Shown: positions 1 to 64,000 of the stretch, piece after piece
How the letters are laid out: each line of letters opens with the position of its first letter
Position numbering within the stretch: position 1 is the first letter of the stretch
Assembly (NCBI RefSeq): GCF_005405925.1
Contig: NZ_BJHV01000001.1
Coordinates: forward strand, 10,044,001 to 10,108,000
Reading direction: 5' to 3'
Length of the DNA: 64,000 nt
Origin: Streptomyces antimycoticus
Lineage (GTDB): Bacteria > Actinomycetota > Actinomycetes > Streptomycetales > Streptomycetaceae
Notes under the pieces: model-generated
The model's input: only the letters and a program-made list of their open reading frames with translations
Databases searched by the model: none
Told to the model about the DNA's origin: nothing
Position numbers and translations under genes: made by a program

Positions 1-3000
1 ACGCTCGGCAAGCGCTACCTGCGTGTGCTGCAGGGCATGGTCGACGCCCCGGACGCCCCGCTCGACCGGATCGCCCTGTTGGACGAGGCCGAGGCGCGGT
101 CGGTGGTGTGGGAGTGGAATGACACGGCGCGTGAGGTGCCGGGTCGTCCGGTGGTGGAGCTGTTCGAGGAGCGGGTGGCCCGGACGCCGGATGCGGTGGC
201 CGTGGTGGCCGGCGGGGTGTCCCTGTCCTATGGCGAGCTGGACGCTCGGGCCGATCGTCTCGCGCGGCTGCTGGCCGACCGTGGGGTGCGGCCCGAGGCG
301 TTCGTCGCGGTGGCGTTGCCCAGGTCGGTGGATCTGCTGGTGGCGCTGCTGGCGGTGTGGAAGGCCGGGGCGGCGTACTTGCCGTTGGACACGGAGTACC
401 CGGCCGACCGGCTCGCCTACATGCTCCAGGACGCCATCCCCGAACTCGTCCTGACCACAGGCGAGTTGGTGCCCATGCTGCCGGACGTGGACATCCCACG
501 TGTGCTGCTGGACGCGCCCGAGACCGCCGAGGCGCTTTCCCGGACGGCGGGGGAGCGGCGGATCGCTCCCCTCGCGCTGTCGCATGCGGCGTATGTGATT
601 TATACGTCGGGTTCGACGGGTCGGCCGAAGGGTGTGGTGGTGCCACAGGGGCCGCTGGCGAATTTCGTGGTGGCGATGGCCGAGCGGTTCCGACTCACCG
701 GCGCGGACCGGTTGCTGGCCGTCACCACCGTCGGGTTCGACATCGCGGGCCTGGAGCTGTTCGTACCGCTGCTCAGCGGTGCGGCGGTGGTGGTGGCGGA
801 GCGGGATGTGGTGCGGGATCCGGTGACGCTGTGCGCGCTCGTCACCAACGAGCGGATTTCGGTGATGCAGGCGACCCCCAGCCTGTGGCGGGCGGTGCTG
901 GCCGAGGACGCTTCGGTGCTGGGGGGTGTGCGGGTCCTCGTCGGTGGCGAGGCGCTGCCCGCCGATCTGGCGGTGGCATTGGCCGAGCGGGCCGAGTCGG
1001 TGACGAACATGTACGGCCCCACCGAGACCACGATCTGGTCGACAGCCTGGTCGGTCACCCCGGGCACCGCGCGGGCGCCCCGTATCGGGCGGCCGATCGC
1101 CAATACCCAGGTGTATGTCCTGGACGATGGGCTGCGGCCGGTGCCGGCCGGGGTGCCGGGTGAGCTGTATATCGCGGGCGAGGGTGTGGTCCGTGGCTAT
1201 CACGGACGCTCGGGACTGACCGCTGAACGCTTCGTGGCCGATCCGTTCGACCGCACCGGCGGTGGGCGGATGTATCGCACGGGTGACTTGGCGCGCTGGA
1301 CCGCCGTGGGTGAGCTGGAGTATCTCTCCCGGGTCGATGACCAGGTCAAGCTGCGGGGCTTCCGGATCGAGCTGGGTGAGATCGAGACGGTGCTGGCCGG
1401 GCATGAGCACGTGGCGCAGGCCGCCGTTCTCGTCCGTGAGGACCGGCCCGGCGACAAGCGGCTCGTCGCCTATGCCATCCCCTCCACGGCGGCCGGACCG
1501 GAGCCGCTGGCCCTGCGTGAGCACGTGGCCGCCCAACTGCCCGGCTACATGGTGCCGTCGGCGTTCGTCACGTTGGACGCCTTCCCGCTCACCGCGAACG
1601 GCAAGCTGAACCGCCGTGCGCTGCCCGCGCCCGACTACGGCCCCGACACCGCCACCGGCCGGGCGCCGCGTTCGCCGCGCGAGGAGATCCTGTGCGGTCT
1701 GTTCGCCGAGGTCCTGGGCGTGGAGTCGGTCACGATCGACGACGACTTCTTCCACCTCGGCGGCCACTCGCTCCTGGCGACCAAGCTGGTCAGCCGGATC
1801 CGTACCGTCCTGGACACCGAACTGGCCGTGCGCCGTGTCTTCGAGGCACCCACCGTGGCCGAGCTCGCCACGGGGCTCGACGAGTCCGCCGCGGTACGAG
1901 GCCGGGTGGTGAGCGCGAAGCGGCCCGCCCGAGTGCCGCTGTCCCACGCCCAGCAACGCCTGTGGTTCCTCCAGCACCTGGAGGGGCCGAGCGACGCCTA
2001 CAACATGGTCATCTCCCTCGACCTGACCGGCCCGCTGGACCAGGACGCGCTGCGTCAGGCCCTGGCCGACCTGGTCATACGTCACGAGAGCCTGCGCACG
2101 GTCTTCGCGGACGACTCGGGCGGCGGCGCCTATCAGGTGGTCCTCGCACCGGAACAGGCGCAGGTGCCGCTGACCGTGGAGGAGGTGGCCGACGAGGCGT
2201 CCGTCGACCGGCTGGTGCGTGGCGCCGCCGGGTACGCCTTCGACCTCTCCACCGAGATGCCGATCCGCGCCTCGCTGTTCCGGCTGCCCGCCGTCGCAGG
2301 CTCCGACAGTGCGGAAACCGACCGTTCGGCCCTGCTCCTGCTGACGCATCACATCGCGAGCGACGCCTGGTCGCGCGGTGTCCTGGTGCGGGATCTGACG
2401 GCGGCGTACGCGGCCCGCGCGACGACCGGCCATGCCCCCGTCTGGGAGCCGTTGCCGGTGCAGTACGCGGACTACAGCCTCTGGCAGCGTGACCTCCTCG
2501 GCGACGAGTCCGACTCGGGCAGCGAGATCTCGCGCCAGCTCGACTACTGGACCCGGGCGCTGGAAGGGCTCCCGGAGGAACTGGCCCTGCCCTTCGACCG
2601 GCCGCGGCCGGCGGCCGCCTCCTACCGGGGCGACCGGGTCGGGTTCGAGCTGCCGCCGGGCCTGTACGAGCGGCTGGTGCGGGTCGCCGGTGAGCATCGC
2701 GCGAGTCTGTACATGGTCCTGCAGGCGGCCCTGGCGACCCTGCTGACCCGGCTCGGCGCGGGCAGCGACATCCCCATCGGCACCCCCGTCGCGGGCCGTA
2801 CCGACGACGCGCTGGACGACCTCGTCGGGTTCTTCGTCAACACGCTGGTGCTACGCGCCGACACCTCCGGCAACCCCACCTTCACCGAGCTGGTCGAGCG
2901 TGTCCGGGCGCGGGACCTGGAGGCGTACGCGCATCAGGACCTGCCCTTCGAGCGGCTGGTCGAAGTGGTCAACCCGGAGCGTTCGCTGGCCCGGCACCCG

Positions 3001-6000
3001 CTCTTCCAGACCGTCCTCAACCTGAACAACGCCGCTCGGCCCCTCACCGCGCAGACGGGGCTGACCGTCACCGGGCGACCGCTCGGGGCGCCCTCGGCCA
3101 AGTTCGACCTCTCCTTCGAGATCGCCGAGACGGCCGGGACCGCCGGGGCCGGGCTGGGCTGTGCGCTGGACTTCAGCACGGACCTGTTCGACCGGGCCAC
3201 CGCACAGAGCATCGTCGACCGCTTCGTCCGTGTGCTGGAGCAGGTGGCGGCCGACCCGGCCGCCCGGATCCAGGACCTCCAGATCCTCGACCCGGTCGAG
3301 CGCCGCGAGCTGACCGCACCGCCGCGGCACACCTCCGCCCCCGGCGAGACGATCGTGTCCCGGTTCGAGCGGCAGGTGGCCGCGACTCCGGACGCGACCG
3401 CGGTGACCTACGAGACCACGTCCCTCACCTACTCCGAGGTCAACGCGCGGGCGAACCGGCTGGCCCATCTGCTGCGCGAGCGGGGAGCGGGGCCACAGCG
3501 GTATGTGGCGCTGAGCATGCCCCGCACCGAGGAACTGGTCGTCGCGGTCCTCGGCGTGCTGAAGTCGGGCGCGGCATATGTGCCCATCGACCCGGCCTAC
3601 CCGGCCGACCGCATCGCGTACATGGTCGACGACGCCCGGCCGATCCTCACCGTGACGCCCGATGTGCTCGCCGAATCCGAGCGGTACCAGGCGGGCGACC
3701 CGGATGTGGCACTCTCGCCGCTGGACACCGCGTACGTCATCTACACCTCGGGGTCCACGGGACGGCCCAAGGGCGTGGAGGTGCCGCACGGCAACGCCAT
3801 ACGCCTGATGGACGCGACCGACCACTGGTTCGGCTTCGGCTCCGACGACGTATGGACGCTGTTCCACTCCTACGCCTTCGACTTCTCCGTCTGGGAACTG
3901 TGGGGACCGCTGCTGCACGGCGGACGCCTGGTCGTCGTCTCCTACGAGACCAGCCGGACCCCGGAGCGGTTCCTCACCCTGCTGGCGGATGAGCGGGTCA
4001 CCGTGCTCAACCAGACACCGTCGGCGTTCTACCAGCTCATGGCGGCCGACCGGGACAATCCCGAGACCGCAGCACGGCTCCGCCTGCGCCATGTCGTCTT
4101 CGGCGGTGAGGCGCTCGAACTGGGCCGGCTGGCCGACTGGTACGCCCGGCACCCCGATGACGCCCCGTCCCTCGTGAACATGTACGGCATCACGGAAACC
4201 ACCGTGCACGTCACGCATGTCGCGCTCGACGAGGCCGTCGTCGCGGCCTCGTCCGGCTCGGTGATCGGCGAACCGATCCCGGATCTGGGTGTGTATGTGC
4301 TGGACGAGAGGCTCCGGCCGGTGCCGAGGGGCGTCGTCGGGGAGCTGTACGTCGTCGGTGCCGGTCTGGCCCGCGGCTATCTCGGCCGGCCCGGGCTGAC
4401 CGCCGAGCGCTTCGTGGCCAACCCGTTCGGCGAGGGCCGCATGTACCGCACCGGGGACACCGGACGCCGACTGGCCGACGGGCGCCTGGAGTACCACGGC
4501 CGCGTCGACGACCAGGTCAAGCTGCGGGGCTTCCGCATCGAGCTCGGCGAGATCGAGGCGGCGCTCGAGGCGCACCCCGCGGTCTCGCAGGCCGCGGTGA
4601 TCCTGCGCGAGGACCGGCCCGGCGACAAACGGCTGGTGGCCTATGCCGTGCCGACCGCCGGCGCCGACCCGGCTCCGGGGCACGACGCGCTGCGCGCCCA
4701 CCTCGCCACCGCCCTGCCCGAGCACATGGTGCCGTCGGCCGTGGTCGTCCTTGACGCGCTTCCGCTCACCCTGAACGGGAAGCTCGACCGGCGGGCCCTG
4801 CCCGCGCCCGTGTACGGCGGGACTCCGGAGGCCGACCGGCGGGGCCCGCGCACCGAGCGGGAGAAGACGCTGTGCGGGCTGTTCGCCGAGGTGCTGGGGC
4901 TGGACGGGGTCGGCATCGACGACGGCTTCTTCGACCTCGGCGGCGACAGCATCATGTCCATCCAGCTCGTCAGCCGCGCCCGGCGGGCCGGACTCGAACT
5001 CGCGGTGCGCGACGTCTTCGAACACCGCACGGTCGCCGCGCTCGCCGACGTCGCCACGGAGACCGTCCGGGTGGCCGCGGAGGAGCCGGGAGCGGACGTC
5101 GGCGACGTACCGCTGACCCCGATCATGCGCTGGTTCCTCGAACGCGGCGGCCCGGCCGACCAGTTCAACCAGTCGCGGCTCGTCCAGGTGCCCGTGGCCC
5201 TCCGCCACGAGCAGCTGCGGTCCGCGGTGCAGTCGGTGCTCGACCACCACGGCGCCCTGCGGGCCCGGCTCACCGCCGCTCCCGAACGCCGGCTGGAGAT
5301 CCGTGAACCGGGCGCGGTCGACGCCGCCTCCCTGGTCCGCCGGGTGGCCGCCGCCGGGCTCGACGAGCCGGCCCAGCGGGACCTGGTGCGGCGGGAGACC
5401 GAAGCCGCGCGGGAGCGTCTCGACCTGGACGCGGGGCGGCTCGTCCAGGTGGTCTGGTTCGACCGCGGCGCGGACACTCCGGGCCTGCTGCTCCTCCTCA
5501 TCCACCACCTGGTGGTCGACGGGGTGTCCTGGCGCATCCTGGTACCCGACCTGGCGGAGGCGTACCGCGCCGTGAGCGCCGGGCGGGAGCCGGAACTCCA
5601 GCCCGTGGGCACCTCGCTGCGCCGCTGGGCGCAGCGCCTCACGGAGGCGGCGGTCCGGCCCGCGCGGGCGGCGGAGGCCGCCTGGTGGCAGGAGGTGCTG
5701 CGGCCCGGGGACCCGCTCCTGGGCAAACGGGCACTGGACCCGGCCCGGGACACGTACGGGAGCGCGGCGCATCTGACGGTCACACTGCCGGTCGCGGTCA
5801 CCGAGAAGCTGCTCACCCGTGTGCCTTCGGTGTTCACCGCCGAGGTCAACGACGTGCTGCTGACGGCGTTCGCGCTGGCCTGGGCGCGCTGGCGCGGCGG
5901 CCGGGACGCCTGGAGCCCGGGCGCGGCCGGGACGCTCCTCGACCTGGAGGGCCACGGGCGCGAGGAGGACATCGTGGGCGCCGTGGACCTGTCCCGCACC

Positions 6001-6603
6001 GTGGGTTGGTTCACCAGCCTGTATCCCGTACGGATCGATCCCGGTGCGGTGGATCTCACCGACGCCTTCGCGGGCGGCCCGGCCGCGGGCGAGGCCGTCA
6101 AACGGATCAAGGAGCAGCTGAGGGCCGTGCCCGACAAGGGCATCGGCTACGGCCTGGCCCGGCACCTGAACCCGGGCACCGCACCGGGGTTCACCGGCCT
6201 GCCCGAGCCGCGGGTGGCGTTCAACTACCTCGGGCGCTTCCAGGTCGCGGACGCCGAGGAGGCGGGCAGCGCCACGGTCCCGGACTGGACCGTGCTCGCC
6301 AGCGCCGCCGGCATCGGCGGCACCGACCCCAGGGTGCCGCTCGCGCACCCCCTGGAGCTCAACGCCCGTACCGACGACGGGCCGCGCGGACCCGAACTGG
6401 CCGCCACCTGGACCTGGGCCGAGGGCATCCTCGACCGGACCGAGGTCGGCGCCTTGGCAGACCTGTGGTTCCAGGCCCTGACGGCCCTCACCGAGCACGC
6501 GGAGCGCCCCGACGCGGGCGGGCTCACCGTCTCGGACGTTTCCCTGAGCCTGCTGAGCCAGGACGAGATCGAGTTGCTGGAAGACGACTGGAGGACCATG
6601 TGA
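1..6603 (+). CDS. Nonribosomal peptide synthetase, 5' partial: (C/E end)-A(Gly)-T-C-A(Thr)-T-E
   Basis: The frame is open from base 1, so the gene begins upstream. Domain order: tail of a condensation or epimerization domain (to about base 90); A domain about 150-1640 with a [11 protein letters not shown] loop; carrier domain with GGHSLL near 1760; C domain about 1930-3290; A domain about 3350-4810; carrier with GGDSIM near 4940; epimerization domain about 5100-6480 with HHLVVDG. Pocket residues at the ten Stachelhaus positions read DILQLGMIWK (first A, glycine type) and DFWNVGMVHK (second A, threonine type). An E domain acting on L-Thr gives D-allo-Thr. The C domain carries HHIASDA, with Ala replacing the Gly of HHxxxDG. 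The TGA stop shares its last base with the ATG of the next NRPS gene. Specificities are my alignment by eye. The family call is certain. Confidence 0.97.
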
Positions 6604-9600
6604 TGGCGACGCAGTCCGGACTGCAGGACATCCTGCCGCTGGCCCCGCTGCAGGAAGGCTTGCTCTTCCACAGCGTGTACGACGAGGCGGCGCCGGATGT
6701 CTATGTCGTGCAGGACACCATGGACCTGGAGGGCGACCTCGACCCCGAGGCCCTGCGCGCCGCGTGCCGCACCCTGCTGCGGCGCCACGCCAACCTGCGC
6801 GCGGGCTTCCGCTACGCGGGCCTGCGGCGCCCCGTCCAGTTCATTCCGCACGAGGTCCCCCTGCCCTGGGAGGAGCTCGACCTCGCCGCGCTGACCGAGG
6901 ACGAGCGCACCGCGGCGGCGGACCGGGTGCTGGAGGCGGACCGGCGACGCCGCTTCGACCTCAACAAGCCGCCGCTGATGCGGTTCACCCTGCTGCGGCT
7001 CGGCGACCGCCGGCACCGTTTCGTCCTGACCAACCACCACATCCTGCTGGACGGCTGGTCACGCCCGATGCTGCTGCGTGAACTCCTCGCGCTGTACGCG
7101 GCCCGCGGCGACGACAGCGGGCTGCCACGGGTCCGGCCCTTCCGGGACTATCTGCACTGGCTCGCCGCCCAGGACCGGGACGCCGCGGTGGCCGCGTGGC
7201 GCGAGGCGCTGGCCGGAATCGACGGCCCCACCCTCGTCGCGCCCCGGAGCGGCGACCGGCCCGCCGTCGTACCGGGACGCCTGGACACCGAGCTTGAACC
7301 CGCCGTGTACGAAGCGCTCTCCGCCCTGGCCCGGGAGCGTGCGCTGACCCTCAACTCACTGGTGCAGGGCGCCTGGGCGGTCGTCCTCGGCGGGCTGACC
7401 GGGCGGGACGACGTGGTGTTCGGCGCCACCGTCTCCGGACGGCCGCCCGAGCTCGCCGGGGTCGAGACGATGGTGGGCCTGTTCATCAACACCCTGCCCG
7501 TCCGGGTACGGCTGCGTGCCGACGAGCCGCTGGTGGACCTGGTGCGCCGGGTCCAGGACGAGCAGACCCGGCTCCAGGCCCACCAGCAGATCGACCTCGC
7601 CGAGGTGCGGCGGCTCGCCGGAGCCGGTGAACTCTTCGACACCACCATGGTGTTCGAGAACTACCCCGTGGACCTCACGGCCGGGAACGACAAGCCCGGC
7701 GGGACGAGCGGCCTGACCGTCGCCGGCGCCCGCAACCGCGACGCCGCGCACTATCCGCTGGCGCTCGTCGCGGTCGGCCGTGGCGGCCTGCTGCGGCTGC
7801 GCCTCGACCACCAGCCCGACCTGATCCCCGAGCCATCGGCCCGCGCCGTCCTGGACCGCGTGGTCCGCGTCCTCACCTCGGTCGCCACCGACCCGCTGCG
7901 GCCCGTCGGCCGGCTCGAGCTGCTCTCCGGGGAGGAACACCGCACCGTCCTCGAACTCGGCCACGGCGCGGACACCGACATCCCGGATCTCAGCCTGCCG
8001 GAGGCGTTCCGCGCCCAGGCCGCCCGCACCCCGCACGCCACCGCCGTCCGCACCGGCGCCGACGCGCTCGACTACGCAGCGCTCGACGCCCGCTCCGACG
8101 CGCTGGCACGCCGCCTGACCCGGCTCGCAGTGGTGTCGGAAACCCCGGTGGCGCTGCTCATGGAGCGCTCGGCGGACGTCATCGTGTCCGCGCTGGGCAT
8201 CCTCAAGGCGGGTGGTGCGTACGTCCCGCTGCGGCAGCGTGACCCGGCCGACCGGCTGCGTCTGCTCACCGGCCTCGCCGGTGTCTCCCTGGTGCTGACC
8301 GACCGGGCGAACGCCGACCGCGCCGCGGAACTGGGACCCCCCGTGGTCGTCGTGGACGACGGCACGGGGACGGAGCCCGATCCCGTGCCCGGACAGCCAT
8401 TGCCGCGCGTCCACCCCGGCCAGATCGCCTACATCAGCCACACCTCCGGCTCCACCGGAACACCCAAGGGCGTCGCCGCCACCCACCGCCATGTGCTCGA
8501 ACTCGCCCATGACCGCTCGTTCGCGAACGGCGCCCACACCCGGATCCTGGTCCACTCGCCGCACGCCTTCGACGCCTCCACGTACGAGATGTGGGTGCCG
8601 CTGCTGACCGGCGGCACCGCCGTCGTCGCCCCGCCCGGCGACCTGGACGCCGAGCGGCTCGGCAAGCTGCTCGCCGAGCACGAGATCACCGGGCTCTTCC
8701 TGACCACCGGTCTCTTCCAGCTCGTCGCCGACGAGGCGCCCGAACACTTCGCGGGCCTCCACGAGGTGTGGACCGGCGGCGAGGCGGTCCCCGCCGCGTC
8801 CATCCGCCGGGTGATGCGCGCCTGCCCCGACACCACCGTCATCGATGTGTACGGGCCCACCGAGACGACCACGTTCGCGGTGCGCCACCGGCTTCCCCGG
8901 GGACCGGAGGTCCCGGCCTCCGTCCCGATCGGCAGCCCCCTGGACAACACCCGGCTGATGGTCCTCGACACCGGGCTGCGCCCCGTGCCACCGGGCACGG
9001 CGGGCGAGCTGCACATCGCCGGCGCGGGCCTGGCCCGTGGCTACTGGCGGCGCCCCGGAACCACCGCGGAACGCTTCGTCGCCGATCCCTACGGCCCGCC
9101 GGGCACCCGCATGTACCGCACCGGCGACCTGGTGCGCTGGAATGCCGAAGGCGTCCTCGAATACGTCGGGCGCGCGGACGAGCAGGTGAAGCTGCGCGGC
9201 TTCCGCATCGAACTCGGTGAGATCGAGGCGCTGCTGGGCAGCCACCCCGACGTCGCCCAGACCGTCGTCACCGTGCAGGAGCCGCGCCCCGGTGACAAGC
9301 GCCTGGTCGCCCACCTCGTCGCCGAGCGCGGCACCACCCCGTCCCCGGAGGACCTGCGGGCACACCTGGCCGCCGAACTCCCCGACTACATGGTGCCCGC
9401 CGCGTTCGTCGTCCTGGACGCGCTGCCGCTGACCGGCAACGGCAAGGTGGACCGCAAGGCCCTGCCACTGCCCGACACCGGTCCCGCCACCGGGGCGCGC
9501 CGTGCCCCGCGCAGCCCCCAGGAGGAGATCCTGTGCGGCCTCTTCGCGGAGGTCCTCGGCCTGCCGTCGGTCGGCATCGACGACAACTTCTTCGACGCCG

Positions 9601-10907
9601 GGGGACACTCGCTGCTCGCCACCCGGCTCGCCGGGCGCATCCGTTCGGTGCTCGGTGCCGAGCTGGCGGTGCGCCAGCTGTTCGACACGCCCACGGTGGC
9701 CGGGCTCGCCCGCGCCCTCGACACGGCCGGATCGGCCCGGCCGGCGCTGAGGCCCGCCGAGCCGCGCCCCGACCGCGTCCCGGCCTCCTTCGCCCAGCGC
9801 CGGCTGTGGTTCCTGCACCGCTTCGAGGGTCCCTCGCCGACGTACAACATCCCCTTCGCCCTGAGGCTCACCGGCGATCTGGACCGCGCGGCGCTGCGGG
9901 ACGCGCTCGTGGACGTCGCGGAGCGCCATGAGTCGCTGCGCACGGTCTTCGCCGAGGATGCCGAAGGGCCCTACCAGGCCGTGCTGCCCGGCCCGGAGGC
10001 CCGGACCGCGCTGACCGTCGTCCCCGATGTGGCGCGAGATCGCCTGGAGCGGGAGATCGCCGCCGCCGTCGGGCACGCCTTCGACCTGTCCGGAGAACTC
10101 CCGCTGCGCGTCTGGCTGTTCGAGACCGGAGAGCGGGAGCATGTGCTGCTGCTCCTGGTCCACCACATCGCGGGCGACGGCTGGTCGGTGCCGCTGCTCG
10201 CCCGCGACATCGTCGCCGCCTACGCCGCGCGACGCGTCGGCACCGCCCCCGCCTGGCAGCCGCTGCCCGCCCAGTACGCCGACTACAGCCTGTGGCAGCA
10301 CGAGGTGCTCGGCTCGGAGGACGACGACGAGAGCCTGATCGCCCGGCAACTCGCCTACTGGAAGCAGGCCCTGGCCGGACTGCCGGACGAACTCACACTG
10401 CCCGCCGACCGGCCGCGCCCCGCGACCTCCGGCCATCGCGGCGAACGCATCCCCTACCAGGTGCCCGGACCGCTGTACGAGCAGGTCCGCGCGCTGGCCC
10501 GGGCCACCAAGGCCAGCCCGTTCATGGTGGTCCAGGCCGCGGTGGCCGCGCTGCTCACCCGGCTCGGGGCGGGCACCGACATCCCGCTGGGCACCCCGGT
10601 GGCCGGCCGCACCGACGACGCCCTCGAGGATCTCGTCGGCTTCTTCGTCAACACACTGGTGCTGCGCACCGACACCTCGGGCAACCCCACCTTCCGTGAG
10701 CTGATCGCCCGCGTCCGGGACACCGACCTGGCGGCCTACGCCCATCAGGACCTGCCCTTCGAACGGCTGGTGGAGGCGCTCAACCCCAGGCGCTCGCAGT
10801 CCCGGCACCCGGTGTTCCAGACCATGCTCACCTTCAACAACACCGAGCAGCGGCAGACGCCGTCGGACACGGCGGCCCCGAGGACGGCGTGGGGGCACCG
10901 GGCCTGA
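6603..10907 (+). CDS. NRPS terminal subunit, first part: C-A-T-C(start); frame broken near 10876-10895
   Basis: Starts at ATG 6603, overlapping the stop of the preceding NRPS. The N-terminus ([14 protein letters not shown]) is typical of a C domain that accepts a D-residue from an upstream E module. Order: C about 6630-7900 with HHILLDG; A about 7950-9480; carrier with GGHSLL near 9605; a second C domain from about 9770 with HHIAGDG near 10160. The A-domain pocket reads DAYFWGVTFK. Its GVTFK end resembles Ile/Val pockets, but I cannot assign it firmly. This frame ends with an unrelated tail inside the second C domain, and the protein clearly continues one frame over (10889-13807). One extra C in the CCCC at 10876-10879 gives a natural junction. 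I treat 6603-13807 as one gene. Confidence 0.93.
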
Positions 10908-13807
10908 CCGTCGAGCGCGTGGCCTCGGACACCGGTACGGCCAAATTCGACCTGCTGCTGTCCTTCGCCGAACGGCACGCCCCCGACGGCAGCGTGGACG
11001 GGCTGAGCGCGGGCCTCGAATTCAGCACCGACCTCTTCGAGCGCGACACGGCGGAGCGGATCGTCGCTCGGCTCCTGCGGCTGCTGACGGCCATGACCGC
11101 CAATCCGCAGGCGCGACTCGGTGAGGTGCCGCTCCTCGACGAGGGCGAACGGGCCGCGGTGCTGAGCGGCGGTCGCGGCGCGGCGCGCCCCGCGCGCGAC
11201 GCCTCGCTGTCCGAGCGGTTCGAGACGGCCGTCGCCCGCAACCCGCACGGCGTGGCCGTGGAGACCGCGGCCGGCGCGGTCGGCTACCCGGAACTCAACA
11301 CGCGTGCCAACCGCCTCGCACGGCTGCTCATCGACCGCGGAGTGGGCCCCGAGGACCTGGTCGCGGTCGCCATGCCCCGGTCGGCCGAGCTGGTCACCGC
11401 CCTCATGGCGGTCCTCAAGGCCGGTGCCGGGTATCTGCCCGTCGACCCCGAGTACCCGGCGGCCCGCATCGCGTTCATGCTCGAAGACGCCCGCCCCGCC
11501 CTCGTGCTGACCACCCGCGAACTGGCCGCGGCGCTTCCGGAAGCTCTCGCCGGCCGCACGATCGCCACCGACGACCCGAAGGCCGGCGAGGCGCTCGCCG
11601 GGTATTCCGCGACCGACGTCACCGACGACGAGCGCGCCAGGCCGCTCCACCCCGCCCACCCGGCGTACACCATCTACACCTCGGGCTCCACCGGACGCCC
11701 CAAGGGCGTGGTGATGCCCGCGGGCGCCCTCGCCAACCTGCTGGACTGGCACCAGGCGCAGCTGCCGGGCGAACCGGGCACCCGGGTGGCGCAGTTCACC
11801 GCGGTCAGCTTCGACGTCTCCGTCCAGGAGATCCTCTCCGCGCTGCTGCACGGCAAGACCCTCGTGGTCTGCCCCGAGGATGTCCGCCGCGACCCGGCCG
11901 GCCTGGCCCGGTGGCTGCACGACGCGGGCATCAAGGAGCTGTACGCCCCTAACCTGGTCATCGACGCGGTGTGCGAGGCCGCCACCGCCCAGGGTCTGGA
12001 GCTGCCGGACCTCACCGACCTGGTACAGGCCGGTGAGGCGCTCACCCCGCACGGCGCCATCCGCACGTTCTGCGCCGACCGCCCGGGGGTACGGCTGCAC
12101 AACCACTACGGGCCCGCCGAGACCCACGTGGTGACGGCCTGCCCGCTCCCGGCGGACACCGACGCGTGGACGCCCGGCCCCGCCGCCATCGGGCGGCCCG
12201 TCGACAACACCGCCGTGCGGCTGCTCGACCCCTGGCTGAACCCGGTGCCGCCGGGTGTCCCCGGTGAGCTGTACATCACCGGCGCCGGCCTGGCCCGCGG
12301 CTACATCGCCCGGCCCGACCGCACCGCGGAGCGGTTCGTCGCCGATCCCTACGGTCCGCCGGGCGCCCGGATGTACCGCACCGGCGACCTGGCCCGCCTC
12401 ACCCGCGACGGGCAGCTGACGTACTTGGGGCGCACCGACACCCAGGTCAAGATCCGCGGGTTCCGCATCGAACCGGGTGAGATCGGGGCGGTGCTCACCA
12501 CCGCCCCGGAGGTGGCGCGGGCGGCCGTGGTCGTGCGGGAGGACCGGCCGGGGGACCGGCGACTTGTCGCCTACGTGGTCGCGGCGCACGGCGCCGAGCC
12601 CGGACCGCGCCGGGTGCGCGAGCACGCCGCCCGGCACCTGCCCGATCACATGGTGCCCGCCGCGTTCGTCACCCTGGACGCGCTGCCGCTGACGCCCAAC
12701 GGCAAGCTCGACCGGGCCGCGCTGCCGGCGCCCGAGTACCGGGGCGATACGGCCTCGGGCCGGCCGAGGACGCCCGAGGAGCGCGCGCTGTGCGCCCTGT
12801 TCTCCGAGGTCCTGGGCGTGGCGGAGGTCGGAGCCGACGACGAGTTCTTCGACCTCGGCGGCCACTCCTTCCTCGCCGCCCGGCTGGTCGGCCGGATCCG
12901 CGACGAGATGGGCGGCGACCTGCCGGTGCGCGCGGTCTTCGACGCCCCGTCACCGGCGGCGCTCGCCCGCCTGCTGACGGGCGAGGCGGCTGTGGAGGGC
13001 GACTCGACGGGGACGCTGCTGCCCCTGCGCGCCCGCGGTTCGGCCGCCCCGCTGTTCTTCCTGCACCCGGGAGGCGGCTTCAGCTGGTGCTACTCGGGAC
13101 TCGTCCGCCATCTCGGCGCCGATGTGCCGGTCTATGGCGTCCAGGCCCGCGGCCTCGACGGCACCGGACCGCTCCCGGCGTCCATGGACGAGATGGTCGA
13201 GGACTATCTCGCGCGGATCCGCTCCGTGCAGCCCCACGGCCCCTACCGGCTCGCCGGCTGGTCCTTCGGCGGGCTGACCGCGCAGGCGCTGGCCGTCCGG
13301 ATGCGAAAGGAGGGCGAGGAGGTCGGGATGCTCGCGGTGCTCGACTCCTACCCGCCGGGGGAGCACAGCGACCACTCGGAGCCGGTGGAGCACGAAGTCG
13401 TCGCGAACAACCTGCGGGCCATGGGATTCACCTTCGACATGGCCGAACTCATAGCAGACCAGGAGCGGGTTCTGCTGCGCTTCCGGGAATTCCTGCAAGG
13501 GGGAAATCACCCCATGGCCCACCTCGACCACCTTGAGGCCCAGGACGTGCTGGCCCTCAAGGACGTCTACGTGAACAATGTCCGGATCATGCGGTCCTAT
13601 GTGCCCCAGTTCTTCGACGGGGACATGCTTTTCATCTCCGCGGAGCGCAAACCCGTCGGCCGGGAAACCCTCTTGGATGTCAACTTGTGGCAACCACTGA
13701 CAGGCGGTTCGATCGAGATATGCCCCATAGACTCGAACCACGGAGATCTGATGACCGACGCCCGTCACGCGGCGCGTATCGGACGATTTCTCGCCGACCG
13801 GCTGTGA
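10889..13807 (+). CDS. NRPS terminal subunit, second part: C(end)-A(Pro)-T-TE
   Basis: This continues the subunit that starts at 6603. The GTG at 10889 only opens the frame in the middle of a C domain, so it is not a credible start. Order: rest of C to about 11130; A domain about 11180-12720 with [11 protein letters not shown]; carrier with GGHSFL near 12860; type I thioesterase about 13020-13800. The A pocket reads DVQYVAHVVK, a proline-type code. The thioesterase shows GWSFGG around its nucleophile serine near 13260, a VLDSYPP aspartate region and an NHGDLM histidine near the end, so it can cyclise or hydrolyse the finished peptide. The chain order here is Gly, D-allo-Thr, aliphatic-like, Pro, release. 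The strand then continues into mbtH 57 bases later. Confidence 0.93.
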
Positions 13808-13864
13808 GCCGTGAATGTACGTCAAGCGTCAAGTGAAAGAATTTCTTCGAGAAGGAGCGATCTC

Positions 13865-14089
13865 ATGAGCACCAACCCCTTCGAGGACCCCGAGGGCACG
13901 TATCTCGTGCTCGTCAACGATGAGGGGCAGCACTCTTTGTGGCCGGCGTTCGTCGAGGTTCCTCAGGGCTGGCGCACGGTCCTGGCCGACGCCACGCGGG
14001 ACGCGGCGCTCGAATACGTGAACGCCCACTGGACCGATATGCGCCCCAAGAGCCTGATCAAGGCCATGGAAGGCGCCGACGCGGCCTGA
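13865..14089 (+). CDS. MbtH-like protein
   Basis: A 74-residue protein of normal MbtH length. MbtH proteins bind NRPS adenylation domains and are often needed for their folding or activity. The sequence has the family signature [10 protein letters not shown] near residues 18-27 and WTDMRPKSL near the C-terminus. I chose ATG 13865 over the upstream in-frame GTG at 13811 because AAGGAG lies 7 bases before it and MbtH proteins start this way (MSTNPFED). It sits 57 bases after the NRPS stop and is probably in the same transcript. Confidence 0.96.
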
Positions 14090-14110
14090 GGCGGCACCCG
14101 CCGGACCGCC

Positions 14111-14168
14111 GTGTGGCCCGCCCCGCCGGGACGCCTCCGACGCGTCGTACCCGAAGGGCGGGCCACAC
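14111..14168 (+). terminator. Inverted repeat after mbtH (terminator or attenuator)
   Basis: Perfect 13-bp arms at 14111-14123 and 14156-14168 (GTGTGGCCCGCCC and its complement) flank a 32-base loop between mbtH and the hydrolase gene. There is no T-tract, as is common in Streptomyces, so attenuation is as likely as termination. Confidence 0.5.
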
Positions 14169-14212
14169 CCATGCCCATGCACCCGTCATACCAAGGAGGA
14201 TGGAGGAGCGAG

Positions 14213-15025
14213 ATGCCGGTCGTTCACGTCAATGGAATACAGCTCCACTACGAGGAAGCCGGCGAGGGCGAGCCGGTCGTGATGATCCAGGGGACCGGCG
14301 CCGGCGGCACCGTGTGGCAACTGCACCAGGTGCCCGCCCTCACCGCCGCCGGATTCCGCGTGATCACCCTCGACAACCGCGGCATACCGCCGACCTCGGA
14401 GTGCCCCGATGGGTTCACCCTCCAGGACATGGTCGGCGATGTGGCGGGGCTCATCGAGCACCTCGGGATCGGTCCCTGCCGGGTCGTCGGCACGTCCCTG
14501 GGCGCCTTCATCACGCAGGAACTCGCGCTGTCCCGGCCCGATCTCGTGCGCCGGGCCGTCCTCATCGCCACCCGGGGCCGCACCGATATGCTGCGCGCCG
14601 CGATCACGCGTGCCGAGATCGAGCTGCACGACGCCGGAGTGGAACTCCCGGCCCGGTACGCCGCCGTGGTGCGGGCCCTGAAGGCGCTGTCCCCACGCAC
14701 CCTCGACGACGGCGAGGCCATGGCCGACTGGCTCGATCTGTTCGAGCTGTCGCCCGCGGCCGGTCCCGGACAGCGCGCGCAGATGGACTTGAGCACGTTG
14801 GACCACCGGCTCGAGGCATACCGGGGCATCCGCGTCCCCTGCCAGGTCATCGCCTTCGCGGACGACCTGATCACCCCCGCGCACCTGGCGCGCGAGGTCG
14901 CCGACGCCATCCCGGGAGCCGAGTACGAACTCGTCGAGGGCTGTGGGCACTACGGCTATCTGGAGGACCCCGCGACGGTGAACAAGGTGATGGTGGAGTT
15001 CCTCACCGGGGCGGCCGCCCGCTGA
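14213..15025 (+). CDS. Alpha/beta hydrolase
   Basis: A 270-residue alpha/beta-hydrolase-fold enzyme. Visible features are an oxyanion region around QGTGAGG, LDNRG after the third strand, the nucleophile elbow GTSLGA with the catalytic Ser, FADDLITP carrying the acid, and CGHYGYLE carrying the His. ATG 14213 is preferred over in-frame ATGs at 14171 and 14177 because GGAGGAG lies about 6 bases before it. It lacks the FPHAGGS-like N-terminus of type II editing thioesterases, so it is not obviously an NRPS repair enzyme. Position after mbtH suggests membership in the lipopeptide cluster, perhaps hydrolysing an ester or amide precursor. The substrate is unknown. Confidence 0.85.
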   Translation: MPVVHVNGIQLHYEEAGEGEPVVMIQGTGAGGTVWQLHQVPALTAAGFRVITLDNRGIPPTSECPDGFTLQDMVGDVAGLIEHLGIGPCRVVGTSLGAFITQELALSRPDLVRRAVLIATRGRTDMLRAAITRAEIELHDAGVELPARYAAVVRALKALSPRTLDDGEAMADWLDLFELSPAAGPGQRAQMDLSTLDHRLEAYRGIRVPCQVIAFADDLITPAHLAREVADAIPGAEYELVEGCGHYGYLEDPATVNKVMVEFLTGAAAR

Positions 15026-15062
15026 CCGCCATGGCACGGCGAGTGGCACAGGAACGAGAAAG

Positions 15063-15106
15063 AGGGGGGAGGCGCCCGGCCGGGGGTACCGGACGGCCCT
15101 CCCCCT
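15063..15106. terminator. Stem-loop between convergent genes
   Basis: An imperfect GC-rich stem (AGGGGGGAGGC pairing with GCCCTCCCCCT, one bulge on each side) sits between the convergent hydrolase and MMPL genes. It could terminate both. Confidence 0.45.
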
Positions 15107-15128
15107 CGTCACAGGGGTTGCTCGGCCA

Positions 15129-17393
15129 CTACCGCCGCGGGTGGCCGGGCGACGGTGCCTGGTCCGTCCGGGGCACGGGGGACTGTGCGTACGGGGCGGG
15201 CAGGCCCGTCGGCGCACCGGTCCCGCCCTCGGCCGGGGCCGATACGGCGGACGTCTCCCGACCGGTCCCGGACGTGCCGCCGGGCCACCAGTTCCACCGG
15301 CCGAGCGCGGTCATCAGCGCCGGCAGCACAAAGATCCGGATGACCACGGCGTCCAGCATGATCGCCGCCGCGAGTCCCACGCCCAGCTGCTTGAACTCGA
15401 CCGCGTTGAGCGTGCCGAAGATCGAGAACACCGCCACCATGACGATCGCGGCACTGGTCACGACACCCGCCGAGCGAACGATGCCCTCACGCACCGAGTC
15501 CCGCACGGACGCGCCCGCCACCGCCATCTCCCGGATCCGGCTGACCACGAACACGTGGTAGTCCATGGACAGTCCGAAGAGCACCACGAACAGGAAGAGC
15601 GGAAGCCAGGACACCACCGTGCCCGAGCTGTCGAAGTCGAGCAGACCCTCCGCCCAGGTGTGCTGGAAGACCGCCACCAGGACACCGAACGAGGCGGCCG
15701 CGGAGAGCAGGTTCAGCAGCACCGCCGACAGCGCCACGGCCAGAGAGCGAAAGATCACCGCCATGGTGCCGAAGGTCAGCAGCAGCACGAAGCCCACCAC
15801 CCAGGGCATGCGCTCCTCCAGATGGTCCGTGAAGTCGATGCCCTGGGCCACCGCGCCGCCGACGCCGCTCTCGGCGTCCGGGACCTCGTCCAGCGCCTGG
15901 GGCAGCCACCCGCGCAGCACCTTCAGCGACTCGGTGGCCTTGGGGTTCTTCGGCGGATACGGCGTGCCCACCTCGACGGTGTGCACCCGGTGGTCCCCGG
16001 ACTCGCGGATCACCGGCTTCTGGTCGTGGGCGAAGAGGCTGTTGCCCTCGGTGCGGTCGATCAGCCCCCGCAGCGCGGCCTTGACCTGGCCGGCCTCGTC
16101 GGCGGGGGCCCGTACCGCCACCTTGTGCACGGTGCCCTCGCTCGGGAAGGCGTCGGTGAGCCGGTCGGTCGCCTGCACGACCGGGATGTCCCGTGACAGA
16201 TCGTCCTGGCCGGGCTGCTTGAGCTTCATGTCCAGGGCGGGCAGGGCGAGCAGCAGCAGTGCGCCGATGGACACCACGAGCGTGAGGGCCGGCTTGAGCA
16301 GCGCCGGGCGCAGCAGCACCGGCCACACCCGCGATTCGCCGGAGCGCATCGTCAGCCGCCACAGGAACGGCACCCGGGGACGGTCCACCCAACGGCCCAG
16401 CTTGGCGAGGAGGGCGGGCAGCACGGTCACCGAGCCGAGGACCGCGACCGCCACGACGATGATGGAACCGGTGGCCAGGGAGGCGAAGGTGGCCTCCTGG
16501 GCCAGGTAGAGCCCGGCCATCGCCACGATCACGGTGGTGCCGGACACCACGACCGTATGCCCCGACGTCTCCGCGGCGATCTCGATGGCGTCGAGGTGGG
16601 ACTTGCCCTTACGGCGCTCCTCCCGCTCCCGCTTGAGGTAGAAGAGCGAGTAGTCGACGCCGACGGCCATGCCCATGAGCAGGATGACATTGCTCACCGC
16701 GCTGGTCTCCGGCAGCACATGCGAGGCCAGGGACGACAGCCCCATCGCGGTGACCACACAGGACAGGGCGAGCAGCACGGGCACTCCGGCGGCGATGATC
16801 GCGCCGAAGACCACCAGCAGGATCAACAGGGTCAGCGGAACACTGATCAGCTCGGCCCGCCTGAAGTCCTTGCCGATGGTGTCCGACATGCCCTTCGCCG
16901 TCGAACCGGTGCCCACCTGCTCGATCTTGAGCCCGTCGTGGGTCCGGTCGGCCTCGGCGCTCACATCGAGCAGCGGGCGGACCCGGTTGATCGCGTCGTC
17001 CTCGTCACCGTTCATCGTCACCGGTACGAGCAGGGCCTTGCCGTTCGGCGCGGGAACCGGCGCACCGACGCTGCGTACCTCGGGCAGCGCCTTCATCCGG
17101 CCGGTGATGTCCCTGGCCGCCCGCTGCGCCGCCTGCTGGTTCAGCTTCCCGCCCGAGTCGGCGGTGATGAGCACGTTCTCCTCGGGCCTCTTGGTGAAGT
17201 CCCCGGAAGAAGCGATCTTGCCCGCCCGGCCCGACTCCCGGACCCCGGACTCCTCGGAGTCGAGCTTGTTGGTGCCGGCGGCGCCGCCGAGGAAGAGGCA
17301 CAGGGCGACGAACACGACCCACAGTCCGAGCGCGGACCACGGATGTGTGGCACTCCATCGGGCAACCCGTAACGTCGCCGGTTTCTTTCGCAC
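15129..17393 (-). CDS. MMPL family RND-type membrane transporter
   Basis: A 754-residue integral membrane protein of the MMPL/ActII-3 family, the Streptomyces type that exports lipids and antibiotics. One membrane segment lies near the N-terminus (HPWSALGLWVVFVALCLF), followed by an external domain. A helix block (residues about 180-370) contains GVDYSLFYLKREREER. A second external domain is followed by a second block with FGLSMDYHVFVVSRIREM. The paired GVDYSLF and GLSMDYHVF helices carry the proton-relay aspartates of the family. The start is GTG at 17393, preceded on its strand by GGGAGGA. Convergent to the hydrolase and divergent from the cyclodeaminase, it most likely exports the peptide product. 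An alternative is lipid export unrelated to the cluster. Confidence 0.93.
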   Translation of the reverse strand: MRKKPATLRVARWSATHPWSALGLWVVFVALCLFLGGAAGTNKLDSEESGVRESGRAGKIASSGDFTKRPEENVLITADSGGKLNQQAAQRAARDITGRMKALPEVRSVGAPVPAPNGKALLVPVTMNGDEDDAINRVRPLLDVSAEADRTHDGLKIEQVGTGSTAKGMSDTIGKDFRRAELISVPLTLLILLVVFGAIIAAGVPVLLALSCVVTAMGLSSLASHVLPETSAVSNVILLMGMAVGVDYSLFYLKREREERRKGKSHLDAIEIAAETSGHTVVVSGTTVIVAMAGLYLAQEATFASLATGSIIVVAVAVLGSVTVLPALLAKLGRWVDRPRVPFLWRLTMRSGESRVWPVLLRPALLKPALTLVVSIGALLLLALPALDMKLKQPGQDDLSRDIPVVQATDRLTDAFPSEGTVHKVAVRAPADEAGQVKAALRGLIDRTEGNSLFAHDQKPVIRESGDHRVHTVEVGTPYPPKNPKATESLKVLRGWLPQALDEVPDAESGVGGAVAQGIDFTDHLEERMPWVVGFVLLLTFGTMAVIFRSLAVALSAVLLNLLSAAASFGVLVAVFQHTWAEGLLDFDSSGTVVSWLPLFLFVVLFGLSMDYHVFVVSRIREMAVAGASVRDSVREGIVRSAGVVTSAAIVMVAVFSIFGTLNAVEFKQLGVGLAAAIMLDAVVIRIFVLPALMTALGRWNWWPGGTSGTGRETSAVSAPAEGGTGAPTGLPAPYAQSPVPRTDQAPSPGHPRR

Positions 17394-17509
17394 TGTCTGC
17401 GTCCTCCCAATGGTGCCGAACCGTTGTGGCGGCTGCCGGGCTTATGACGCTAAAACGCTAGTTCCAGGTCCCGGACGTCGACACGAGGTAAACCGCCTCG
17501 GTAGCCATT

Positions 17510-17563
17510 GTTTCCCGCAACTGTCACCCTGCGGTTCTCCGCAGGGTGACAGTTGCGGGAAAC
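17510..17563. promoter_or_regulatory. 25-bp-arm perfect inverted repeat between divergent genes
   Basis: Perfect 25-base arms at 17510-17534 and 17539-17563 with a 4-base loop (TTCT). It lies in the 305-base gap between the divergent MMPL transporter and cyclodeaminase genes, about 115 bases before the transporter start and 135 before the cyclodeaminase start. There is no T-tract. It could be an operator, a leader-RNA hairpin or a block between divergent transcripts. Confidence 0.6.
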
Positions 17564-17698
17564 CGTACTCGCCCAGGCGAAAGCTTGACCGGAGGAAACT
17601 GCAGCCATTAGTTTCATATTCCGGTTCGTCCTTTCCGATGGAGTAAGAATTCCATTGGCAGGTAAATGCCGCACCGTGATGCGAATCAAGGGGAAACA

Positions 17699-18727
17699 AT
17701 GGAAACCACGGTCCTCACTCGGCAGCATGTTGCCAAGATCGTCCAGGGAAAGGGATTAGACCTTTTCATGGACCGGATGATCGACCGGCTCGACGAGGCG
17801 TTCCGTGCGGAAAGCAGATGGGGCATCACCCCGGCGCGGGACGGATTCCTGCGCGGTCCTCAGAACACGGCCGTCCTCGAATGGATGCCGCACCACCAGC
17901 CCGGCGACTCGATCACCATCAAGACCGTGGCGTACACCCCCACGAATCCGTCCACCCATCAGCTGCCCACCATCATCGGCACGATGGCCCGGTACGACGA
18001 CGTGACCGGCCGTCTGCTGGCCGTCGGTGACGGGATCCTGCCCACCGCCGTCCGCACCGGCGCCGCGTCCGCCATCGCGAGCCGTCTGCTCGCCCACCCC
18101 GACAGCCGGGTCCTCGGCCTGGTGGGCGCCGGCGCCCAGGCGGTGACCCAGGCCCATGCCCTGAGCCGGGTCTTCCCGCTGGACCGGATCCTCGTCCACG
18201 ACATCGAGCCCGCCCACGCCGAGTCCTTCGCCGAGCGCGTGGAATTCCTCGGTATCGACGTGGAGGTGGCATCCGTCGCGGAGATCGAGGCGGCATCGGA
18301 CATCATCTGCACCGTCACCTCGGTCGGGGTCGGAGACGGCCCGGTCCTCCACGGCGAGCGGCTGCGCCCGCACATCCACATCAACGCGATAGGCGCCGAC
18401 CTGATCGGCAAGTACGAGGTGCCGCTGTCCGTGCTGAAGTCCGCCTTCGTCACCCCCGACCACCAGGGGCAGGCGCTGCGCGAGGGTGAGTGCCAGCAGC
18501 TCGACCAGAGCGAGCTGGGCCCGGAGCTGCCCGTCCTGTGCGCCGACCCGGCGCTCGCCGAGGGGCGGCGGGAGCAGCTGACCGTCTTCGACTCGACCGG
18601 ATTCGCCCTGGAGGATCACATCGCCTTCGACGTGCTCCTCGAACTCGCCGAGGAGGCCGGTATCGGCGACCGGGTGCAGCTGGAACACCTGCCGGAGGAC
18701 GCGCTCAACCCGTACTCCTTCCAGTGA
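17699..18727 (+). CDS. Ornithine/lysine cyclodeaminase family protein
   Basis: A 342-residue member of the ornithine cyclodeaminase/mu-crystallin family, which uses bound NAD to turn ornithine into proline or lysine into pipecolate. The nucleotide-binding glycine motif LVGAGAQAVTQA lies near residues 138-150, followed by VHDIEP. The acidic substrate-site region is near HINAIGADLIGKYE. I chose ATG 17699, which follows AAGGGG, over the upstream ATG at 17666. The nearby NRPS has a Pro pocket, and related lipopeptides also contain D-pipecolate made by a lysine cyclodeaminase. A pipecolate supply role is therefore plausible. The sequence alone does not separate lysine from ornithine specificity. 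Confidence 0.88.
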   Translation: METTVLTRQHVAKIVQGKGLDLFMDRMIDRLDEAFRAESRWGITPARDGFLRGPQNTAVLEWMPHHQPGDSITIKTVAYTPTNPSTHQLPTIIGTMARYDDVTGRLLAVGDGILPTAVRTGAASAIASRLLAHPDSRVLGLVGAGAQAVTQAHALSRVFPLDRILVHDIEPAHAESFAERVEFLGIDVEVASVAEIEAASDIICTVTSVGVGDGPVLHGERLRPHIHINAIGADLIGKYEVPLSVLKSAFVTPDHQGQALREGECQQLDQSELGPELPVLCADPALAEGRREQLTVFDSTGFALEDHIAFDVLLELAEEAGIGDRVQLEHLPEDALNPYSFQ

Positions 18728-18731
18728 CGGC

Positions 18732-18828
18732 ACCGGGCTGTGCCCGCCCGGACAGGGGGCCGCAGACAGCCCGGTGGCGTCTCGGACGCCGAGAGGATCT
18801 CGACGACGTGGGGGAGCACGTCGTCGAG
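18732..18828. terminator. Two hairpins between convergent genes
   Basis: Two perfect inverted repeats lie between the convergent cyclodeaminase and response-regulator genes. One has 10-bp arms at 18732-18741 and 18766-18775. The other has 12-bp arms at 18799-18810 and 18817-18828 (CTCGACGACGTG, 6-base loop). This is a likely bidirectional terminator. Confidence 0.6.
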
Positions 18829-18863
18829 CACCTCGGTAGCCGTGCCCTCGCCCGTCGCGCGCC

Positions 18864-19508
18864 TCAGGACTCCAGATACCGCAGGACCGCCAGGATCCGC
18901 CGGCTGTAGCCGGCGGTGTGCGACAGGTCGAGCTTGTCGAAAATCGTGTTGAGGTTCTTCTCCACCGAGCTCAGCGAGATATGCAGTTTCTGCGCGATGG
19001 CCGTGTTGGTGTGGCCCTGCGCCAGCGTCTCCAGAACACTGCGCTCGCGCGGAGTGAGCCGGGCGAGCGGGTCACCGTGTGTGGTGCGGATGACCAACTG
19101 CCGCACGACTTCCGGGTCGATGGCCGCGCCACCCGCGTGGATCCGCTCCAGCGCGTCCAGGAACTCCTCGACCTGGGCGACGCGGTCCTTCAGGAGATAC
19201 CCGACCCGCTCCGCGTTGGACGCCAGGAGTTGAGCCGCGTAGTTGCGCTCCACGTGCTGCGACAGCACGAGCAGGCTTATCTGGGGCCAGCGCTTACGGA
19301 TCTCCAGCGCGGCCCGCAGCCCGTCGTCGGTGTGCGTCGGCGGCATCCGGATGTCGACGACGACCATGTCGGGCATCCGCTCCTCGACCTCCTTCATGAG
19401 GGACACCGCGTCACCCACCGCGGCGACGACCTCATGGCCCTCCTCGACCAGCAGACGTACCAGTCCTTCCCGTAGCAAGGTCGAGTCCTCGGCGAGGATC
19501 ACGCGCAT
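18864..19508 (-). CDS. Two-component response regulator, NarL/LuxR type
   Basis: A 214-residue response regulator. The receiver domain has the acidic pair AED near residues 6-8, phosphoacceptor Asp52 in VVVDIRMPP and a lysine in LLKDRV. A LuxR-type helix-turn-helix occupies about residues 148-205 (LTPRERSVLETLAQG, HISLSSVEKNLNTIFDKL). The start ATG at 19508 lies inside the end of the upstream kinase gene, overlapping by 10 bases, so the pair should be co-translated. It is the last gene of the dedA-kinase-regulator operon. It probably controls envelope-stress or lipopeptide-immunity genes. Target sites are not evident. Confidence 0.95.
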   Translation of the reverse strand: MRVILAEDSTLLREGLVRLLVEEGHEVVAAVGDAVSLMKEVEERMPDMVVVDIRMPPTHTDDGLRAALEIRKRWPQISLLVLSQHVERNYAAQLLASNAERVGYLLKDRVAQVEEFLDALERIHAGGAAIDPEVVRQLVIRTTHGDPLARLTPRERSVLETLAQGHTNTAIAQKLHISLSSVEKNLNTIFDKLDLSHTAGYSRRILAVLRYLES

Positions 19509-20815
19509 GGAAGCTCCGCGGTAATGGTCGTGGGTCCCCCGAGGGGGCTGTCGATGTGCAGCAGACCGTCGAGCGCGCTCACCCGGCTGCGCAGCCCGGT
19601 GAGGCCGCTGCCCGATGGATCGGCTCCGCCGGTGCCATTGTCCTCGACCCGGACCACCAGCACCGCTCCGTGCAGCGCGAGTCGGATGGTGATGGCCGTG
19701 GCGCCGGAGTGCTTGGCGGCATTGGTCACGCACTCCGACACCACGAAGTACGCGGCGGTCTCCACCGTCTGTGGCAGCACACGGTCGACCTCGAAGTCCA
19801 TGCGGATGGGAAGGGAGCACCGCTCGGAGACCCCGCTGAGTGCTTCCTTCAGCCCCAGGCTGTCCAGGGCGGAGGGATAGATCCGCCAGGTCGCCTCCCG
19901 GAGCTCGGTGATGACCTCCTGGGACTCCTGGTGGGCCTGGTGGAGCAGGGCGTCCACCTGCTCGGGGTTGCGGCCGCGGCTGCGGCGCGCCCGGCCGAGC
20001 AGCATGGCGAGTGCCACCAGGCGCTGCTGGATGCCGTCGTGGAGATCGCGCTCGATGCGGCGGCGCTCGGCGTCGACGGCCTGGAGGACCGCGGCCCGGC
20101 TGGTGGCCAGCTCGTCGATGCGCTGCCGCAGCAACTCCCGCTCCGACGGCCCGAAGCACTCACGGGCCAGCCGGGCGTCCAGCACCGCGAGAGAGTAGAT
20201 GCCCTGCACGTCCAGGAACAGCAGCACACCGCCGAGCAGTGCCTGGGTGAGGAGTTCCTGGAGGTCGAGGCGGCCCTGGAGCAGCCGCATGGCCAGCACC
20301 GCGGCGAGGATGACACCGAACCCCAGCAGACCCACGACGATGGTGCACAGCATCCCCGTGTAGCTGCGGATCGCCAGATAGCGCAGGACCTTCTGGTCGG
20401 ACGACTTGTAGTGCTCGGGGAAACGATCGCCGAAGAAGACGAAGCGGCGCGCCCGGTCCAGCCCCGCGAGCCGACGGGCCCCGGAGGCGAGCGCGGCCAG
20501 GGCGCCGGGCCGGGTGCGCGGCCATAACAGGAAAGGGGCCATGGCCGTGCCGACGATCAGCAAGTAGAGAAATCCGAGCATGGCCGTGCAACAGCCGAGG
20601 AGTGCTCCCGGAATCTTGCGCGGCCACGAGGATTCCGCCGCCCCCCTGCCGCCGTCGTTCTGACCGGGCGAGCCGAGAAACAGGTGATGGGTGGCGAAAT
20701 TCGGCAAATCCCCCTGCACGGGGGCCAAGCGTAGCCCGGCCGCACAGCCCGGGCAAGATCGCCCGGGCTGTGGCGCGAGCAGAGCGGTGGGGCCGGGAGA
20801 CGCGTCGTGGCTCAT
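19499..20815 (-). CDS. Sensor histidine kinase (HisKA_3 type)
   Basis: A 438-residue membrane sensor kinase. The N-terminus has a CPGC pair (residues 21-24), then a hydrophobic stretch about 71-97, a cytoplasmic stretch to 150, and two more hydrophobic segments about 152-177 and 188-212. The dimerization/phosphoacceptor helix has ERRRIERDLHDGIQQRL with His259. The ATPase domain shows ECVTNAAKHSG and VEDNGTGG. The start ATG (20815) overlaps the dedA stop as ATGA. There is almost no extracytoplasmic loop, so it is likely an intramembrane-sensing kinase that detects a membrane state or its DedA partner. It phosphorylates the adjacent LuxR-type regulator. Confidence 0.93.
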   Translation of the reverse strand: MSHDASPGPTALLAPQPGRSCPGCAAGLRLAPVQGDLPNFATHHLFLGSPGQNDGGRGAAESSWPRKIPGALLGCCTAMLGFLYLLIVGTAMAPFLLWPRTRPGALAALASGARRLAGLDRARRFVFFGDRFPEHYKSSDQKVLRYLAIRSYTGMLCTIVVGLLGFGVILAAVLAMRLLQGRLDLQELLTQALLGGVLLFLDVQGIYSLAVLDARLARECFGPSERELLRQRIDELATSRAAVLQAVDAERRRIERDLHDGIQQRLVALAMLLGRARRSRGRNPEQVDALLHQAHQESQEVITELREATWRIYPSALDSLGLKEALSGVSERCSLPIRMDFEVDRVLPQTVETAAYFVVSECVTNAAKHSGATAITIRLALHGAVLVVRVEDNGTGGADPSGSGLTGLRSRVSALDGLLHIDSPLGGPTTITAELPCA

Positions 20816-21468
20816 GAAGCGGGGCGCTGCCTGCCGCGGCCTCGGAAGCGCACGACCACGTAGACCACGATGGCCAGCACAACCGCGACCAGGACCACCT
20901 TGGAGAGGACACCGACGTAGGTCTCCACCTCGTCCCACTGATCGCCCAGCCAGTAGCCGGCCATCACCAGCACCGTGTTCCAGACCAGGCTGCCCAGCGT
21001 GGTCAGCAGGGCGAAGACCGGCAGCGGCATGCGCTCGACCCCGGCCGGAATGGAGATGAGGCTCCGGAAGATCGGCACCATGCGGCCGATGAAGACCGCC
21101 TTGGTGCCGTGCCGCTCGAACCACTGCTCCGTACGATCCAGGTCGGACGCCTTCACCAGCGGCAGCTTCGCCCAGACGGCGTGCATGCGCCGACGGCCGA
21201 CGAGCATGCCGATCCAGTACAGCACCAGCGCGCCCACCACCGAACCGAGCGTGGTCCAGAACAGCGCCGAGGCCAGGCTGATCACACCCTGCCCGGCCGC
21301 GAACCCGGTCAGGGGCAGGATCACCTCGCTGGGCAGCGGCGGGAAGAGATTCTCCAGCGCGATGGCCAGACCGGCTCCCGGCCCGCCCATCGCGTCCACG
21401 AGGTCCGCGGCCCAGCCGGCGATGCCGTCCGAGGGCTCCTGGGGCAGCGCCAGGGTCATCAAGTGCAT
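20812..21468 (-). CDS. DedA family membrane protein
   Basis: A 218-residue DedA (SNARE-associated/VTT) protein. Family signatures are present: ENLFPPLPSEVILPLTGF near residues 39-56, with its conserved acidic residues, and GRMVPIFRSLISIPAG near 128-143, with its two conserved arginines. It has about four to five membrane segments and a basic tail. DedA proteins are known to include undecaprenyl-phosphate translocases (UptA) that recycle the lipid carrier. It is the first gene of a coupled operon with the kinase and response regulator, next to an NRPS cluster predicted to make an undecaprenyl-phosphate binder. Immunity or carrier-homeostasis is the inferred role. GGAG lies 8 bases before ATG 21468. 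The 210 bases upstream should hold the operon promoter. Confidence 0.93.
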   Translation of the reverse strand: MHLMTLALPQEPSDGIAGWAADLVDAMGGPGAGLAIALENLFPPLPSEVILPLTGFAAGQGVISLASALFWTTLGSVVGALVLYWIGMLVGRRRMHAVWAKLPLVKASDLDRTEQWFERHGTKAVFIGRMVPIFRSLISIPAGVERMPLPVFALLTTLGSLVWNTVLVMAGYWLGDQWDEVETYVGVLSKVVLVAVVLAIVVYVVVRFRGRGRQRPAS

Positions 21469-21678
21469 GCGTGGTCTCCAACATGGCGGTCAGGCGCCGG
21501 AGCGCTTCGCGGCCCCGACGCCTGTCAATCTAGAAACCGCCGACCAGCGAAGACATGAGGATTGCCGCCCAACCCGGTGGTGTTCTCCGCAGCGCTCGCC
21601 CTGCGGGAAACCGCAGATCAGCCGGGTGCTGGGGCACTCGGGCACACCACGCGCGGCACCCGCCCCTGCCGGGCCGGC

Positions 21679-22818
21679 TCAGGAGAACTCGGCCCGCACC
21701 GCCTCCGTGTGCTCGCCGAGCCCCGGCACCGGCCGCATCGGCGCCCTGCGGCCCGCCACCTCCACCGGCGGCAGCAGACCGCGCAGCGGCCCGACCGGGG
21801 AGCCGAACTCGCCCCAGCGGTCGCGGGCGTCGAACTGGGGATGGGCACCGAACTCCGCGATGTCGCGCAGCCGGGCATTGGCGATGCCCGCCCCGTCCAG
21901 CAGCGCGATCAGTCCCTCGGCGGTGTGGTCCGCGAAGCACGACTCCAACTCGGCCGTCAGCTCCTCGTCATGGGTACGGCGCAGGGGATTGTCCGCGAAG
22001 CGCGGATCGCGGATCAGCTCCGGGCGACGGAGCACCCGCTCGCACAGCGCGGCCCATTCACGATCGCTCTGCACACTCAGGAACACCTGAGCGCCGTCCC
22101 CACAGCGGTAGGCGCCGTACGGCGAGATCGACGGATGGCGCGCGCCGCTGCGGACGACCCCGGCGCCGCCGTACGCCTGGGCGAAATAGGGGTGGCCCAT
22201 CCACTCGCCCAGCGCGTCGAGCAGGCTCACACTCAGGTCCGTCCCCGCACCGGTGCGTTCCCGCTCGTAGAGCGCGGTGAGGATGCCGGTGTAGGCGTAC
22301 ATCCCGCCCGCGATATCGGCGATCGAGATCCCGGGGCGGGCCGGGGCCTCCGGGCTGCCGGTGATCGACAGCAGCCCCGCCTCGCACTGGATGAGCAGGT
22401 CGTACGCCTTCTTCTCGCGGTACGGGCCGCTGTCCCCGTACCCGGAGATCGCGCAGGTGATCAGGCGGGGATACGCGGGCCGCAGCGTCCGCGCGCCCAG
22501 GCCCAGCCGGTCCACGGCGCCGGGCGCCAGATTGTGCACGAAGACATCGGCGCGGGCGAGCATCGCATCGAGCAGCGCCCGGTCGCTGTCGTCCTTGATG
22601 TCGAGGACGACGCTCTCCTTACCGCGGTTGATCCAGACGAAGTAGGCCGACGCGCCCTTGACCTCGCGGTCGTAGTCACGGGCGAAGTCGCCGCGCCCCG
22701 GCCGCTCCACCTTGATGACCCTGGCTCCCAGATCGGCGAGCTGACGGGTGGCGAACGGGGCGGCGACGGCCTGCTCCAGGGCGACGACGGTGATGCCTTC
22801 CAGCGGCTGCGCGGACAC
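21679..22818 (-). CDS. Class III CoA-transferase (CaiB/BaiF family)
   Basis: A 379-residue member of the formyl-CoA/carnitine-CoA transferase family, which moves CoA between carboxylic acids through an aspartyl-CoA intermediate. Visible features are the N-terminal LADLGARVIKVERPGRGDFAR, SVVLDIK, and the catalytic Asp in KKAYDLLIQCEAGL. The C-terminal domain is complete. The start is GTG 22818, preceded by GAAGGAG about 6 bases away. The neighbours (acyl-CoA dehydrogenase, ligase remnant) fit acyl-CoA metabolism. The substrate is unknown. Confidence 0.93.
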   Translation of the reverse strand: MSAQPLEGITVVALEQAVAAPFATRQLADLGARVIKVERPGRGDFARDYDREVKGASAYFVWINRGKESVVLDIKDDSDRALLDAMLARADVFVHNLAPGAVDRLGLGARTLRPAYPRLITCAISGYGDSGPYREKKAYDLLIQCEAGLLSITGSPEAPARPGISIADIAGGMYAYTGILTALYERERTGAGTDLSVSLLDALGEWMGHPYFAQAYGGAGVVRSGARHPSISPYGAYRCGDGAQVFLSVQSDREWAALCERVLRRPELIRDPRFADNPLRRTHDEELTAELESCFADHTAEGLIALLDGAGIANARLRDIAEFGAHPQFDARDRWGEFGSPVGPLRGLLPPVEVAGRRAPMRPVPGLGEHTEAVRAEFS

Positions 22819-23142
22819 GGGCGGCTCCTTCGCTTCGATGCGGGTAGCCCCTGTCTACCGTTCCTACAGACCGAGCGTGAGTTGCACGGTCTCAGCCGGA
22901 CGCTCCGAACGGGGATTGAGTGTCCTGGTCTCCCGCGTTCGCGCTACACCCAGGGCCTGTGGATCGTGTCCGTGGTCCGTGGTCCGTGGTCCGAGGCTGC
23001 GGGGGCCGGGGTTCCTCACGCCCTCGGGTGCCGCCTTCGGCCTGGGCGGTCCGATGCCCCGCACGATCGCCCTGGTCGTGTGGGGGCGGTGCCGTCCGTC
23101 GCCGGATGCGGTGTCCGAGGGCGCGTCGTCCGATCGCGACAC

Positions 23143-23245
23143 CTGCCGTCGACCCCGTACCGGGCGAAGCCCTCGACCAGGGGACGCTGGAGGGCGGACC
23201 CGCCGGAGATCACGGTGTACAGGCTGTCTTGCGCGAGGCCGACCG
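23143..23245 (-). pseudogene. Remnant of an AMP-forming acyl ligase
   Basis: The 430 bases between the CoA-transferase and the tetR-like gene contain no intact gene. On the minus strand one stretch reads SLYTVISGGSALQRPLVEGF followed by ARYGV, which matches the region of acyl-CoA synthetases where SGGAPL precedes the FxxRFG segment. No start, stop or remaining domains are present. The rest of the gap holds only a short tandem CCGTGGT repeat (about 22970-22990). Confidence 0.4.
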
Positions 23246-23248
23246 CGT

Positions 23249-23977
23249 TCAGCGATCGTCGAGCGTGGCCTCGATCCCTCGGACGACGCGCCACATCGGC
23301 GCCTTCCGCTTGGTGATCAGGACGACGACGTCGTCGGTGTCCTCCTCGTCGGCGCTCCTGGCCTCGCCTTCCGGTCCCCATGAGTTCTGTACGAACCGCA
23401 GAGCATGATCCATGTGGGCCGAGGGGTCCTCCTGGCCGGCGGAGCGGAGCCATGTTCGGAGTGCGTTGTTGTGGGCGGCCACCACGGAGGCGGCGATCAC
23501 ATCGGCGCGCAGTGTGCCGTCGGGCCGGTGCGCGAAGCGTCGGCGCAGGTAGTCGGCGAGGGTGCGCTCGTAGCGCCACACCACGGACAACTCGTGGTGG
23601 CGGAGCCCTGGAACGCTCTTGGTCAGGCGGTATCTCTGTACGGCGAAGGAGGGGTTGCCGGCGTACATCCGCATGACGAGGCGCGCGGCATCGCAGACCC
23701 GGATCACCGGGTCCTCCGTGCCGCTCCCCTCCTGCAGGAAGATCGTCATCTCTGCCAGGCAGCCTTCGTGGTCGGGGAAGACCACGTCCTCCTTGGAAGG
23801 GAAGTGCCGGAAGAAGGAGCTCCTGCCCACACCCGCGAGCCGGACGATGTCGTCGACCGTGGTCTGCTCGAACCCGTGTGCGGTGAAGAGTTCGAACGCC
23901 GCCTCGATCAGGGCGTCACGCTTGGAGGGCTTCGCGGAGCCGTCGGCTCCCCGGCCGTGTCCCTGTGCCTCGCTCAT
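23249..23977 (-). CDS. TetR family transcriptional regulator
   Basis: A 242-residue TetR/AcrR repressor. The N-terminal HTH spans about residues 20-65 (AAFELFTAHGFEQTTVDDI, GVGRSSFFRHFPSKEDVVF). The ligand domain is less conserved, with an acidic tail (SADEEDTDD). It is transcribed divergently from the acyl-CoA dehydrogenase gene across 154 bases containing a clear palindrome. Likely ligands are acyl-CoAs, and the likely target is the dehydrogenase plus itself. Confidence 0.92.
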   Translation of the reverse strand: MSEAQGHGRGADGSAKPSKRDALIEAAFELFTAHGFEQTTVDDIVRLAGVGRSSFFRHFPSKEDVVFPDHEGCLAEMTIFLQEGSGTEDPVIRVCDAARLVMRMYAGNPSFAVQRYRLTKSVPGLRHHELSVVWRYERTLADYLRRRFAHRPDGTLRADVIAASVVAAHNNALRTWLRSAGQEDPSAHMDHALRFVQNSWGPEGEARSADEEDTDDVVVLITKRKAPMWRVVRGIEATLDDR

Positions 23978-24019
23978 GCGGGGAACATAACACCATCCTG
24001 ATCACCTGGCATTGGACCC

Positions 24020-24058
24020 ATGAAACTCAGTATGCATAATCAAGGTACTGAGTTTCAT
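24020..24058. promoter_or_regulatory. Palindromic operator between tetR-like and acyl-CoA dehydrogenase genes
   Basis: Perfect 13-base arms ATGAAACTCAGTA (24020-24032) and its complement (24046-24058) with a 13-base spacer. It sits 43 bases before the regulator start and 74 before the dehydrogenase start, as expected for a TetR operator governing both. Confidence 0.65.
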
Positions 24059-24131
24059 CGCCGAGTCCACGCTGACTTTCTTCACGCCCCTGCCGTGCCC
24101 GTGGCAGGGCAGAGACCGAGGTGTTCCCTCC

Positions 24132-25280
24132 ATGAATCAGGACTTCGACCTTTACCGGACGTCGGAGGAGCACGAGATGCTCCGCGCGTCGATCCGCTCG
24201 CTTGCCGAGACGAAGATCGCGCCATTCGCCGCCGAGGTGGACGAGCAGAGCCGTTTTCCGGCCGAGGCTCTCAAGGCGCTGGTCGCCGCCGACCTGCACG
24301 CGGTGCATGTGCCGGAGGAGTACGGCGGCGCCGGCGCGGACGCGTTGGCCGCGGTGATCGTCATCGAGGAAGTGGCGCGGGTGTGCGTCTCCTCGTCACT
24401 GATCCCTACGGTGAACAAGCTCGGTTCGCTGCCGGTGATCCTGTCCGGTTCCGAGGAGCTGAAGAAGAGGTATCTGGCCCCGCTGGCCGAGGGTGCGTTG
24501 TTCTCGTACTGCCTCAGTGAGCCGGACGCGGGGTCGGACGCGGCGGGGATGACAACGAGGGCGGTGCGCGATGGCGACAGCTACGTCCTCAACGGCGTGA
24601 AGCGCTGGATCACCAATGCGGGGGTTTCGGAGTACTACACCGTCATGGCCGTGACCGACCCTGCCAAGAGGTCGAAGGGCATCTCCGCGTTCGTCGTCGA
24701 GAAGTCCGACGAGGGTGTGTCCTTCGGCGCGCCGGAGAAGAAGCTGGGCATCAAGGGTTCGCCGACCCGCGAGGTGTACCTCGACCATGTGCGCATCCCG
24801 GCCGACCGCATGATCGGTGACGAGGGTACCGGTTTCGCCACGGCGATGAAGACACTGGACCACACCCGCATCACCGTCGCGGCGCAGGCTCTCGGCATCG
24901 CCCAGGGTGCGCTGGACTATGCCAAGGGGTATGTCCGGGAGCGCAAGCAGTTCGGCAAGCCGATCGGCGACTTCCAGGGCGTGCAGTTCATGCTCGCGGA
25001 CATGGCGATGAAGCTGGAGGCCGCCCGCCAGCTCACTTATGCCGCTGCCGCCAAGTCCGAGCGCGTCGACTCCGGCCTCACCTTCTACGGGGCCGCGGCC
25101 AAGTGCTTCGCCTCGGACGCCGCCATGGAGATCACCACTGACGCCGTGCAACTGCTGGGCGGCTATGGCTTCACCCGTGACTACCCGGTGGAACGGATGA
25201 TGCGCGATGCCAAGATCACGCAGATCTATGAAGGTACGAACCAGGTTCAGCGGATCGTCATGGCCCGCAACCTTCCGTAG
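24132..25280 (+). CDS. Acyl-CoA dehydrogenase
   Basis: A 382-residue flavin acyl-CoA dehydrogenase of standard length, which introduces the 2,3-double bond in fatty or branched acyl-CoA. Seen are SYCLSEPDAGSDA (FAD/substrate signature), the WITNAG segment, and IYEGTNQVQRIVMAR near the C-terminus, in which the Glu is the usual catalytic base. The divergent TetR gene and shared palindrome indicate acyl-CoA-responsive control. Laspartomycin-type peptides carry a 2,3-unsaturated acyl chain, so a link to the lipopeptide cannot be excluded. Ordinary fatty or branched acyl degradation is more likely given the distance. Confidence 0.96.
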   Translation: MNQDFDLYRTSEEHEMLRASIRSLAETKIAPFAAEVDEQSRFPAEALKALVAADLHAVHVPEEYGGAGADALAAVIVIEEVARVCVSSSLIPTVNKLGSLPVILSGSEELKKRYLAPLAEGALFSYCLSEPDAGSDAAGMTTRAVRDGDSYVLNGVKRWITNAGVSEYYTVMAVTDPAKRSKGISAFVVEKSDEGVSFGAPEKKLGIKGSPTREVYLDHVRIPADRMIGDEGTGFATAMKTLDHTRITVAAQALGIAQGALDYAKGYVRERKQFGKPIGDFQGVQFMLADMAMKLEAARQLTYAAAAKSERVDSGLTFYGAAAKCFASDAAMEITTDAVQLLGGYGFTRDYPVERMMRDAKITQIYEGTNQVQRIVMARNLP

Positions 25281-25388
25281 GCGCAAGGCGGCAGCCGCAG
25301 TTCCCGTGGGCGCAGCACACGGCAGAGAAGCGGGGAAGGCTGAACGTCATCTTGCATGAACAGCGCAGCGGCCCGACGGTGCCCGAGG

Positions 25389-26355
25389 TCACGTGTTCCG
25401 GGACCCGACGGACGCGGTGGGGATAGGGGCATCGCCTGGCGATTCCACTGCCACCTGTAGGGGTGCCCGGAAGGACAGCAGGCCGAGCATCGGTGGCTCC
25501 TCCGCCCCGGCTGTGAGCCGTACACCTGGCAGGCTGCGGGCGGCCGCCCGCAGCGCCACGGCCGCTTCGGTGCGGGCCAAGGACGCGCCTGGGCAGCGGT
25601 GACGGCCGGTGCCGAAGGCAAGGTGGTGGCGGATGTTCGGCCGGCGCGGGCACATCCGCTCCGGATGGGCGAAGACCTCTGGGTCGGATCCGCTGCCCAT
25701 GAGCATCAGCAACAGCTGTGCACCTGCGGGGAGTTGCACACCGCTCACTTCGGCCGGCCGGGCAGTGACACGACGCCAGGTGGTCACCGGGGGCTCGCGC
25801 CGCAGTACCTCCTCCACCCATGCCTCGGCCACGCCCGCCTCCCGCGCCACGCGCGGCCACAGTCCGGGCTCCGCGAGCGCTCGGTGCAACACGGTGGAGA
25901 TGAGTTGTCCGGTGGTGGACTGCCCGGCGATCAAGACGAAGAAGCAGGCTCCGACCGCGGTCTGCACGTCCAGTGGTTTGCCGTCGGGCAGGCGATGGCG
26001 GGTCAGCGACGCGATGAAGGAGCCGGGTGGGGCGGTGTCCCCGCGCACAGCCTCGGTCAGCCACTGGTGGAACTCGCCGACGCGTTCCGCCAACTCCAGT
26101 TGGCGCTGAGGTGTGGGCCTGCCCCAGAACAGTTCCAGAGAGGCGTCACTCCAACGCATCAGGGTTGCCGCGTCGACGTGTCGGATGCCCAGGAGTTCCA
26201 TCAGCACCCGGCATGGGAGGGCTTGCGCGAAGGAGGTGAACAGGTCGCAGCCGCCCATGGTGTCGATCCGGGTCTGTGCCACGCTGAGCAGTTCGTCGGC
26301 GATGCGCTCGATCACCGGTACGGCGGACGCGACGCGGTGGGCGTTGAAGCGGGAA
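25389..26355 (-). pseudogene. Cytochrome P450, 5'-truncated
   Basis: Reads about 320 residues of a bacterial P450. The I-helix is FVLIAGQSTTGQ, the ExxR helix is VEEVLRREPP, and the heme loop is FGTGRHRCPGASLAR. The usual first 80-90 residues are missing. Upstream of the GTG at 26315 the P450 frame continues for about 13 codons (FNAHRVASAVPV, typical of the region after the substrate-contact loop), then meets a TGA near 26354 where homology ends. The bioF-like gene begins about 35 bases further on in the opposite direction. This looks like a deletion or recombination scar. A shortened protein from GTG 26315 would lack helices A-B and probably be inactive. Confidence 0.8.
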
Positions 26356-26389
26356 GCTCACCTGGAACGCCCTGCTGAGACATGCGAGA

Positions 26390-27694
26390 GTGCCTGACAT
26401 GGTCCACCGCACCGTCCCTCCGGCCACCCCCGCGCCTTCCTCCCCCGCCCGGCCACCGGCCGCACCGGAGACCCCCATCGTCCCGGCGGGCCGCAGTACC
26501 GGATCGTCCCGTGACCGGCCGCGAGAGGTCGCTCCCGACCCGGCGGCGGTCTTCGACTGGGTCGACCGGCGGGCCGAGCTGCGCCGCCGCGCCGGGCTGA
26601 CCCGCCACCTGCGCCCGCGTCCGGCCGATGACCCGGTACTCGATCTGGCCGGCAATGACTACCTGGGCCTGGTCCGCCACCCTCGGGTGGTGCGGGCGGC
26701 CGCCGACGCGGTGCTGCGCTGGGGCGGCGGGGCCACCGGTTCCCGCCTGGTCACCGGCACCACCGAGCTGCACACCGAACTGGAGGAGGAGCTCGCCGGA
26801 TTCTGCGGAGCCGAGGCCGCGCTGGTCTTCTCCTCCGGTTACACAGCCAACCTGGCGGCGCTGACCGCGCTGGCCGGGCCAGGCACGCTCATCGTGTGTG
26901 ACGCCTACAACCACGCCTCCCTCATCGACGGCTGCCGACTGTCGCGGGCGAAGACCGCCCAGGTGCCGCACTGCGAGCCGGGCGCGGTCCGAAGCGCGCT
27001 CGCGGACCATGGTGGGGGCCGGGCCCTGGTGGTCACCGACTCCGTCTTCTCGGTGGACGGCGACGCCGCACCACTGCCGGAGTTGGCCGAGGTATGCCGG
27101 GCGCACGGCGCCGGGCTGCTGGTGGACGACGCCCACGGCCTGGGCGTGGTCGGCGACGGGGGCACCGGAGCCCTGGCGGCAGCGGGTCTGGCCGGGACAC
27201 CGGATGTCGTGGCGACGGTGACGCTGTCGAAGTCCCTGGGATCGCAGGGCGGGGCGGTACTGGGCCCGCGCAGGGTCATCCGGCACCTGGTGGAGACCGC
27301 CCGCACCTTCATCTTCGACACCGGGCTCGCCCCGGCGAGCGTAGGAGCGGCACTGGGCGCGTTGCGGCTTCTACGCGAGGAGCCGCAACGCGCCGCACGA
27401 GCCCGCCAGGTGGCCCAGCGACTGTCGGCCGGCCTGATAAACGCACGGCTCCAGGCGAGCACGCCGGACGCGGCCGTGGTATCGGTCCACGCACCCTCAC
27501 CCGAAGCGGCCGTGGCCTGGGCCACGGCGTGTCGGGAGGCGGGAGTCGCGGTGGGCTGCTTCCGCCCACCATCCGTGCCCGACCGCATCTCCCGGCTACG
27601 CCTCACCGCACGCGGCGACCTTACCGACGCACAGATCGAACACGCGGTGGCGCTGATCGCACGATGCGCCCCACATCCCGACACGAAGAGCTAA
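26390..27694 (+). CDS. 8-amino-7-oxononanoate synthase-like PLP enzyme
   Basis: An alpha-oxoamine synthase family protein of up to 434 residues. Such enzymes condense an amino acid with an acyl-CoA, and BioF uses alanine and pimeloyl-CoA. Visible are LAGNDYLGLVRHP, GATGSRLVTGTTELH, the Asp-containing VDDAHGLGVVG, and the PLP lysine in TLSKSLGSQGG. The first 50 residues are a proline-rich tail, so the start is uncertain: GTG 26390 or ATG 26399, neither with a good ribosome site. No other biotin genes adjoin it, so the true acyl-CoA partner is open. It may serve biotin or a secondary pathway. Confidence 0.88.
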   Translation: MPDMVHRTVPPATPAPSSPARPPAAPETPIVPAGRSTGSSRDRPREVAPDPAAVFDWVDRRAELRRRAGLTRHLRPRPADDPVLDLAGNDYLGLVRHPRVVRAAADAVLRWGGGATGSRLVTGTTELHTELEEELAGFCGAEAALVFSSGYTANLAALTALAGPGTLIVCDAYNHASLIDGCRLSRAKTAQVPHCEPGAVRSALADHGGGRALVVTDSVFSVDGDAAPLPELAEVCRAHGAGLLVDDAHGLGVVGDGGTGALAAAGLAGTPDVVATVTLSKSLGSQGGAVLGPRRVIRHLVETARTFIFDTGLAPASVGAALGALRLLREEPQRAARARQVAQRLSAGLINARLQASTPDAAVVSVHAPSPEAAVAWATACREAGVAVGCFRPPSVPDRISRLRLTARGDLTDAQIEHAVALIARCAPHPDTKS

Positions 27695-27873
27695 CACTCC
27701 ACATGTGCCTCGCGGTCCGGTGGGGCCAGCTCATCAATGTCGCCGTGGGCTCGGGGGTTCACTGTTCAGGGCCGCCTTCGATGAACGTCAAGGCGGGCCT
27801 CGACGGTCCTGCTCGGCGCTGCGGGAAGCACCGGCCCGTGACCGATACCGAAGACGAAGAAGCGCCGCAGCTG

Positions 27874-28773
27874 CTATGGCGCGGCATCGTCTGTGAACGG
27901 CTGTGCCCACGATGTGGGCGTGGTGAACGTCTGCGTGCCGATGGTGTTGAGCAGCGCCAGTGTGCGGGCGTCGGATGATCCTGGCTCGGCGGTGTAGACC
28001 ACGACACGCAGGTCGCTGCCCTCGGCGGTGAGGACGTCGCAGTCCAGGGTCATCGGCCCGACCTGTGGGTGGAGGATCGTCTTGCGCGTCGCCATGTGGC
28101 GTGCGACAGCGGCGGACTGCCAGCGTTGGTCGAAGCGGGGGCTCACCTTGCGCAGGTCGGTGATGAGAGCCTGCAGCGGCCCGTCGTCCGGATGGCGTCC
28201 GGCCGCGGCGCGCAGATCCGCGACGGCTGCCCGCTCGAAGGCGGCGTCCTCCTCGGGGGTGGCGACGACCCGGGACGGCATGCCGGTGAAGTGCCGCCAC
28301 AAAAGGTTGCGCTGGCGTGCCGGTTCACCGAGCATGTCGCCGAGCAGCGCGGTGGCCGGCGGATTGGCGGCGACGAGCTGCCAGGCCTCGTCCAGGACGA
28401 TGACGGGTGTATCCGCGAGCCGGTCGATGATCCGGTGGACACCTGGGGTCATGTGCCGGTTCATGCCACTGATACGCGGATCCGCGTGGCCGGCCAGATG
28501 GAACAGATGGGTGTTCTCGTCATCGGTCAGTCGCAATGCCCGTGCCAGAGCCTCCAGCACTGAGGGAGACGGGTTACCGGCGCGCCCCTGCTCAAGACGG
28601 GCGAGGTAGTCCACTGAGAGTCCGGCGAGGTGTGCGACTTCTTCGCGGCGCAGCCCGGGCGCGCGCCGCAGGCTGCTCGCGGGGAGTCCGATGCTCGCGG
28701 GACTGAGGCGATCCCGCCAGTCCCGCAGGCATCGTGCGAGTTCATTGCGATCCACGTATCCAACGTCTCCCAT
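27874..28773 (-). CDS. XRE family regulator with MmyB-like ligand domain
   Basis: A 299-residue regulator. The N-terminal HTH (about residues 40-75: LRREEVAHLAGLSVDYLARLEQGR) is followed by an MmyB-type PAS-like domain (LDEAWQLVAANPPATALLGDM, LLWRHFTG, and a C-terminal segment with VYTAEPGS). This architecture is abundant in Streptomyces, where many members sit beside SDR or catabolic genes and may bind fatty acids. An alternative start is GTG 28754. It stands alone between a bioF-like gene and the dapA-like operon, and its target is unknown. Confidence 0.92.
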   Translation of the reverse strand: MGDVGYVDRNELARCLRDWRDRLSPASIGLPASSLRRAPGLRREEVAHLAGLSVDYLARLEQGRAGNPSPSVLEALARALRLTDDENTHLFHLAGHADPRISGMNRHMTPGVHRIIDRLADTPVIVLDEAWQLVAANPPATALLGDMLGEPARQRNLLWRHFTGMPSRVVATPEEDAAFERAAVADLRAAAGRHPDDGPLQALITDLRKVSPRFDQRWQSAAVARHMATRKTILHPQVGPMTLDCDVLTAEGSDLRVVVYTAEPGSSDARTLALLNTIGTQTFTTPTSWAQPFTDDAAP

Positions 28774-28832
28774 CCGGTGCTCTCAGATCCTGGCGAAAGG
28801 GGGGGCAGGGTGCCCTCCCGACCGGCCGACCG

Positions 28833-28864
28833 GCGGGTGTCTGCCCGGTGCGGCAGACACCCGC
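28833..28864 (-). terminator. Hairpin downstream of the dapA-like gene
   Basis: Perfect 13-bp arms at 28833-28845 and 28852-28864 (GCGGGTGTCTGCC and its complement, 6-base loop), about 75 bases past the dapA-like stop. A likely terminator for the minus-strand catabolic operon, without a T-tract. Confidence 0.55.
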
Positions 28865-28937
28865 TTGTGCGGGAAACCGACGTCGACGACGTGAGTCGTC
28901 GAATCGTCACAGCTCAGAGAGCATCCGCACGGGTATG

Positions 28938-29852
28938 TCAGACAAGGAGACCGGAGCCCTCGCTGAGCAGTTCCTCGACGCGCAGGACTCCTTGCGGGGT
29001 CAGCGGGGTGAGCGGCTCCCGGACATGTGCCGAGGAGATGAGGCCCCTGTGATGGAGGACGTACTTCAATGGAGCCGGGTTGGTTTCGACGAACAGCAGA
29101 TCCACCAGAGGGTGCAGACCGTAGTGCAGTTCGCGCGCCGTGGCATGGTCGCCGGCTTCCCACGCTTCGTACATGCGGGCCACGGCGGCCGGAGCCAGAT
29201 TGGACACCGCACTGATGAAGCCGCGGCCACCGAGAGCGAGCAGAGGCAGACCGAGCAGTTCGATCCCGGACCACACCAGAAAGCCGGTGCCCGTCTTGTG
29301 CAGCACCCGCGAGAAGTGTTCGAAGTCCTTGGTGGTCTCCTTGATGCCCACGATGTTGCCGAAGTCGCGGTGGAGCCTGTTGACGGTGTCAGGAGCGATG
29401 TCGACCGCGGTGCGTGACGGCACGTTGTAGATGATCAGTGGCAGGTCGGGGAACTCACGGGCGATCGTCGCGTACCACTGATACAGCCCCTCCTGGGTGG
29501 GGCGTGCGTAGTAGGGGGTGATGATCAGGGCGGCGTCGGCGCCCGCGGCTTCGGCGGCAGCGGTGATCTCCACGGTTTCATCGAGCTTGGCGGAGCCCGT
29601 GCCGGGGAGGAACGGCACCGCGTCGGCGACTTCTTCGGCGACTGCCTTGATGGCCTCGATCCGCTCCGCGACGGACTGGGCTCCCGGTTCTCCTGTGGAA
29701 CCGCCGATCGAAATGCCGTGTGAGCCGGCCTCCAGCTGTCGGCGGACCAGACCCCGCAGGGATGGCAGGTCCAGGGCGCCGTCGCTGGTGAAAGGCGTGA
29801 TGACGGGAGCCACGGAACCCTTGATCTGCGTCGGATCGCTACGGAACTTCAT
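28938..29852 (-). CDS. DapA/N-acetylneuraminate lyase family aldolase
   Basis: A 304-residue class I aldolase or hydro-lyase of the dihydrodipicolinate synthase family. The Schiff-base lysine is in GIKETT, the proton-relay tyrosine in IIYNVPSRT, and GGSTGEPG replaces the usual GTTGE loop. Family members cleave or form C-C bonds with pyruvate. It ends a minus-strand operon with a hydrolase of the fumarylacetoacetase family, a cyclodeaminase-like protein and a cupin dioxygenase, so a catabolic lyase role (releasing pyruvate) is more likely than lysine biosynthesis. Start ATG 29852, with GAGG a few bases upstream. Confidence 0.92.
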   Translation of the reverse strand: MKFRSDPTQIKGSVAPVITPFTSDGALDLPSLRGLVRRQLEAGSHGISIGGSTGEPGAQSVAERIEAIKAVAEEVADAVPFLPGTGSAKLDETVEITAAAEAAGADAALIITPYYARPTQEGLYQWYATIAREFPDLPLIIYNVPSRTAVDIAPDTVNRLHRDFGNIVGIKETTKDFEHFSRVLHKTGTGFLVWSGIELLGLPLLALGGRGFISAVSNLAPAAVARMYEAWEAGDHATARELHYGLHPLVDLLFVETNPAPLKYVLHHRGLISSAHVREPLTPLTPQGVLRVEELLSEGSGLLV

Positions 29853-29888
29853 GAGGTCCTCACCTCGTCGTGTGCTCGTTCGCGCACG

Positions 29889-31049
29889 TCAGGCGCCTGT
29901 CGTACGGGGGCCGACATATCCGGTCTGGCCGGCTTCGGAACCGAGGGCGAGGATCGGGCCGGACATCTTCTCCTGCCAGATCAGCGATTCCATGCCGATG
30001 TGCAGGGGGTGGTCCTGGACGGTGAAGACGCCGAAGCCGTCGGGACCGTGGTAGTGGTCGTGCTCGCTCCACCCGGGGGCCGACAGCAGCAGGTCGCCGG
30101 CGCTCCAGTCGACGACGTGTCCTTCGACGACGCTCTTGCCGGAGCCGAGGAAGTGATAATTGATGGCGACGGAGCTGTGCCGGTGGCCGCGGCGCAGCGG
30201 CTGCGCCGCGATGCCGGGCGGCATCGAGGAGGCGGTCACGAAGAAGCTGTGGGTGGCCCCGTTGCGGCGTTCGGTCGCCGGGTTGTACAGCGCCATGATC
30301 GTCCGCTTGCCGTCGCCCTCCTCCCAGGACAGGTGCTCGCGGACCTCGTTCCAGGCCCAGTGCAGCGGGTTGTTCTCGACAACCTCGATGTCCACGAGGT
30401 ATTCGTAGCCCCGCAGCCGGGCGCCGGAGTCGTTGAGCTCGATGTCGGGGGCGGTTTCGCGGATGTAGCGCTCGGGCCTGCGGCCGGCAGAAGGCAGGAC
30501 ACTGGGGCCTGCGGCCATCTGCTCGTCGGTGAGCGGCTCACTGTAGAGAACTCCGAGCTTGGCCAGGAGCGGAGCATTGGAGTAGCTCAACCGAACCCAG
30601 AGTTCGTCGCCATCGTTCTCGAAGTAATGGCCCTTCATCGAGGGGATGCTGCACACGTCCCAGCGCTCCATGCGCGTGGACCTGCCGACGACGTGGACAA
30701 CGCCGCGGCCGCTGATGCCGATCTCGACCTGCCCCGTGTTGCGTCGCAGCGGTGTGGTCCGCTCGCCCGGCTTGAGCACGTCGATGGTGACGTCAACGCC
30801 GGGAGCGAGTCCCGGGCCGAGGCCCACGGCGTCCGGATGCACGATGAGAGTGCCTCGACGGCCGTTTGCCGGCCGGGGGAGCGAGGCCAGGCGCTCGATC
30901 TCCGCCTCGATCCGGGCCCGGGAGATCTTCACGGGCGCCCAGGGCCGGATCGGCTCGGGCTCCTGTCCGCTGATGTCCACGAACCGGGCGTGCAAATCCC
31001 GTGCGGCGGGGAGGGCGTCGATGTTTGAGGGGGAAGAGGTGACGCTCAC
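29889..31049 (-). CDS. Cupin protein, gentisate 1,2-dioxygenase-like
   Basis: A 386-residue bicupin resembling gentisate/1-hydroxy-2-naphthoate dioxygenases. The N-terminal cupin shows RRNTGQVEIGISGRGVVHVVG. The C-terminal cupin shows RRGHRHSSVAINYHFLG, where HxH is a metal site, and WSAGDLLLSAPGWSEHDHYH with further histidines. These enzymes use Fe(II) and O2 to open dihydroxylated rings. A hydrolase of the fumarylacetoacetase family in the same operon fits as the next step. Start GTG 31049, with AAGGAG about 9 bases before it. The actual ring substrate is not determined. Confidence 0.82.
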   Translation of the reverse strand: MSVTSSPSNIDALPAARDLHARFVDISGQEPEPIRPWAPVKISRARIEAEIERLASLPRPANGRRGTLIVHPDAVGLGPGLAPGVDVTIDVLKPGERTTPLRRNTGQVEIGISGRGVVHVVGRSTRMERWDVCSIPSMKGHYFENDGDELWVRLSYSNAPLLAKLGVLYSEPLTDEQMAAGPSVLPSAGRRPERYIRETAPDIELNDSGARLRGYEYLVDIEVVENNPLHWAWNEVREHLSWEEGDGKRTIMALYNPATERRNGATHSFFVTASSMPPGIAAQPLRRGHRHSSVAINYHFLGSGKSVVEGHVVDWSAGDLLLSAPGWSEHDHYHGPDGFGVFTVQDHPLHIGMESLIWQEKMSGPILALGSEAGQTGYVGPRTTGA

Positions 31050-31066
31050 GGTAACGGCTCCTTGGT

Positions 31067-31999
31067 CTATTTCTGTGAAGAGGGTCGGGCGTCGCGGAGC
31101 AGCAGCGCGGCGACCGAAAGGTCGGACAGTCCCATGCCCATGCCCTTGAAGACGGTGCAGCGTGGCCGCTCGGGGCGGGCCACCTTGCCGGTGACCAGAT
31201 CGGCGAGCCGGTGGACCGAAGTCCAGTCGTCGCCGAAGAATTCGCCCAGTTCGCGCGAGCCTCGTCGCGCGTTGGACACGCTGTCGACCACGGTGAGTGC
31301 TGAGGACGCCAACAGAGCTGCGTCGAACTCCGCGTTGGCGGGCAGGATCGCGCCGACCGCGTTGAGATGGGCCCCTTCGGCCAGGGTGTCAAGGGTGAAG
31401 AACGGGTCGGTGGCACGGGTGATCAGCGTGACGATGGGAGCGTCCTGGGAGGCCGCCTCAACTGTGGGGAACGCTTCAGCGGCGAGCCCGAGGTCCGTTT
31501 GCACCTGGGCGGCGAAGCCCACTGCTCGCTCGGGGGTACGGCTCCAGACGCGGACCCGGCGCAGTTTCCGGACCGCGGCGACCGCGGCCACCTGGCGCAG
31601 GGCCTGGCGCCCCGTGCCCAGGACGGCGAGTTCGTCGGCGTCCTGGTGGCTCATCCAGCGTGTGGCGAGTCCCGAGACCGCGGCGGTACGCAGGGCACCG
31701 GCGACCCCGGCTTGCAGCGAGGCCCGCAGACTGCCGTCGGCGGCGGAAAAGGCGGTGAGGACGGCAGTCGCTCCGGCCGGCGTGTTGACCCAGGTCTTGA
31801 AGACGACGAGTTGTTCCTCGGTGTCGATCGCGCCCAGCGCGTGGGCACTGCTCATGGGTGCCCAGGTGGCCATGGTCTTGTCGATGTTCCAGGCGGCACC
31901 CGTCGCCTCGTGTTCCAGGACGCCTTGTACTGCGTCGATGACGGACGGAAGGTCCGCGCGGGCTTCGACGTCCCGGTCGCTCCACTGGTAGGGGCTCAT
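31067..31999 (-). CDS. Ornithine cyclodeaminase/mu-crystallin family protein
   Basis: A 310-residue member of the cyclodeaminase/ketimine-reductase family, only distantly like the one at 17699. The nucleotide-binding region reads AVLGTGRQALRQVAAV near residue 125, and HLNAVGAILPANAEFD replaces the substrate-loop region. Members include ketimine and 1-pyrroline-2-carboxylate reductases. Its ATG (31999) overlaps the stop of the preceding hydrolase as ATGA, and the cupin follows 17 bases later, so it belongs to the catabolic operon. It perhaps reduces an imine or handles a nitrogen-containing intermediate. Function inferred only to family. Confidence 0.85.
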   Translation of the reverse strand: MSPYQWSDRDVEARADLPSVIDAVQGVLEHEATGAAWNIDKTMATWAPMSSAHALGAIDTEEQLVVFKTWVNTPAGATAVLTAFSAADGSLRASLQAGVAGALRTAAVSGLATRWMSHQDADELAVLGTGRQALRQVAAVAAVRKLRRVRVWSRTPERAVGFAAQVQTDLGLAAEAFPTVEAASQDAPIVTLITRATDPFFTLDTLAEGAHLNAVGAILPANAEFDAALLASSALTVVDSVSNARRGSRELGEFFGDDWTSVHRLADLVTGKVARPERPRCTVFKGMGMGLSDLSVAALLLRDARPSSQK

Positions 32000-32858
32000 C
32001 GGTGTACCTCCGCGTGGTTCAGGGAGCGTGCCTCGTCGGTGACCGGGTTCCGGAGCACGCCGACACCCGACACTTCGACTTCGAGCTCGTCTCCCGGGCG
32101 CAGATACCGGGGGGATCTTGCCGGTGGCCGATGCCCTGGGGGGTCCCGGTGGCGATGACGTCGCCGGGTCGCAGTGGAGTGAAGGCGCTGATGTATGCGA
32201 GCAGTTCGCCGAAGGAGAAGGCCAGCCGGTCGGTCGAGTCGTCCTGCACGACCGTGTCGTTGAGCCGGGTGGTCACCCGCAGCGGGCCGTCCCCCAGTTC
32301 GTCGGGGGTGACGAGCCAGGGCCCGCAGGAGCCGCTGGCGTACCAGTTCTTGCCCGCGGTCGCCTGCCGCGTGTGCAACTGCCAGTCCCGCACACTGTTC
32401 TCCGCCATGCAGGTGAAGCCCGCGATATGCCGGTCCGCGCGGTCGGCGGTCACTCGCCGCGCCGGGTGACCGACCACGAAGGCCACTTCGCCCTCCCAGT
32501 CCAGGGAATCCGTATCGTACGGGCGGACCACCGGACGCCCCGCGCCGACGAAAGAGTCGGGGAAGCGGGTGAACAGGGTGGGCCACTCGGGCTGCGCCTC
32601 CTGGGACTCCACGGCGTGGGAGGGGTAGTTGTACCCCACGCACACGACCTTGGCGTGAGTCCCGATGGGTGGCTGCCATGTGACGGTGCTGACGGGCCAG
32701 CGGGGGTCGTCGGGGCGTGGCGTGGCGTTGTGGAGCTCGGTCAGCATCGCCTCGAAGGACGCCATGCGGTGCCCTAGATCAACCACTTCATCTCCGTCGA
32801 CCACACCGAACGACGCCCCGGATCCGTCAGGTGGTGTGTGGAAGCGCGCCAGCTTCAT
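31996..32858 (-). CDS. Fumarylacetoacetate hydrolase family protein (frameshifted in this assembly)
   Basis: A hydrolase of the FAH fold, about 287 residues once repaired, which cleaves a diketone or oxo-acid C-C bond with a divalent metal. Features are CVGYNYPSHAVE, DWEGEVAFVVG with the metal-ligand acids, GFTCMAENSVRDWQ and IATGTPQGIGH. The frame from ATG 32858 runs off to a false stop at 32019. The correct C-terminus (YLRPGDELEVEVSGVG, ending at 31996) is in the next frame. Adding one G to the run at 32109-32114 rejoins them. The repaired stop overlaps the next gene's ATG as ATGA, which supports the repair. First gene of the minus-strand operon, with AAGGAG 8 bases upstream. Confidence 0.88.
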
Positions 32859-32941
32859 CGGGTGTGCTCCTTGTTCGGCTCTGTGCCCACCACGCTAGGT
32901 AAACAAGAAACATAAGTCCATTAACGTTTTCTTTTGTTCTT

Positions 32942-32959
32942 CATAACGCATCGTTTATG
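32942..32959. promoter_or_regulatory. CATAA-N8-TTATG dyad, copy A
   Basis: An exact CATAA-N8-TTATG dyad just past the LysR stop, 83 bases before the start of the FAH-family operon. It is one of three copies in the island (see 33919 and 45049), all with 8-base spacers. Inferred operator. Confidence 0.55.
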
Positions 32960-32965
32960 CGATGG

Positions 32966-33868
32966 CTACCGCCCCGCCAGCCTGATGGCGTCCAGCGCGG
33001 ACGCCTGCAGCGGAGAGAAGTACTTGTCCGTCCGGTAGAACAGCCCGATGCGTTCGTGCAGTGCTCCATCGGTGAACTCGATCGCTCGAAGTCTTCCCTC
33101 TGCGAGATCACGTTCCACTGAGTAGCGGGGGAAGATGGCCGCCCAGCCGTGCTCGATGACCGCTGTCTTGATCGCCTCGGCATGGCCGAGTCGAATGACC
33201 GTGTCGAGCTCGCCGACGCCCAGCTCCTGCAGCTGAGTGTCGATGCTCCGCTGAAACGCCACATGCCTGGGCACTCCCACTATGGGCAGTTTGGGAAGGG
33301 CGCTCAGCGAGACGGAGTTCGCCGTAGGCGGTCCATCGGGACTGGCGCACAGGATCAAGGGCTCGTCCAGCAGCGTCTCGGCGACGATGGAGGTGGGGAG
33401 GGCGCGTTCGTCGCGGGTCATCACGGCGAAGTCGACTTCGCCGATCTCCACGGCGTGCAGTGCGTGTTCCGGCTGGGCGACATGGACAGTGATGTCGGCT
33501 CCGGGCCGCTCGGCGCGCAACGCCGTCATCAGGGGCGGCAGCAGATAGGTGCCGACGGCCAGGCTGGAGGCGAGCACGACACTGCCTCCCGTGCCGAGTG
33601 TCAGCTCCTCCACGTCGCGGCGGACCTGCAGACACCTGGCCAGCATCTCCCGGGCCCACAGATGGGCCCGGCCGCCGGCCTCGGTCAGCACCATGCGACC
33701 GGAGGTCCGGACGAACAGCCGCGCCCCGATCCATTGCTCCAGTGCGCGGAGCTGGCTGGAGACCGCCGGCTGGGCGACTCTGAGCCGCTCGGCGGCGCGC
33801 GTCACGCTGCCTTCCTCCACTACGAGGCAGAAGACCTCGAGTCTGCGCAGCGAAAGTTGGGATTCCAT
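32966..33868 (-). CDS. LysR family transcriptional regulator
   Basis: A 300-residue LTTR. The winged HTH spans residues 6-65 (LEVFCLVVEEGSVTRAAERL, QPAVSSQLRALEQWIGARLF). The effector domain from about residue 92 starts with VVLASSLAVGTYLLP. Such regulators sense a small carboxylate or aromatic inducer. It sits between the minus-strand FAH-family operon and the plus-strand carboxylase operon, with a CATAA-N8-TTATG dyad on each side. It is the only dedicated regulator of the island and the best candidate to bind those sites. Confidence 0.94.
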   Translation of the reverse strand: MESQLSLRRLEVFCLVVEEGSVTRAAERLRVAQPAVSSQLRALEQWIGARLFVRTSGRMVLTEAGGRAHLWAREMLARCLQVRRDVEELTLGTGGSVVLASSLAVGTYLLPPLMTALRAERPGADITVHVAQPEHALHAVEIGEVDFAVMTRDERALPTSIVAETLLDEPLILCASPDGPPTANSVSLSALPKLPIVGVPRHVAFQRSIDTQLQELGVGELDTVIRLGHAEAIKTAVIEHGWAAIFPRYSVERDLAEGRLRAIEFTDGALHERIGLFYRTDKYFSPLQASALDAIRLAGR

Positions 33869-33918
33869 GGGGCGACCCTCCCGCAGGTCGTTCAGATCCT
33901 GGCCTCATTGCCAGTTCT

Positions 33919-33938
33919 CCATAAGGTATCCGTTATGG
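33919..33938. promoter_or_regulatory. CATAA-N8-TTATG dyad, copy B
   Basis: CCATAA...TTATGG, 8-base spacer between the CATAA and TTATG arms, 51 bases before the LysR start and 185 before the HyuA-like start. It is placed to control both divergent units. Confidence 0.6.
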
Positions 33939-34122
33939 AATCATCGAACAAGCGTTACTATGCATATGGCTTGGTTGCCCCTAGAGTTACCCGGCAACGC
34001 CGCATCTTTTGAAGATGAATGCGCCGGGTCAAGTGCCTCCGCTGGGCCGACAAACGAAGCGCCTGGTATTTGACTCCTCTTCGTGGCCGATCGGCTTAGC
34101 CATGCTTGGAGCTAGGGACAAT

Positions 34123-36234
34123 ATGAGTGCCATTCTCGGGATAGACATCGGTGGCACGTTCACCGACGCATTTCTGGGTGATGATCAGGGCAACATCACC
34201 ACCGCCAAAGTTCCATCCACTCCGCCCGATTTTGCGGAGGGGTTTCTCAACGCCGTGGACGAGATCGGCCGCAAGCTCGGCCGGTCCCGTGAGGCGACGC
34301 TGTCCGATGTGGACTACATCTGCCACGGAACAACAGCGGCTCTCAACGCATTGGTCACCGGAAACGTCTCCCGGGTTGGACTGCTGACCACGAAAGGGCA
34401 CCGCGACTCAATTTACATCATGAATGTCGAAGGCCGGTACGCCGGCCTTGGGCCGGAGGAGATCCAGAACGTCGCGGCGACACGCAAGCCTCCGCCGCTG
34501 CTGCCCAAACGCATGGTGAAGGAGATCACCGAGCGCGTCGACTACCAGGGAAACGTCGTCGTACGTCTCGACGAGGACAAGGCGCGCGTCGCCATCCGGG
34601 AACTACTGGAAGACGGCGTAGCCGCGATAGCGGTGAGCCTGCTGTGGTCCTTTGTCAATCCGGAGCATGAAATCCGGCTCCGCAAGATTATCGAGGAAGA
34701 GAGCCCGGGCACCTATATATGCCTGAGCAGTGACCTCAGCCCCAAGATCCGCGAATACGAGCGGACCGTGACCACCGTCATGAACGCGCAGGTCGGTCCG
34801 ACCCTGCGGGATTATCTGGCACCGCTCACCGAGGAACTCGAGCTCCGCGGGCTGAACGGCGCGCTGCTGGTGATGCAAGGGAGTGGGGGAACGGTCTCGG
34901 CGCAGGACGCACCCGCACAGGCCATCACGACCATCGGCTCAGTACTCACCGGCGGCGTGGTCGGAGCCCGTAACCTCGGCCGCAAACTGGGCCACCGCAA
35001 TATCATCACCTCCGACATCGGGGGCACGACGTTCCTGGTCGGACTGGTGGTCGACGGGGAACCGGTGTACTCCAGCTCCACCACGCTGAACCAGTTCACC
35101 GTCAGCACCCCGATGGTCAACGTCACCTCGATCGGCTCGGGCGGCGGTGCGATCGCCTGGCTGGACGCGGGAGGCAATCTGCGCGTGGGCCCGCGCAGTG
35201 CCGGCGCCCGCCCGGGGCCCGCCTGCTTCGGCCAGGACGGCGTCGAGCCGACGGTGACCGACGCCAACCTCGTCCTGGGCATCCTCGATCCGAAGACGTT
35301 CGCGGAAGGCACCAAGAGGCTGGACGTCGATCGGGCACGCAAGGCCCTGGAGACCCGGATCGGCGAACCTCTCGGCCTCGATGCCGAGCAGGCCGCTGCC
35401 GCGGTCTTCGAGATCCAGAACGCCCAGACCGCCGACCTGCTGCGCCGGGTGGTGGTCGGACAGGGCCACGATCCTCGCGATTTCGTCCTCTACGCCTTCG
35501 GCGGTGGAGGTCCCGCGCACTGCTTCGCCTACGGCGCCGATCTCGGAATCAAGGAGATCTATATCCCGCTGGGTGACGCCAACGCGTTTTCGGCGTACGG
35601 CCTCACCACCTCCGATGTCGTGCTGTCCGCCGAACTCTCGAACCCCGCGACCTACCCCTTCGACGCGGCGCGGGTCGAGCGGCAATTCGCCGAACTCGAG
35701 GCAGGACTCACCGCTCGGCTCGAGGCCCAAGGAGTGTCGTTCACCTCCATCGGCATGCGCCGGCAGCTCGACATCCGTTATACGGCGCAAATGTTCGAAG
35801 TTCCGACGCCGGTGGGCTCGGGCCCGCTCACCGACGCCGACATGGACACCGTGATATCCGACTTCGAACACACATATGAACAAATGTTCGGCCGCGGAAC
35901 GGGGCATGCCGACGCCGGCTTCCAGCTCATCAACCACCGTGTCTTCGGCATCGGCTCCACCGCCTTCACCCCTGAGCTGCCGATCGCCCCCAAGGCGGAG
36001 AGCGAGGACGCCAGGAGTGCGCTCAGCGGCACCCGGCGAGTCTTCCTGGACTCGCGCAGGGGGTGGGAGGTGACGGCGATCTACGACTACGCCCGCCTCA
36101 CCCACGGACACCGTCTCGAAGGCCCGGCGATCGTCGAGGCCGGCACCACCACCGTCGTCGTACCCCGCGACGCCTCGGCTCAGGTGGACTCCCTGCGCAA
36201 CATCATTCTTCACCTTGATGACCGGAGGCCATGA
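34123..36234 (+). CDS. HyuA/acetone-carboxylase beta-type subunit (ATPase)
   Basis: A 703-residue protein of the hydantoinase A/oxoprolinase family. The actin-like ATPase fold shows in GIDIGGTFTDAFLGDD at the N-terminus, CHGTTAALNAL, and a second phosphate loop, TSDIGGTTFLVGLV. Also present are FGGGGPAHCFAYG and GPAIVEAGTTTVVVP near the C-terminus. With a HyuB-type subunit and an AcxC-like small protein directly after it, it resembles the subunit of acetone or acetophenone carboxylases that phosphorylates a ketone enolate. ATG 34123 follows AGGGA. The in-frame ATG at 34009 would add an unconserved 38-residue leader. The stop overlaps the next ATG. Confidence 0.9.
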   Translation: MSAILGIDIGGTFTDAFLGDDQGNITTAKVPSTPPDFAEGFLNAVDEIGRKLGRSREATLSDVDYICHGTTAALNALVTGNVSRVGLLTTKGHRDSIYIMNVEGRYAGLGPEEIQNVAATRKPPPLLPKRMVKEITERVDYQGNVVVRLDEDKARVAIRELLEDGVAAIAVSLLWSFVNPEHEIRLRKIIEEESPGTYICLSSDLSPKIREYERTVTTVMNAQVGPTLRDYLAPLTEELELRGLNGALLVMQGSGGTVSAQDAPAQAITTIGSVLTGGVVGARNLGRKLGHRNIITSDIGGTTFLVGLVVDGEPVYSSSTTLNQFTVSTPMVNVTSIGSGGGAIAWLDAGGNLRVGPRSAGARPGPACFGQDGVEPTVTDANLVLGILDPKTFAEGTKRLDVDRARKALETRIGEPLGLDAEQAAAAVFEIQNAQTADLLRRVVVGQGHDPRDFVLYAFGGGGPAHCFAYGADLGIKEIYIPLGDANAFSAYGLTTSDVVLSAELSNPATYPFDAARVERQFAELEAGLTARLEAQGVSFTSIGMRRQLDIRYTAQMFEVPTPVGSGPLTDADMDTVISDFEHTYEQMFGRGTGHADAGFQLINHRVFGIGSTAFTPELPIAPKAESEDARSALSGTRRVFLDSRRGWEVTAIYDYARLTHGHRLEGPAIVEAGTTTVVVPRDASAQVDSLRNIILHLDDRRP

Positions 36235-38201
36235 TGGCTGTGACGCCCGTACCCGGCTCGGAGATCTTCGCCAGCAGGCCGTATACGAACGAAGAGATCC
36301 GTACGGACCTTCCCGCGCACCTGCCGCTGTACCCCACGGACCTCAGCGGCGCCGAGGTCGACCCGCTCACCTACGAAGTCGTACGCAACCGCATCTTCGC
36401 CATCACCGACCTGATGGGCGACGCACTGCGCCGCATGAGCGGTTCCCTCGTGGTCACCGACTGCAACGACTTCGACGTGGCGCTCACCGACCCTTACGGA
36501 CACATCGTGCAGGTCGGCCCGTACAACACCCAGCTCGTCGCGTCGATCGGGCTGGCCATCGGCTGGATCCTGCGCAATCGCGCCGACAACCCGGGCATCG
36601 AGCCGGGAGACATGTTTCTGTGCAGCGACCCGTGGGTGGGCGGTGGCCTCCACCAGAACGACGTGGCCCTCTTCGCCCCCCTGTTCCACGACGGAAAGCT
36701 GTTCGGCTGGACCGCGGCCGTCGCCCACCAACTGGACGTCGGCGGAGTCAGCCCCGGCAGCTGGACCCCGCGCGCCGAAGACGTTTTCTGGGAGTCACTG
36801 CCCATGCCGCCGATCAAGGTGGTACGCGGGGGAGTGATCCAATGTGACGTCGAGGACGCGTACGTACGCCGCTCCCGCATCCCCAAACTGGTCGCCCTGG
36901 ATCTGCGGGCAAAGGTAGGGGCCAACAAGCTGGGCCACGAGCGCATCGCCGAACTGATCCGCAAATTCGACGCGGATACCGTCCAGCAGGTCATGCAGTT
37001 GCAGATGCGCGACGCCGAGCAGCGGTTGCGGGACAGGCTGGCCACGATCCCGGACGGCACCTGGACCGCCGTCAATCACCAGGAGCAGTCGCACACCGGC
37101 GATCGCGAGGCGCACGCGATCCGGCTGAAGCTCACCAAGACCGGCTCCGACCTGCTGTTCGACTTCACCGGGACCGACGAGCAGTCCGGCATGATCAACT
37201 GCACCTTCACCGGACTCTACGGCGGGATCATCTCGGCCATGATGCCCCTGCTCTGCGGCGACCTGCCATGGGCGCCCGGCGGCATCATGCGGTGCGTCGA
37301 CATCATCAGCGAGCCCGGCACCCTGAACAACGCCACCTTCCCGGCCGCCGTCGGCAAGGGTTCGGTCGCATCCTCCTGGGCGACCACCAACGCGGTGATG
37401 GAGTGCCTGTCGCAGATGCTGGACACGCATCCGTCGACCCGGTCCTCGGTGGCCAGCGTCTGCTGTGGCAGCTGGGACCTCAGTATCGTCGCCGGCCTCA
37501 ACCAGCACGGCGCACCGTTCGCGACCTCCATTCTGGAACCGATGGCCGGAGGCTTCGGCGCGGGCAGCGACCACGATGGTGTCGACACGGCCGGTCTGCC
37601 GTTCATCCCCATGGGCAAGGTCCCGGACGTCGAGATGAACGAGTTCACCACGCCCCTGCTCTACCTGTGGCGACGCGAGGAGACCGACTCGGGTGGTCCC
37701 GGCCGCTACCGCGGCGGCCTGAGCGGCAGCGTCGCCTTCACCCCATACCACAGCCCGGCGCCCATCTATCAGGTCATCTCCGGTTCGGGGAAGGCCGTTT
37801 CGATGAATCGCGGCCTGGCCGGAGGCCACCCCGGAGCCGCACAGGAGGACATCGCCGTACGCGGATCCGACGCGGCGGAACTGCTCGCTCGGGGCGAGCT
37901 GCCTTCCACGGTGGCGGAACTCGGCGGCACCCCCGAGTTCCCCTCCAACCAGGAGGAGAGTCTCCTTCATCAGGGCGACGTCTACGTCATGCGGTGGCAG
38001 GGCGGCGGCGGATACGGAGACCCGGTGCTCCGCGACCCCGAACTGGTCGCCACGGATGTCCGTGAACTGAAGGTGTCGCCCGACGCGGCGCGCACGGTCT
38101 ACGGCGTCGTCCTCGACGACTCGTTCACCGTCAACGCGACAGCCACCGCCGCATGCCGCGAAGCCGTCCGTGCCGACAGGAGGAACCGTGTCCAAGGCTG
38201 A
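36231..38201 (+). CDS. HyuB/acetone-carboxylase alpha-type subunit
   Basis: A 656-residue hydantoinase B/oxoprolinase family protein. Signature stretches include DPLTYEVVRNRIFAITDLMG, PGDMFLCSDPWVGGGLHQND, FDFTGTDEQSGMINCT and the C-terminal GDVYVMRWQGGGGYGDPVLRDP. The ATG at 36231 overlaps the preceding stop (ATGA), and GGAGG lies just upstream. It is the partner of the HyuA-type ATPase in either a ketone carboxylase or an ATP-dependent amidohydrolase. The third, zinc-ribbon-like subunit that follows favours the carboxylase. Confidence 0.9.
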   Translation: MMAVTPVPGSEIFASRPYTNEEIRTDLPAHLPLYPTDLSGAEVDPLTYEVVRNRIFAITDLMGDALRRMSGSLVVTDCNDFDVALTDPYGHIVQVGPYNTQLVASIGLAIGWILRNRADNPGIEPGDMFLCSDPWVGGGLHQNDVALFAPLFHDGKLFGWTAAVAHQLDVGGVSPGSWTPRAEDVFWESLPMPPIKVVRGGVIQCDVEDAYVRRSRIPKLVALDLRAKVGANKLGHERIAELIRKFDADTVQQVMQLQMRDAEQRLRDRLATIPDGTWTAVNHQEQSHTGDREAHAIRLKLTKTGSDLLFDFTGTDEQSGMINCTFTGLYGGIISAMMPLLCGDLPWAPGGIMRCVDIISEPGTLNNATFPAAVGKGSVASSWATTNAVMECLSQMLDTHPSTRSSVASVCCGSWDLSIVAGLNQHGAPFATSILEPMAGGFGAGSDHDGVDTAGLPFIPMGKVPDVEMNEFTTPLLYLWRREETDSGGPGRYRGGLSGSVAFTPYHSPAPIYQVISGSGKAVSMNRGLAGGHPGAAQEDIAVRGSDAAELLARGELPSTVAELGGTPEFPSNQEESLLHQGDVYVMRWQGGGGYGDPVLRDPELVATDVRELKVSPDAARTVYGVVLDDSFTVNATATAACREAVRADRRNRVQG

Positions 38202-38514
38202 CACCAACACCGTGCAGCAGATGCCCGCCGACGAGCAGACCGTGGACGACAACCTCGTTCAGCGCCTGGTGGACGGCTCCCCGCACTACGTGTGCCGGCA
38301 CTGCGACACCCCCGTGGCACCCGCGGGTCCCGACTGGCGCCACCGGCTGACCAAGGTCTTCGAGGGCGCCCCGAGCACCGCCGGCCCCCACCTCAACGAC
38401 AACGCTCGTCACTACCTCGACGTGGACGTCGTGCTGCGCCAGGGATTCTGCCCGGGATGTTTCACCGCGCTGTTCACCGAGACTGTGCCCGCACGGAACG
38501 GAGAGACACCATGA
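38188..38514 (+). CDS. Acetone carboxylase gamma-like small cysteine protein
   Basis: A 108-residue protein with two cysteine pairs (VCRHCD near residue 35 and FCPGCF near 85), a central WRHRLTKVFEG, and charged strands. The arrangement resembles the small gamma/delta subunit of acetone and acetophenone carboxylases (CxxC ... CPxC). The start is GTG 38188, directly after AGGAGGAAC, and overlaps the HyuB end by 14 bases. Its stop overlaps the epimerase ATG. This gene is the main reason to call the cluster a carboxylase rather than a hydantoinase. Confidence 0.72.
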   Translation: MSKADTNTVQQMPADEQTVDDNLVQRLVDGSPHYVCRHCDTPVAPAGPDWRHRLTKVFEGAPSTAGPHLNDNARHYLDVDVVLRQGFCPGCFTALFTETVPARNGETP

Positions 38515-39506
38515 AGGTTCTGGTAACCGGCGGTCTCGGTGTCAACGGCGCCTGGGCCGTACGACGACTCCTGGCCGAAGGCCATGAGGTCACAGTGCTG
38601 GATGTGCGTCCGGACTTCGACCTGCTGCCCGACCTGGAACCCCACTTCGAGTTCGTGCAACAGGATCTGATGGACGTCGAGGGGCTGGGTCGGCTGATGA
38701 CCAGCCGGCACATCGACACCGTCGCCCATCTCGCCGCCGTCGTGGTGGCGCCGTCCGATCCTTACCGGGCATTCGAAGTCAACGCACTGGGCTCGGTCGG
38801 CGTACTGGAAGCCGCGCGCCAGGCGGAGGTGCGACGGGTCGTCTACACCAGTTCCAAGGCGGTGTACGCCCCGATCACGGGCGAGTTCGCCCACCCCACC
38901 TACGTGCCGGTCACCGAGGACTACCCCCGCGGCCCCACACCCGGTCTGCGGGCATACGGCGCCTCCAAGATCCTGAGCGAGGAGGCCGGACGGGTATACG
39001 CCGAGCGTTTCGGCATGGACTTCGTGGCCCTGCGGTTCGGCGCGATCTACGGACCGGGCAAGAAGGCCCGCCACGGTCCCGTCGGAGTCCACAGTCGCAT
39101 CATCGAGAACGCGATGCTGGGCGTTCCCGCCACTGTCGGCCGCGGAGGTCAGCAGGGCGACGACATGATGTACGCCAAGGACGTTGCCCAGGCCATCGTG
39201 CGCGCCTGTACCAGCACGAACCTCGGCTCCTGGGTGTACAACATCGGCACTGGCGTACGCACCACACTCGAAGACTTCGCGGACGCGGTGCGCGCTCGGT
39301 ACCCGTCTGCCGACATCACCATCGGCCGAGGGTTCGAATATCTCGGCATCGGCCCCGTGCACGGTGTCATGGACATCACCCGCGCGCGCCGTGACCTCGG
39401 CTACGAGCCCGAGTTCGACCTGGCGTCAGGTGTCGCCGACTACGCCGAGTCGCTGACGCGGCTGGGGATCGAGCCACAGGCCCAGACCGACGAGAGCAGT
39501 TGGTGA
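38511..39506 (+). CDS. NAD-dependent epimerase/dehydratase family protein
   Basis: A 331-residue extended SDR. The Rossmann motif is VTGGLGVNGAWAVRRLL at the N-terminus, followed by LDVRPD, DLMDVEGL and HLAAVV. Catalytic SSKAVY and YGASK provide Ser, Tyr and Lys. ATG 38511 overlaps the preceding stop as ATGA. Being locked into the carboxylase operon, it probably acts on a pathway intermediate (oxidoreduction or epimerization of a hydroxy acid) rather than on a nucleotide sugar. The substrate is not known. Confidence 0.88.
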   Translation: MKVLVTGGLGVNGAWAVRRLLAEGHEVTVLDVRPDFDLLPDLEPHFEFVQQDLMDVEGLGRLMTSRHIDTVAHLAAVVVAPSDPYRAFEVNALGSVGVLEAARQAEVRRVVYTSSKAVYAPITGEFAHPTYVPVTEDYPRGPTPGLRAYGASKILSEEAGRVYAERFGMDFVALRFGAIYGPGKKARHGPVGVHSRIIENAMLGVPATVGRGGQQGDDMMYAKDVAQAIVRACTSTNLGSWVYNIGTGVRTTLEDFADAVRARYPSADITIGRGFEYLGIGPVHGVMDITRARRDLGYEPEFDLASGVADYAESLTRLGIEPQAQTDESSW

Positions 39507-39511
39507 TCGCC

Positions 39512-40756
39512 ATGCCCTCGACGGCTCCCCGCACCTCGGCCGTCCTCTTGCTGTGCGCTGTCTGCATGATCCTCGAGGGCTACGACGTCATCGCCTTCGG
39601 CGCCACCCTGCCGCATCTCCTGGCGGATTCGGGCTGGAAGCTGACGTCACGTCAGGCGGGCTTCCTCGGCAGCCTCACCCCCATCGGCATGCTCTTCGGC
39701 GCTCTCCTCATGGGATGGGCCGCGGACCTGATCGGCCGCCGACGGCTCGTCCTCATCAGCGTCTCCCTGTTCTCGGGGGCGATGCTCGCCTGCGGAATGG
39801 CGCCGAACGCGGAGCTCTTCGGCGTCAGCCGATTCGCGGTCGGGCTCGGTGTCGGAGGGGTACTGCCCACCGTCGCGGCGCTCGTCTACGAATACGCCCC
39901 CGACCATCGCCGCAATCTCTACACCACCCTGGCCTTCGCCGGAGCGGGAGTCGGGGGCGCCCTGGCCGCCGTCATCGCCGCCACTCTCGTACCCGGCCTC
40001 GGCTTCCGCTTCGAGTTCCTGGCCGGGGGGCTGGCCGCGCTGATCGTGCTGCCTCTCGCCTACTTCCATCTGCCTCGTTCGGCGGATCTGCCCACAGCCG
40101 GGCAGGCGGCGGCCGAGTACTCCGGTCTACGGCGCTTCGCCGTACTGTTCACCCGCCCCTACCTCCTCACGACAATCACGTTCGGCGCGGCGATGTTCAG
40201 CGCGCTGCTGGTGGTCTTCGGCCTGTCCACCTGGCTGCCCGTCCTCATGCGAACCGCGGGATACCCCCTCGGATCGGCCCTGACCTTCCTCGTCGTCCTC
40301 AATCTGGGCACAGCCGTCGGTCCCGTCGTCATGGGCAAGTTGGCTGACCGGATCGGCTCTCGGCGGGCAGTGATCATCTCTTTCATGACGGCCGTCGTGG
40401 GCGTCGCCACGCTGAGCCGGTCCCTGTCGATGCTGCTGGTGTACATCGCCGTGGTCCTCGCCGGTATCGGCAGCCTGGGCACCCAGATCCTGCTCAATGT
40501 GTACATCGCCGGCAGATACCCGGCCGAGTTCAGGGCGACCGCACTCGGCACCGCCCTCGCCCTGGGCCGCCTGGGCGGGATCGCCGGCCCTCTGTACGGA
40601 GGAGTGCTGCTGGACTCCCACCTGCCGTCGGCGTGGAACTTCTATGCCTTCGCGCTGCCCGCGGCGGTCGGAGCGCTGCTCATCGTCTTCCTGCCGCGTC
40701 CCCGGCTGGAGTCCGAGCGGCCGATCAGCCTCAACGTCGTCAGAGATCCGGTGTGA
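39512..40756 (+). CDS. MFS transporter, aromatic acid:H+ symporter type
   Basis: About 414 residues and 12 membrane segments. The AAHS-like EGYDVIAFGATLPHLL lies in the first helix, WAADLIGRRRLVLIS in loop 2-3, LADRIGSRRAVI in the second half, and RYPAEFRATALG after helix 10. This subfamily imports aromatic and related acids. The start is uncertain: ATG 39512, or GTG 39503, which would overlap the epimerase stop. It presumably imports the island's growth substrate. Confidence 0.9.
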   Translation: MPSTAPRTSAVLLLCAVCMILEGYDVIAFGATLPHLLADSGWKLTSRQAGFLGSLTPIGMLFGALLMGWAADLIGRRRLVLISVSLFSGAMLACGMAPNAELFGVSRFAVGLGVGGVLPTVAALVYEYAPDHRRNLYTTLAFAGAGVGGALAAVIAATLVPGLGFRFEFLAGGLAALIVLPLAYFHLPRSADLPTAGQAAAEYSGLRRFAVLFTRPYLLTTITFGAAMFSALLVVFGLSTWLPVLMRTAGYPLGSALTFLVVLNLGTAVGPVVMGKLADRIGSRRAVIISFMTAVVGVATLSRSLSMLLVYIAVVLAGIGSLGTQILLNVYIAGRYPAEFRATALGTALALGRLGGIAGPLYGGVLLDSHLPSAWNFYAFALPAAVGALLIVFLPRPRLESERPISLNVVRDPV

Positions 40757-40836
40757 CCAGCCAGGGCCGACGGCCCCGTCCCCGTGATCACCGGGCCAAC
40801 CCCCTGTGCGGGCCCCAAGCCGATCGGAGAAACGCA

Positions 40837-42471
40837 GTGCACAGCACCATGCAGGGAGTCGGGCTCCAGATCCGCAGACTTCTGGAACACGGTTCCCGCA
40901 TCCATGGGGACTCGCGGATCGTCACAGCGGGCCCGCACGGCCCGCGGTCCGCCACCTTCGCCGAAACAGGCCGGAACGCCGCACGTCTGGCGCATGCCCT
41001 GCACTGCCTCGGAGTGCGCGGCGGCGACCGCGTGGCCACCTTCATGTGGAACAACCAGGAGCACGCGGAGGTCTACTTCGCCGTGCCGGCGATGGGGGCC
41101 ATCGTGCACCCATTGAACATCCGGTTGTTCCCCGAGCAGGTGGAGTACATCGCCGACCACGCTCAGGACAAGGTCGTGATCGTCGACCACACCCTGGTCG
41201 GGACCCTGGCGTCCATTCTGCCGGGAAGCAAGGCCATCGAGCACGTCATCGTCAATGGCCCGGCGGACCTCTCGCCCCTGGACGGCCTGGGCGTCGCGGT
41301 GCACTCGTATCAGGAACTGACCGCCAACGCGCCCGTCTCCTACGCGTGGCCCGACATCGACGAGAACGCCCCGGCCGCCATGTGCTACACCTCGGGCACC
41401 ACCGGCGACCCGAAGGGAGTGGTGTACAGCCATCGTTCCGTCTACCTGCACGCGCTGGCGAGTTCACTGCCGGACGCCTTCGGACTCTCGGAACGGGACC
41501 TGGTACTGGCTATCGTCCCGCAGTTTCATGTCATGGCCTGGGGACTACCGTACGCGGCATTCCTCACCGGTGCCTCGCTGGCCATGCCCGACCGGTTCCT
41601 CTCGCCGGAACCACTGGCCGAGTTCATCCAGGCGGTTCGTCCCAACAAGGGTGCTGGCGTCCCGACTGTATGGAGCGGCCTGTTGCAGTACGCGCGCCGG
41701 CAACCCGGGACCGATCTGTCCTCCTTGCAGGAAGCCGTCGTCGGCGGCTCAGCCATGCCCGACTCCCTGATGCAGGCGTTCGCCGAAGAGCACGGCGTGA
41801 CCGCGCTGCAGGCCTGGGGAATGACGGAGATGTCGCCGCTGGGCACCATCGCCCGGCCACCGGCCACTGCCCACGGCGATACCGAGCGCACGTACCGGCT
41901 GACCCAAGGCCGCTTCCTGGCACCGGTGGAAGCCAAAATCATCGACAACACCGGCGCCGAACTCCCCTGGGACGACACATCGGTGGGAGAGCTTCTGGTA
42001 CGAGGCCCGTGGATCACGGCGACCTACATCGGCGACGGGGAACCCGACCCTGACAAGTTCGACTCCGGCTGGCTGCGCACGGGCGACGTGGGACGCATCT
42101 CGCCGGACGGTTACCTGACACTCACCGACCGGGCCAAGGACGTCATCAAGTCCGGTGGCGAGTGGATCTCCTCCGTCGAACTGGAGAATCACCTCATGGG
42201 CCACCCGGCGGTCGCCGAGGCAGCCGTGGTCGGGGTGCCCGACGACAGATGGGGCGAGCGGCCGCTGGCTGTGGTCGTCGCGGCACCGGGCCATGACGTC
42301 ACGACGCAGGAACTGCGGGAGTTTCTCAGTAGCCGTATCGCACGCTGGCAGCTGCCGGAACGCTGGGCCTTCGTGACGGAGGTGCCGCGTACGTCGGTTG
42401 GCAAGTTCGACAAGAAGGAGCTTCGGCGCCTGCATGCCGACGGACTGCTCTCCGTCACTGTTCAGTCCTAG
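40837..42471 (+). CDS. AMP-forming acyl-CoA synthetase
   Basis: A 544-residue class I adenylate-forming ligase of the fatty-acyl/aryl-CoA synthetase group. The P-loop is CYTSGTTGDPKGV, the aromatic-Trp helix reads FHVMAWGLPY, the A5 motif is LQAWGMTEMSPLG, the A7-A8 hinge is GWLRTGDVG and TDRAKDVIKSGGEWIS, and the C-terminal lysine is in TSVGKFDKKELR. GTG 40837 follows GGAG by 7 bases and is preferred over the in-frame ATG at 40849. It follows the ketone-carboxylase-like genes, so it may activate the resulting beta-keto acid, as benzoylacetate is activated in acetophenone breakdown. The stop overlaps the convergent phosphatase gene by 17 bases. Confidence 0.93.
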   Translation: MHSTMQGVGLQIRRLLEHGSRIHGDSRIVTAGPHGPRSATFAETGRNAARLAHALHCLGVRGGDRVATFMWNNQEHAEVYFAVPAMGAIVHPLNIRLFPEQVEYIADHAQDKVVIVDHTLVGTLASILPGSKAIEHVIVNGPADLSPLDGLGVAVHSYQELTANAPVSYAWPDIDENAPAAMCYTSGTTGDPKGVVYSHRSVYLHALASSLPDAFGLSERDLVLAIVPQFHVMAWGLPYAAFLTGASLAMPDRFLSPEPLAEFIQAVRPNKGAGVPTVWSGLLQYARRQPGTDLSSLQEAVVGGSAMPDSLMQAFAEEHGVTALQAWGMTEMSPLGTIARPPATAHGDTERTYRLTQGRFLAPVEAKIIDNTGAELPWDDTSVGELLVRGPWITATYIGDGEPDPDKFDSGWLRTGDVGRISPDGYLTLTDRAKDVIKSGGEWISSVELENHLMGHPAVAEAAVVGVPDDRWGERPLAVVVAAPGHDVTTQELREFLSSRIARWQLPERWAFVTEVPRTSVGKFDKKELRRLHADGLLSVTVQS

Positions 42472-44846
42472 CGCCGGCGGCGGCAAGGGGCTGTTCCGTC
42501 CAGATGGTCTTTCCGGTATGCCCGTACCTGCAGCCCCAGCGGGACGCGAGCTGGGCTACGAGGAACAGGCCGCGACCTCCCTCGTCGGTGGTACGAGCCC
42601 GGCGCAGCCGCGGCTGAGTGTTACTGGGGTCGGAGATCTCGCATACCAACACGTCCTCGCGGATGAGCCGCAGCCCCACCGGCCCGCCGGCGTAGCGGAT
42701 GGCATTGGTGACCAGCTCACTCACCAGCAATTCGGCGGTGAACGCGACGTCCTCCATGTCCAGCCCCCAGGTCGCGAGCTGGCGGGTAGTGGCCTCTCGG
42801 GCGCTCGCCACCTGGGTCAGGTCGGCGGCGAACTCCCAGCTCGCGACATTGTCCGGCGGGATCGCCCGGGTGCGGGCCAGGAGCAGGGCGATGTCGTCCC
42901 GGGCCGGGGCATCGCTGGTGGCGGTGAGCAGGGAGCGGCCGATGTCGTCCAGGGTCCGACCAGGGCCGCCAACGGCGGCGAGGTCGTCGGTCAGTTGCTG
43001 GATTCCGGCAGCGAGATCGTGATCTCCGTGTTCGACCAGCCCGTCGGTGTAGAGAGCGAGGATGGATCCGGGCGCCACATGGGTCTCGGCGACCTCGAAG
43101 GGCATGCCCCCACCCCGAGGGGAGGCCCAGGGGTGACGTCGATGTCCCGCACCGTGCCATCGGGCCTGACCACGATGGGTGGCGGATGACCCGCGCTGGC
43201 CATCGTGCAGCGTCCGGTGACGGGATCGTAGACAACGTACAGGCAGGTCGCACCGACCGTGTCCTGCTGTCCTTGAGGCGCCTCGTTGCCGAGTTGCTGG
43301 ACGAGGTCGTCGACATGTGTGAGGAGTTCGTCCGGCTCCATTTCCAGGTCGGCAAGGGTATGGATGGCGGCCCGGAGGCGCCCCATCGTGGCGGTGGCCG
43401 GCAGGCCGTGACCGGTCACGTCCCCGATGATGAGGGCGACCCGCAGGGAAGGCAGGGGGATGGCTTCGAACCAGTCTCCGCTGATGTCGGCCCCCTTTCC
43501 GGCGGGCCGGTAGAAGCCGGTGGTTTCGGCCGCTGGAGTGTCCGTGGCGGCGCGGGGAAGCAGGCGCTGTTGCAGGACGACCGCTTCGCGGTGCTCGCGG
43601 GTGTATCGGCGGGCATTGTCGACGCTCAGCGCACCGCGGGTGGCGATCTCCGTCAGCAACTCCGCGTCCGCCTGGTCAAATGGCTCAGGCCGGCTGGTCC
43701 GCCAGACCACAACGGCTCCGAGCACCAACCCTCGGGCGAACAGAGGTGCCGCCACCAACGAGTGCCCGTGCTCGGGAATCAAGAACGCGGCCAGGTGCGA
43801 GTCGAAGTCGATCATGGCCATGAAGGCCGCCCGGTCCGGTGCCACCACGGTCTCGCCGTGCTGGACCCTGCGCAGGACGGGTACGTCCGGCATCGAGGGC
43901 TCATCGCCGAGTTCGGGGGGCCAGAGCAGGGGCGGCCAGGGCTCGACGGATGCCGCGGCGGCCCTGCGCAGGTGCCACTGTCCCGGGCCGGCCAGTTTCG
44001 GAGGCTCGTCACCCCTGAGTACGGCTTCGGCGAGGCTGACCCAGGCCAGGTCACCGAGCGCCGGGACCAGAACGTCAACCAAGTCCTGAGCTGTGCGCAG
44101 AACGTCGAGGGAACGGCCGACCCGTGTTGCCGCTGCATGGCGCAGATCCAGGTGGTAGCTGGAGCGCTGCTGCTCGGTGATGTCGGTGAACAGGGTGGCG
44201 AGGCCGGTGGGCCGCTCCTTCGCATCCTCCAGTCTGAAGGCAGACAGGGACAAGCACCATTCTTTACCGGGCACGCGGGGGGTCCGAACGCGCTGCCTCC
44301 GATCGATCATCGGAATGCCGGTGACCAGCACCTGCCGCAGCGCCGCGGCAGCGTCCGGGTCAGAGATGATCTCGCGGAGTTGGCTGTCGACCACCAGGGT
44401 CCCGCCGAACATATCGGGGTGACATTGCTGTGGAGGGTCATCAGGTCCATGCCGTGGATGCCGAGCCCCACCCGGTCCTGCGCCAGCAGCGCGCGCACGA
44501 CAGCCTCGTTCCGTTCCCAGCCGGTGACGCGGTGCGTGGGCGCGGCCAGGACGAGGAGGTCGGATGTGCCGTCCAACGGCAGTACGTCGAAGGTAACCTC
44601 AACCGCGTGGCCGGAACGATGACGCAGCAGCGCCTGCCCCGCGCTACCAGGCCCGCACGTCGGATCCGGTTCCCGGACGAGCAATCGCCGGAGCGAGTGA
44701 CCGCAGACGTCCGCGGGTGAGCGGTCCAGCAGTCGCGCAGCCGTCCGGGACCATCCCCGCACGATGCCGTTGCCATCGACCAGGGCGGCCGCCACGTCGC
44801 CGAACGGGAACGCTCCGCCTCGCTCATGATCGCTGAAGGCGTTCAT
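42455..44846 (-). CDS. PAS-GAF-SpoIIE phosphatase with HATPase domain (two frameshifts in this assembly)
   Basis: About 798 residues when repaired. Order: PAS-like domain (VDGNGIVRGWSRTAARLL), second PAS-like domain (DMFGGTLVVDSQLREI), GAF domain, SpoIIE/PP2C phosphatase (GADISGDWFEA, IGDVTGHGLPA, ARDDIALLLAR), then an anti-sigma-type HATPase (LVSELVTNAIRY, DEGGRGLFLVAQ). Such proteins act in partner-switching control of sigma factors. The gene reads in three frames: 44846 to about 44419, 44412 to about 43111, and 43105 to 42455. One extra base in the G run 44416-44419 and in the C run 43107-43111 restores one protein. ATG 44846 follows AGGAG. The upstream ATG 44858 has no ribosome site. Confidence 0.85.
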
Positions 44847-45048
44847 CTCGCTCCTCATTAGCGGTGCTACCTGCCCAGAACGCTGCGTCCATTATGTCGA
44901 ATCTGGCGGCATATGTTCTATGGACAGACGGCATCCCTCGCGCGGCGAACGGCCCTGGGCGCCTCGGCCCGCGTCGACGGCAGGGTGAACCGCTACTCGG
45001 GGCCCGTGTCCGATGACCCGCGGTGTGCGCCCGTTGTTCGGCACAGCT

Positions 45049-45068
45049 GCATAAGGGGTCGTTTATGC
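45049..45068. promoter_or_regulatory. CATAA-N8-TTATG dyad, copy C
   Basis: GCATAA...TTATGC, with an 8-base spacer between CATAA and TTATG, 221 bases before the first SDR of the P450 operon. It lies in a 440-base gap (44847-45288) with no gene that I can support. Confidence 0.55.
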
Positions 45069-45104
45069 ATACATAGAAAAAGAAATAATTGCCTTTATGT
45101 ATGC
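45067..45104. promoter_or_regulatory. AT-rich inverted repeat GCATACATA-N20-TATGTATGC
   Basis: Perfect 9-base arms at 45067-45075 and 45096-45104, overlapping the right arm of dyad C. The run between is A-rich, unusual at this GC level. Together they look like a promoter/operator region for the SDR-reductase-P450 genes. Confidence 0.45.
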
Positions 45105-45288
45105 GGGGGCCTACCGTTCGGTGTGAGCAAGGTCGCAGTGCGGAGAATACTGGAAAACGACATTGTGCGGCCTATTCGTCCTGCCAGTCATGAGCGCGCC
45201 AGCCTATTGAAGCACCCGCTGGATGCGCCGGACCAATAGGTTCTTTCGAACCTGGCGGCGATCTTATGGCCTCATCGAAAGGATCGTC

Positions 45289-46077
45289 ATGATTCCTGAG
45301 CGAGCACCCGGAGCCACTCAGCTCACCGTAGATCTGCGCGACCGTGTCGCTATCGTCGTGGGGGCCGGGCGCGGTATTGGAGCTGCCGCGGCGCGGACCC
45401 TTGCCACGGCAGGGGCCGCGGTCGTGTGCGGAGCGCGTTCACGGGACGAACTCGACGCACTGGTGAAAGAGATCGAGGAGGCGGGAGGCGAGGCGACTGG
45501 TGTTTGTGTGGACATCGCCGAACCGGACTCCGTGGAGGGTCTTGTGCAAGCGGCGGTCGACCAATACGGTCGCCTCGATCTCGCCTTCAACAACGCCGCA
45601 GCGCATGCCGAAGGGCCGTTGCACGAACTGACCATCGAGGATTTCGACCGGGTGGTCGGCGTCAATCTGCGTGGCACATTCATATGCCTCAAGCACGAGA
45701 TCAGCGCCATGCTGTCCAGCGGTGGGGGCGCCATCGTCAACACGGCATCGGTGGGTGGTGTGATCGGCGAGAAGTTCATCTCTCCATACATCGCCAGCAA
45801 GCATGGCGTCGTCGGACTGACCAAGGCCGCGGCGCTCGACTACGCGGACCGCGGCATCCGGGTCAATTGTCTCGCGCCCGGCGCGACCCGTACGAGGATG
45901 CTGTTGGACTGGCTCAGTACCGACGAAATGATGGAAGCGATAGTTGGCAAGACCCCGATCGGCCGCCTCGCGGATCCGCAGGAAATCGCCAATGTAGCGG
46001 TCTTCCTGCTCTCCGACGCCGCGTCCTTCGTCACCGGTGCGACCTACTTGGCAGACGGTGGACTGGTCGTCCCCTAG
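45289..46077 (+). CDS. Short-chain dehydrogenase/reductase
   Basis: A 262-residue classical SDR that oxidises an alcohol or reduces a ketone with NAD(P). Features are VVGAGRGIGAAAA, NNAA, the catalytic Tyr-Lys in YIASK, and the C-terminal FVTGATYLADGG. ATG 45289 follows AAAGGA. An upstream ATG-like extension to 45223 is not conserved. First gene after the CATAA dyad C, followed by a second SDR, the reductase and a P450. It may turn a P450-made secondary alcohol into the ketone for the carboxylase (inference). Confidence 0.93.
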   Translation: MIPERAPGATQLTVDLRDRVAIVVGAGRGIGAAAARTLATAGAAVVCGARSRDELDALVKEIEEAGGEATGVCVDIAEPDSVEGLVQAAVDQYGRLDLAFNNAAAHAEGPLHELTIEDFDRVVGVNLRGTFICLKHEISAMLSSGGGAIVNTASVGGVIGEKFISPYIASKHGVVGLTKAAALDYADRGIRVNCLAPGATRTRMLLDWLSTDEMMEAIVGKTPIGRLADPQEIANVAVFLLSDAASFVTGATYLADGGLVVP

Positions 46078-46148
46078 CTTGGCCCCTTCTTCGCTCATAC
46101 AGATTCACAACCATCACCCTATGTCTCACTCAACGACGAGGAGTTCTC

Positions 46149-46967
46149 ATGGAATTCGCAGGCAAGATAGCGGTGATCACCGCCGGAGCCGGCGGGATCG
46201 GCCGTGCGTGCGCCGCCGCGCTCGCCAGCCATGGCAGTACCGTGGTGATCGCGGACATTGATGCCGAGGGTGCCGCACAGGCTGCCGAGGAGATTCGCGC
46301 TCTGGGCCGTGAGTCGGTCGGTATCCGCTGCGACGTCACAAGCGACCGAGAGGTACAGGCGCTGGCCGATCATGTGGTCGAGCGGTTCGGCTGTGTGGAT
46401 CTCCTGCACAATCACGCGGGTATCGGCGTGGCCGGGTCTCCTGATCAGATCCCACTTGAGGAGTGGGAGCGGGTGTTGCAGTTCAACGTCATGAGCCAGG
46501 TGCGCGGCGTGATGGCCTTCCTGCCCCATCTGAAGAAGAGCCGTGGGCACGTGGTCAACACGACATCGAGCCTCGGAGTCGTCGCCGGGCATCCGATCTC
46601 GCCGATGGTCGCGCCGTACATCACTTCCAAGAACGCGATCGTCGGTATGACGCAGTGCCTCGCCGAGTGGCTGCGGCCTCAAGGAGTGGGGGTTTCTCTG
46701 CTGGCTCCAGACCACACCGCGACAAATTTCGATAACACCGTCAAGTTCTACGGTGTTCCGGTGGATCAGGGCGATGACGGTGCGGCAGCCATCGAGGACA
46801 AGGTGCCCTATGGCATCCAGCAGCCGGAGGAGATCGGCAGGGCCTACGTCGAGGGGCTGCGGGAGGGCCGTTTTCTGCTCTCCTCGACACCGGATGTCGC
46901 GGATCTGCTCCGTCGTCAGGCCGAGGGCCTGCTCGACCCGAGTGCGCTTCACGGCGTCTACGTTTAA
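46149..46967 (+). CDS. Short-chain dehydrogenase/reductase
   Basis: A 272-residue classical SDR: ITAGAGGIGRACA cofactor loop, DIDAEG after strand 2, HNHAGIG in place of NNAG, TTSSLG with the catalytic Ser, and YITSK. The C-terminal part is longer than usual and includes a region with VPVDQGDDGAAAIEDK. It lies 71 bases after the first SDR in the same direction. The NHAG variant may affect cofactor positioning. The substrate is unknown. Confidence 0.92.
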   Translation: MEFAGKIAVITAGAGGIGRACAAALASHGSTVVIADIDAEGAAQAAEEIRALGRESVGIRCDVTSDREVQALADHVVERFGCVDLLHNHAGIGVAGSPDQIPLEEWERVLQFNVMSQVRGVMAFLPHLKKSRGHVVNTTSSLGVVAGHPISPMVAPYITSKNAIVGMTQCLAEWLRPQGVGVSLLAPDHTATNFDNTVKFYGVPVDQGDDGAAAIEDKVPYGIQQPEEIGRAYVEGLREGRFLLSSTPDVADLLRRQAEGLLDPSALHGVYV

Positions 46968-47130
46968 GCCCCTTCATCCACCGGTTCCCCCTTCATGAAG
47001 CGAATTCGGCGATCCGCGTCGCCGGGCGCGATTCCCATGACCTTGGGGCTATCAAGGTCGTGCTCCTGCCTGATCGGTAGAGATTTCCGGTCGCCGTCGT
47101 CACACCGCGATCGGACTGGAGAAGCCGCTC

Positions 47131-48047
47131 ATGTACCTGTTGGTGACCCATAAACAAAGCATCGCTGAGAATGTCGTCGCCTTGACACTGAGCGATCCCG
47201 ATGGCTGCCCCCTACCAGCGTGGACACCCGGCGCCCATGTCGATATCGCGCTCGAGCCCGGACTCAGCCGTCCGTACTCGCTGACCGGAGGCGTGGACAG
47301 CGGCGTTTGGCGCGTCGCCGTGCTGCGGGTGCCGACCGGCCGTGGATCGCGATATCTGCACGACATGGTCGCCCCGGGGTCGGTACTTCGTATCGATGGG
47401 CCCCGAAACGACTTCCCGCTGATACCCGCTCGCCGGTACGTGTTCATCGCGGGCGGGATCGGCATCACGCCGATCTTGCCCATGGTGTCGGAGGTGGAGC
47501 GTTCGGGGCCGAGTGGCAGCTTTACTACGGAGGGCGGCGTCGCGCCTCCATGGCGTTCCTGGACGAGCTGGCCCGGTACGGGGACCGGGTGCACGTGTAC
47601 CCGGAGGACGAGCAGGGCTTGCTTCCCCTGTCCACGGCGCTGCGATGTGCGGACAACGGGACCAGGGTCTACTGCTGTGGACCGGAGTTGTTGCTCGACG
47701 CGGTTCGGCGGCACGTTGACGAACGGCCCGGGAGTACCGTCCACTTCGAACGGTTCAGCCCCGCGGGCGATGCCGTGGGTGAGGCGTTCGAGGTTCGTCT
47801 GGCACGGTCCGGCCACACACTTACGGTTCCGCCGGGCAAGTCGATCCTGGAAGTCGTCGAGGAGGCGGGCGTCGAGGTCCTGTCCTCCTGCCGTACGGGC
47901 ACGTGCGGAACGTGTGAAACGGCTGTGCTGGGGGGCATCCCCGATCACCGCGACGACGTTCTCTCCGCCGACGAGCGTGAGTCCGGCGACGTGATGATGA
48001 TCTGTACCTCTCGTTCCCTGACGCCCCACCTGGCCCTCGACCTGTAG
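47131..48047 (+). CDS. FAD/NAD(P)H:2Fe-2S reductase for P450 (frameshifted in this assembly)
   Basis: A phthalate-dioxygenase-reductase/VanB-type electron-transfer protein of about 305 residues when repaired. The FAD site is RPYSLTGG, the NAD site GGIGITPILPM, and the C-terminal plant-type 2Fe-2S site SCRTGTCGTCE with a fourth cysteine in MMICTSRS. The frame from ATG 47131 is good up to VERSG, and the correct continuation (AEWQLYYGG, ending at 48047) is in the next frame. One extra G in the run 47505-47508 rejoins them. GGAG lies upstream of the ATG. The P450 starts 10 bases after the stop, so this is very likely its redox partner. Confidence 0.88.
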
Positions 48048-48057
48048 GAGGATGACC

Positions 48058-49449
48058 ATGGCCGTTGACGTCGCCTGGCTGGACAACCTGACCTTGGCCG
48101 AACTGGAAACCGGTGCGGACGGTATCTTCTCCCGGCTGCGCAAGGAGGCGCCGATCGCCTGGATACCGGCGCTCAACGCGTGGATCGCCACCACCTGGCG
48201 TCACTGTCACGAGATCGCCGAGGACGCCGAGCACTTCCGGGGCGGCACGAGTCCCGCCCACGATCGCGTGTTCGGTCAGCCCAACGTGCTGAGCGCGGAG
48301 GGGCAGACGCACGGCGAGCTGCGGCGAGTGATCGACCCGCCACTGCGTCCGCGTGCTTTCAAGTCGACTCTGGACACCACCGTGCGGGCGGCGGTTCGCG
48401 CTCGCTTGGATGAGCTGGCCGGGCGAACACACGTCGATCTGCTGGCCGACTATTTCGAACCGGTCAGCGTGCGCTGTGTGGCGGACCGGTTCGGGTTCAC
48501 CCACATCAGTACCGATCGGCTCCAGCGCTGGTTCCACAGCTTGTCCCACGCCGCGGCGCGCGGTCTGGTCGACCCCGAGGCGTACAAAGGGGGCGACGCC
48601 GCCGCGGCGGAGATCCGTGAGGTTGTCGAGGACATGGTTGAACGGCTCCGCGGCCGGCCGGACGAATCGGCGATCTCGCACTGGCTGCACGACGGCATGC
48701 CCGATGGCGAGGTGCGCAGCATCGAGCACATGCTGCCGTCCCTGTTGATCATCTTGCTCGGAGGGCTCCAGGAGCCGGGCCACGCCTGCGGGTCCACCTT
48801 CTTGGGCCTGACGACCCGACCCGAGCAGCTCGGTCGGGTCGTGGAGAATCCCGCCTTGCTCCCGAAGGCCGTCGCAGAGGGGCTGCGCTGGTTGTCGCCG
48901 CTGTTCAGCGGGGCCTCCAGGGTGCCGAACCGCGACATTGAGCTGTCGGGCGTGCGGCTGCGTCAAGGTGACACGGTGTGGCTGTGCTACGGCTCGGCGA
49001 ATCACGACGAGGCCGAGTTCAGCCGGCCGGAGATTTACGACCTCGACCGGCCTGCGCATGGTCATCTGGCTTTCGGCACCGGCCGCCACGCATGCTCCGG
49101 CAGTGCCTTCGCACCGCAGATCGCACGCATCGCGCTGGAGGAGTTGCTCGCTCGCCATCCCCGCATCCGTCTCGAACCCGATCACGAAATCATCGTCCGC
49201 GGGTGGATGTTCCGGGGGCCACCGAACTACCCGTTCGCATGCCGCGCCGACCACGGAAGAGCCGGGCAGCGTCGAGATATTCGTTCCGCGCTCGATCGGT
49301 TGAGGAAGCGGAGACGTTCAGCGCACCGCCCCAGCCGGACGGGCGGGGAACCGCCGATGGCGACTGCGAACGGCCGCCATCGGCGCGAGGACCCGACACC
49401 GATGGGGCGGGTCACTTACCGCAGAGGGCAGTGTCGACGAAGTCGATAA
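48058..49449 (+). CDS. Cytochrome P450
   Basis: A 463-residue bacterial P450. The heme loop is FGTGRHACSGSAFA, the ExxR helix is EGLRWLSP, and the I-helix reads LLGGLQEPGHACGST. The usual Gly-x-x-Thr oxygen-activation motif is therefore replaced by Glu-Pro and lacks the threonine at its normal position. The P450 fold should end near RGPPNYPF. The remaining ~60 residues are a basic, low-conservation extension that runs over the end of the convergent lipoprotein gene. ATG 48058 is 6 bases after AGGAGG and is preferred to ATG 48052. Paired with the preceding 2Fe-2S reductase, it is a two-component oxygenase, perhaps hydroxylating or demethylating an aromatic compound. Confidence 0.93.
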   Translation: MAVDVAWLDNLTLAELETGADGIFSRLRKEAPIAWIPALNAWIATTWRHCHEIAEDAEHFRGGTSPAHDRVFGQPNVLSAEGQTHGELRRVIDPPLRPRAFKSTLDTTVRAAVRARLDELAGRTHVDLLADYFEPVSVRCVADRFGFTHISTDRLQRWFHSLSHAAARGLVDPEAYKGGDAAAAEIREVVEDMVERLRGRPDESAISHWLHDGMPDGEVRSIEHMLPSLLIILLGGLQEPGHACGSTFLGLTTRPEQLGRVVENPALLPKAVAEGLRWLSPLFSGASRVPNRDIELSGVRLRQGDTVWLCYGSANHDEAEFSRPEIYDLDRPAHGHLAFGTGRHACSGSAFAPQIARIALEELLARHPRIRLEPDHEIIVRGWMFRGPPNYPFACRADHGRAGQRRDIRSALDRLRKRRRSAHRPSRTGGEPPMATANGRHRREDPTPMGRVTYRRGQCRRSR

Positions 49450-50632
49450 CGTGGTCCGCGGCGGTCTGCTGACCGGCCTGGTCGGTGGGTAGGGCGTTGG
49501 GCAGCGCGGTGACGGTGACCGAGACGGCGCGGCCGTCTTCGGCGGCGCCGCCGCGGGTCTCGTAGCCGGGGATGTCACCGCCGTGGCCCCAGACGAGGCC
49601 CCCGCAGCTCAGCGGGGTACTGATCAGGCCGAGTCCGTAGCGGGCCCCGGGCCAGAGATCGGAGGCCGGGACGGTGGTGCGCATCTGCTTCAGCTGCGCC
49701 GGCTTGAGGAGCTTGCCGCCGAGCAGGGCGGAGTAGAAGCGGTTGAGGTCGCTGGGGGTGGCGACCATCTGTCCGGCGGCCCACGCCCAGGACGGGTCCA
49801 TCTCGGTGATGTCGCGCATCGCATCGCCGGGCTTCGGCACGTGATAGCCCCGCGGATGAGGCCGCCGAATGTCCTGGTCGCCGATGCCGGGGAAGTAGGT
49901 GTGGCGCAGCCCGGTGGGCTTGATGACCCGCTGCGTTATCTCCTCGGCCACCGGGCGGCCGGTGACCTTCTGGATGAGCAGGCCCGCGAGGAGATAGTTG
50001 GTGTTGCTGTACTCAAACTTGCTGCCGGGGGCAAACTTCGCCTTCTCGGTCAGCGCCAGGTCGAGCAGGTCGCGCGGTTCGGTGTAGGTGTGCCGGCCCT
50101 TGAAGAAGTCACCGCCCATGGCCGCGACGTAGTCGGGCAGGCCGCTGGTGTGCTGCAGCAGCTGCCGCACCGTGATGTGGCGGCCATCGATGCCATCGCC
50201 CCGGACGAGCTGCGGCAGGTACGTCTCGATCGGTGCGTCGAGGCTGACGCGGCCTTCGCCGACCAGCTGCAGGACGACCACGGCGGTGAAGCTCTTGGTG
50301 GTGGATCCGATGCGTACCTGCCCGTCGGCCGGCACCTTCGTCTTGTCTTCCCGGTCGGCGACGCCGGCGGTGTAGTCACGGGTGCTGCCATTGCGACCCC
50401 GGACAGCGGCCAGGGCCGCGGGAAACGCGTCGTCGCGTACCAGGCGGTCCATCCGCTGCTGCACCACATCGTGACGCTGGTTGGCCTGATCCCCGGACGC
50501 CGACGCCGACGATTCGCAGCCCACGATGAGACTGCCCAGCACCGCCAGTGCGGCCGTCGTCTTGGCCGCTCGTCGGTGCCTGGACGGCGACGGGCTGCGA
50601 ACAGACTGTACAGCGTGGCGATAACGGGACAC
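49412..50632 (-). CDS. Serine hydrolase, beta-lactamase/D-Ala-D-Ala carboxypeptidase family, lipoprotein
   Basis: A 406-residue class C beta-lactamase-like protein. A basic N-terminus and hydrophobic segment end in LIVGC near residue 34, a lipobox, so it is probably exported and lipid-anchored. Catalytic motifs are STTK (SxxK), YSNTNY (YxN) and HGGDIPG in the KTG position. GTG 50632 follows AAGGAG by 8 bases. It is a paralogue of the next gene (shared PSWAWAAG and KQMRTTVP-like stretches). The role may be peptidoglycan peptide trimming or hydrolysis of an ester or amide. Resistance is not implied. Confidence 0.9.
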   Translation of the reverse strand: MSRYRHAVQSVRSPSPSRHRRAAKTTAALAVLGSLIVGCESSASASGDQANQRHDVVQQRMDRLVRDDAFPAALAAVRGRNGSTRDYTAGVADREDKTKVPADGQVRIGSTTKSFTAVVVLQLVGEGRVSLDAPIETYLPQLVRGDGIDGRHITVRQLLQHTSGLPDYVAAMGGDFFKGRHTYTEPRDLLDLALTEKAKFAPGSKFEYSNTNYLLAGLLIQKVTGRPVAEEITQRVIKPTGLRHTYFPGIGDQDIRRPHPRGYHVPKPGDAMRDITEMDPSWAWAAGQMVATPSDLNRFYSALLGGKLLKPAQLKQMRTTVPASDLWPGARYGLGLISTPLSCGGLVWGHGGDIPGYETRGGAAEDGRAVSVTVTALPNALPTDQAGQQTAADHVIDFVDTALCGK

Positions 50633-50799
50633 GAAGAACACTCCTTGCTGGTGCCCTGCCCGGCAGGGCGGGGGTTGAGCCGTGATGAGCCATGGGGCTT
50701 CTCCGGCTGCTGCGGGGGGTGAGGGTGCGCGGTAGCCGACGGTGCGGCAGATCATGCGCACCGCGCGGTACGGGCGATGTGACACGTCGTTCGGGTACC

Positions 50800-52135
50800 T
50801 CAGCCCGGCAAAGCCGTGCTCTGCGTGGCTGTACCGGGGACGGTCTTGCCGAGCATGCGGCAGACCGCGGCGTCCACCAGGGGCCGGTACGTGGCGGCGG
50901 CCTTCTGATCGCTGAGGCCGAAGACGGTGGTGGTGAGAATGGCGACGGTGCGGTGGCCGGTGCTGTCCGTGTAGTTCTGGCTCGCGTAGCCGGGGATGCC
51001 ACCGGTATGTCCCCATACGGTGCCGCACGGGGTGCGGACCTCTTCCAGACCCAGCCCGTACCTGGTGGCCTCCGGCGCGGCGGGGTCTTCCGGGACGGTC
51101 GTGCGCATCTGCCTCAGCTGAGCCGGGGGCAACAGCTCGCCGGACATCAAGGCGGTGTCGAAACGCGCCCAGTCGGCCGCGGTGGAGACGACGGCCCCGG
51201 CGGCCCAGGCCCAGCTCGGGTTGATCCCGGCCGTGTCCACGTGGTCGTCGTGGCTCGGACCCGCGAAGGACGTCCCCGGGGCATGCCGGGAGGCAGCAGG
51301 GGGCCCAGATGAGCGGCGTCGGGTTCATAGCCGTGCGCGTGCGTCCGGTCGTCGCCGGGCCGCCAGGCGGCAGTGGTGGCGAGGTAGGTGTGGGTCAGAC
51401 GCAGCGGCTGGACGATCCGCTCGTCGATCAGGTCGGCCACGCTACGGCCGGTGGCCTTCTCGAGCACCATGCCGAGCGCGATGTAGTTGGTGTTGCTGTA
51501 GGACCACTTCTTGCCGGGAGTGAACAGCGCCTGGTGCCTGGTGGCCAGCGCGAGCAGTTCTTCGGGGGTCCACTGCCGTTGGTCCTGGCCGGTGACCGAG
51601 GCGAGGCCGGCGGGGTCGTCGGTGTAGTCGTACAGGCCACTCGTGTGGTTGAGGAGCATGCGTAAAGTGATCGCGCGTCCGCCGGGGACCAGGCCGGGCA
51701 GCCAACTCTCCACCGAGTCGGTCAGGTTGACCCGGTGCTCGGCGACGAGTTGCAGGATCAAAGTGGCCACGAGTGTCTTGGTGTTGGAACCCATGCGGAA
51801 CTCGTCGTCCACCGCGAGCTTGTGGTCGGCCACGGTCCAGGGGCCTGCCCGGCGGACTCGACAGCCGGACCATGACCGTCGTCGATCCGCACGGCCACTC
51901 CCGGAACACCGGCGTCCACGGTCTGCCGGACCAGCGTGGCCAACTGGTCCGCTCGCGCCGCTACCGCGCCGGCGTGACCGGTATCGGCCGACCACGCGTC
52001 AGCTCGCGCCGCCTCGGTCCGCACCGGTGCGGCCGAGGCCGCGGCCGCCGCGCCGGCCGTGGTCAGGCAGGTGGCCAGGGTCAGCGTCAAGGCTGCCCGC
52101 AGACGGCGACGCGACATCGGCGCTCGCTCAGTCAT
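50800..52135 (-). CDS. Secreted serine hydrolase, beta-lactamase family (two frameshifts in this assembly)
   Basis: About 446 residues when repaired. Sec-type signal: MSRRRLRAALTLTLATCL followed by an Ala-rich cleavage region. Catalytic motifs are SNTK, YSNTNY and WGHTGGIPGY. The protein runs in three frames: 52135 to about 51843, then to about 51277, then to 50800. One extra base in the G run 51840-51843 and in the C run 51274-51277 restores it. The start ATG is preceded by GGAGA about 8 bases away. It is a tandem paralogue of the lipoprotein downstream. Confidence 0.83.
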
Positions 52136-52438
52136 GAGATGTCTCCGTGGGGTGAGATATGGCCCGACCGGGCCGGCAGTGGATGAACGTCGAGGCTGGG
52201 CCGGTGTCGAACAGTGATCACTCTGGTCGACAGTGGCCGTCCCGGCGATCCGGCCAGCAGCAACATGCGGGGTGGGGTTATCCCCACTCGGTCCCAGTTC
52301 AGGCTTCGGCGGAGTAGTGGGGGCGCCACGCCGGACCATGGTCCGAACGGTCGACCGATGCGGCAGCGGTCGTCACGCGTGTGAAGCCCGCCGAGATCAT
52401 CGAGGCGGGCAGCACGGTGGTCGCACTTGGACACCGTT

Positions 52439-52474
52439 CGGCCGTGCGGGAGCAAGGCTGCTCCCGCACGGCCG
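52439..52474. terminator. 16-bp-arm perfect hairpin
   Basis: Perfect 16-base arms (52439-52454, 52459-52474) with a 4-base loop, 22 bases past the stop of the minus-strand SDR. A probable terminator of that operon. The rest of the 361-base gap 52136-52496 holds no gene that I can see. Confidence 0.7.
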
Positions 52475-52496
52475 CGTCTCCATCCGTGGTTGGGGG

Positions 52497-53294
52497 TCAG
52501 CGTCCGATGTGGTGGCCGCCTTCGGCGGGGATGACGGCGCCAGTGGTCCAGCGGCTTTCGTCGGACAGCAGGAACAGGGCGGCGCGGGCCATGTCGTCGG
52601 CCAGGGCGATCTGGTTCATCGGGGACTTGGCGGCCAGGTGCTCCTGGAATTCGATGGGGAGCATGTCCCACATCTCGGTGCGGGTGGAGCCCGGTGCGAG
52701 GGAGTTGACGCGCACGTTGGAGGAGGCCAGTTCCAGGGCCGCGCTCTTGGTGAGCCCGTTGACGGCCCACTTCGACGCGACGTACTCCGAGATGCCTGCC
52801 ACTCCCACCATGCCTCCGATGGAGGAGACATTGACGATCGAGCCGCCCCCGGCGGCGAGCAGCGCGGGGATCTCGTGCTTCATGGACAAGAAGACGCCCT
52901 TGGCGTTGACCTCCATGACCCGGTCGTACATATCGGTGTTCTTCTCGTGCAGTGGTGTGCCGTCGCTGGTGATGCCGGCGCTGTTGAGCGCGCCGTCGAG
53001 GCGACCGAACCGCTTGACCGCAGTGGCTACGGCGGCTTCCACCGTGGCCTCGTCGGTCACATCGAGCGGCACGGCGATGACCTGGTTGTCGGCGGTCGAC
53101 AGCTCGGCCGCCAGTGCCTGGAGGCGGTCGGTGCGCCGGGCGCCGGCCACGACGTGGGCCCCCTCGGCGGCGAAGCGACGCGTGGCGGCTTCGCCCATGC
53201 CGGCGGACGCGCCGGTGATCAGGATGACCTTATCCTCCAGCCGGCGGGCCTGGATGGTCACGGGCGCGGGGTGGTGATTGGGGTGGGACGACAT
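52497..53294 (-). CDS. Short-chain dehydrogenase/reductase
   Basis: A 265-residue classical SDR: ITGASAGMGEAA cofactor loop, NSAG, NVSSIGG with the catalytic Ser, YVASK, and a C-terminal WTTGAVIPAEGG. The start is ATG 53294, with GGAG 10 bases upstream. A TTG at 53309 is less likely. It follows the SRPBCC and SDR genes on the same strand, 47 bases after the former, and is closed by the hairpin at 52439. The substrate is not determined. Confidence 0.93.
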   Translation of the reverse strand: MSSHPNHHPAPVTIQARRLEDKVILITGASAGMGEAATRRFAAEGAHVVAGARRTDRLQALAAELSTADNQVIAVPLDVTDEATVEAAVATAVKRFGRLDGALNSAGITSDGTPLHEKNTDMYDRVMEVNAKGVFLSMKHEIPALLAAGGGSIVNVSSIGGMVGVAGISEYVASKWAVNGLTKSAALELASSNVRVNSLAPGSTRTEMWDMLPIEFQEHLAAKSPMNQIALADDMARAALFLLSDESRWTTGAVIPAEGGHHIGR

Positions 53295-53341
53295 GATGGT
53301 GTTCTCCAAACGTAAGAGATAGGGGTGATGCGCAAGCGAGC

Positions 53342-53776
53342 TCAGTGGTCGAGCGCGGTCTTCAGTGCCTGGGCGGTCGTGGGCCAGACCATCTCGCGGT
53401 TGACGCGGGTGACGAGAAGCGCGGCGTCACTGTCCGCGACTCCGTAACCGCCCCGCCAGGTGATCGCTGTCTGCCCGTCGGCGGGCTGCAGTGAGACGGT
53501 GGTGCGGGAGGTGGAGACGGGGATGGGTGGGTCTCCCTGGAAGCTGTAGGTCAGCGTCATCCGGGCGTGATCCAGCTCGTCAAGACGCTCGGTCACCGTG
53601 CTGCCGTCGGTGAGCGACAGTTCACGTACGGCACCGGCCCGTCCGGACATACCGCCCGCCAACCGGCTACTGTTCACCTGCGGGTGCCAGTGCATGTCCT
53701 CGAAGGCAGCCAGGAGTTGCCAGACCGCTTGCGGGTCACCTTCTATGACAGCGGTGTATTCGACCGTGATGTCCAC
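53342..53776 (-). CDS. SRPBCC (START-like) family protein
   Basis: A 144-residue polyketide-cyclase/START-like helix-grip protein (VEYTAVIEGDPQAVWQLLAAF at the N-terminus, a central beta sheet, and a long C-terminal helix RVNREMVWPTTAQALKTAL). Such proteins bind hydrophobic ligands or cyclise polyketides. The GTG at 53776 overlaps the previous SDR's stop region. A longer form from ATG 53818 is possible. It lies between two SDRs in one operon, so it probably binds their substrate. Confidence 0.8.
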   Translation of the reverse strand: MDITVEYTAVIEGDPQAVWQLLAAFEDMHWHPQVNSSRLAGGMSGRAGAVRELSLTDGSTVTERLDELDHARMTLTYSFQGDPPIPVSTSRTTVSLQPADGQTAITWRGGYGVADSDAALLVTRVNREMVWPTTAQALKTALDH

Positions 53777-53777
53777 G

Positions 53778-54566
53778 TCAAATCCAGCTTCCGCCGTTGA
53801 CGACAAGAGCCTGTCCATTGATCCATTCGGCCTCCGGCAAGGCGAGGAATCGTGCCACGGAGGCGATGTCACTCGGCTCACCAAGGCGTCCGGCGGGCGC
53901 GGAGGCCGCGACGTACTGCGTCATCTCAGGGCTGAGGACGCCGTCACCCGCGGCGAGGAATCCGTCACCGACAGCGCCGGAGTGAATGCTGTTGGCAGTG
54001 ATGCCCCGCGAGGCGAGTTCCTTGGCCAGTGTGCGGATGGTGGCGTTGGCGCCGTTCTTGCTGGTGGCGTAGGCACCGAAGCCGGCGCCCGCGCTCTGGG
54101 TGGAGCTGCTGGAGATATTGATGATGCGACCGCCGTCGGACAGCCGGCGGGCAGCCTCGCGCAGTACGTAGAAGACGGCGCGGGTGTTGACGGCGAGCAC
54201 GCGGTCGAACTCGGCGTCTGAGATCTCGGCTACTGGCTGCAGCCGCGAGGCGACGCCGGCGTTGGCAACCACGATGTCCAGGCCGCCGAAGTGTGCGATG
54301 GCCAGGTTGAACAGCTCCTGCACACTGCTGCTGCGAGTGAGATCCGCAGAAAGCGGCAACACATCGACACCGCGCTTGCGGATCACCTCCGCGGCCTCGT
54401 GTGCCTCCGTCTCCCGGCTCCGGTAATGCAGGACGATATTCGCCCCCTCCTCCGCGAGCGCCTCGGCGATGGCTCGGCCGATGCTGCGCGGTGCCCCGGT
54501 GACCAGGGCGGTCTTTCCGCCCAGGCGGCGGCCGCCAGGGCCTCGTGGCCCATTCGATTGATGCAC
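53778..54566 (-). CDS. Short-chain dehydrogenase/reductase
   Basis: A 262-residue SDR of the 3-oxoacyl-ACP-reductase-like group: VTGAPRSIGRAIAE (GAPRSIG in place of GASRGIG), HYRSRETEA after strand 2, VANAGVA, NISSSSTQ, YATSK, and a C-terminal INGQALVVNGG. The start is GTG 54566, preceded by AGGAG 9 bases away. First gene of the SDR-SRPBCC-SDR operon and divergent from the hydrolase copy at 54803. Confidence 0.92.
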   Translation of the reverse strand: MHQSNGPRGPGGRRLGGKTALVTGAPRSIGRAIAEALAEEGANIVLHYRSRETEAHEAAEVIRKRGVDVLPLSADLTRSSSVQELFNLAIAHFGGLDIVVANAGVASRLQPVAEISDAEFDRVLAVNTRAVFYVLREAARRLSDGGRIINISSSSTQSAGAGFGAYATSKNGANATIRTLAKELASRGITANSIHSGAVGDGFLAAGDGVLSPEMTQYVAASAPAGRLGEPSDIASVARFLALPEAEWINGQALVVNGGSWI

Positions 54567-54758
54567 GGTGACGCTCCTCGAGAATGGTGGCTGCGGATCG
54601 CGGTCGCCTCCACATCACCGTGCCCTCCATCCGCTGCCGGCACGAGAGGCCGCTTCTGCCTAGGACTGACAGGGCGATGCTCACCCGCTGCCTCTGGGCG
54701 ACGATGGCTACATGGATCGCAACGAGTTCGCGCGTTGCCGGCGTCACGGCTCTTTGGT

Positions 54759-55669
54759 ATGGCCGGCTGCCATACCCGACAACAGTTCTTGAGAGGACAG
54801 CGATGAGTGATGTCGAGCTCCAGCACCGTATGGTGTGGGCGGACGATCTCCGGTTTCACATCGTGGAGGCCGGTGAAGGACCCACGATCGTGCTGGTCGC
54901 CGGTTTCCCGCAAAGCTCCTACGCGTGGCGGCGCCTGATGCCGCTGCTCGCGGACCGTTTCCATGTGATCGCCGTGGATCTCCCTGGACAGGGGGACTCC
55001 GACAAGCCGGTGGACGGCTACGACACCCTGACGACCGGCAAGCGGCTGCGCTCGCTGCTGAAGGTCCTCGGTGAGGACCGGTACGTGCTGGTCGGGCACG
55101 ATGTCGGCGCCTGGGTGGGGTACGCCTACGCCCATCAGTTCGCCGCCGACCTGCGAGGAGTGGTGCTCCTCGACGGCAATATCCCGGGCGTCACGCTACG
55201 GCCGACGATCACGCTCGGCCCGGACAACTGGCGGAACTGGCACTTCCTGTTCAACCCGATCCCCGACCTGCCCGAGGCACTGCTCCAGGGGCGCGAGCGC
55301 ATCCTCATCGAATGGTTCTTCAGCCGTAAGAGCGCCAACTGGCGAACCACTTTCAGCAAGGCCGACATCGACGAGTACGAGCGCGCGTACCAGACCCCGG
55401 GCGGACTACGGGGCATGCTCGGCTACTACCGCGCGGTCCTGGAGGACATCGAGCAGAACACCCCGCTGATGCGGCGGAAGATCGACGTCCCGGTGCTCGC
55501 CCTCGGCGGTGAGGTCGGTTCCGCGCCGGATCTCTACGAGAGCATGCAGCCACTGGCCCAAAACGTGCGCGGCGGCGTCATCGCCGGCAGCGGTCACTAC
55601 ATCCCGGAAGAAGAACCCGAAGCACTCGCACGGGAAATCTCCGACTTCGTCAATGATCTCAAGGCTTAG
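54759..55669 (+). repeat. 911-bp inverted duplicate, copy 1
   Basis: Near-identical to the reverse complement of 61010-61920. It covers about 44 bases of leader and the complete hydrolase gene, and ends exactly at its stop codon. In the parts I compared, the coding copies differ at two positions (Ser/Thr in SRK-S/T-ANW and a silent C/T in the Gly-Val codon pair after NIPG). Confidence 0.88.
54803..55669 (+). CDS. Alpha/beta hydrolase, epoxide-hydrolase/haloalkane-dehalogenase-like (copy 1)
   Basis: A 288-residue alpha/beta hydrolase. VAGFPQSSYAWRRLMP holds the oxyanion region, VDLPGQGDSDKP follows, and the nucleophile elbow is VGHDVGAWVGYA, where Asp replaces Ser as in epoxide hydrolases and haloacid/haloalkane dehalogenases. 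A cap domain spans about residues 135-215, and the His is in GSGHYIPEEEPE. ATG 54803 lies after GAGAGGACAG. The gene is the payload of the inverted duplication; the other copy is inside the otn-like operon. A degenerate ridA remnant follows it. Confidence 0.92.
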   Translation: MSDVELQHRMVWADDLRFHIVEAGEGPTIVLVAGFPQSSYAWRRLMPLLADRFHVIAVDLPGQGDSDKPVDGYDTLTTGKRLRSLLKVLGEDRYVLVGHDVGAWVGYAYAHQFAADLRGVVLLDGNIPGVTLRPTITLGPDNWRNWHFLFNPIPDLPEALLQGRERILIEWFFSRKSANWRTTFSKADIDEYERAYQTPGGLRGMLGYYRAVLEDIEQNTPLMRRKIDVPVLALGGEVGSAPDLYESMQPLAQNVRGGVIAGSGHYIPEEEPEALAREISDFVNDLKA

Positions 55670-55689
55670 CGCGCGGACCGAACGAGAAG

Positions 55690-55800
55690 GGTTCCGCGCC
55701 GAGTGGCTACGTCACTCCCGCGGTGGTGCACCAGGGCGTCGCGTACGTCAGCGGTCGGAGTCCCCGGAAGACCGCCGGATCGCCTACAAGAACGAGCCGC
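55690..55800 (+). pseudogene. RidA family remnant
   Basis: Directly after hydrolase copy 1, the sequence encodes GYVTPAVVHQGVAYVSG and then, one frame over, EDRRIAYKNE. This parallels YVTPLVVHEGFAYVSG...DGQIAYHGK of the intact ridA (60562-61002), which follows copy 2. Nucleotide similarity is moderate, unlike the near-identity of the hydrolase. No intact start or C-terminus. A decayed ridA paralogue. Confidence 0.7.
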
Positions 55801-55840
55801 ACCCCGCGAAGCAACACCTTGATTCTCTGCCAGTCCTCAG

Positions 55841-58624
55841 TCACAGGAGCGGATCCTCCCACTGCTCCAAGAGGGACTCCACTGTCCCATGTGTGCCTGC
55901 CGCGCCGTCGTCGAGAGTCTGCTCGGCCCAGATCACCTTGCCGTTCGGCGTGTAGCGGGTTCCCCAACGCTGCGCGAACTGGGCGACGAGGAACAGGCCG
56001 CGCCCGCCCTCGTCGGTGGTCTTGGCACTGCGCATGTAGGGCGATGTGCTGGAGCCGTCGGACACCTCGCAGATCACGGTGCGGTCGTACAGAAGGCGAA
56101 CGGTGATGGGTTCGCTGCCGTAGCGGATGGCGTTGGTGACCAACTCGCTGAGGATCAGCTCGGTCGTGAAGGCGGTCTCCTCCAGCCCCCAGTCGGCCAG
56201 CTGCCGGGCGACCTGGCTGCGGATGGAGGCGACGGCGGCAGGGTCGGCGGGTACGTCCCAGGTGGTGACCTGGGTGGAGGCGAGCATGCGGGTTCGGGCC
56301 ATCAGCAGTGCGATGTCATCGCTCGGATCGTCGGGTACCAGTGCGTCCAGTACCGCCTGGCAGGTGTTGTCCATGCTGCGGTCCGGATGGCCTGCCAGGG
56401 CGCTGCCGAGGAGTTCGAGACCCACGTCGATGTCGCGGTGGCGGTCTTCGACGAGGCCGTCGGTGAAGAGGGCGACTTGGCTGCCTTCGGCAAGCTGGAG
56501 TTCGACGGCCTCGAAGGGCAGGCCCCCGAGGCCGAGGGGCAGGCCGGCGGGCACATCGGGGAATTCCACGGCGCCATCGGGATGGACGATGGCGGGTCCC
56601 GGGTGTCCGGCCCGTGCCATGGTGCATCGACCGGAGACCGGATCGTAGATGGCGTACAGACAGGTGGCCCCCGTGGCTCCTTCGCCCGTACTCTCGGTCG
56701 TCCGGTCCTGGTCGATTCTGGCGACCAGCTCGTCCAGGCGAACGAGGAGATCGTCGGGGGCCAGATCGAGGGCCGAGAAGTTGTGCACCGCGGTGCGCAG
56801 CCGCCCCATGGTGGCCGCTGCGTGCAGTCCGTGCCCGACAACGTCGCCGACCACCAGGGCGACTCGGGTGCCGGGCAGCGGGATGATGTCGAACCAGTCG
56901 CCGCCCACACCGGCCCGGGCGGGCAGATACCGGTACGCCACTTCCAGAGCGCTTTGCTCGGGCATGCCACCGGGAAGCAGACTGCGCTGCAGGGTGACGG
57001 CCATGGTGTGCTCTCGGGTGTAGCGGCGGGCATTGTCGATGCACACCGCCGCACGGGCGGCCAGCTCCTCGGCGAAGGACAGATCCTCCTCCCCGAAAAG
57101 CTCGGATTGGTCAGCGCGCCAGAAGTCGACTGCCCCCAGCACCACCCCGCGGGCCTGCAACGGCACAGTGATCAGCGAGCGCACGCCATAGTCGAGGATC
57201 CTTTGGGTGCGTTCCGGGTCCTGAGCCTTCCAGCCGGGCGCTGCATGCAGGTCGGCCTCGAGGGCCGGGCGGCCGCTCGCCATACCCAACGCAGTCGGCG
57301 CCGCGGGGACAAACCTGACAAGCTCACCCACCGGGTAGAACGGCGGATCATCCCGGATGCCGCAGAAGGCCGTGCGGCGCATCTCGCTGCTTGGTCCGAC
57401 CGGCTCCTCACCTCGCAGAACGGGGTCAAGGAGCTCTACGGTGACGAAGTCGGCGAACCCAGGGACGGCCACTTCGGTCAGTTCCTCGGCAGTACGTACC
57501 ACATCGAGGGTGGTGCCGATGCGGACACCAGCGTTGTAGAGCAGTTGAAGCCGCTGGCGGGTCTCCTCGGCCCGGTCGGCGAGCGCATGCAGCTCGGTGG
57601 TGTCCCGCAGCGTCGTCACGCTCCCCGGCGGGCCTCCTTGACGGTCGGTCGGCCGAACATTGACCGCCAGTAGCCGGTCACCGGCTGGGCACACCTTGTC
57701 CGTGGCCTCACGACCGGAGAGCAGCAGCTGTGCGATTCCAGGAGCCAGGCCGAGGTCGGTGACCGTCCGTCCTTCCACGTCCGTGGGCAGCTCCAGCAGC
57801 CGTCGGGCCTCGTCGTTGGCCAGCAGCAGCCGCCCGTCGCCCCGGACGATCACCACCCCTTCGCGGACCGCGTGCAGTACGGCGTTGTGGTGGTCGTACA
57901 TCCGTGTGATCTCGGCCGCGCCCAGGCCGTGCGTCTGCCGTCGCAGCCGCCGGCTCGCCAGCACGGAACTGCCCGAGGCGAGAAGGAGTGCACCCGCCGC
58001 CGAACCCAGCACCACCGGCAGCTGTTCTGCCACCATGGTGTTCACCCTCTTCATGGTGATCCCGGCCGAAACCAGGCCGACCAGCTTGCCGTCCGGCCTG
58101 GTCACGGGCACAGAGGAGGTCATGCTGACGCCTGTGACCGTGGGGAAGCTTCTGATGAAGGGCCGATTGGCCCGCGCGGCGTCGAGTGTTTCCTCGTACG
58201 GGCCGACGATGTGCTTCCCGATCTTCTTGGAGTCGGGGTGCGTGTACCGGATCCCAGCCGTGTTCCACACCACGATGTAGTCGAGGTGAGCGTCCTTCCG
58301 GGCAGCCTCTGCGAGCGGCTGCAGCACGTGGGTGGGATTCCGGTCGGACAGGGCTTCGATCATGCCGGGCGAGTGCGCGAAAGCCTCGGCTGCGGCGAGT
58401 GTTCGGTCTCGCGCATCCCGGGTGCTCTCGCGCTGAGCCTGCAGCACAAGGGCTGCTACCGCGGCGGCGACGAGCAGGACAATGAGTACGACCTGTAGGA
58501 CCAGCATTTGGCTCGCGACACTGCGCGTATCGAGCAGGGAGCGAAGAGAACCGGTCGCTGAGCGTGCCTCTGGTGGTGTCAGGCCCTTTTTACGCCGAGT
58601 AAATGAGCGGAAATTTACCTCCAT
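55841..58624 (-). CDS. Membrane sensor SpoIIE phosphatase with PAS, GAF and HATPase domains
   Basis: 927 residues, unbroken. A membrane segment (QMLVLQVVLIVLLVAAAVAA) near residues 39-58 is followed by an extracytoplasmic CitA/DcuS-like sensor domain (VVWNTAGIRYTHPDSKKIGKHIVG, PVTRPDGKLVGLVSAGI) and a second membrane segment near 200-220. Then come a PAS domain (GVVIVRGDGRLLLANDEAR), GAF domain, PP2C/SpoIIE domain (AGVGGDWFDIIPL, VGDVVGHGLHAA) and C-terminal HATPase (LSELVTNAIRYG, DEGGRGLFLVAQ). It probably senses an external small carboxylate and relays through anti-sigma/anti-anti-sigma partner switching. It is a paralogue of the broken phosphatase at 42455. It lies between the two inverted hydrolase copies. 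Confidence 0.95.
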   Translation of the reverse strand: MEVNFRSFTRRKKGLTPPEARSATGSLRSLLDTRSVASQMLVLQVVLIVLLVAAAVAALVLQAQRESTRDARDRTLAAAEAFAHSPGMIEALSDRNPTHVLQPLAEAARKDAHLDYIVVWNTAGIRYTHPDSKKIGKHIVGPYEETLDAARANRPFIRSFPTVTGVSMTSSVPVTRPDGKLVGLVSAGITMKRVNTMVAEQLPVVLGSAAGALLLASGSSVLASRRLRRQTHGLGAAEITRMYDHHNAVLHAVREGVVIVRGDGRLLLANDEARRLLELPTDVEGRTVTDLGLAPGIAQLLLSGREATDKVCPAGDRLLAVNVRPTDRQGGPPGSVTTLRDTTELHALADRAEETRQRLQLLYNAGVRIGTTLDVVRTAEELTEVAVPGFADFVTVELLDPVLRGEEPVGPSSEMRRTAFCGIRDDPPFYPVGELVRFVPAAPTALGMASGRPALEADLHAAPGWKAQDPERTQRILDYGVRSLITVPLQARGVVLGAVDFWRADQSELFGEEDLSFAEELAARAAVCIDNARRYTREHTMAVTLQRSLLPGGMPEQSALEVAYRYLPARAGVGGDWFDIIPLPGTRVALVVGDVVGHGLHAAATMGRLRTAVHNFSALDLAPDDLLVRLDELVARIDQDRTTESTGEGATGATCLYAIYDPVSGRCTMARAGHPGPAIVHPDGAVEFPDVPAGLPLGLGGLPFEAVELQLAEGSQVALFTDGLVEDRHRDIDVGLELLGSALAGHPDRSMDNTCQAVLDALVPDDPSDDIALLMARTRMLASTQVTTWDVPADPAAVASIRSQVARQLADWGLEETAFTTELILSELVTNAIRYGSEPITVRLLYDRTVICEVSDGSSTSPYMRSAKTTDEGGRGLFLVAQFAQRWGTRYTPNGKVIWAEQTLDDGAAGTHGTVESLLEQWEDPLL

Positions 58625-59019
58625 ATCGCATTTTTACCACTCCTCGGAATTTTGGTGACTACTGCCGACGCCGGTCGAATACTCCTGGATGCCTGGGGTC
58701 GGATAGTCGGCGCCTTTCACCTCTACGTCCGGGCTCGTGACGCACTGGGGTGCGAGGAGTGCGACTGGCGCCGAGGTGGTCTGCTCCAGGCGGCCCATGG
58801 CATGGGTATGACGCGCGCGTCCATTTTCCGGGCCGACGGCCGGTGGAGAAGTGCCTCGTCGACAGCGTTGATCACCTCCCGGAGGGTGACATCAGGTGCG
58901 GGTCGTACGAGGTCCCGACACATGGTGCGGCAGCACGATTGGTCGACGGCATTCAGGCGACGCTGCGCGAAGCGCTGGACACGGGCAGAGGCGACTGTCC
59001 TTGTTCCTGTAGTGGGCGC
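58625..59019. other. Gap without a supportable gene
   Basis: 395 bases between the sensor phosphatase start and the end of the substrate-binding-protein gene. A short minus-strand stretch (PAPDVTLREVINAVDEALL near 58840-58900) looks protein-like, but I cannot assign it to a family. No hairpin or repeat stood out. It should contain the phosphatase promoter. Confidence 0.4.
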
Positions 59020-59745
59020 TCAGCTCTCTGTCGAGAGCGGGGCCTTGAGACCGAATGCCCCGTAAGCCGTACGTGCCCGCTCGGAGCCGAGAAAGCACAC
59101 CAACTCCGACGCGGGGGACCACTCCGCCGCAGCCGTGGACGGCGCGATGCTGAACTCGGTGTCGTGCGCGGCGTCGGCGGGGAAGGGACCGACCACATCG
59201 ACGCCGGGGACGGTCATCAACTCACTCACCTGCTGCACCGCCAGGTCTGCCCTGCCATCCAGCAAGGTGGCGGCGGCGAAGCCCTTCCGCACAATCGTGG
59301 CCCGTGCGTTCACCGCCTCCGCGATGCCGAGTCGGCCCAGCAACTGAGCGAAGTAAATGCCGCTGGCCCCCGTTCTGGAGTAGGCGACCGAACGGGCGTC
59401 GAGCAATGTCCGCACCAGGTCGTCGACGGTCGCGATCAACGGTCGCGGCGTCCGCGCCCGGACGGCGAGTCCGATGCCCGTTCTGGCAACCGGCAGGCGC
59501 GCCCGACCATCGACGGTTCCCTGAGCCGACAATTGCCGGATGTCATCGGTAACGGCGATCAGGACATCGGGGACCTCTCCGGAGTTGATACGCTCCAACA
59601 GCACCGAGGTCGGATCGAAGTCCGGCTGGACGCCGATGCCCGTCTCCTCGGTGAACTCTCTGAGCAATCGCTGTTCCAGGGCGGCTTGAACCGCCAGGGT
59701 GCTGAAGAGGGATACCCGCCTACCAGCGGAGTCCTGTCTGCGCAT
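59020..59745 (-). CDS. ModA-like substrate-binding fold protein without signal peptide
   Basis: A 241-residue type 2 periplasmic-binding-fold protein resembling molybdate ABC binding proteins (LFSTLAVQAALEQRLLREF, IAVTDDIRQL, RTGIGLAVRA, YSRTGASGIYFAQLLGRLG, LAVQQVSELM). The N-terminus MRRQDSAGRR leads directly into the fold, with no signal sequence or lipobox. No ABC permease or ATPase is nearby. It is the last gene of the otn-like operon, 7 bases after otnI. Cytosolic use as an enzyme or sensor of a sugar acid is more likely than transport. Exact role unknown. Confidence 0.8.
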   Translation of the reverse strand: MRRQDSAGRRVSLFSTLAVQAALEQRLLREFTEETGIGVQPDFDPTSVLLERINSGEVPDVLIAVTDDIRQLSAQGTVDGRARLPVARTGIGLAVRARTPRPLIATVDDLVRTLLDARSVAYSRTGASGIYFAQLLGRLGIAEAVNARATIVRKGFAAATLLDGRADLAVQQVSELMTVPGVDVVGPFPADAAHDTEFSIAPSTAAAEWSPASELVCFLGSERARTAYGAFGLKAPLSTES

Positions 59746-59752
59746 GGCTCCT

Positions 59753-60565
59753 TCACCCTTCCTCTGTATGGATGAACCGCGTCAGCCACCCGAGCCCCTC
59801 GGCGGTACCGTTCGCGGGGCGGTATTCGCAGCCGATCCAGCCCACGTAACCGAGTGACCGCAACCGGTCGAAGACGAAGTCCCAGGCGATCTCCCCGCTG
59901 CCGGGCTCTGCCCGCCCGGGCACGTCCGCGACTTGGAGGTGCGCGATCGACGGCAGGAACGTCTCCAGCCGGGTGGTGATGTCGCCTTGCTGAACCTGAC
60001 AGTGGTAGACGTCGAAGAGCAGGCCGACCTGGTCGCTGCCGATGGCTTCTACCACACCCGCAGCCTGCTCCTGGGTATTCACGAGATATCCAGGAATATC
60101 GCGGGAGTTGACCGCCTCCAGGACCAGCCGGACACCGGCCGTGGAGGCGAGCTGCGCGGCCCATGCGACGTTTGTGACGTATTGCGAGAAGGCCGCGTCC
60201 CGCTGGACCTCGGGTGGCCTTACTCCGGCGCGCAGGTGGACCAGTGGGCACTCCAGCTCGACCGCGTAGTCAAGCGCCCTGGTTATGCCGTCGCGGAACT
60301 CCTGCACCCGGTCGGGCAGACACGCCGTTCCCGCGAATGTGGAAGTTCCCGGAGGCCCCACCGGGCTGTTGATCAGCGCTTGGCACAGTCCCGCCTCCTG
60401 CAAACGGCGTCGCAGCGTGAGCGGTGAATGGTCGTACGGCGACGCATACTCGACGGCACTGAATCCGGCCTCGGCCGCGGCGGTGAAGCGTTCCTCAAAG
60501 GGCACATCACCGAAGAGCCAGCCCAGGTTCGCGCAGAAGCGCAATCCCTTGTCCACTGTGGTCAC
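59753..60565 (-). CDS. otnI: Hydroxypyruvate isomerase family (OtnI-like 2-oxo-tetronate isomerase)
   Basis: A 270-residue xylose-isomerase-like TIM barrel. Features are FCANLGWLFGDVPFEERF at the N-terminus, VEYASPYDH, VLEAVNSRDIPGY with the metal Glu, LLFDVYHCQVQQGD with Asp and His, HLQVADVPGRAEPGSGEI and GCEYRP with the second Glu. This is the hydroxypyruvate/2-oxo-tetronate isomerase pattern. The GTG at 60565 overlaps the ridA stop as GTGA. Operon partners of OtnK and OtnC type support OtnI (2-oxo-tetronate to 3-oxo-tetronate) over Hyi. Confidence 0.88.
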   Translation of the reverse strand: MTTVDKGLRFCANLGWLFGDVPFEERFTAAAEAGFSAVEYASPYDHSPLTLRRRLQEAGLCQALINSPVGPPGTSTFAGTACLPDRVQEFRDGITRALDYAVELECPLVHLRAGVRPPEVQRDAAFSQYVTNVAWAAQLASTAGVRLVLEAVNSRDIPGYLVNTQEQAAGVVEAIGSDQVGLLFDVYHCQVQQGDITTRLETFLPSIAHLQVADVPGRAEPGSGEIAWDFVFDRLRSLGYVGWIGCEYRPANGTAEGLGWLTRFIHTEEG

Positions 60566-61002
60566 GGACCAGTGACTGCGGCGACGACTTCGATCTCGAC
60601 GCACGCGCCGTGCGGGAGTTGAGCTACCCCGATGGCGCTGCGGGCGTGCTGCCCGGCCTGGCCGAGGCTTTCGATGAAGACTTCCGACGCCGCGTCGATG
60701 ACCCTTCCGTGCGAGGTGAAGTCCGGTCCCGAGGCGACGAATCCCGTTATCTTGAGGATGCGCTGGAGTCGGCGTCCTTCGGTGAGTTCCCGGTTCAGGA
60801 CATTGAGGCACGCCTGTGCGCAGAGCCGTGCCGCCTCGCGCGCGGAGTCCAGGTCGACATCCGCCCCCACTTTTCCGTGATAGGCGATCTGACCGTCCTT
60901 CCGGGGGAGCTGACCACTGACGTACGCGAAGCCTTCATGTACCACAAGCGGGGTCACATAGCTGCTGGGGGCGGATGCTGTCTTGTCCGCTGTTGTCATC
61001 AT
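60562..61002 (-). CDS. RidA/YjgF family protein
   Basis: A 146-residue RidA-family protein. SSYVTPLVVHEGFAYVSGQLPRKDG starts the fold, QACLNVLNREL is the central helix, and ARSAIGVAQLPHGACVEIEVVA is the usual C-terminal signature, with Gln in place of the Arg-containing VARLP of classical RidA. Classical RidA hydrolyses enamine/imine intermediates; the missing arginine suggests another activity in this subgroup. It starts at ATG 61002 (or 60999), 7 bases after the hydrolase stop, and overlaps otnI by 4. A decayed relative lies after hydrolase copy 1. Confidence 0.9.
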   Translation of the reverse strand: MMTTADKTASAPSSYVTPLVVHEGFAYVSGQLPRKDGQIAYHGKVGADVDLDSAREAARLCAQACLNVLNRELTEGRRLQRILKITGFVASGPDFTSHGRVIDAASEVFIESLGQAGQHARSAIGVAQLPHGACVEIEVVAAVTGP

Positions 61003-61009
61003 CAACTTC

Positions 61010-61876
61010 CTAAGCCTTGAGATCATTGACGAAGTCGGAGATTTCCCGTGCGAGTGCTTCGGGTTCTTCTTCCGGGATGTAGTGACCGCTGCCGGCGATG
61101 ACGCCGCCGCGCACGTTTTGGGCCAGTGGCTGCATGCTCTCGTAGAGATCCGGCGCGGAACCGACCTCACCGCCGAGGGCGAGCACCGGGACGTCGATCT
61201 TCCGCCGCATCAGCGGGGTGTTCTGCTCGATGTCCTCCAGGACCGCGCGGTAGTAGCCGAGCATGCCCCGTAGTCCGCCCGGGGTCTGGTACGCGCGCTC
61301 GTACTCGTCGATGTCGGCCTTGCTGAAAGTGGTTCGCCAGTTGGCGGTCTTACGGCTGAAGAACCATTCGATGAGGATGCGCTCGCGCCCCTGGAGCAGT
61401 GCCTCGGGCAGGTCGGGGATCGGGTTGAACAGGAAGTGCCAGTTCCGCCAGTTGTCCGGGCCGAGCGTGATCGTCGGCCGTAGCGTGACACCCGGGATAT
61501 TGCCGTCGAGGAGCACCACTCCTCGCAGGTCGGCGGCGAACTGATGGGCGTAGGCGTACCCCACCCAGGCGCCGACATCGTGCCCGACCAGCACGTACCG
61601 GTCCTCACCGAGGACCTTCAGCAGCGAGCGCAGCCGCTTGCCGGTCGTCAGGGTGTCGTAGCCGTCCACCGGCTTGTCGGAGTCCCCCTGTCCAGGGAGA
61701 TCCACGGCGATCACATGGAAACGGTCCGCGAGCAGCGGCATCAGGCGCCGCCACGCGTAGGAGCTTTGCGGGAAACCGGCGACCAGCACGATCGTGGGTC
61801 CTTCACCGGCCTCCACGATGTGAAACCGGAGATCGTCCGCCCACACCATACGGTGCTGGAGCTCGACATCACTCAT
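61010..61876 (-). CDS. Alpha/beta hydrolase, epoxide-hydrolase/dehalogenase-like (copy 2)
   Basis: A 288-residue protein nearly identical to the one at 54803 (Thr for Ser in the SRKTANW segment is the only residue change I see). Same VGHDVGAW nucleophile Asp and GSGHYIP histidine. It is embedded between otnC (90 bases upstream) and ridA (7 bases downstream), so it is transcribed with the sugar-acid genes. A lactonase or hydrolase acting on a lactone or ester that feeds this pathway is a reasonable guess. The Asp nucleophile instead points to epoxide or halide chemistry. Confidence 0.92.
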   Translation of the reverse strand: MSDVELQHRMVWADDLRFHIVEAGEGPTIVLVAGFPQSSYAWRRLMPLLADRFHVIAVDLPGQGDSDKPVDGYDTLTTGKRLRSLLKVLGEDRYVLVGHDVGAWVGYAYAHQFAADLRGVVLLDGNIPGVTLRPTITLGPDNWRNWHFLFNPIPDLPEALLQGRERILIEWFFSRKTANWRTTFSKADIDEYERAYQTPGGLRGMLGYYRAVLEDIEQNTPLMRRKIDVPVLALGGEVGSAPDLYESMQPLAQNVRGGVIAGSGHYIPEEEPEALAREISDFVNDLKA

Positions 61877-61920
61877 CGCTGTCCTCTCAAGAACTGTTGT
61901 CGGGTATGGCAGTCGGCCAT
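61010..61920 (-). repeat. 911-bp inverted duplicate, copy 2
   Basis: Reverse-complement partner of 54759-55669. Homology stops at the hydrolase stop codon on one side and at about 61920 (ATGGCCG(A/G)CTGCCAT) on the other. The two copies face each other and enclose about 5.3 kb. Confidence 0.88.
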
Positions 61921-61966
61921 GCGGTGCGGTATGCGCGCCCAGGAAGTCGCCCACGAAAAGGTGAGG

Positions 61967-62611
61967 TCAGCGACCACGGTCGAGTTGTGAGACCTCTTGG
62001 TCGCTGAGAGCGCGGGTCGGTATTCCGCGCAGGAGCAGGAAGAGCTTCGCCGTCTCCTCCAGCTCTTCGATCGCCGCCGCCGCGGATTCAAGAGTCGTGC
62101 CGCTGACGATCGGCCCGTGGTTGGCAAGCAGGATCGCGTGGTAACGGGCGGCGAGGTCGTAGATCGCGGTGGCCAGCGCCGGGTCACCGGGCCGGTAGTA
62201 GGGGACGAGGGGCAGTCGGCCGATCCTCATGGCGAAATAGGCGGTGAGCGGCGGAACACACTCGACCGGATCGAGCCCCTCCATGCAGGACACCGCCGCC
62301 GCGTAGGTCGAGTGCAGGTGAACGATGCCACCGGCGTCCCGTCGCTGTCTGTACAGCGCCAGATGCAGGAGGCTCTCCTTGGTCGGGCGGTCTCCGCCGA
62401 CGTGGCGCCCGTTCTCGTCCAGCTTTGACAGCCGATCCGGATCAAGGGTGCCCAGACTCGCGTTGGTGGGCGTCATCAGCCATCCGTCACACACACGCAC
62501 ACTGAGGTTGCCGCTGGTCCCGGTGGTCAGTCCGCGGGCGAACAAGGATGCGCCCAGCGTGGTGAGCCGTTCCCGTAGCTGAGATTCGTGCCCTTTCGTG
62601 ATCAGGTTCAT
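61967..62611 (-). CDS. otnC: Class II aldolase family, 3-oxo-tetronate 4-phosphate decarboxylase
   Basis: A 214-residue fuculose-aldolase-like protein. TTGTSGNLSVR binds the phosphate, the catalytic acid lies in TKESLLHLALY, VHLHSTYAAAVS holds the first metal histidines, and LLANHGPIVSG the third. Directly coupled to an OtnK-type kinase (ATG overlaps its stop as ATGA), it matches OtnC, which decarboxylates 3-oxo-tetronate 4-phosphate to dihydroxyacetone phosphate. GGGAG lies about 9 bases upstream. Confidence 0.92.
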   Translation of the reverse strand: MNLITKGHESQLRERLTTLGASLFARGLTTGTSGNLSVRVCDGWLMTPTNASLGTLDPDRLSKLDENGRHVGGDRPTKESLLHLALYRQRRDAGGIVHLHSTYAAAVSCMEGLDPVECVPPLTAYFAMRIGRLPLVPYYRPGDPALATAIYDLAARYHAILLANHGPIVSGTTLESAAAAIEELEETAKLFLLLRGIPTRALSDQEVSQLDRGR

Positions 62612-63876
62612 GGCAGCCGCTCCCAGGCGTCGAGGAAGAAGTCGCGCGAGCCGAAATTCCCCGACTTCAGCGCCAGCGCCAGTGGCCGAGGAGTACCAAG
62701 CGTCCACGTCCACGGGACTCCTGGACTGATCTCCGGCCCTATGGCCAGCCCAGTAACGCCAAGTGACCCTACGACCGCACCCGAGGTCTCCCCGCCGGCG
62801 ACGATCAACCGGCCGACCCCCATGTCGACGAGGCCCCGAGCGATCGAGGCGAGGGTGTCCTCGATCCGTGAGGGGGTGTCGTCCGGAAGCCGTGACTTCG
62901 CCGCTGTGACATTCCGCGCCGGTTGCGTCGCGTGCAGCAGGACCGGACCATCCGCCAGGAGGGGGCGGGCCCAGCGCAGTGCCGCTGTGACGACGTCCTC
63001 GCCTCGGACAACCGCGCAGGGGTCGACGGGGAAGGTCGGGTACACCGCGCGCGCCGCCTCGACCTGGGCGTTCGTCGCCGCTGAGCAACTGCCCGCGAGG
63101 ACGGCCCGTGCCCCACCGAATGGCACCGGGGCGTGGGGATGACCGTCGGTGAGACCATGCGGCCGGGCACGGGGAGTGTCCGTGAGCCCGATCGCGAGCC
63201 CAGAGCTCGCTGTGACCAGCGGCAGATCGGCGCACGCGCGGCCGATGGCGAGGAGGTCGTGGTCGTCGGCCGCATCAACGACCGCGAATCGGATTCCCGC
63301 CGAGCGCAACGCGCCGAACTCTGCGCGGATCCGCTCCGGCCCCTGAGCCACGGTTCGGTGGCCGACCAGACCGACTCGCGAGGCAGTCTGCCGCCGCATC
63401 AACCGCACCACGTTCGCGTCATCCATCGGCGTCAGGGGGTGCTGACGCATGGAAGTCTCGTCCAACGGCACATCGCCCACGAAGAGCCGGCCGTCGCGGA
63501 CGGTTCGGCCGTTGGCCGGCAGCGCTGGGCATATGACGGTGAAATCCATGCCGAGGGCGTCCATCAAGGCGTCCGCGACCGGACCGATGTTGCCCGCCGG
63601 GGTGGAGTCGAACGTAGAGCAGTACTTGAAGTAATAGCGTTCACAGCCGATCTCCCGCAGCCACCGCAGTGCGGTGAGGGACTGCTCCACCGCGTCGGCG
63701 ACCGGCGCCGTGCGGGTCTTCAACGCGATGACGACCGCCTCCGCGCCCGACCGCACAACCTCCTCCCCGGTATCGGGGACGCCGATGACCTGCACCGTTC
63801 GGATCCCCTGCGCCACCAGCGCGGAGGCGAGATCGGTACCGCCTGTGAAGTCATCGGCGATGCATCCGAGCAACAT
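62608..63876 (-). CDS. otnK: Four-carbon acid sugar kinase (3-oxo-tetronate kinase)
   Basis: A 422-residue DUF1537/OtnK family kinase: IADDFTGGTDLASAL at the N-terminus (substrate domain), YFKYCSTFDSTPAGNIG, CPALPANGRTVRDG, GSCSAATNAQV, VAGGETSGAVVGSLG (nucleotide site) and ALKSGNFGSRDFF at the C-terminus. It phosphorylates a 3-oxo-tetronate before OtnC. ATG 63876 follows AAGGGG. First complete gene of the operon; a partial gene lies just upstream on the same strand. Confidence 0.95.
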   Translation of the reverse strand: MLLGCIADDFTGGTDLASALVAQGIRTVQVIGVPDTGEEVVRSGAEAVVIALKTRTAPVADAVEQSLTALRWLREIGCERYYFKYCSTFDSTPAGNIGPVADALMDALGMDFTVICPALPANGRTVRDGRLFVGDVPLDETSMRQHPLTPMDDANVVRLMRRQTASRVGLVGHRTVAQGPERIRAEFGALRSAGIRFAVVDAADDHDLLAIGRACADLPLVTASSGLAIGLTDTPRARPHGLTDGHPHAPVPFGGARAVLAGSCSAATNAQVEAARAVYPTFPVDPCAVVRGEDVVTAALRWARPLLADGPVLLHATQPARNVTAAKSRLPDDTPSRIEDTLASIARGLVDMGVGRLIVAGGETSGAVVGSLGVTGLAIGPEISPGVPWTWTLGTPRPLALALKSGNFGSRDFFLDAWERLP

Positions 63877-63932
63877 GTCCGCACCCCTTTCCGATCACGT
63901 CGGCCGACGGGCCCGCAGGGGGACAGCGGCGG

Positions 63933-64000
63933 TCACGCGGCGCCATGGACAGCCTCCTTCAGGGCGAGGACGGCTGTCTGTGGCGCGGTGTAGACGGGCA
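63933..64000 (-). CDS. C-terminal end of an unidentified gene (partial)
   Basis: The minus strand reads PVYTAPQTAVLALKEAVHGA and stops at TGA (63935-63933), 56 bases before otnK. It is probably the tail of the preceding operon gene. In otn loci this is often a threonate/erythronate dehydrogenase, but these 22 residues are not enough to say. Confidence 0.45.
   Translation of the reverse strand, partial: PVYTAPQTAVLALKEAVHGAA

Follow-up and report, generated by a model that had tools for sequence, protein, structure and literature searches.

A DedA-linked two-component system of Streptomyces, its putative operator, and its association with laspartomycin-type lipopeptide clusters

Introduction

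Membrane-sensing two-component systems of the LiaRS/VraSR and DesKR types combine a HisKA_3 kinase that lacks an extracytoplasmic domain with a NarL-type response regulator. Translocases of undecaprenyl phosphate (Und-P) were first identified in 2022 (PMC9876793; reviewed in PMC12826051), and the passages of these two papers cited here present DedA and DUF368 proteins as candidates found through amphomycin-type drugs. The DedA protein UptA of Bacillus subtilis binds C55-P, and its residues R112, R118, and W146 affect that binding (PMC11474028, relevant passages). In Staphylococcus aureus, one of two dedA deletions caused a moderate, acid-dependent sensitivity to amphomycin and the other caused none, according to the relevant part of PMC9876793. 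DedA as an immunity factor in biosynthetic clusters has already been proposed (PMC10127716, section 9). For daptomycin-family clusters, the resistance passage of a review states that besides ABC transporters no potential resistance mechanism is encoded, and the same review names S. malaysiensis DSM 4137 among the genomes with a predicted glycinocin cluster (PMC9113097, in part). Among the matches listed from open-licence PMC papers, we recognised neither a paper about a two-component system coupled to DedA in Streptomyces nor a coupled sensor, DNA site, short MMPL regulon, and one-sided laspartomycin-type association.

Results

Three overlapping genes encode DedA, a kinase, and a response regulator

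The window, the whole stretch of 64,000 nucleotides of Streptomyces antimycoticus DNA analysed here, corresponds to C1:10044001-10108000 in a genome of 11.17 Mb. An initial sequence-only reading had described a dedA-kinase-regulator set with overlapping genes, and the coordinates and Pfam matches confirm it:

20812 to 21468, minus strand: dedA, a VTT/DedA membrane protein of 218 aa (Pfam VTT)
19499 to 20815, minus strand: sensor histidine kinase of 438 aa (Pfam HisKA_3 and HATPase_c)
18864 to 19508, minus strand: NarL/LuxR-type response regulator of 214 aa (Pfam Response_reg and GerE)

The dedA and kinase genes overlap by 4 bases (the common ATGA), and the kinase and regulator genes overlap by 10 bases. 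The VTT domain (PF09335) of the dedA product scores 81.9 bits against a Pfam cut-off of 33.9, which places the protein in this family, and the Pfam domains of the other two products are those of a NarL-type two-component system.

From its sequence, the dedA product is likely a UptA-like Und-P translocase. Its best named NCBIfam matches are both UptA models (NF052604 and NF052605), and R129, R135, and W163 are invariant in a 28-row alignment (including two fragments from further DedA proteins of this genome), with the spacing of R112, R118, and W146 in UptA, a match made by spacing only since UptA itself is absent from the alignment. Both points argue against the alternative that DedA, instead of being a protective Und-P flippase, acts on another lipid or serves the product as a route of entry or as its target, but the two other DedA fragments share the same arginine and tryptophan spacing. 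That alternative, which we consider highly improbable, draws on DedA-assisted antibiotic uptake, the subject of PMC12119084 as far as the parts cited go, and on the scores of 137 bits (cut-off 250) and 124 bits (cut-off 300) against the UptA equivalogs, which leave the protein outside both. Compared with E32 and H119 of UptA, again by spacing only, E48 is nearly invariant with its spacing off by one residue, a serine and not a histidine stands beside R135, and Q64 is unplaced. A search by sequence for a solved DedA relative found none and returned one unrelated 35-residue chain (E 0.8).

Three membrane helices are predicted for the kinase, which lacks an extracytoplasmic domain and has a DesK/NarL-type catalytic part. 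H259 is invariant across a 29-row alignment; DesK is the closest solved kinase by sequence. It had been read as having almost no external loop, and this agrees with an AlphaFold2 model in which long helices span residues 64-91, 140-179, and 185-221 and only about five residues separate the last two (mean pLDDT 76.6, pTM 0.43). Residues 1-59 are unstructured in the model (pLDDT below 50), and several relatives align only from about residue 60 onward. The Pfam domain "Putative sensor" (PF13796) has no match in the window kinase or in that of locus L035, a match under the cut-off in L032 (E 0.014), and a score of 30.5 bits against a cut-off of 28.2 in L033.

The neighbouring cluster is of the laspartomycin/glycinocin type

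Next to the trio lie genes of a lipopeptide cluster and of a transporter:

1 to 13807, plus strand: C-terminal part of a laspartomycin-type NRPS
15129 to 17393, minus strand: MMPL-family transporter, the second predicted target of the regulator (Pfam, operator matrix)
17666 to 18727, plus strand: ornithine-cyclodeaminase-family enzyme, between the regulator and MMPL genes in cluster genomes

On the upstream side, the cluster genes continue past the window for about 39 kb. Encoded there are an ABC ATPase, an A-T-TE protein, an ABC-2 membrane protein, an AMP-binding enzyme, and an acyl-CoA dehydrogenase, together with PLP-enzyme and lyase genes. We take the AMP-binding enzyme as the fatty-acyl ligase, assume a pipecolate role for the cyclodeaminase, and suppose that the PLP-enzyme and lyase genes perhaps serve diaminopropionate. 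The adenylation codes, extracted with a motif script that missed some domains, are presumably to be read as Asp, Gly, Asp, Gly, Asp, Gly, and a Val/Ile-like residue. In the window, the terminal NRPS gene is split into two frames near position 10880, where three close relatives (L007, L008, and L028) have one extra base; the gene is therefore either frame-broken or affected by an assembly error there.

The cluster is of the laspartomycin/glycinocin type because its gene set and codes (FAAL, ACAD, and trans A-T-TE; Asp-Gly-Asp-Gly, with some adenylation domains missed) fit the architecture given in the relevant part of PMC9113097. The predicted product class had been said to bind Und-P, and this holds in so far as the part of PMC12826051 cited lists laspartomycin C among the antibiotics that sequester Und-P.

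The trio is widespread, and laspartomycin-type clusters carry it consistently

Among 76 loci fetched by their kinases, 31 have a DedA gene adjoining the kinase within about 1.5 kb, in three gene orders (25 colinear, 4 divergent, and 2 convergent); DedA neighbours were sought by tblastn with the window dedA at E 1e-8, and none was found in the other 45 loci, which hold more distant kinases. Of 392 Streptomyces genomes, 114 match the kinase at E 1e-75 or better, comprising 58 of the colinear class (at least 58% identity), two fragments (G048 and G253, excluded from the 58), and 54 at about 45-52% identity. The colinear-class kinase has dedA directly upstream in 56 of the 58; the exceptions are G145, split between contigs, and G404, a 55% complete genome with no dedA match. 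Because dedA stands beside the kinase in these 31 of 76 loci and 56 of 58 genomes, the pairing exceeds chance. The more distant class was represented by 20 of its 54 genomes, in whose fetched loci dedA adjoins the kinase in divergent orientation. Locus L160 (G084 C1, 290055 bases) holds a divergent dedA/kinase pair with operator, and G228 carries the dedA-kinase pair twice with identical scores (C1:21759-23573 and C1:8636519-8638333), near both chromosome ends, apparently within terminal repeats and with one TAG in the kinase frame.

With a criterion of at least 73% identity for the laspartomycin-type ligase, eight of the 392 genomes are ligase-positive (G000, G413, G179, G389, G290, G078, G046, and G249; G078 is taken, on its coordinates, as the same genome as locus L031). 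All eight genomes have the colinear trio, contiguous with the cyclodeaminase and MMPL genes (Fisher p 1.5e-7, uncorrected for kinship). The NRPS is on the trio's contig in seven of them, the contig of G290 stopping in or just after MMPL, and the ligase lies about 47-48 kb from the trio in the four where one contig holds both. A terminal NRPS at 70% identity or more was found in 7 of 29 genomes reached through fetched loci, and the same seven show the NRPS beside the trio.

The sequence-only reading had proposed a dedicated self-resistance module. Its presence in every cluster of this type among the 392 genomes stands, its restriction to cluster genomes does not: 50 of the 58 trio-class genomes lack a laspartomycin-type ligase. 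The trio lies in mid-chromosome in several cluster-free genomes (e.g., G036, G343, G299, and G384), and the three genes are found, again in this order, on a plasmid of S. xanthii (NZ_CP061282.1) that has no annotated NRPS within 9 kb of them. Most genes that flank cluster-free trios are not shared. Wide occurrence away from such clusters, which the reading itself had named as counting against it, is thus largely what we found, and we reject dedicated immunity as stated. Because of the 50 of 58 genomes without the ligase, we regard the trio as a general module captured by clusters.

The same 50 genomes, together with the mid-chromosomal and plasmid copies, would also suit a general envelope-stress module that happens to lie at the edge of the cluster and does not specifically protect the producer. 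We consider this unlikely. The trio, cyclodeaminase, and MMPL genes stay contiguous in all eight cluster genomes; the trio is not enriched in genomes whose ligases are all less similar, at 45-57% identity (3 of 45, p 0.12); and S. viridosporus NRRL 2414 (L010, G004) retains trio and MMPL though its best terminal-NRPS match has 50% identity.

In S. viridosporus (L010 12142-15159 and 17756-21265), the cyclodeaminase is present in short pieces only, and a polyketide synthase gene downstream takes the place of the lipopeptide NRPS.

The cluster-borne trios (14 rows, including the relict L010) do not form one clade, and a single origin is rejected (AU p 1.2e-50), yet all fall inside one 32-row group with support 93/88; therefore, capture, exchange, or loss occurred more than once. 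These trees omit L013, L014, and L033, which have a different dedA arrangement, and the tree for the AU test also omits the near duplicates L087 and L089.

An operator-like repeat is concentrated at dedA and MMPL

The inverted repeat TGCGGTTTTCCGCA is common to the dedA upstream regions, as are a further, imperfect copy of it and a TAGnnT box. In the window, the putative sites are:

21598 to 21616, minus strand: putative dedA-operon operator, exact core 21602 to 21615; second imperfect copy at 21577 to 21595
21527 to 21532, minus strand: dedA-operon -10-like box TAGATT (nearly all aligned loci show TAGnnT)
17526 to 17568, no strand assigned: same putative operator in the cyclodeaminase/MMPL intergenic region, with a palindrome at 17526 to 17547 (25.3 bits, plus strand)
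17550 to 17568, minus strand: weaker operator copy in the same intergenic region (13.1 bits)

Exact TGCGGTTTYCCGCA is a single-copy sequence upstream of dedA in seven of ten trio genomes, is found a second time in the cyclodeaminase/MMPL intergenic region of an eighth (G078), and is absent from G389 and G081; the reversed control gave one match in the ten genomes. A matrix was trained on dedA promoters of cluster-free loci only, where 32 of 36 promoters scored above the threshold and four below it, and merging identical sites left 17 unique ones; six of these cluster-free genomes do have an MMPL gene, and L015 was counted as cluster-free from its 10-kb flanks only. Over 104 kb of the genome studied here, the dedA promoter (26.1 bits) and the cyclodeaminase/MMPL region (25.3 bits) are the top two matches, followed by 16.1 bits inside NRPS coding sequence and 14.4 bits inside the ligase gene.

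The dedA and MMPL regions are the two best distinct regions in all 14 cluster or relict loci (12 genomes, counting L011/L154 and L012/L153 as one genome each), the MMPL site being weak (12.7-14.5 bits) in L010, L011/L154, and L020. Control loci totalling 793,166 bases, of which L045 itself has a DedA gene nearby, gave no match of at least 17 bits, seven of at least 14.4, and 16 of at least 12. In the divergent class, all 20 loci fetched have the repeat (at least 14.8 bits) in the dedA/kinase intergenic region, and in 19 the repeat is the locus's best match. It is also found between dedA and kinase in L013, L014, and Rhodococcus L036 (14.6-15.0 bits) and upstream of dedA in Microtetraspora L032 (14.3 bits); a matrix scan of loci L033 and L035 gave no match above 14 bits.

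The distribution of sites bears on whether the system is a cluster-situated regulator that chiefly switches biosynthesis on. Two observations fit this reading: the cyclodeaminase shares the operator-bearing intergenic region, and a 14.4-bit match lies about 100 bases into the annotated fatty-acyl ligase gene (L083 11414-11432). We nevertheless think it quite improbable, as the NRPS, ligase, and ABC genes have no site above 16.1 bits in the 104 kb, on which ground a pathway-specific activator is rejected, and six cluster-free genomes have the site at MMPL with no cyclodeaminase relative in the stretches fetched.

A short predicted regulon

MMPL relatives (at least 74% identity) are present in 15 of 43 genomes searched, namely 42 of the 58 trio-class genomes plus G004; 27 of the 43 gave no MMPL match at E 1e-200, and G122 gave one at 50% identity. 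The 15 are the eight cluster genomes and the relict G004, four cluster-free genomes in which MMPL directly follows the trio (G033, G191, G278, and G219), and two in which it lies apart from the trio (on a different contig in G334 and 5.5 Mb distant in G297). In those four, tblastn found no cyclodeaminase near the trio. A site of at least 12.7 bits lies upstream of MMPL in all 15, including the two distant from the trio; six of these are weak (12.7-15.4 bits), in a range where the control loci give 16 matches of at least 12 bits per 793 kb.

In 22 genomes, exact TGCGGNNNNCCGCAGGGT has 25 matches at 17 distinct sites, of which ten are at dedA, three at MMPL, and four elsewhere; eight of the genomes have no match, and the reversed control gave four matches. 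With one mismatch allowed, 19 of 53 matches in ten genomes are at dedA or MMPL, and the remaining 34 show no excess over the 35 of the reversed control. Some of the leftovers recur. In all three loci inspected, AGCGGTTTCCCGCA falls within a conserved open frame, and in L189, L191, and L203, at 1501 (G033, G336, and G044), TGCGGTTTCCCGGA precedes a small conserved open frame by about 50 bases, where it scores about 12.5 bits with the second half-site incomplete and no tRNA; in L188 its setting is different. TGCGGTTTCCCGGA upstream of the small gene is possibly a third target, or a chance match within a conserved promoter. With no excess over the control beyond dedA and MMPL, the predicted regulon comprises these two, perhaps with a third target.

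Discussion

We regard it as rather probable that the trio is an autoregulated lipid-carrier stress regulon, common in Streptomyces, that laspartomycin-type clusters have captured for self-protection. The three gene orders, the repeat in 20 of 20 divergent loci, the two top-scoring places of the matrix, the 15 of 15 MMPL sites, and the eight of eight clusters support this reading. Counted against it are the 50 of 58 genomes without the ligase, the UptA score of 137 against 250 bits, the single moderate effect in S. aureus in the cited part of PMC9876793, the failure of cluster-borne trios to form one clade, the weak MMPL sites, the 14.4-bit match in the ligase gene, and the recurrent 12.5-bit match.

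Mechanistically, the membrane-embedded kinase would sense a disturbed Und-P pool or the state of DedA, and its activity would be altered when the carrier is trapped outside or DedA is short of substrate. The regulator would then bind the TGCGGNNNNCCGCA repeat and raise expression of dedA, and of the MMPL transporter where present. With more DedA, the carrier may get back to the inner leaflet more quickly than the lipopeptide can trap it outside, and laspartomycin-type clusters would have taken over this regulon as self-protection. More tentatively, the two-component system may be devoted to Und-P as such: the kinase would read carrier shortage or leaflet imbalance in the membrane, perhaps via DedA, and the regulon would be essentially a flippase plus an MMPL transporter with a presumed lipid cargo, a self-contained homeostasis loop that clusters captured. 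We consider this version possible, if doubtful.

If the stress-regulon reading is true, a sensor wired to an Und-P translocase, whose predicted targets are very few and whose DNA site is defined, would offer a direct handle on how bacteria monitor the carrier pool and a marker for carrier-trapping antibiotics. It would also supply a candidate self-resistance regulon for clusters described, in the cited part of PMC9113097, as having ABC transporters only. What we did not recognise in the literature, and regard as new here, is the sensing system tied to DedA, its putative DNA site, the short predicted regulon with MMPL, and the one-sided cluster association.

Compared with UptA and the COG0586 DedA translocases, the window protein has the VTT domain, the arginines conserved by spacing, and best NCBIfam matches to UptA; unlike UptA, it falls under the equivalog cut-off, and its gene overlaps, and is apparently controlled by, its own two-component system. 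Like the LiaRS/VraSR and DesKR types, this system joins a HisKA_3 kinase without an extracytoplasmic domain to a NarL-type regulator, but its predicted targets are dedA and MMPL, and Pfam does not recognise the sensor part of the window kinase. The locus shares its cluster family with the daptomycin-type ABC resistance described in part in PMC9113097, the ABC genes here lying at the other end, and in contrast to that description its dedA regulon is a further resistance candidate. As with the DedA genes treated in PMC10127716, dedA is found inside a lipopeptide cluster; whereas section 9 of that paper describes neither a sensor nor an operator, the module here has a predicted form of both and appears to be a general one that the cluster has only captured.
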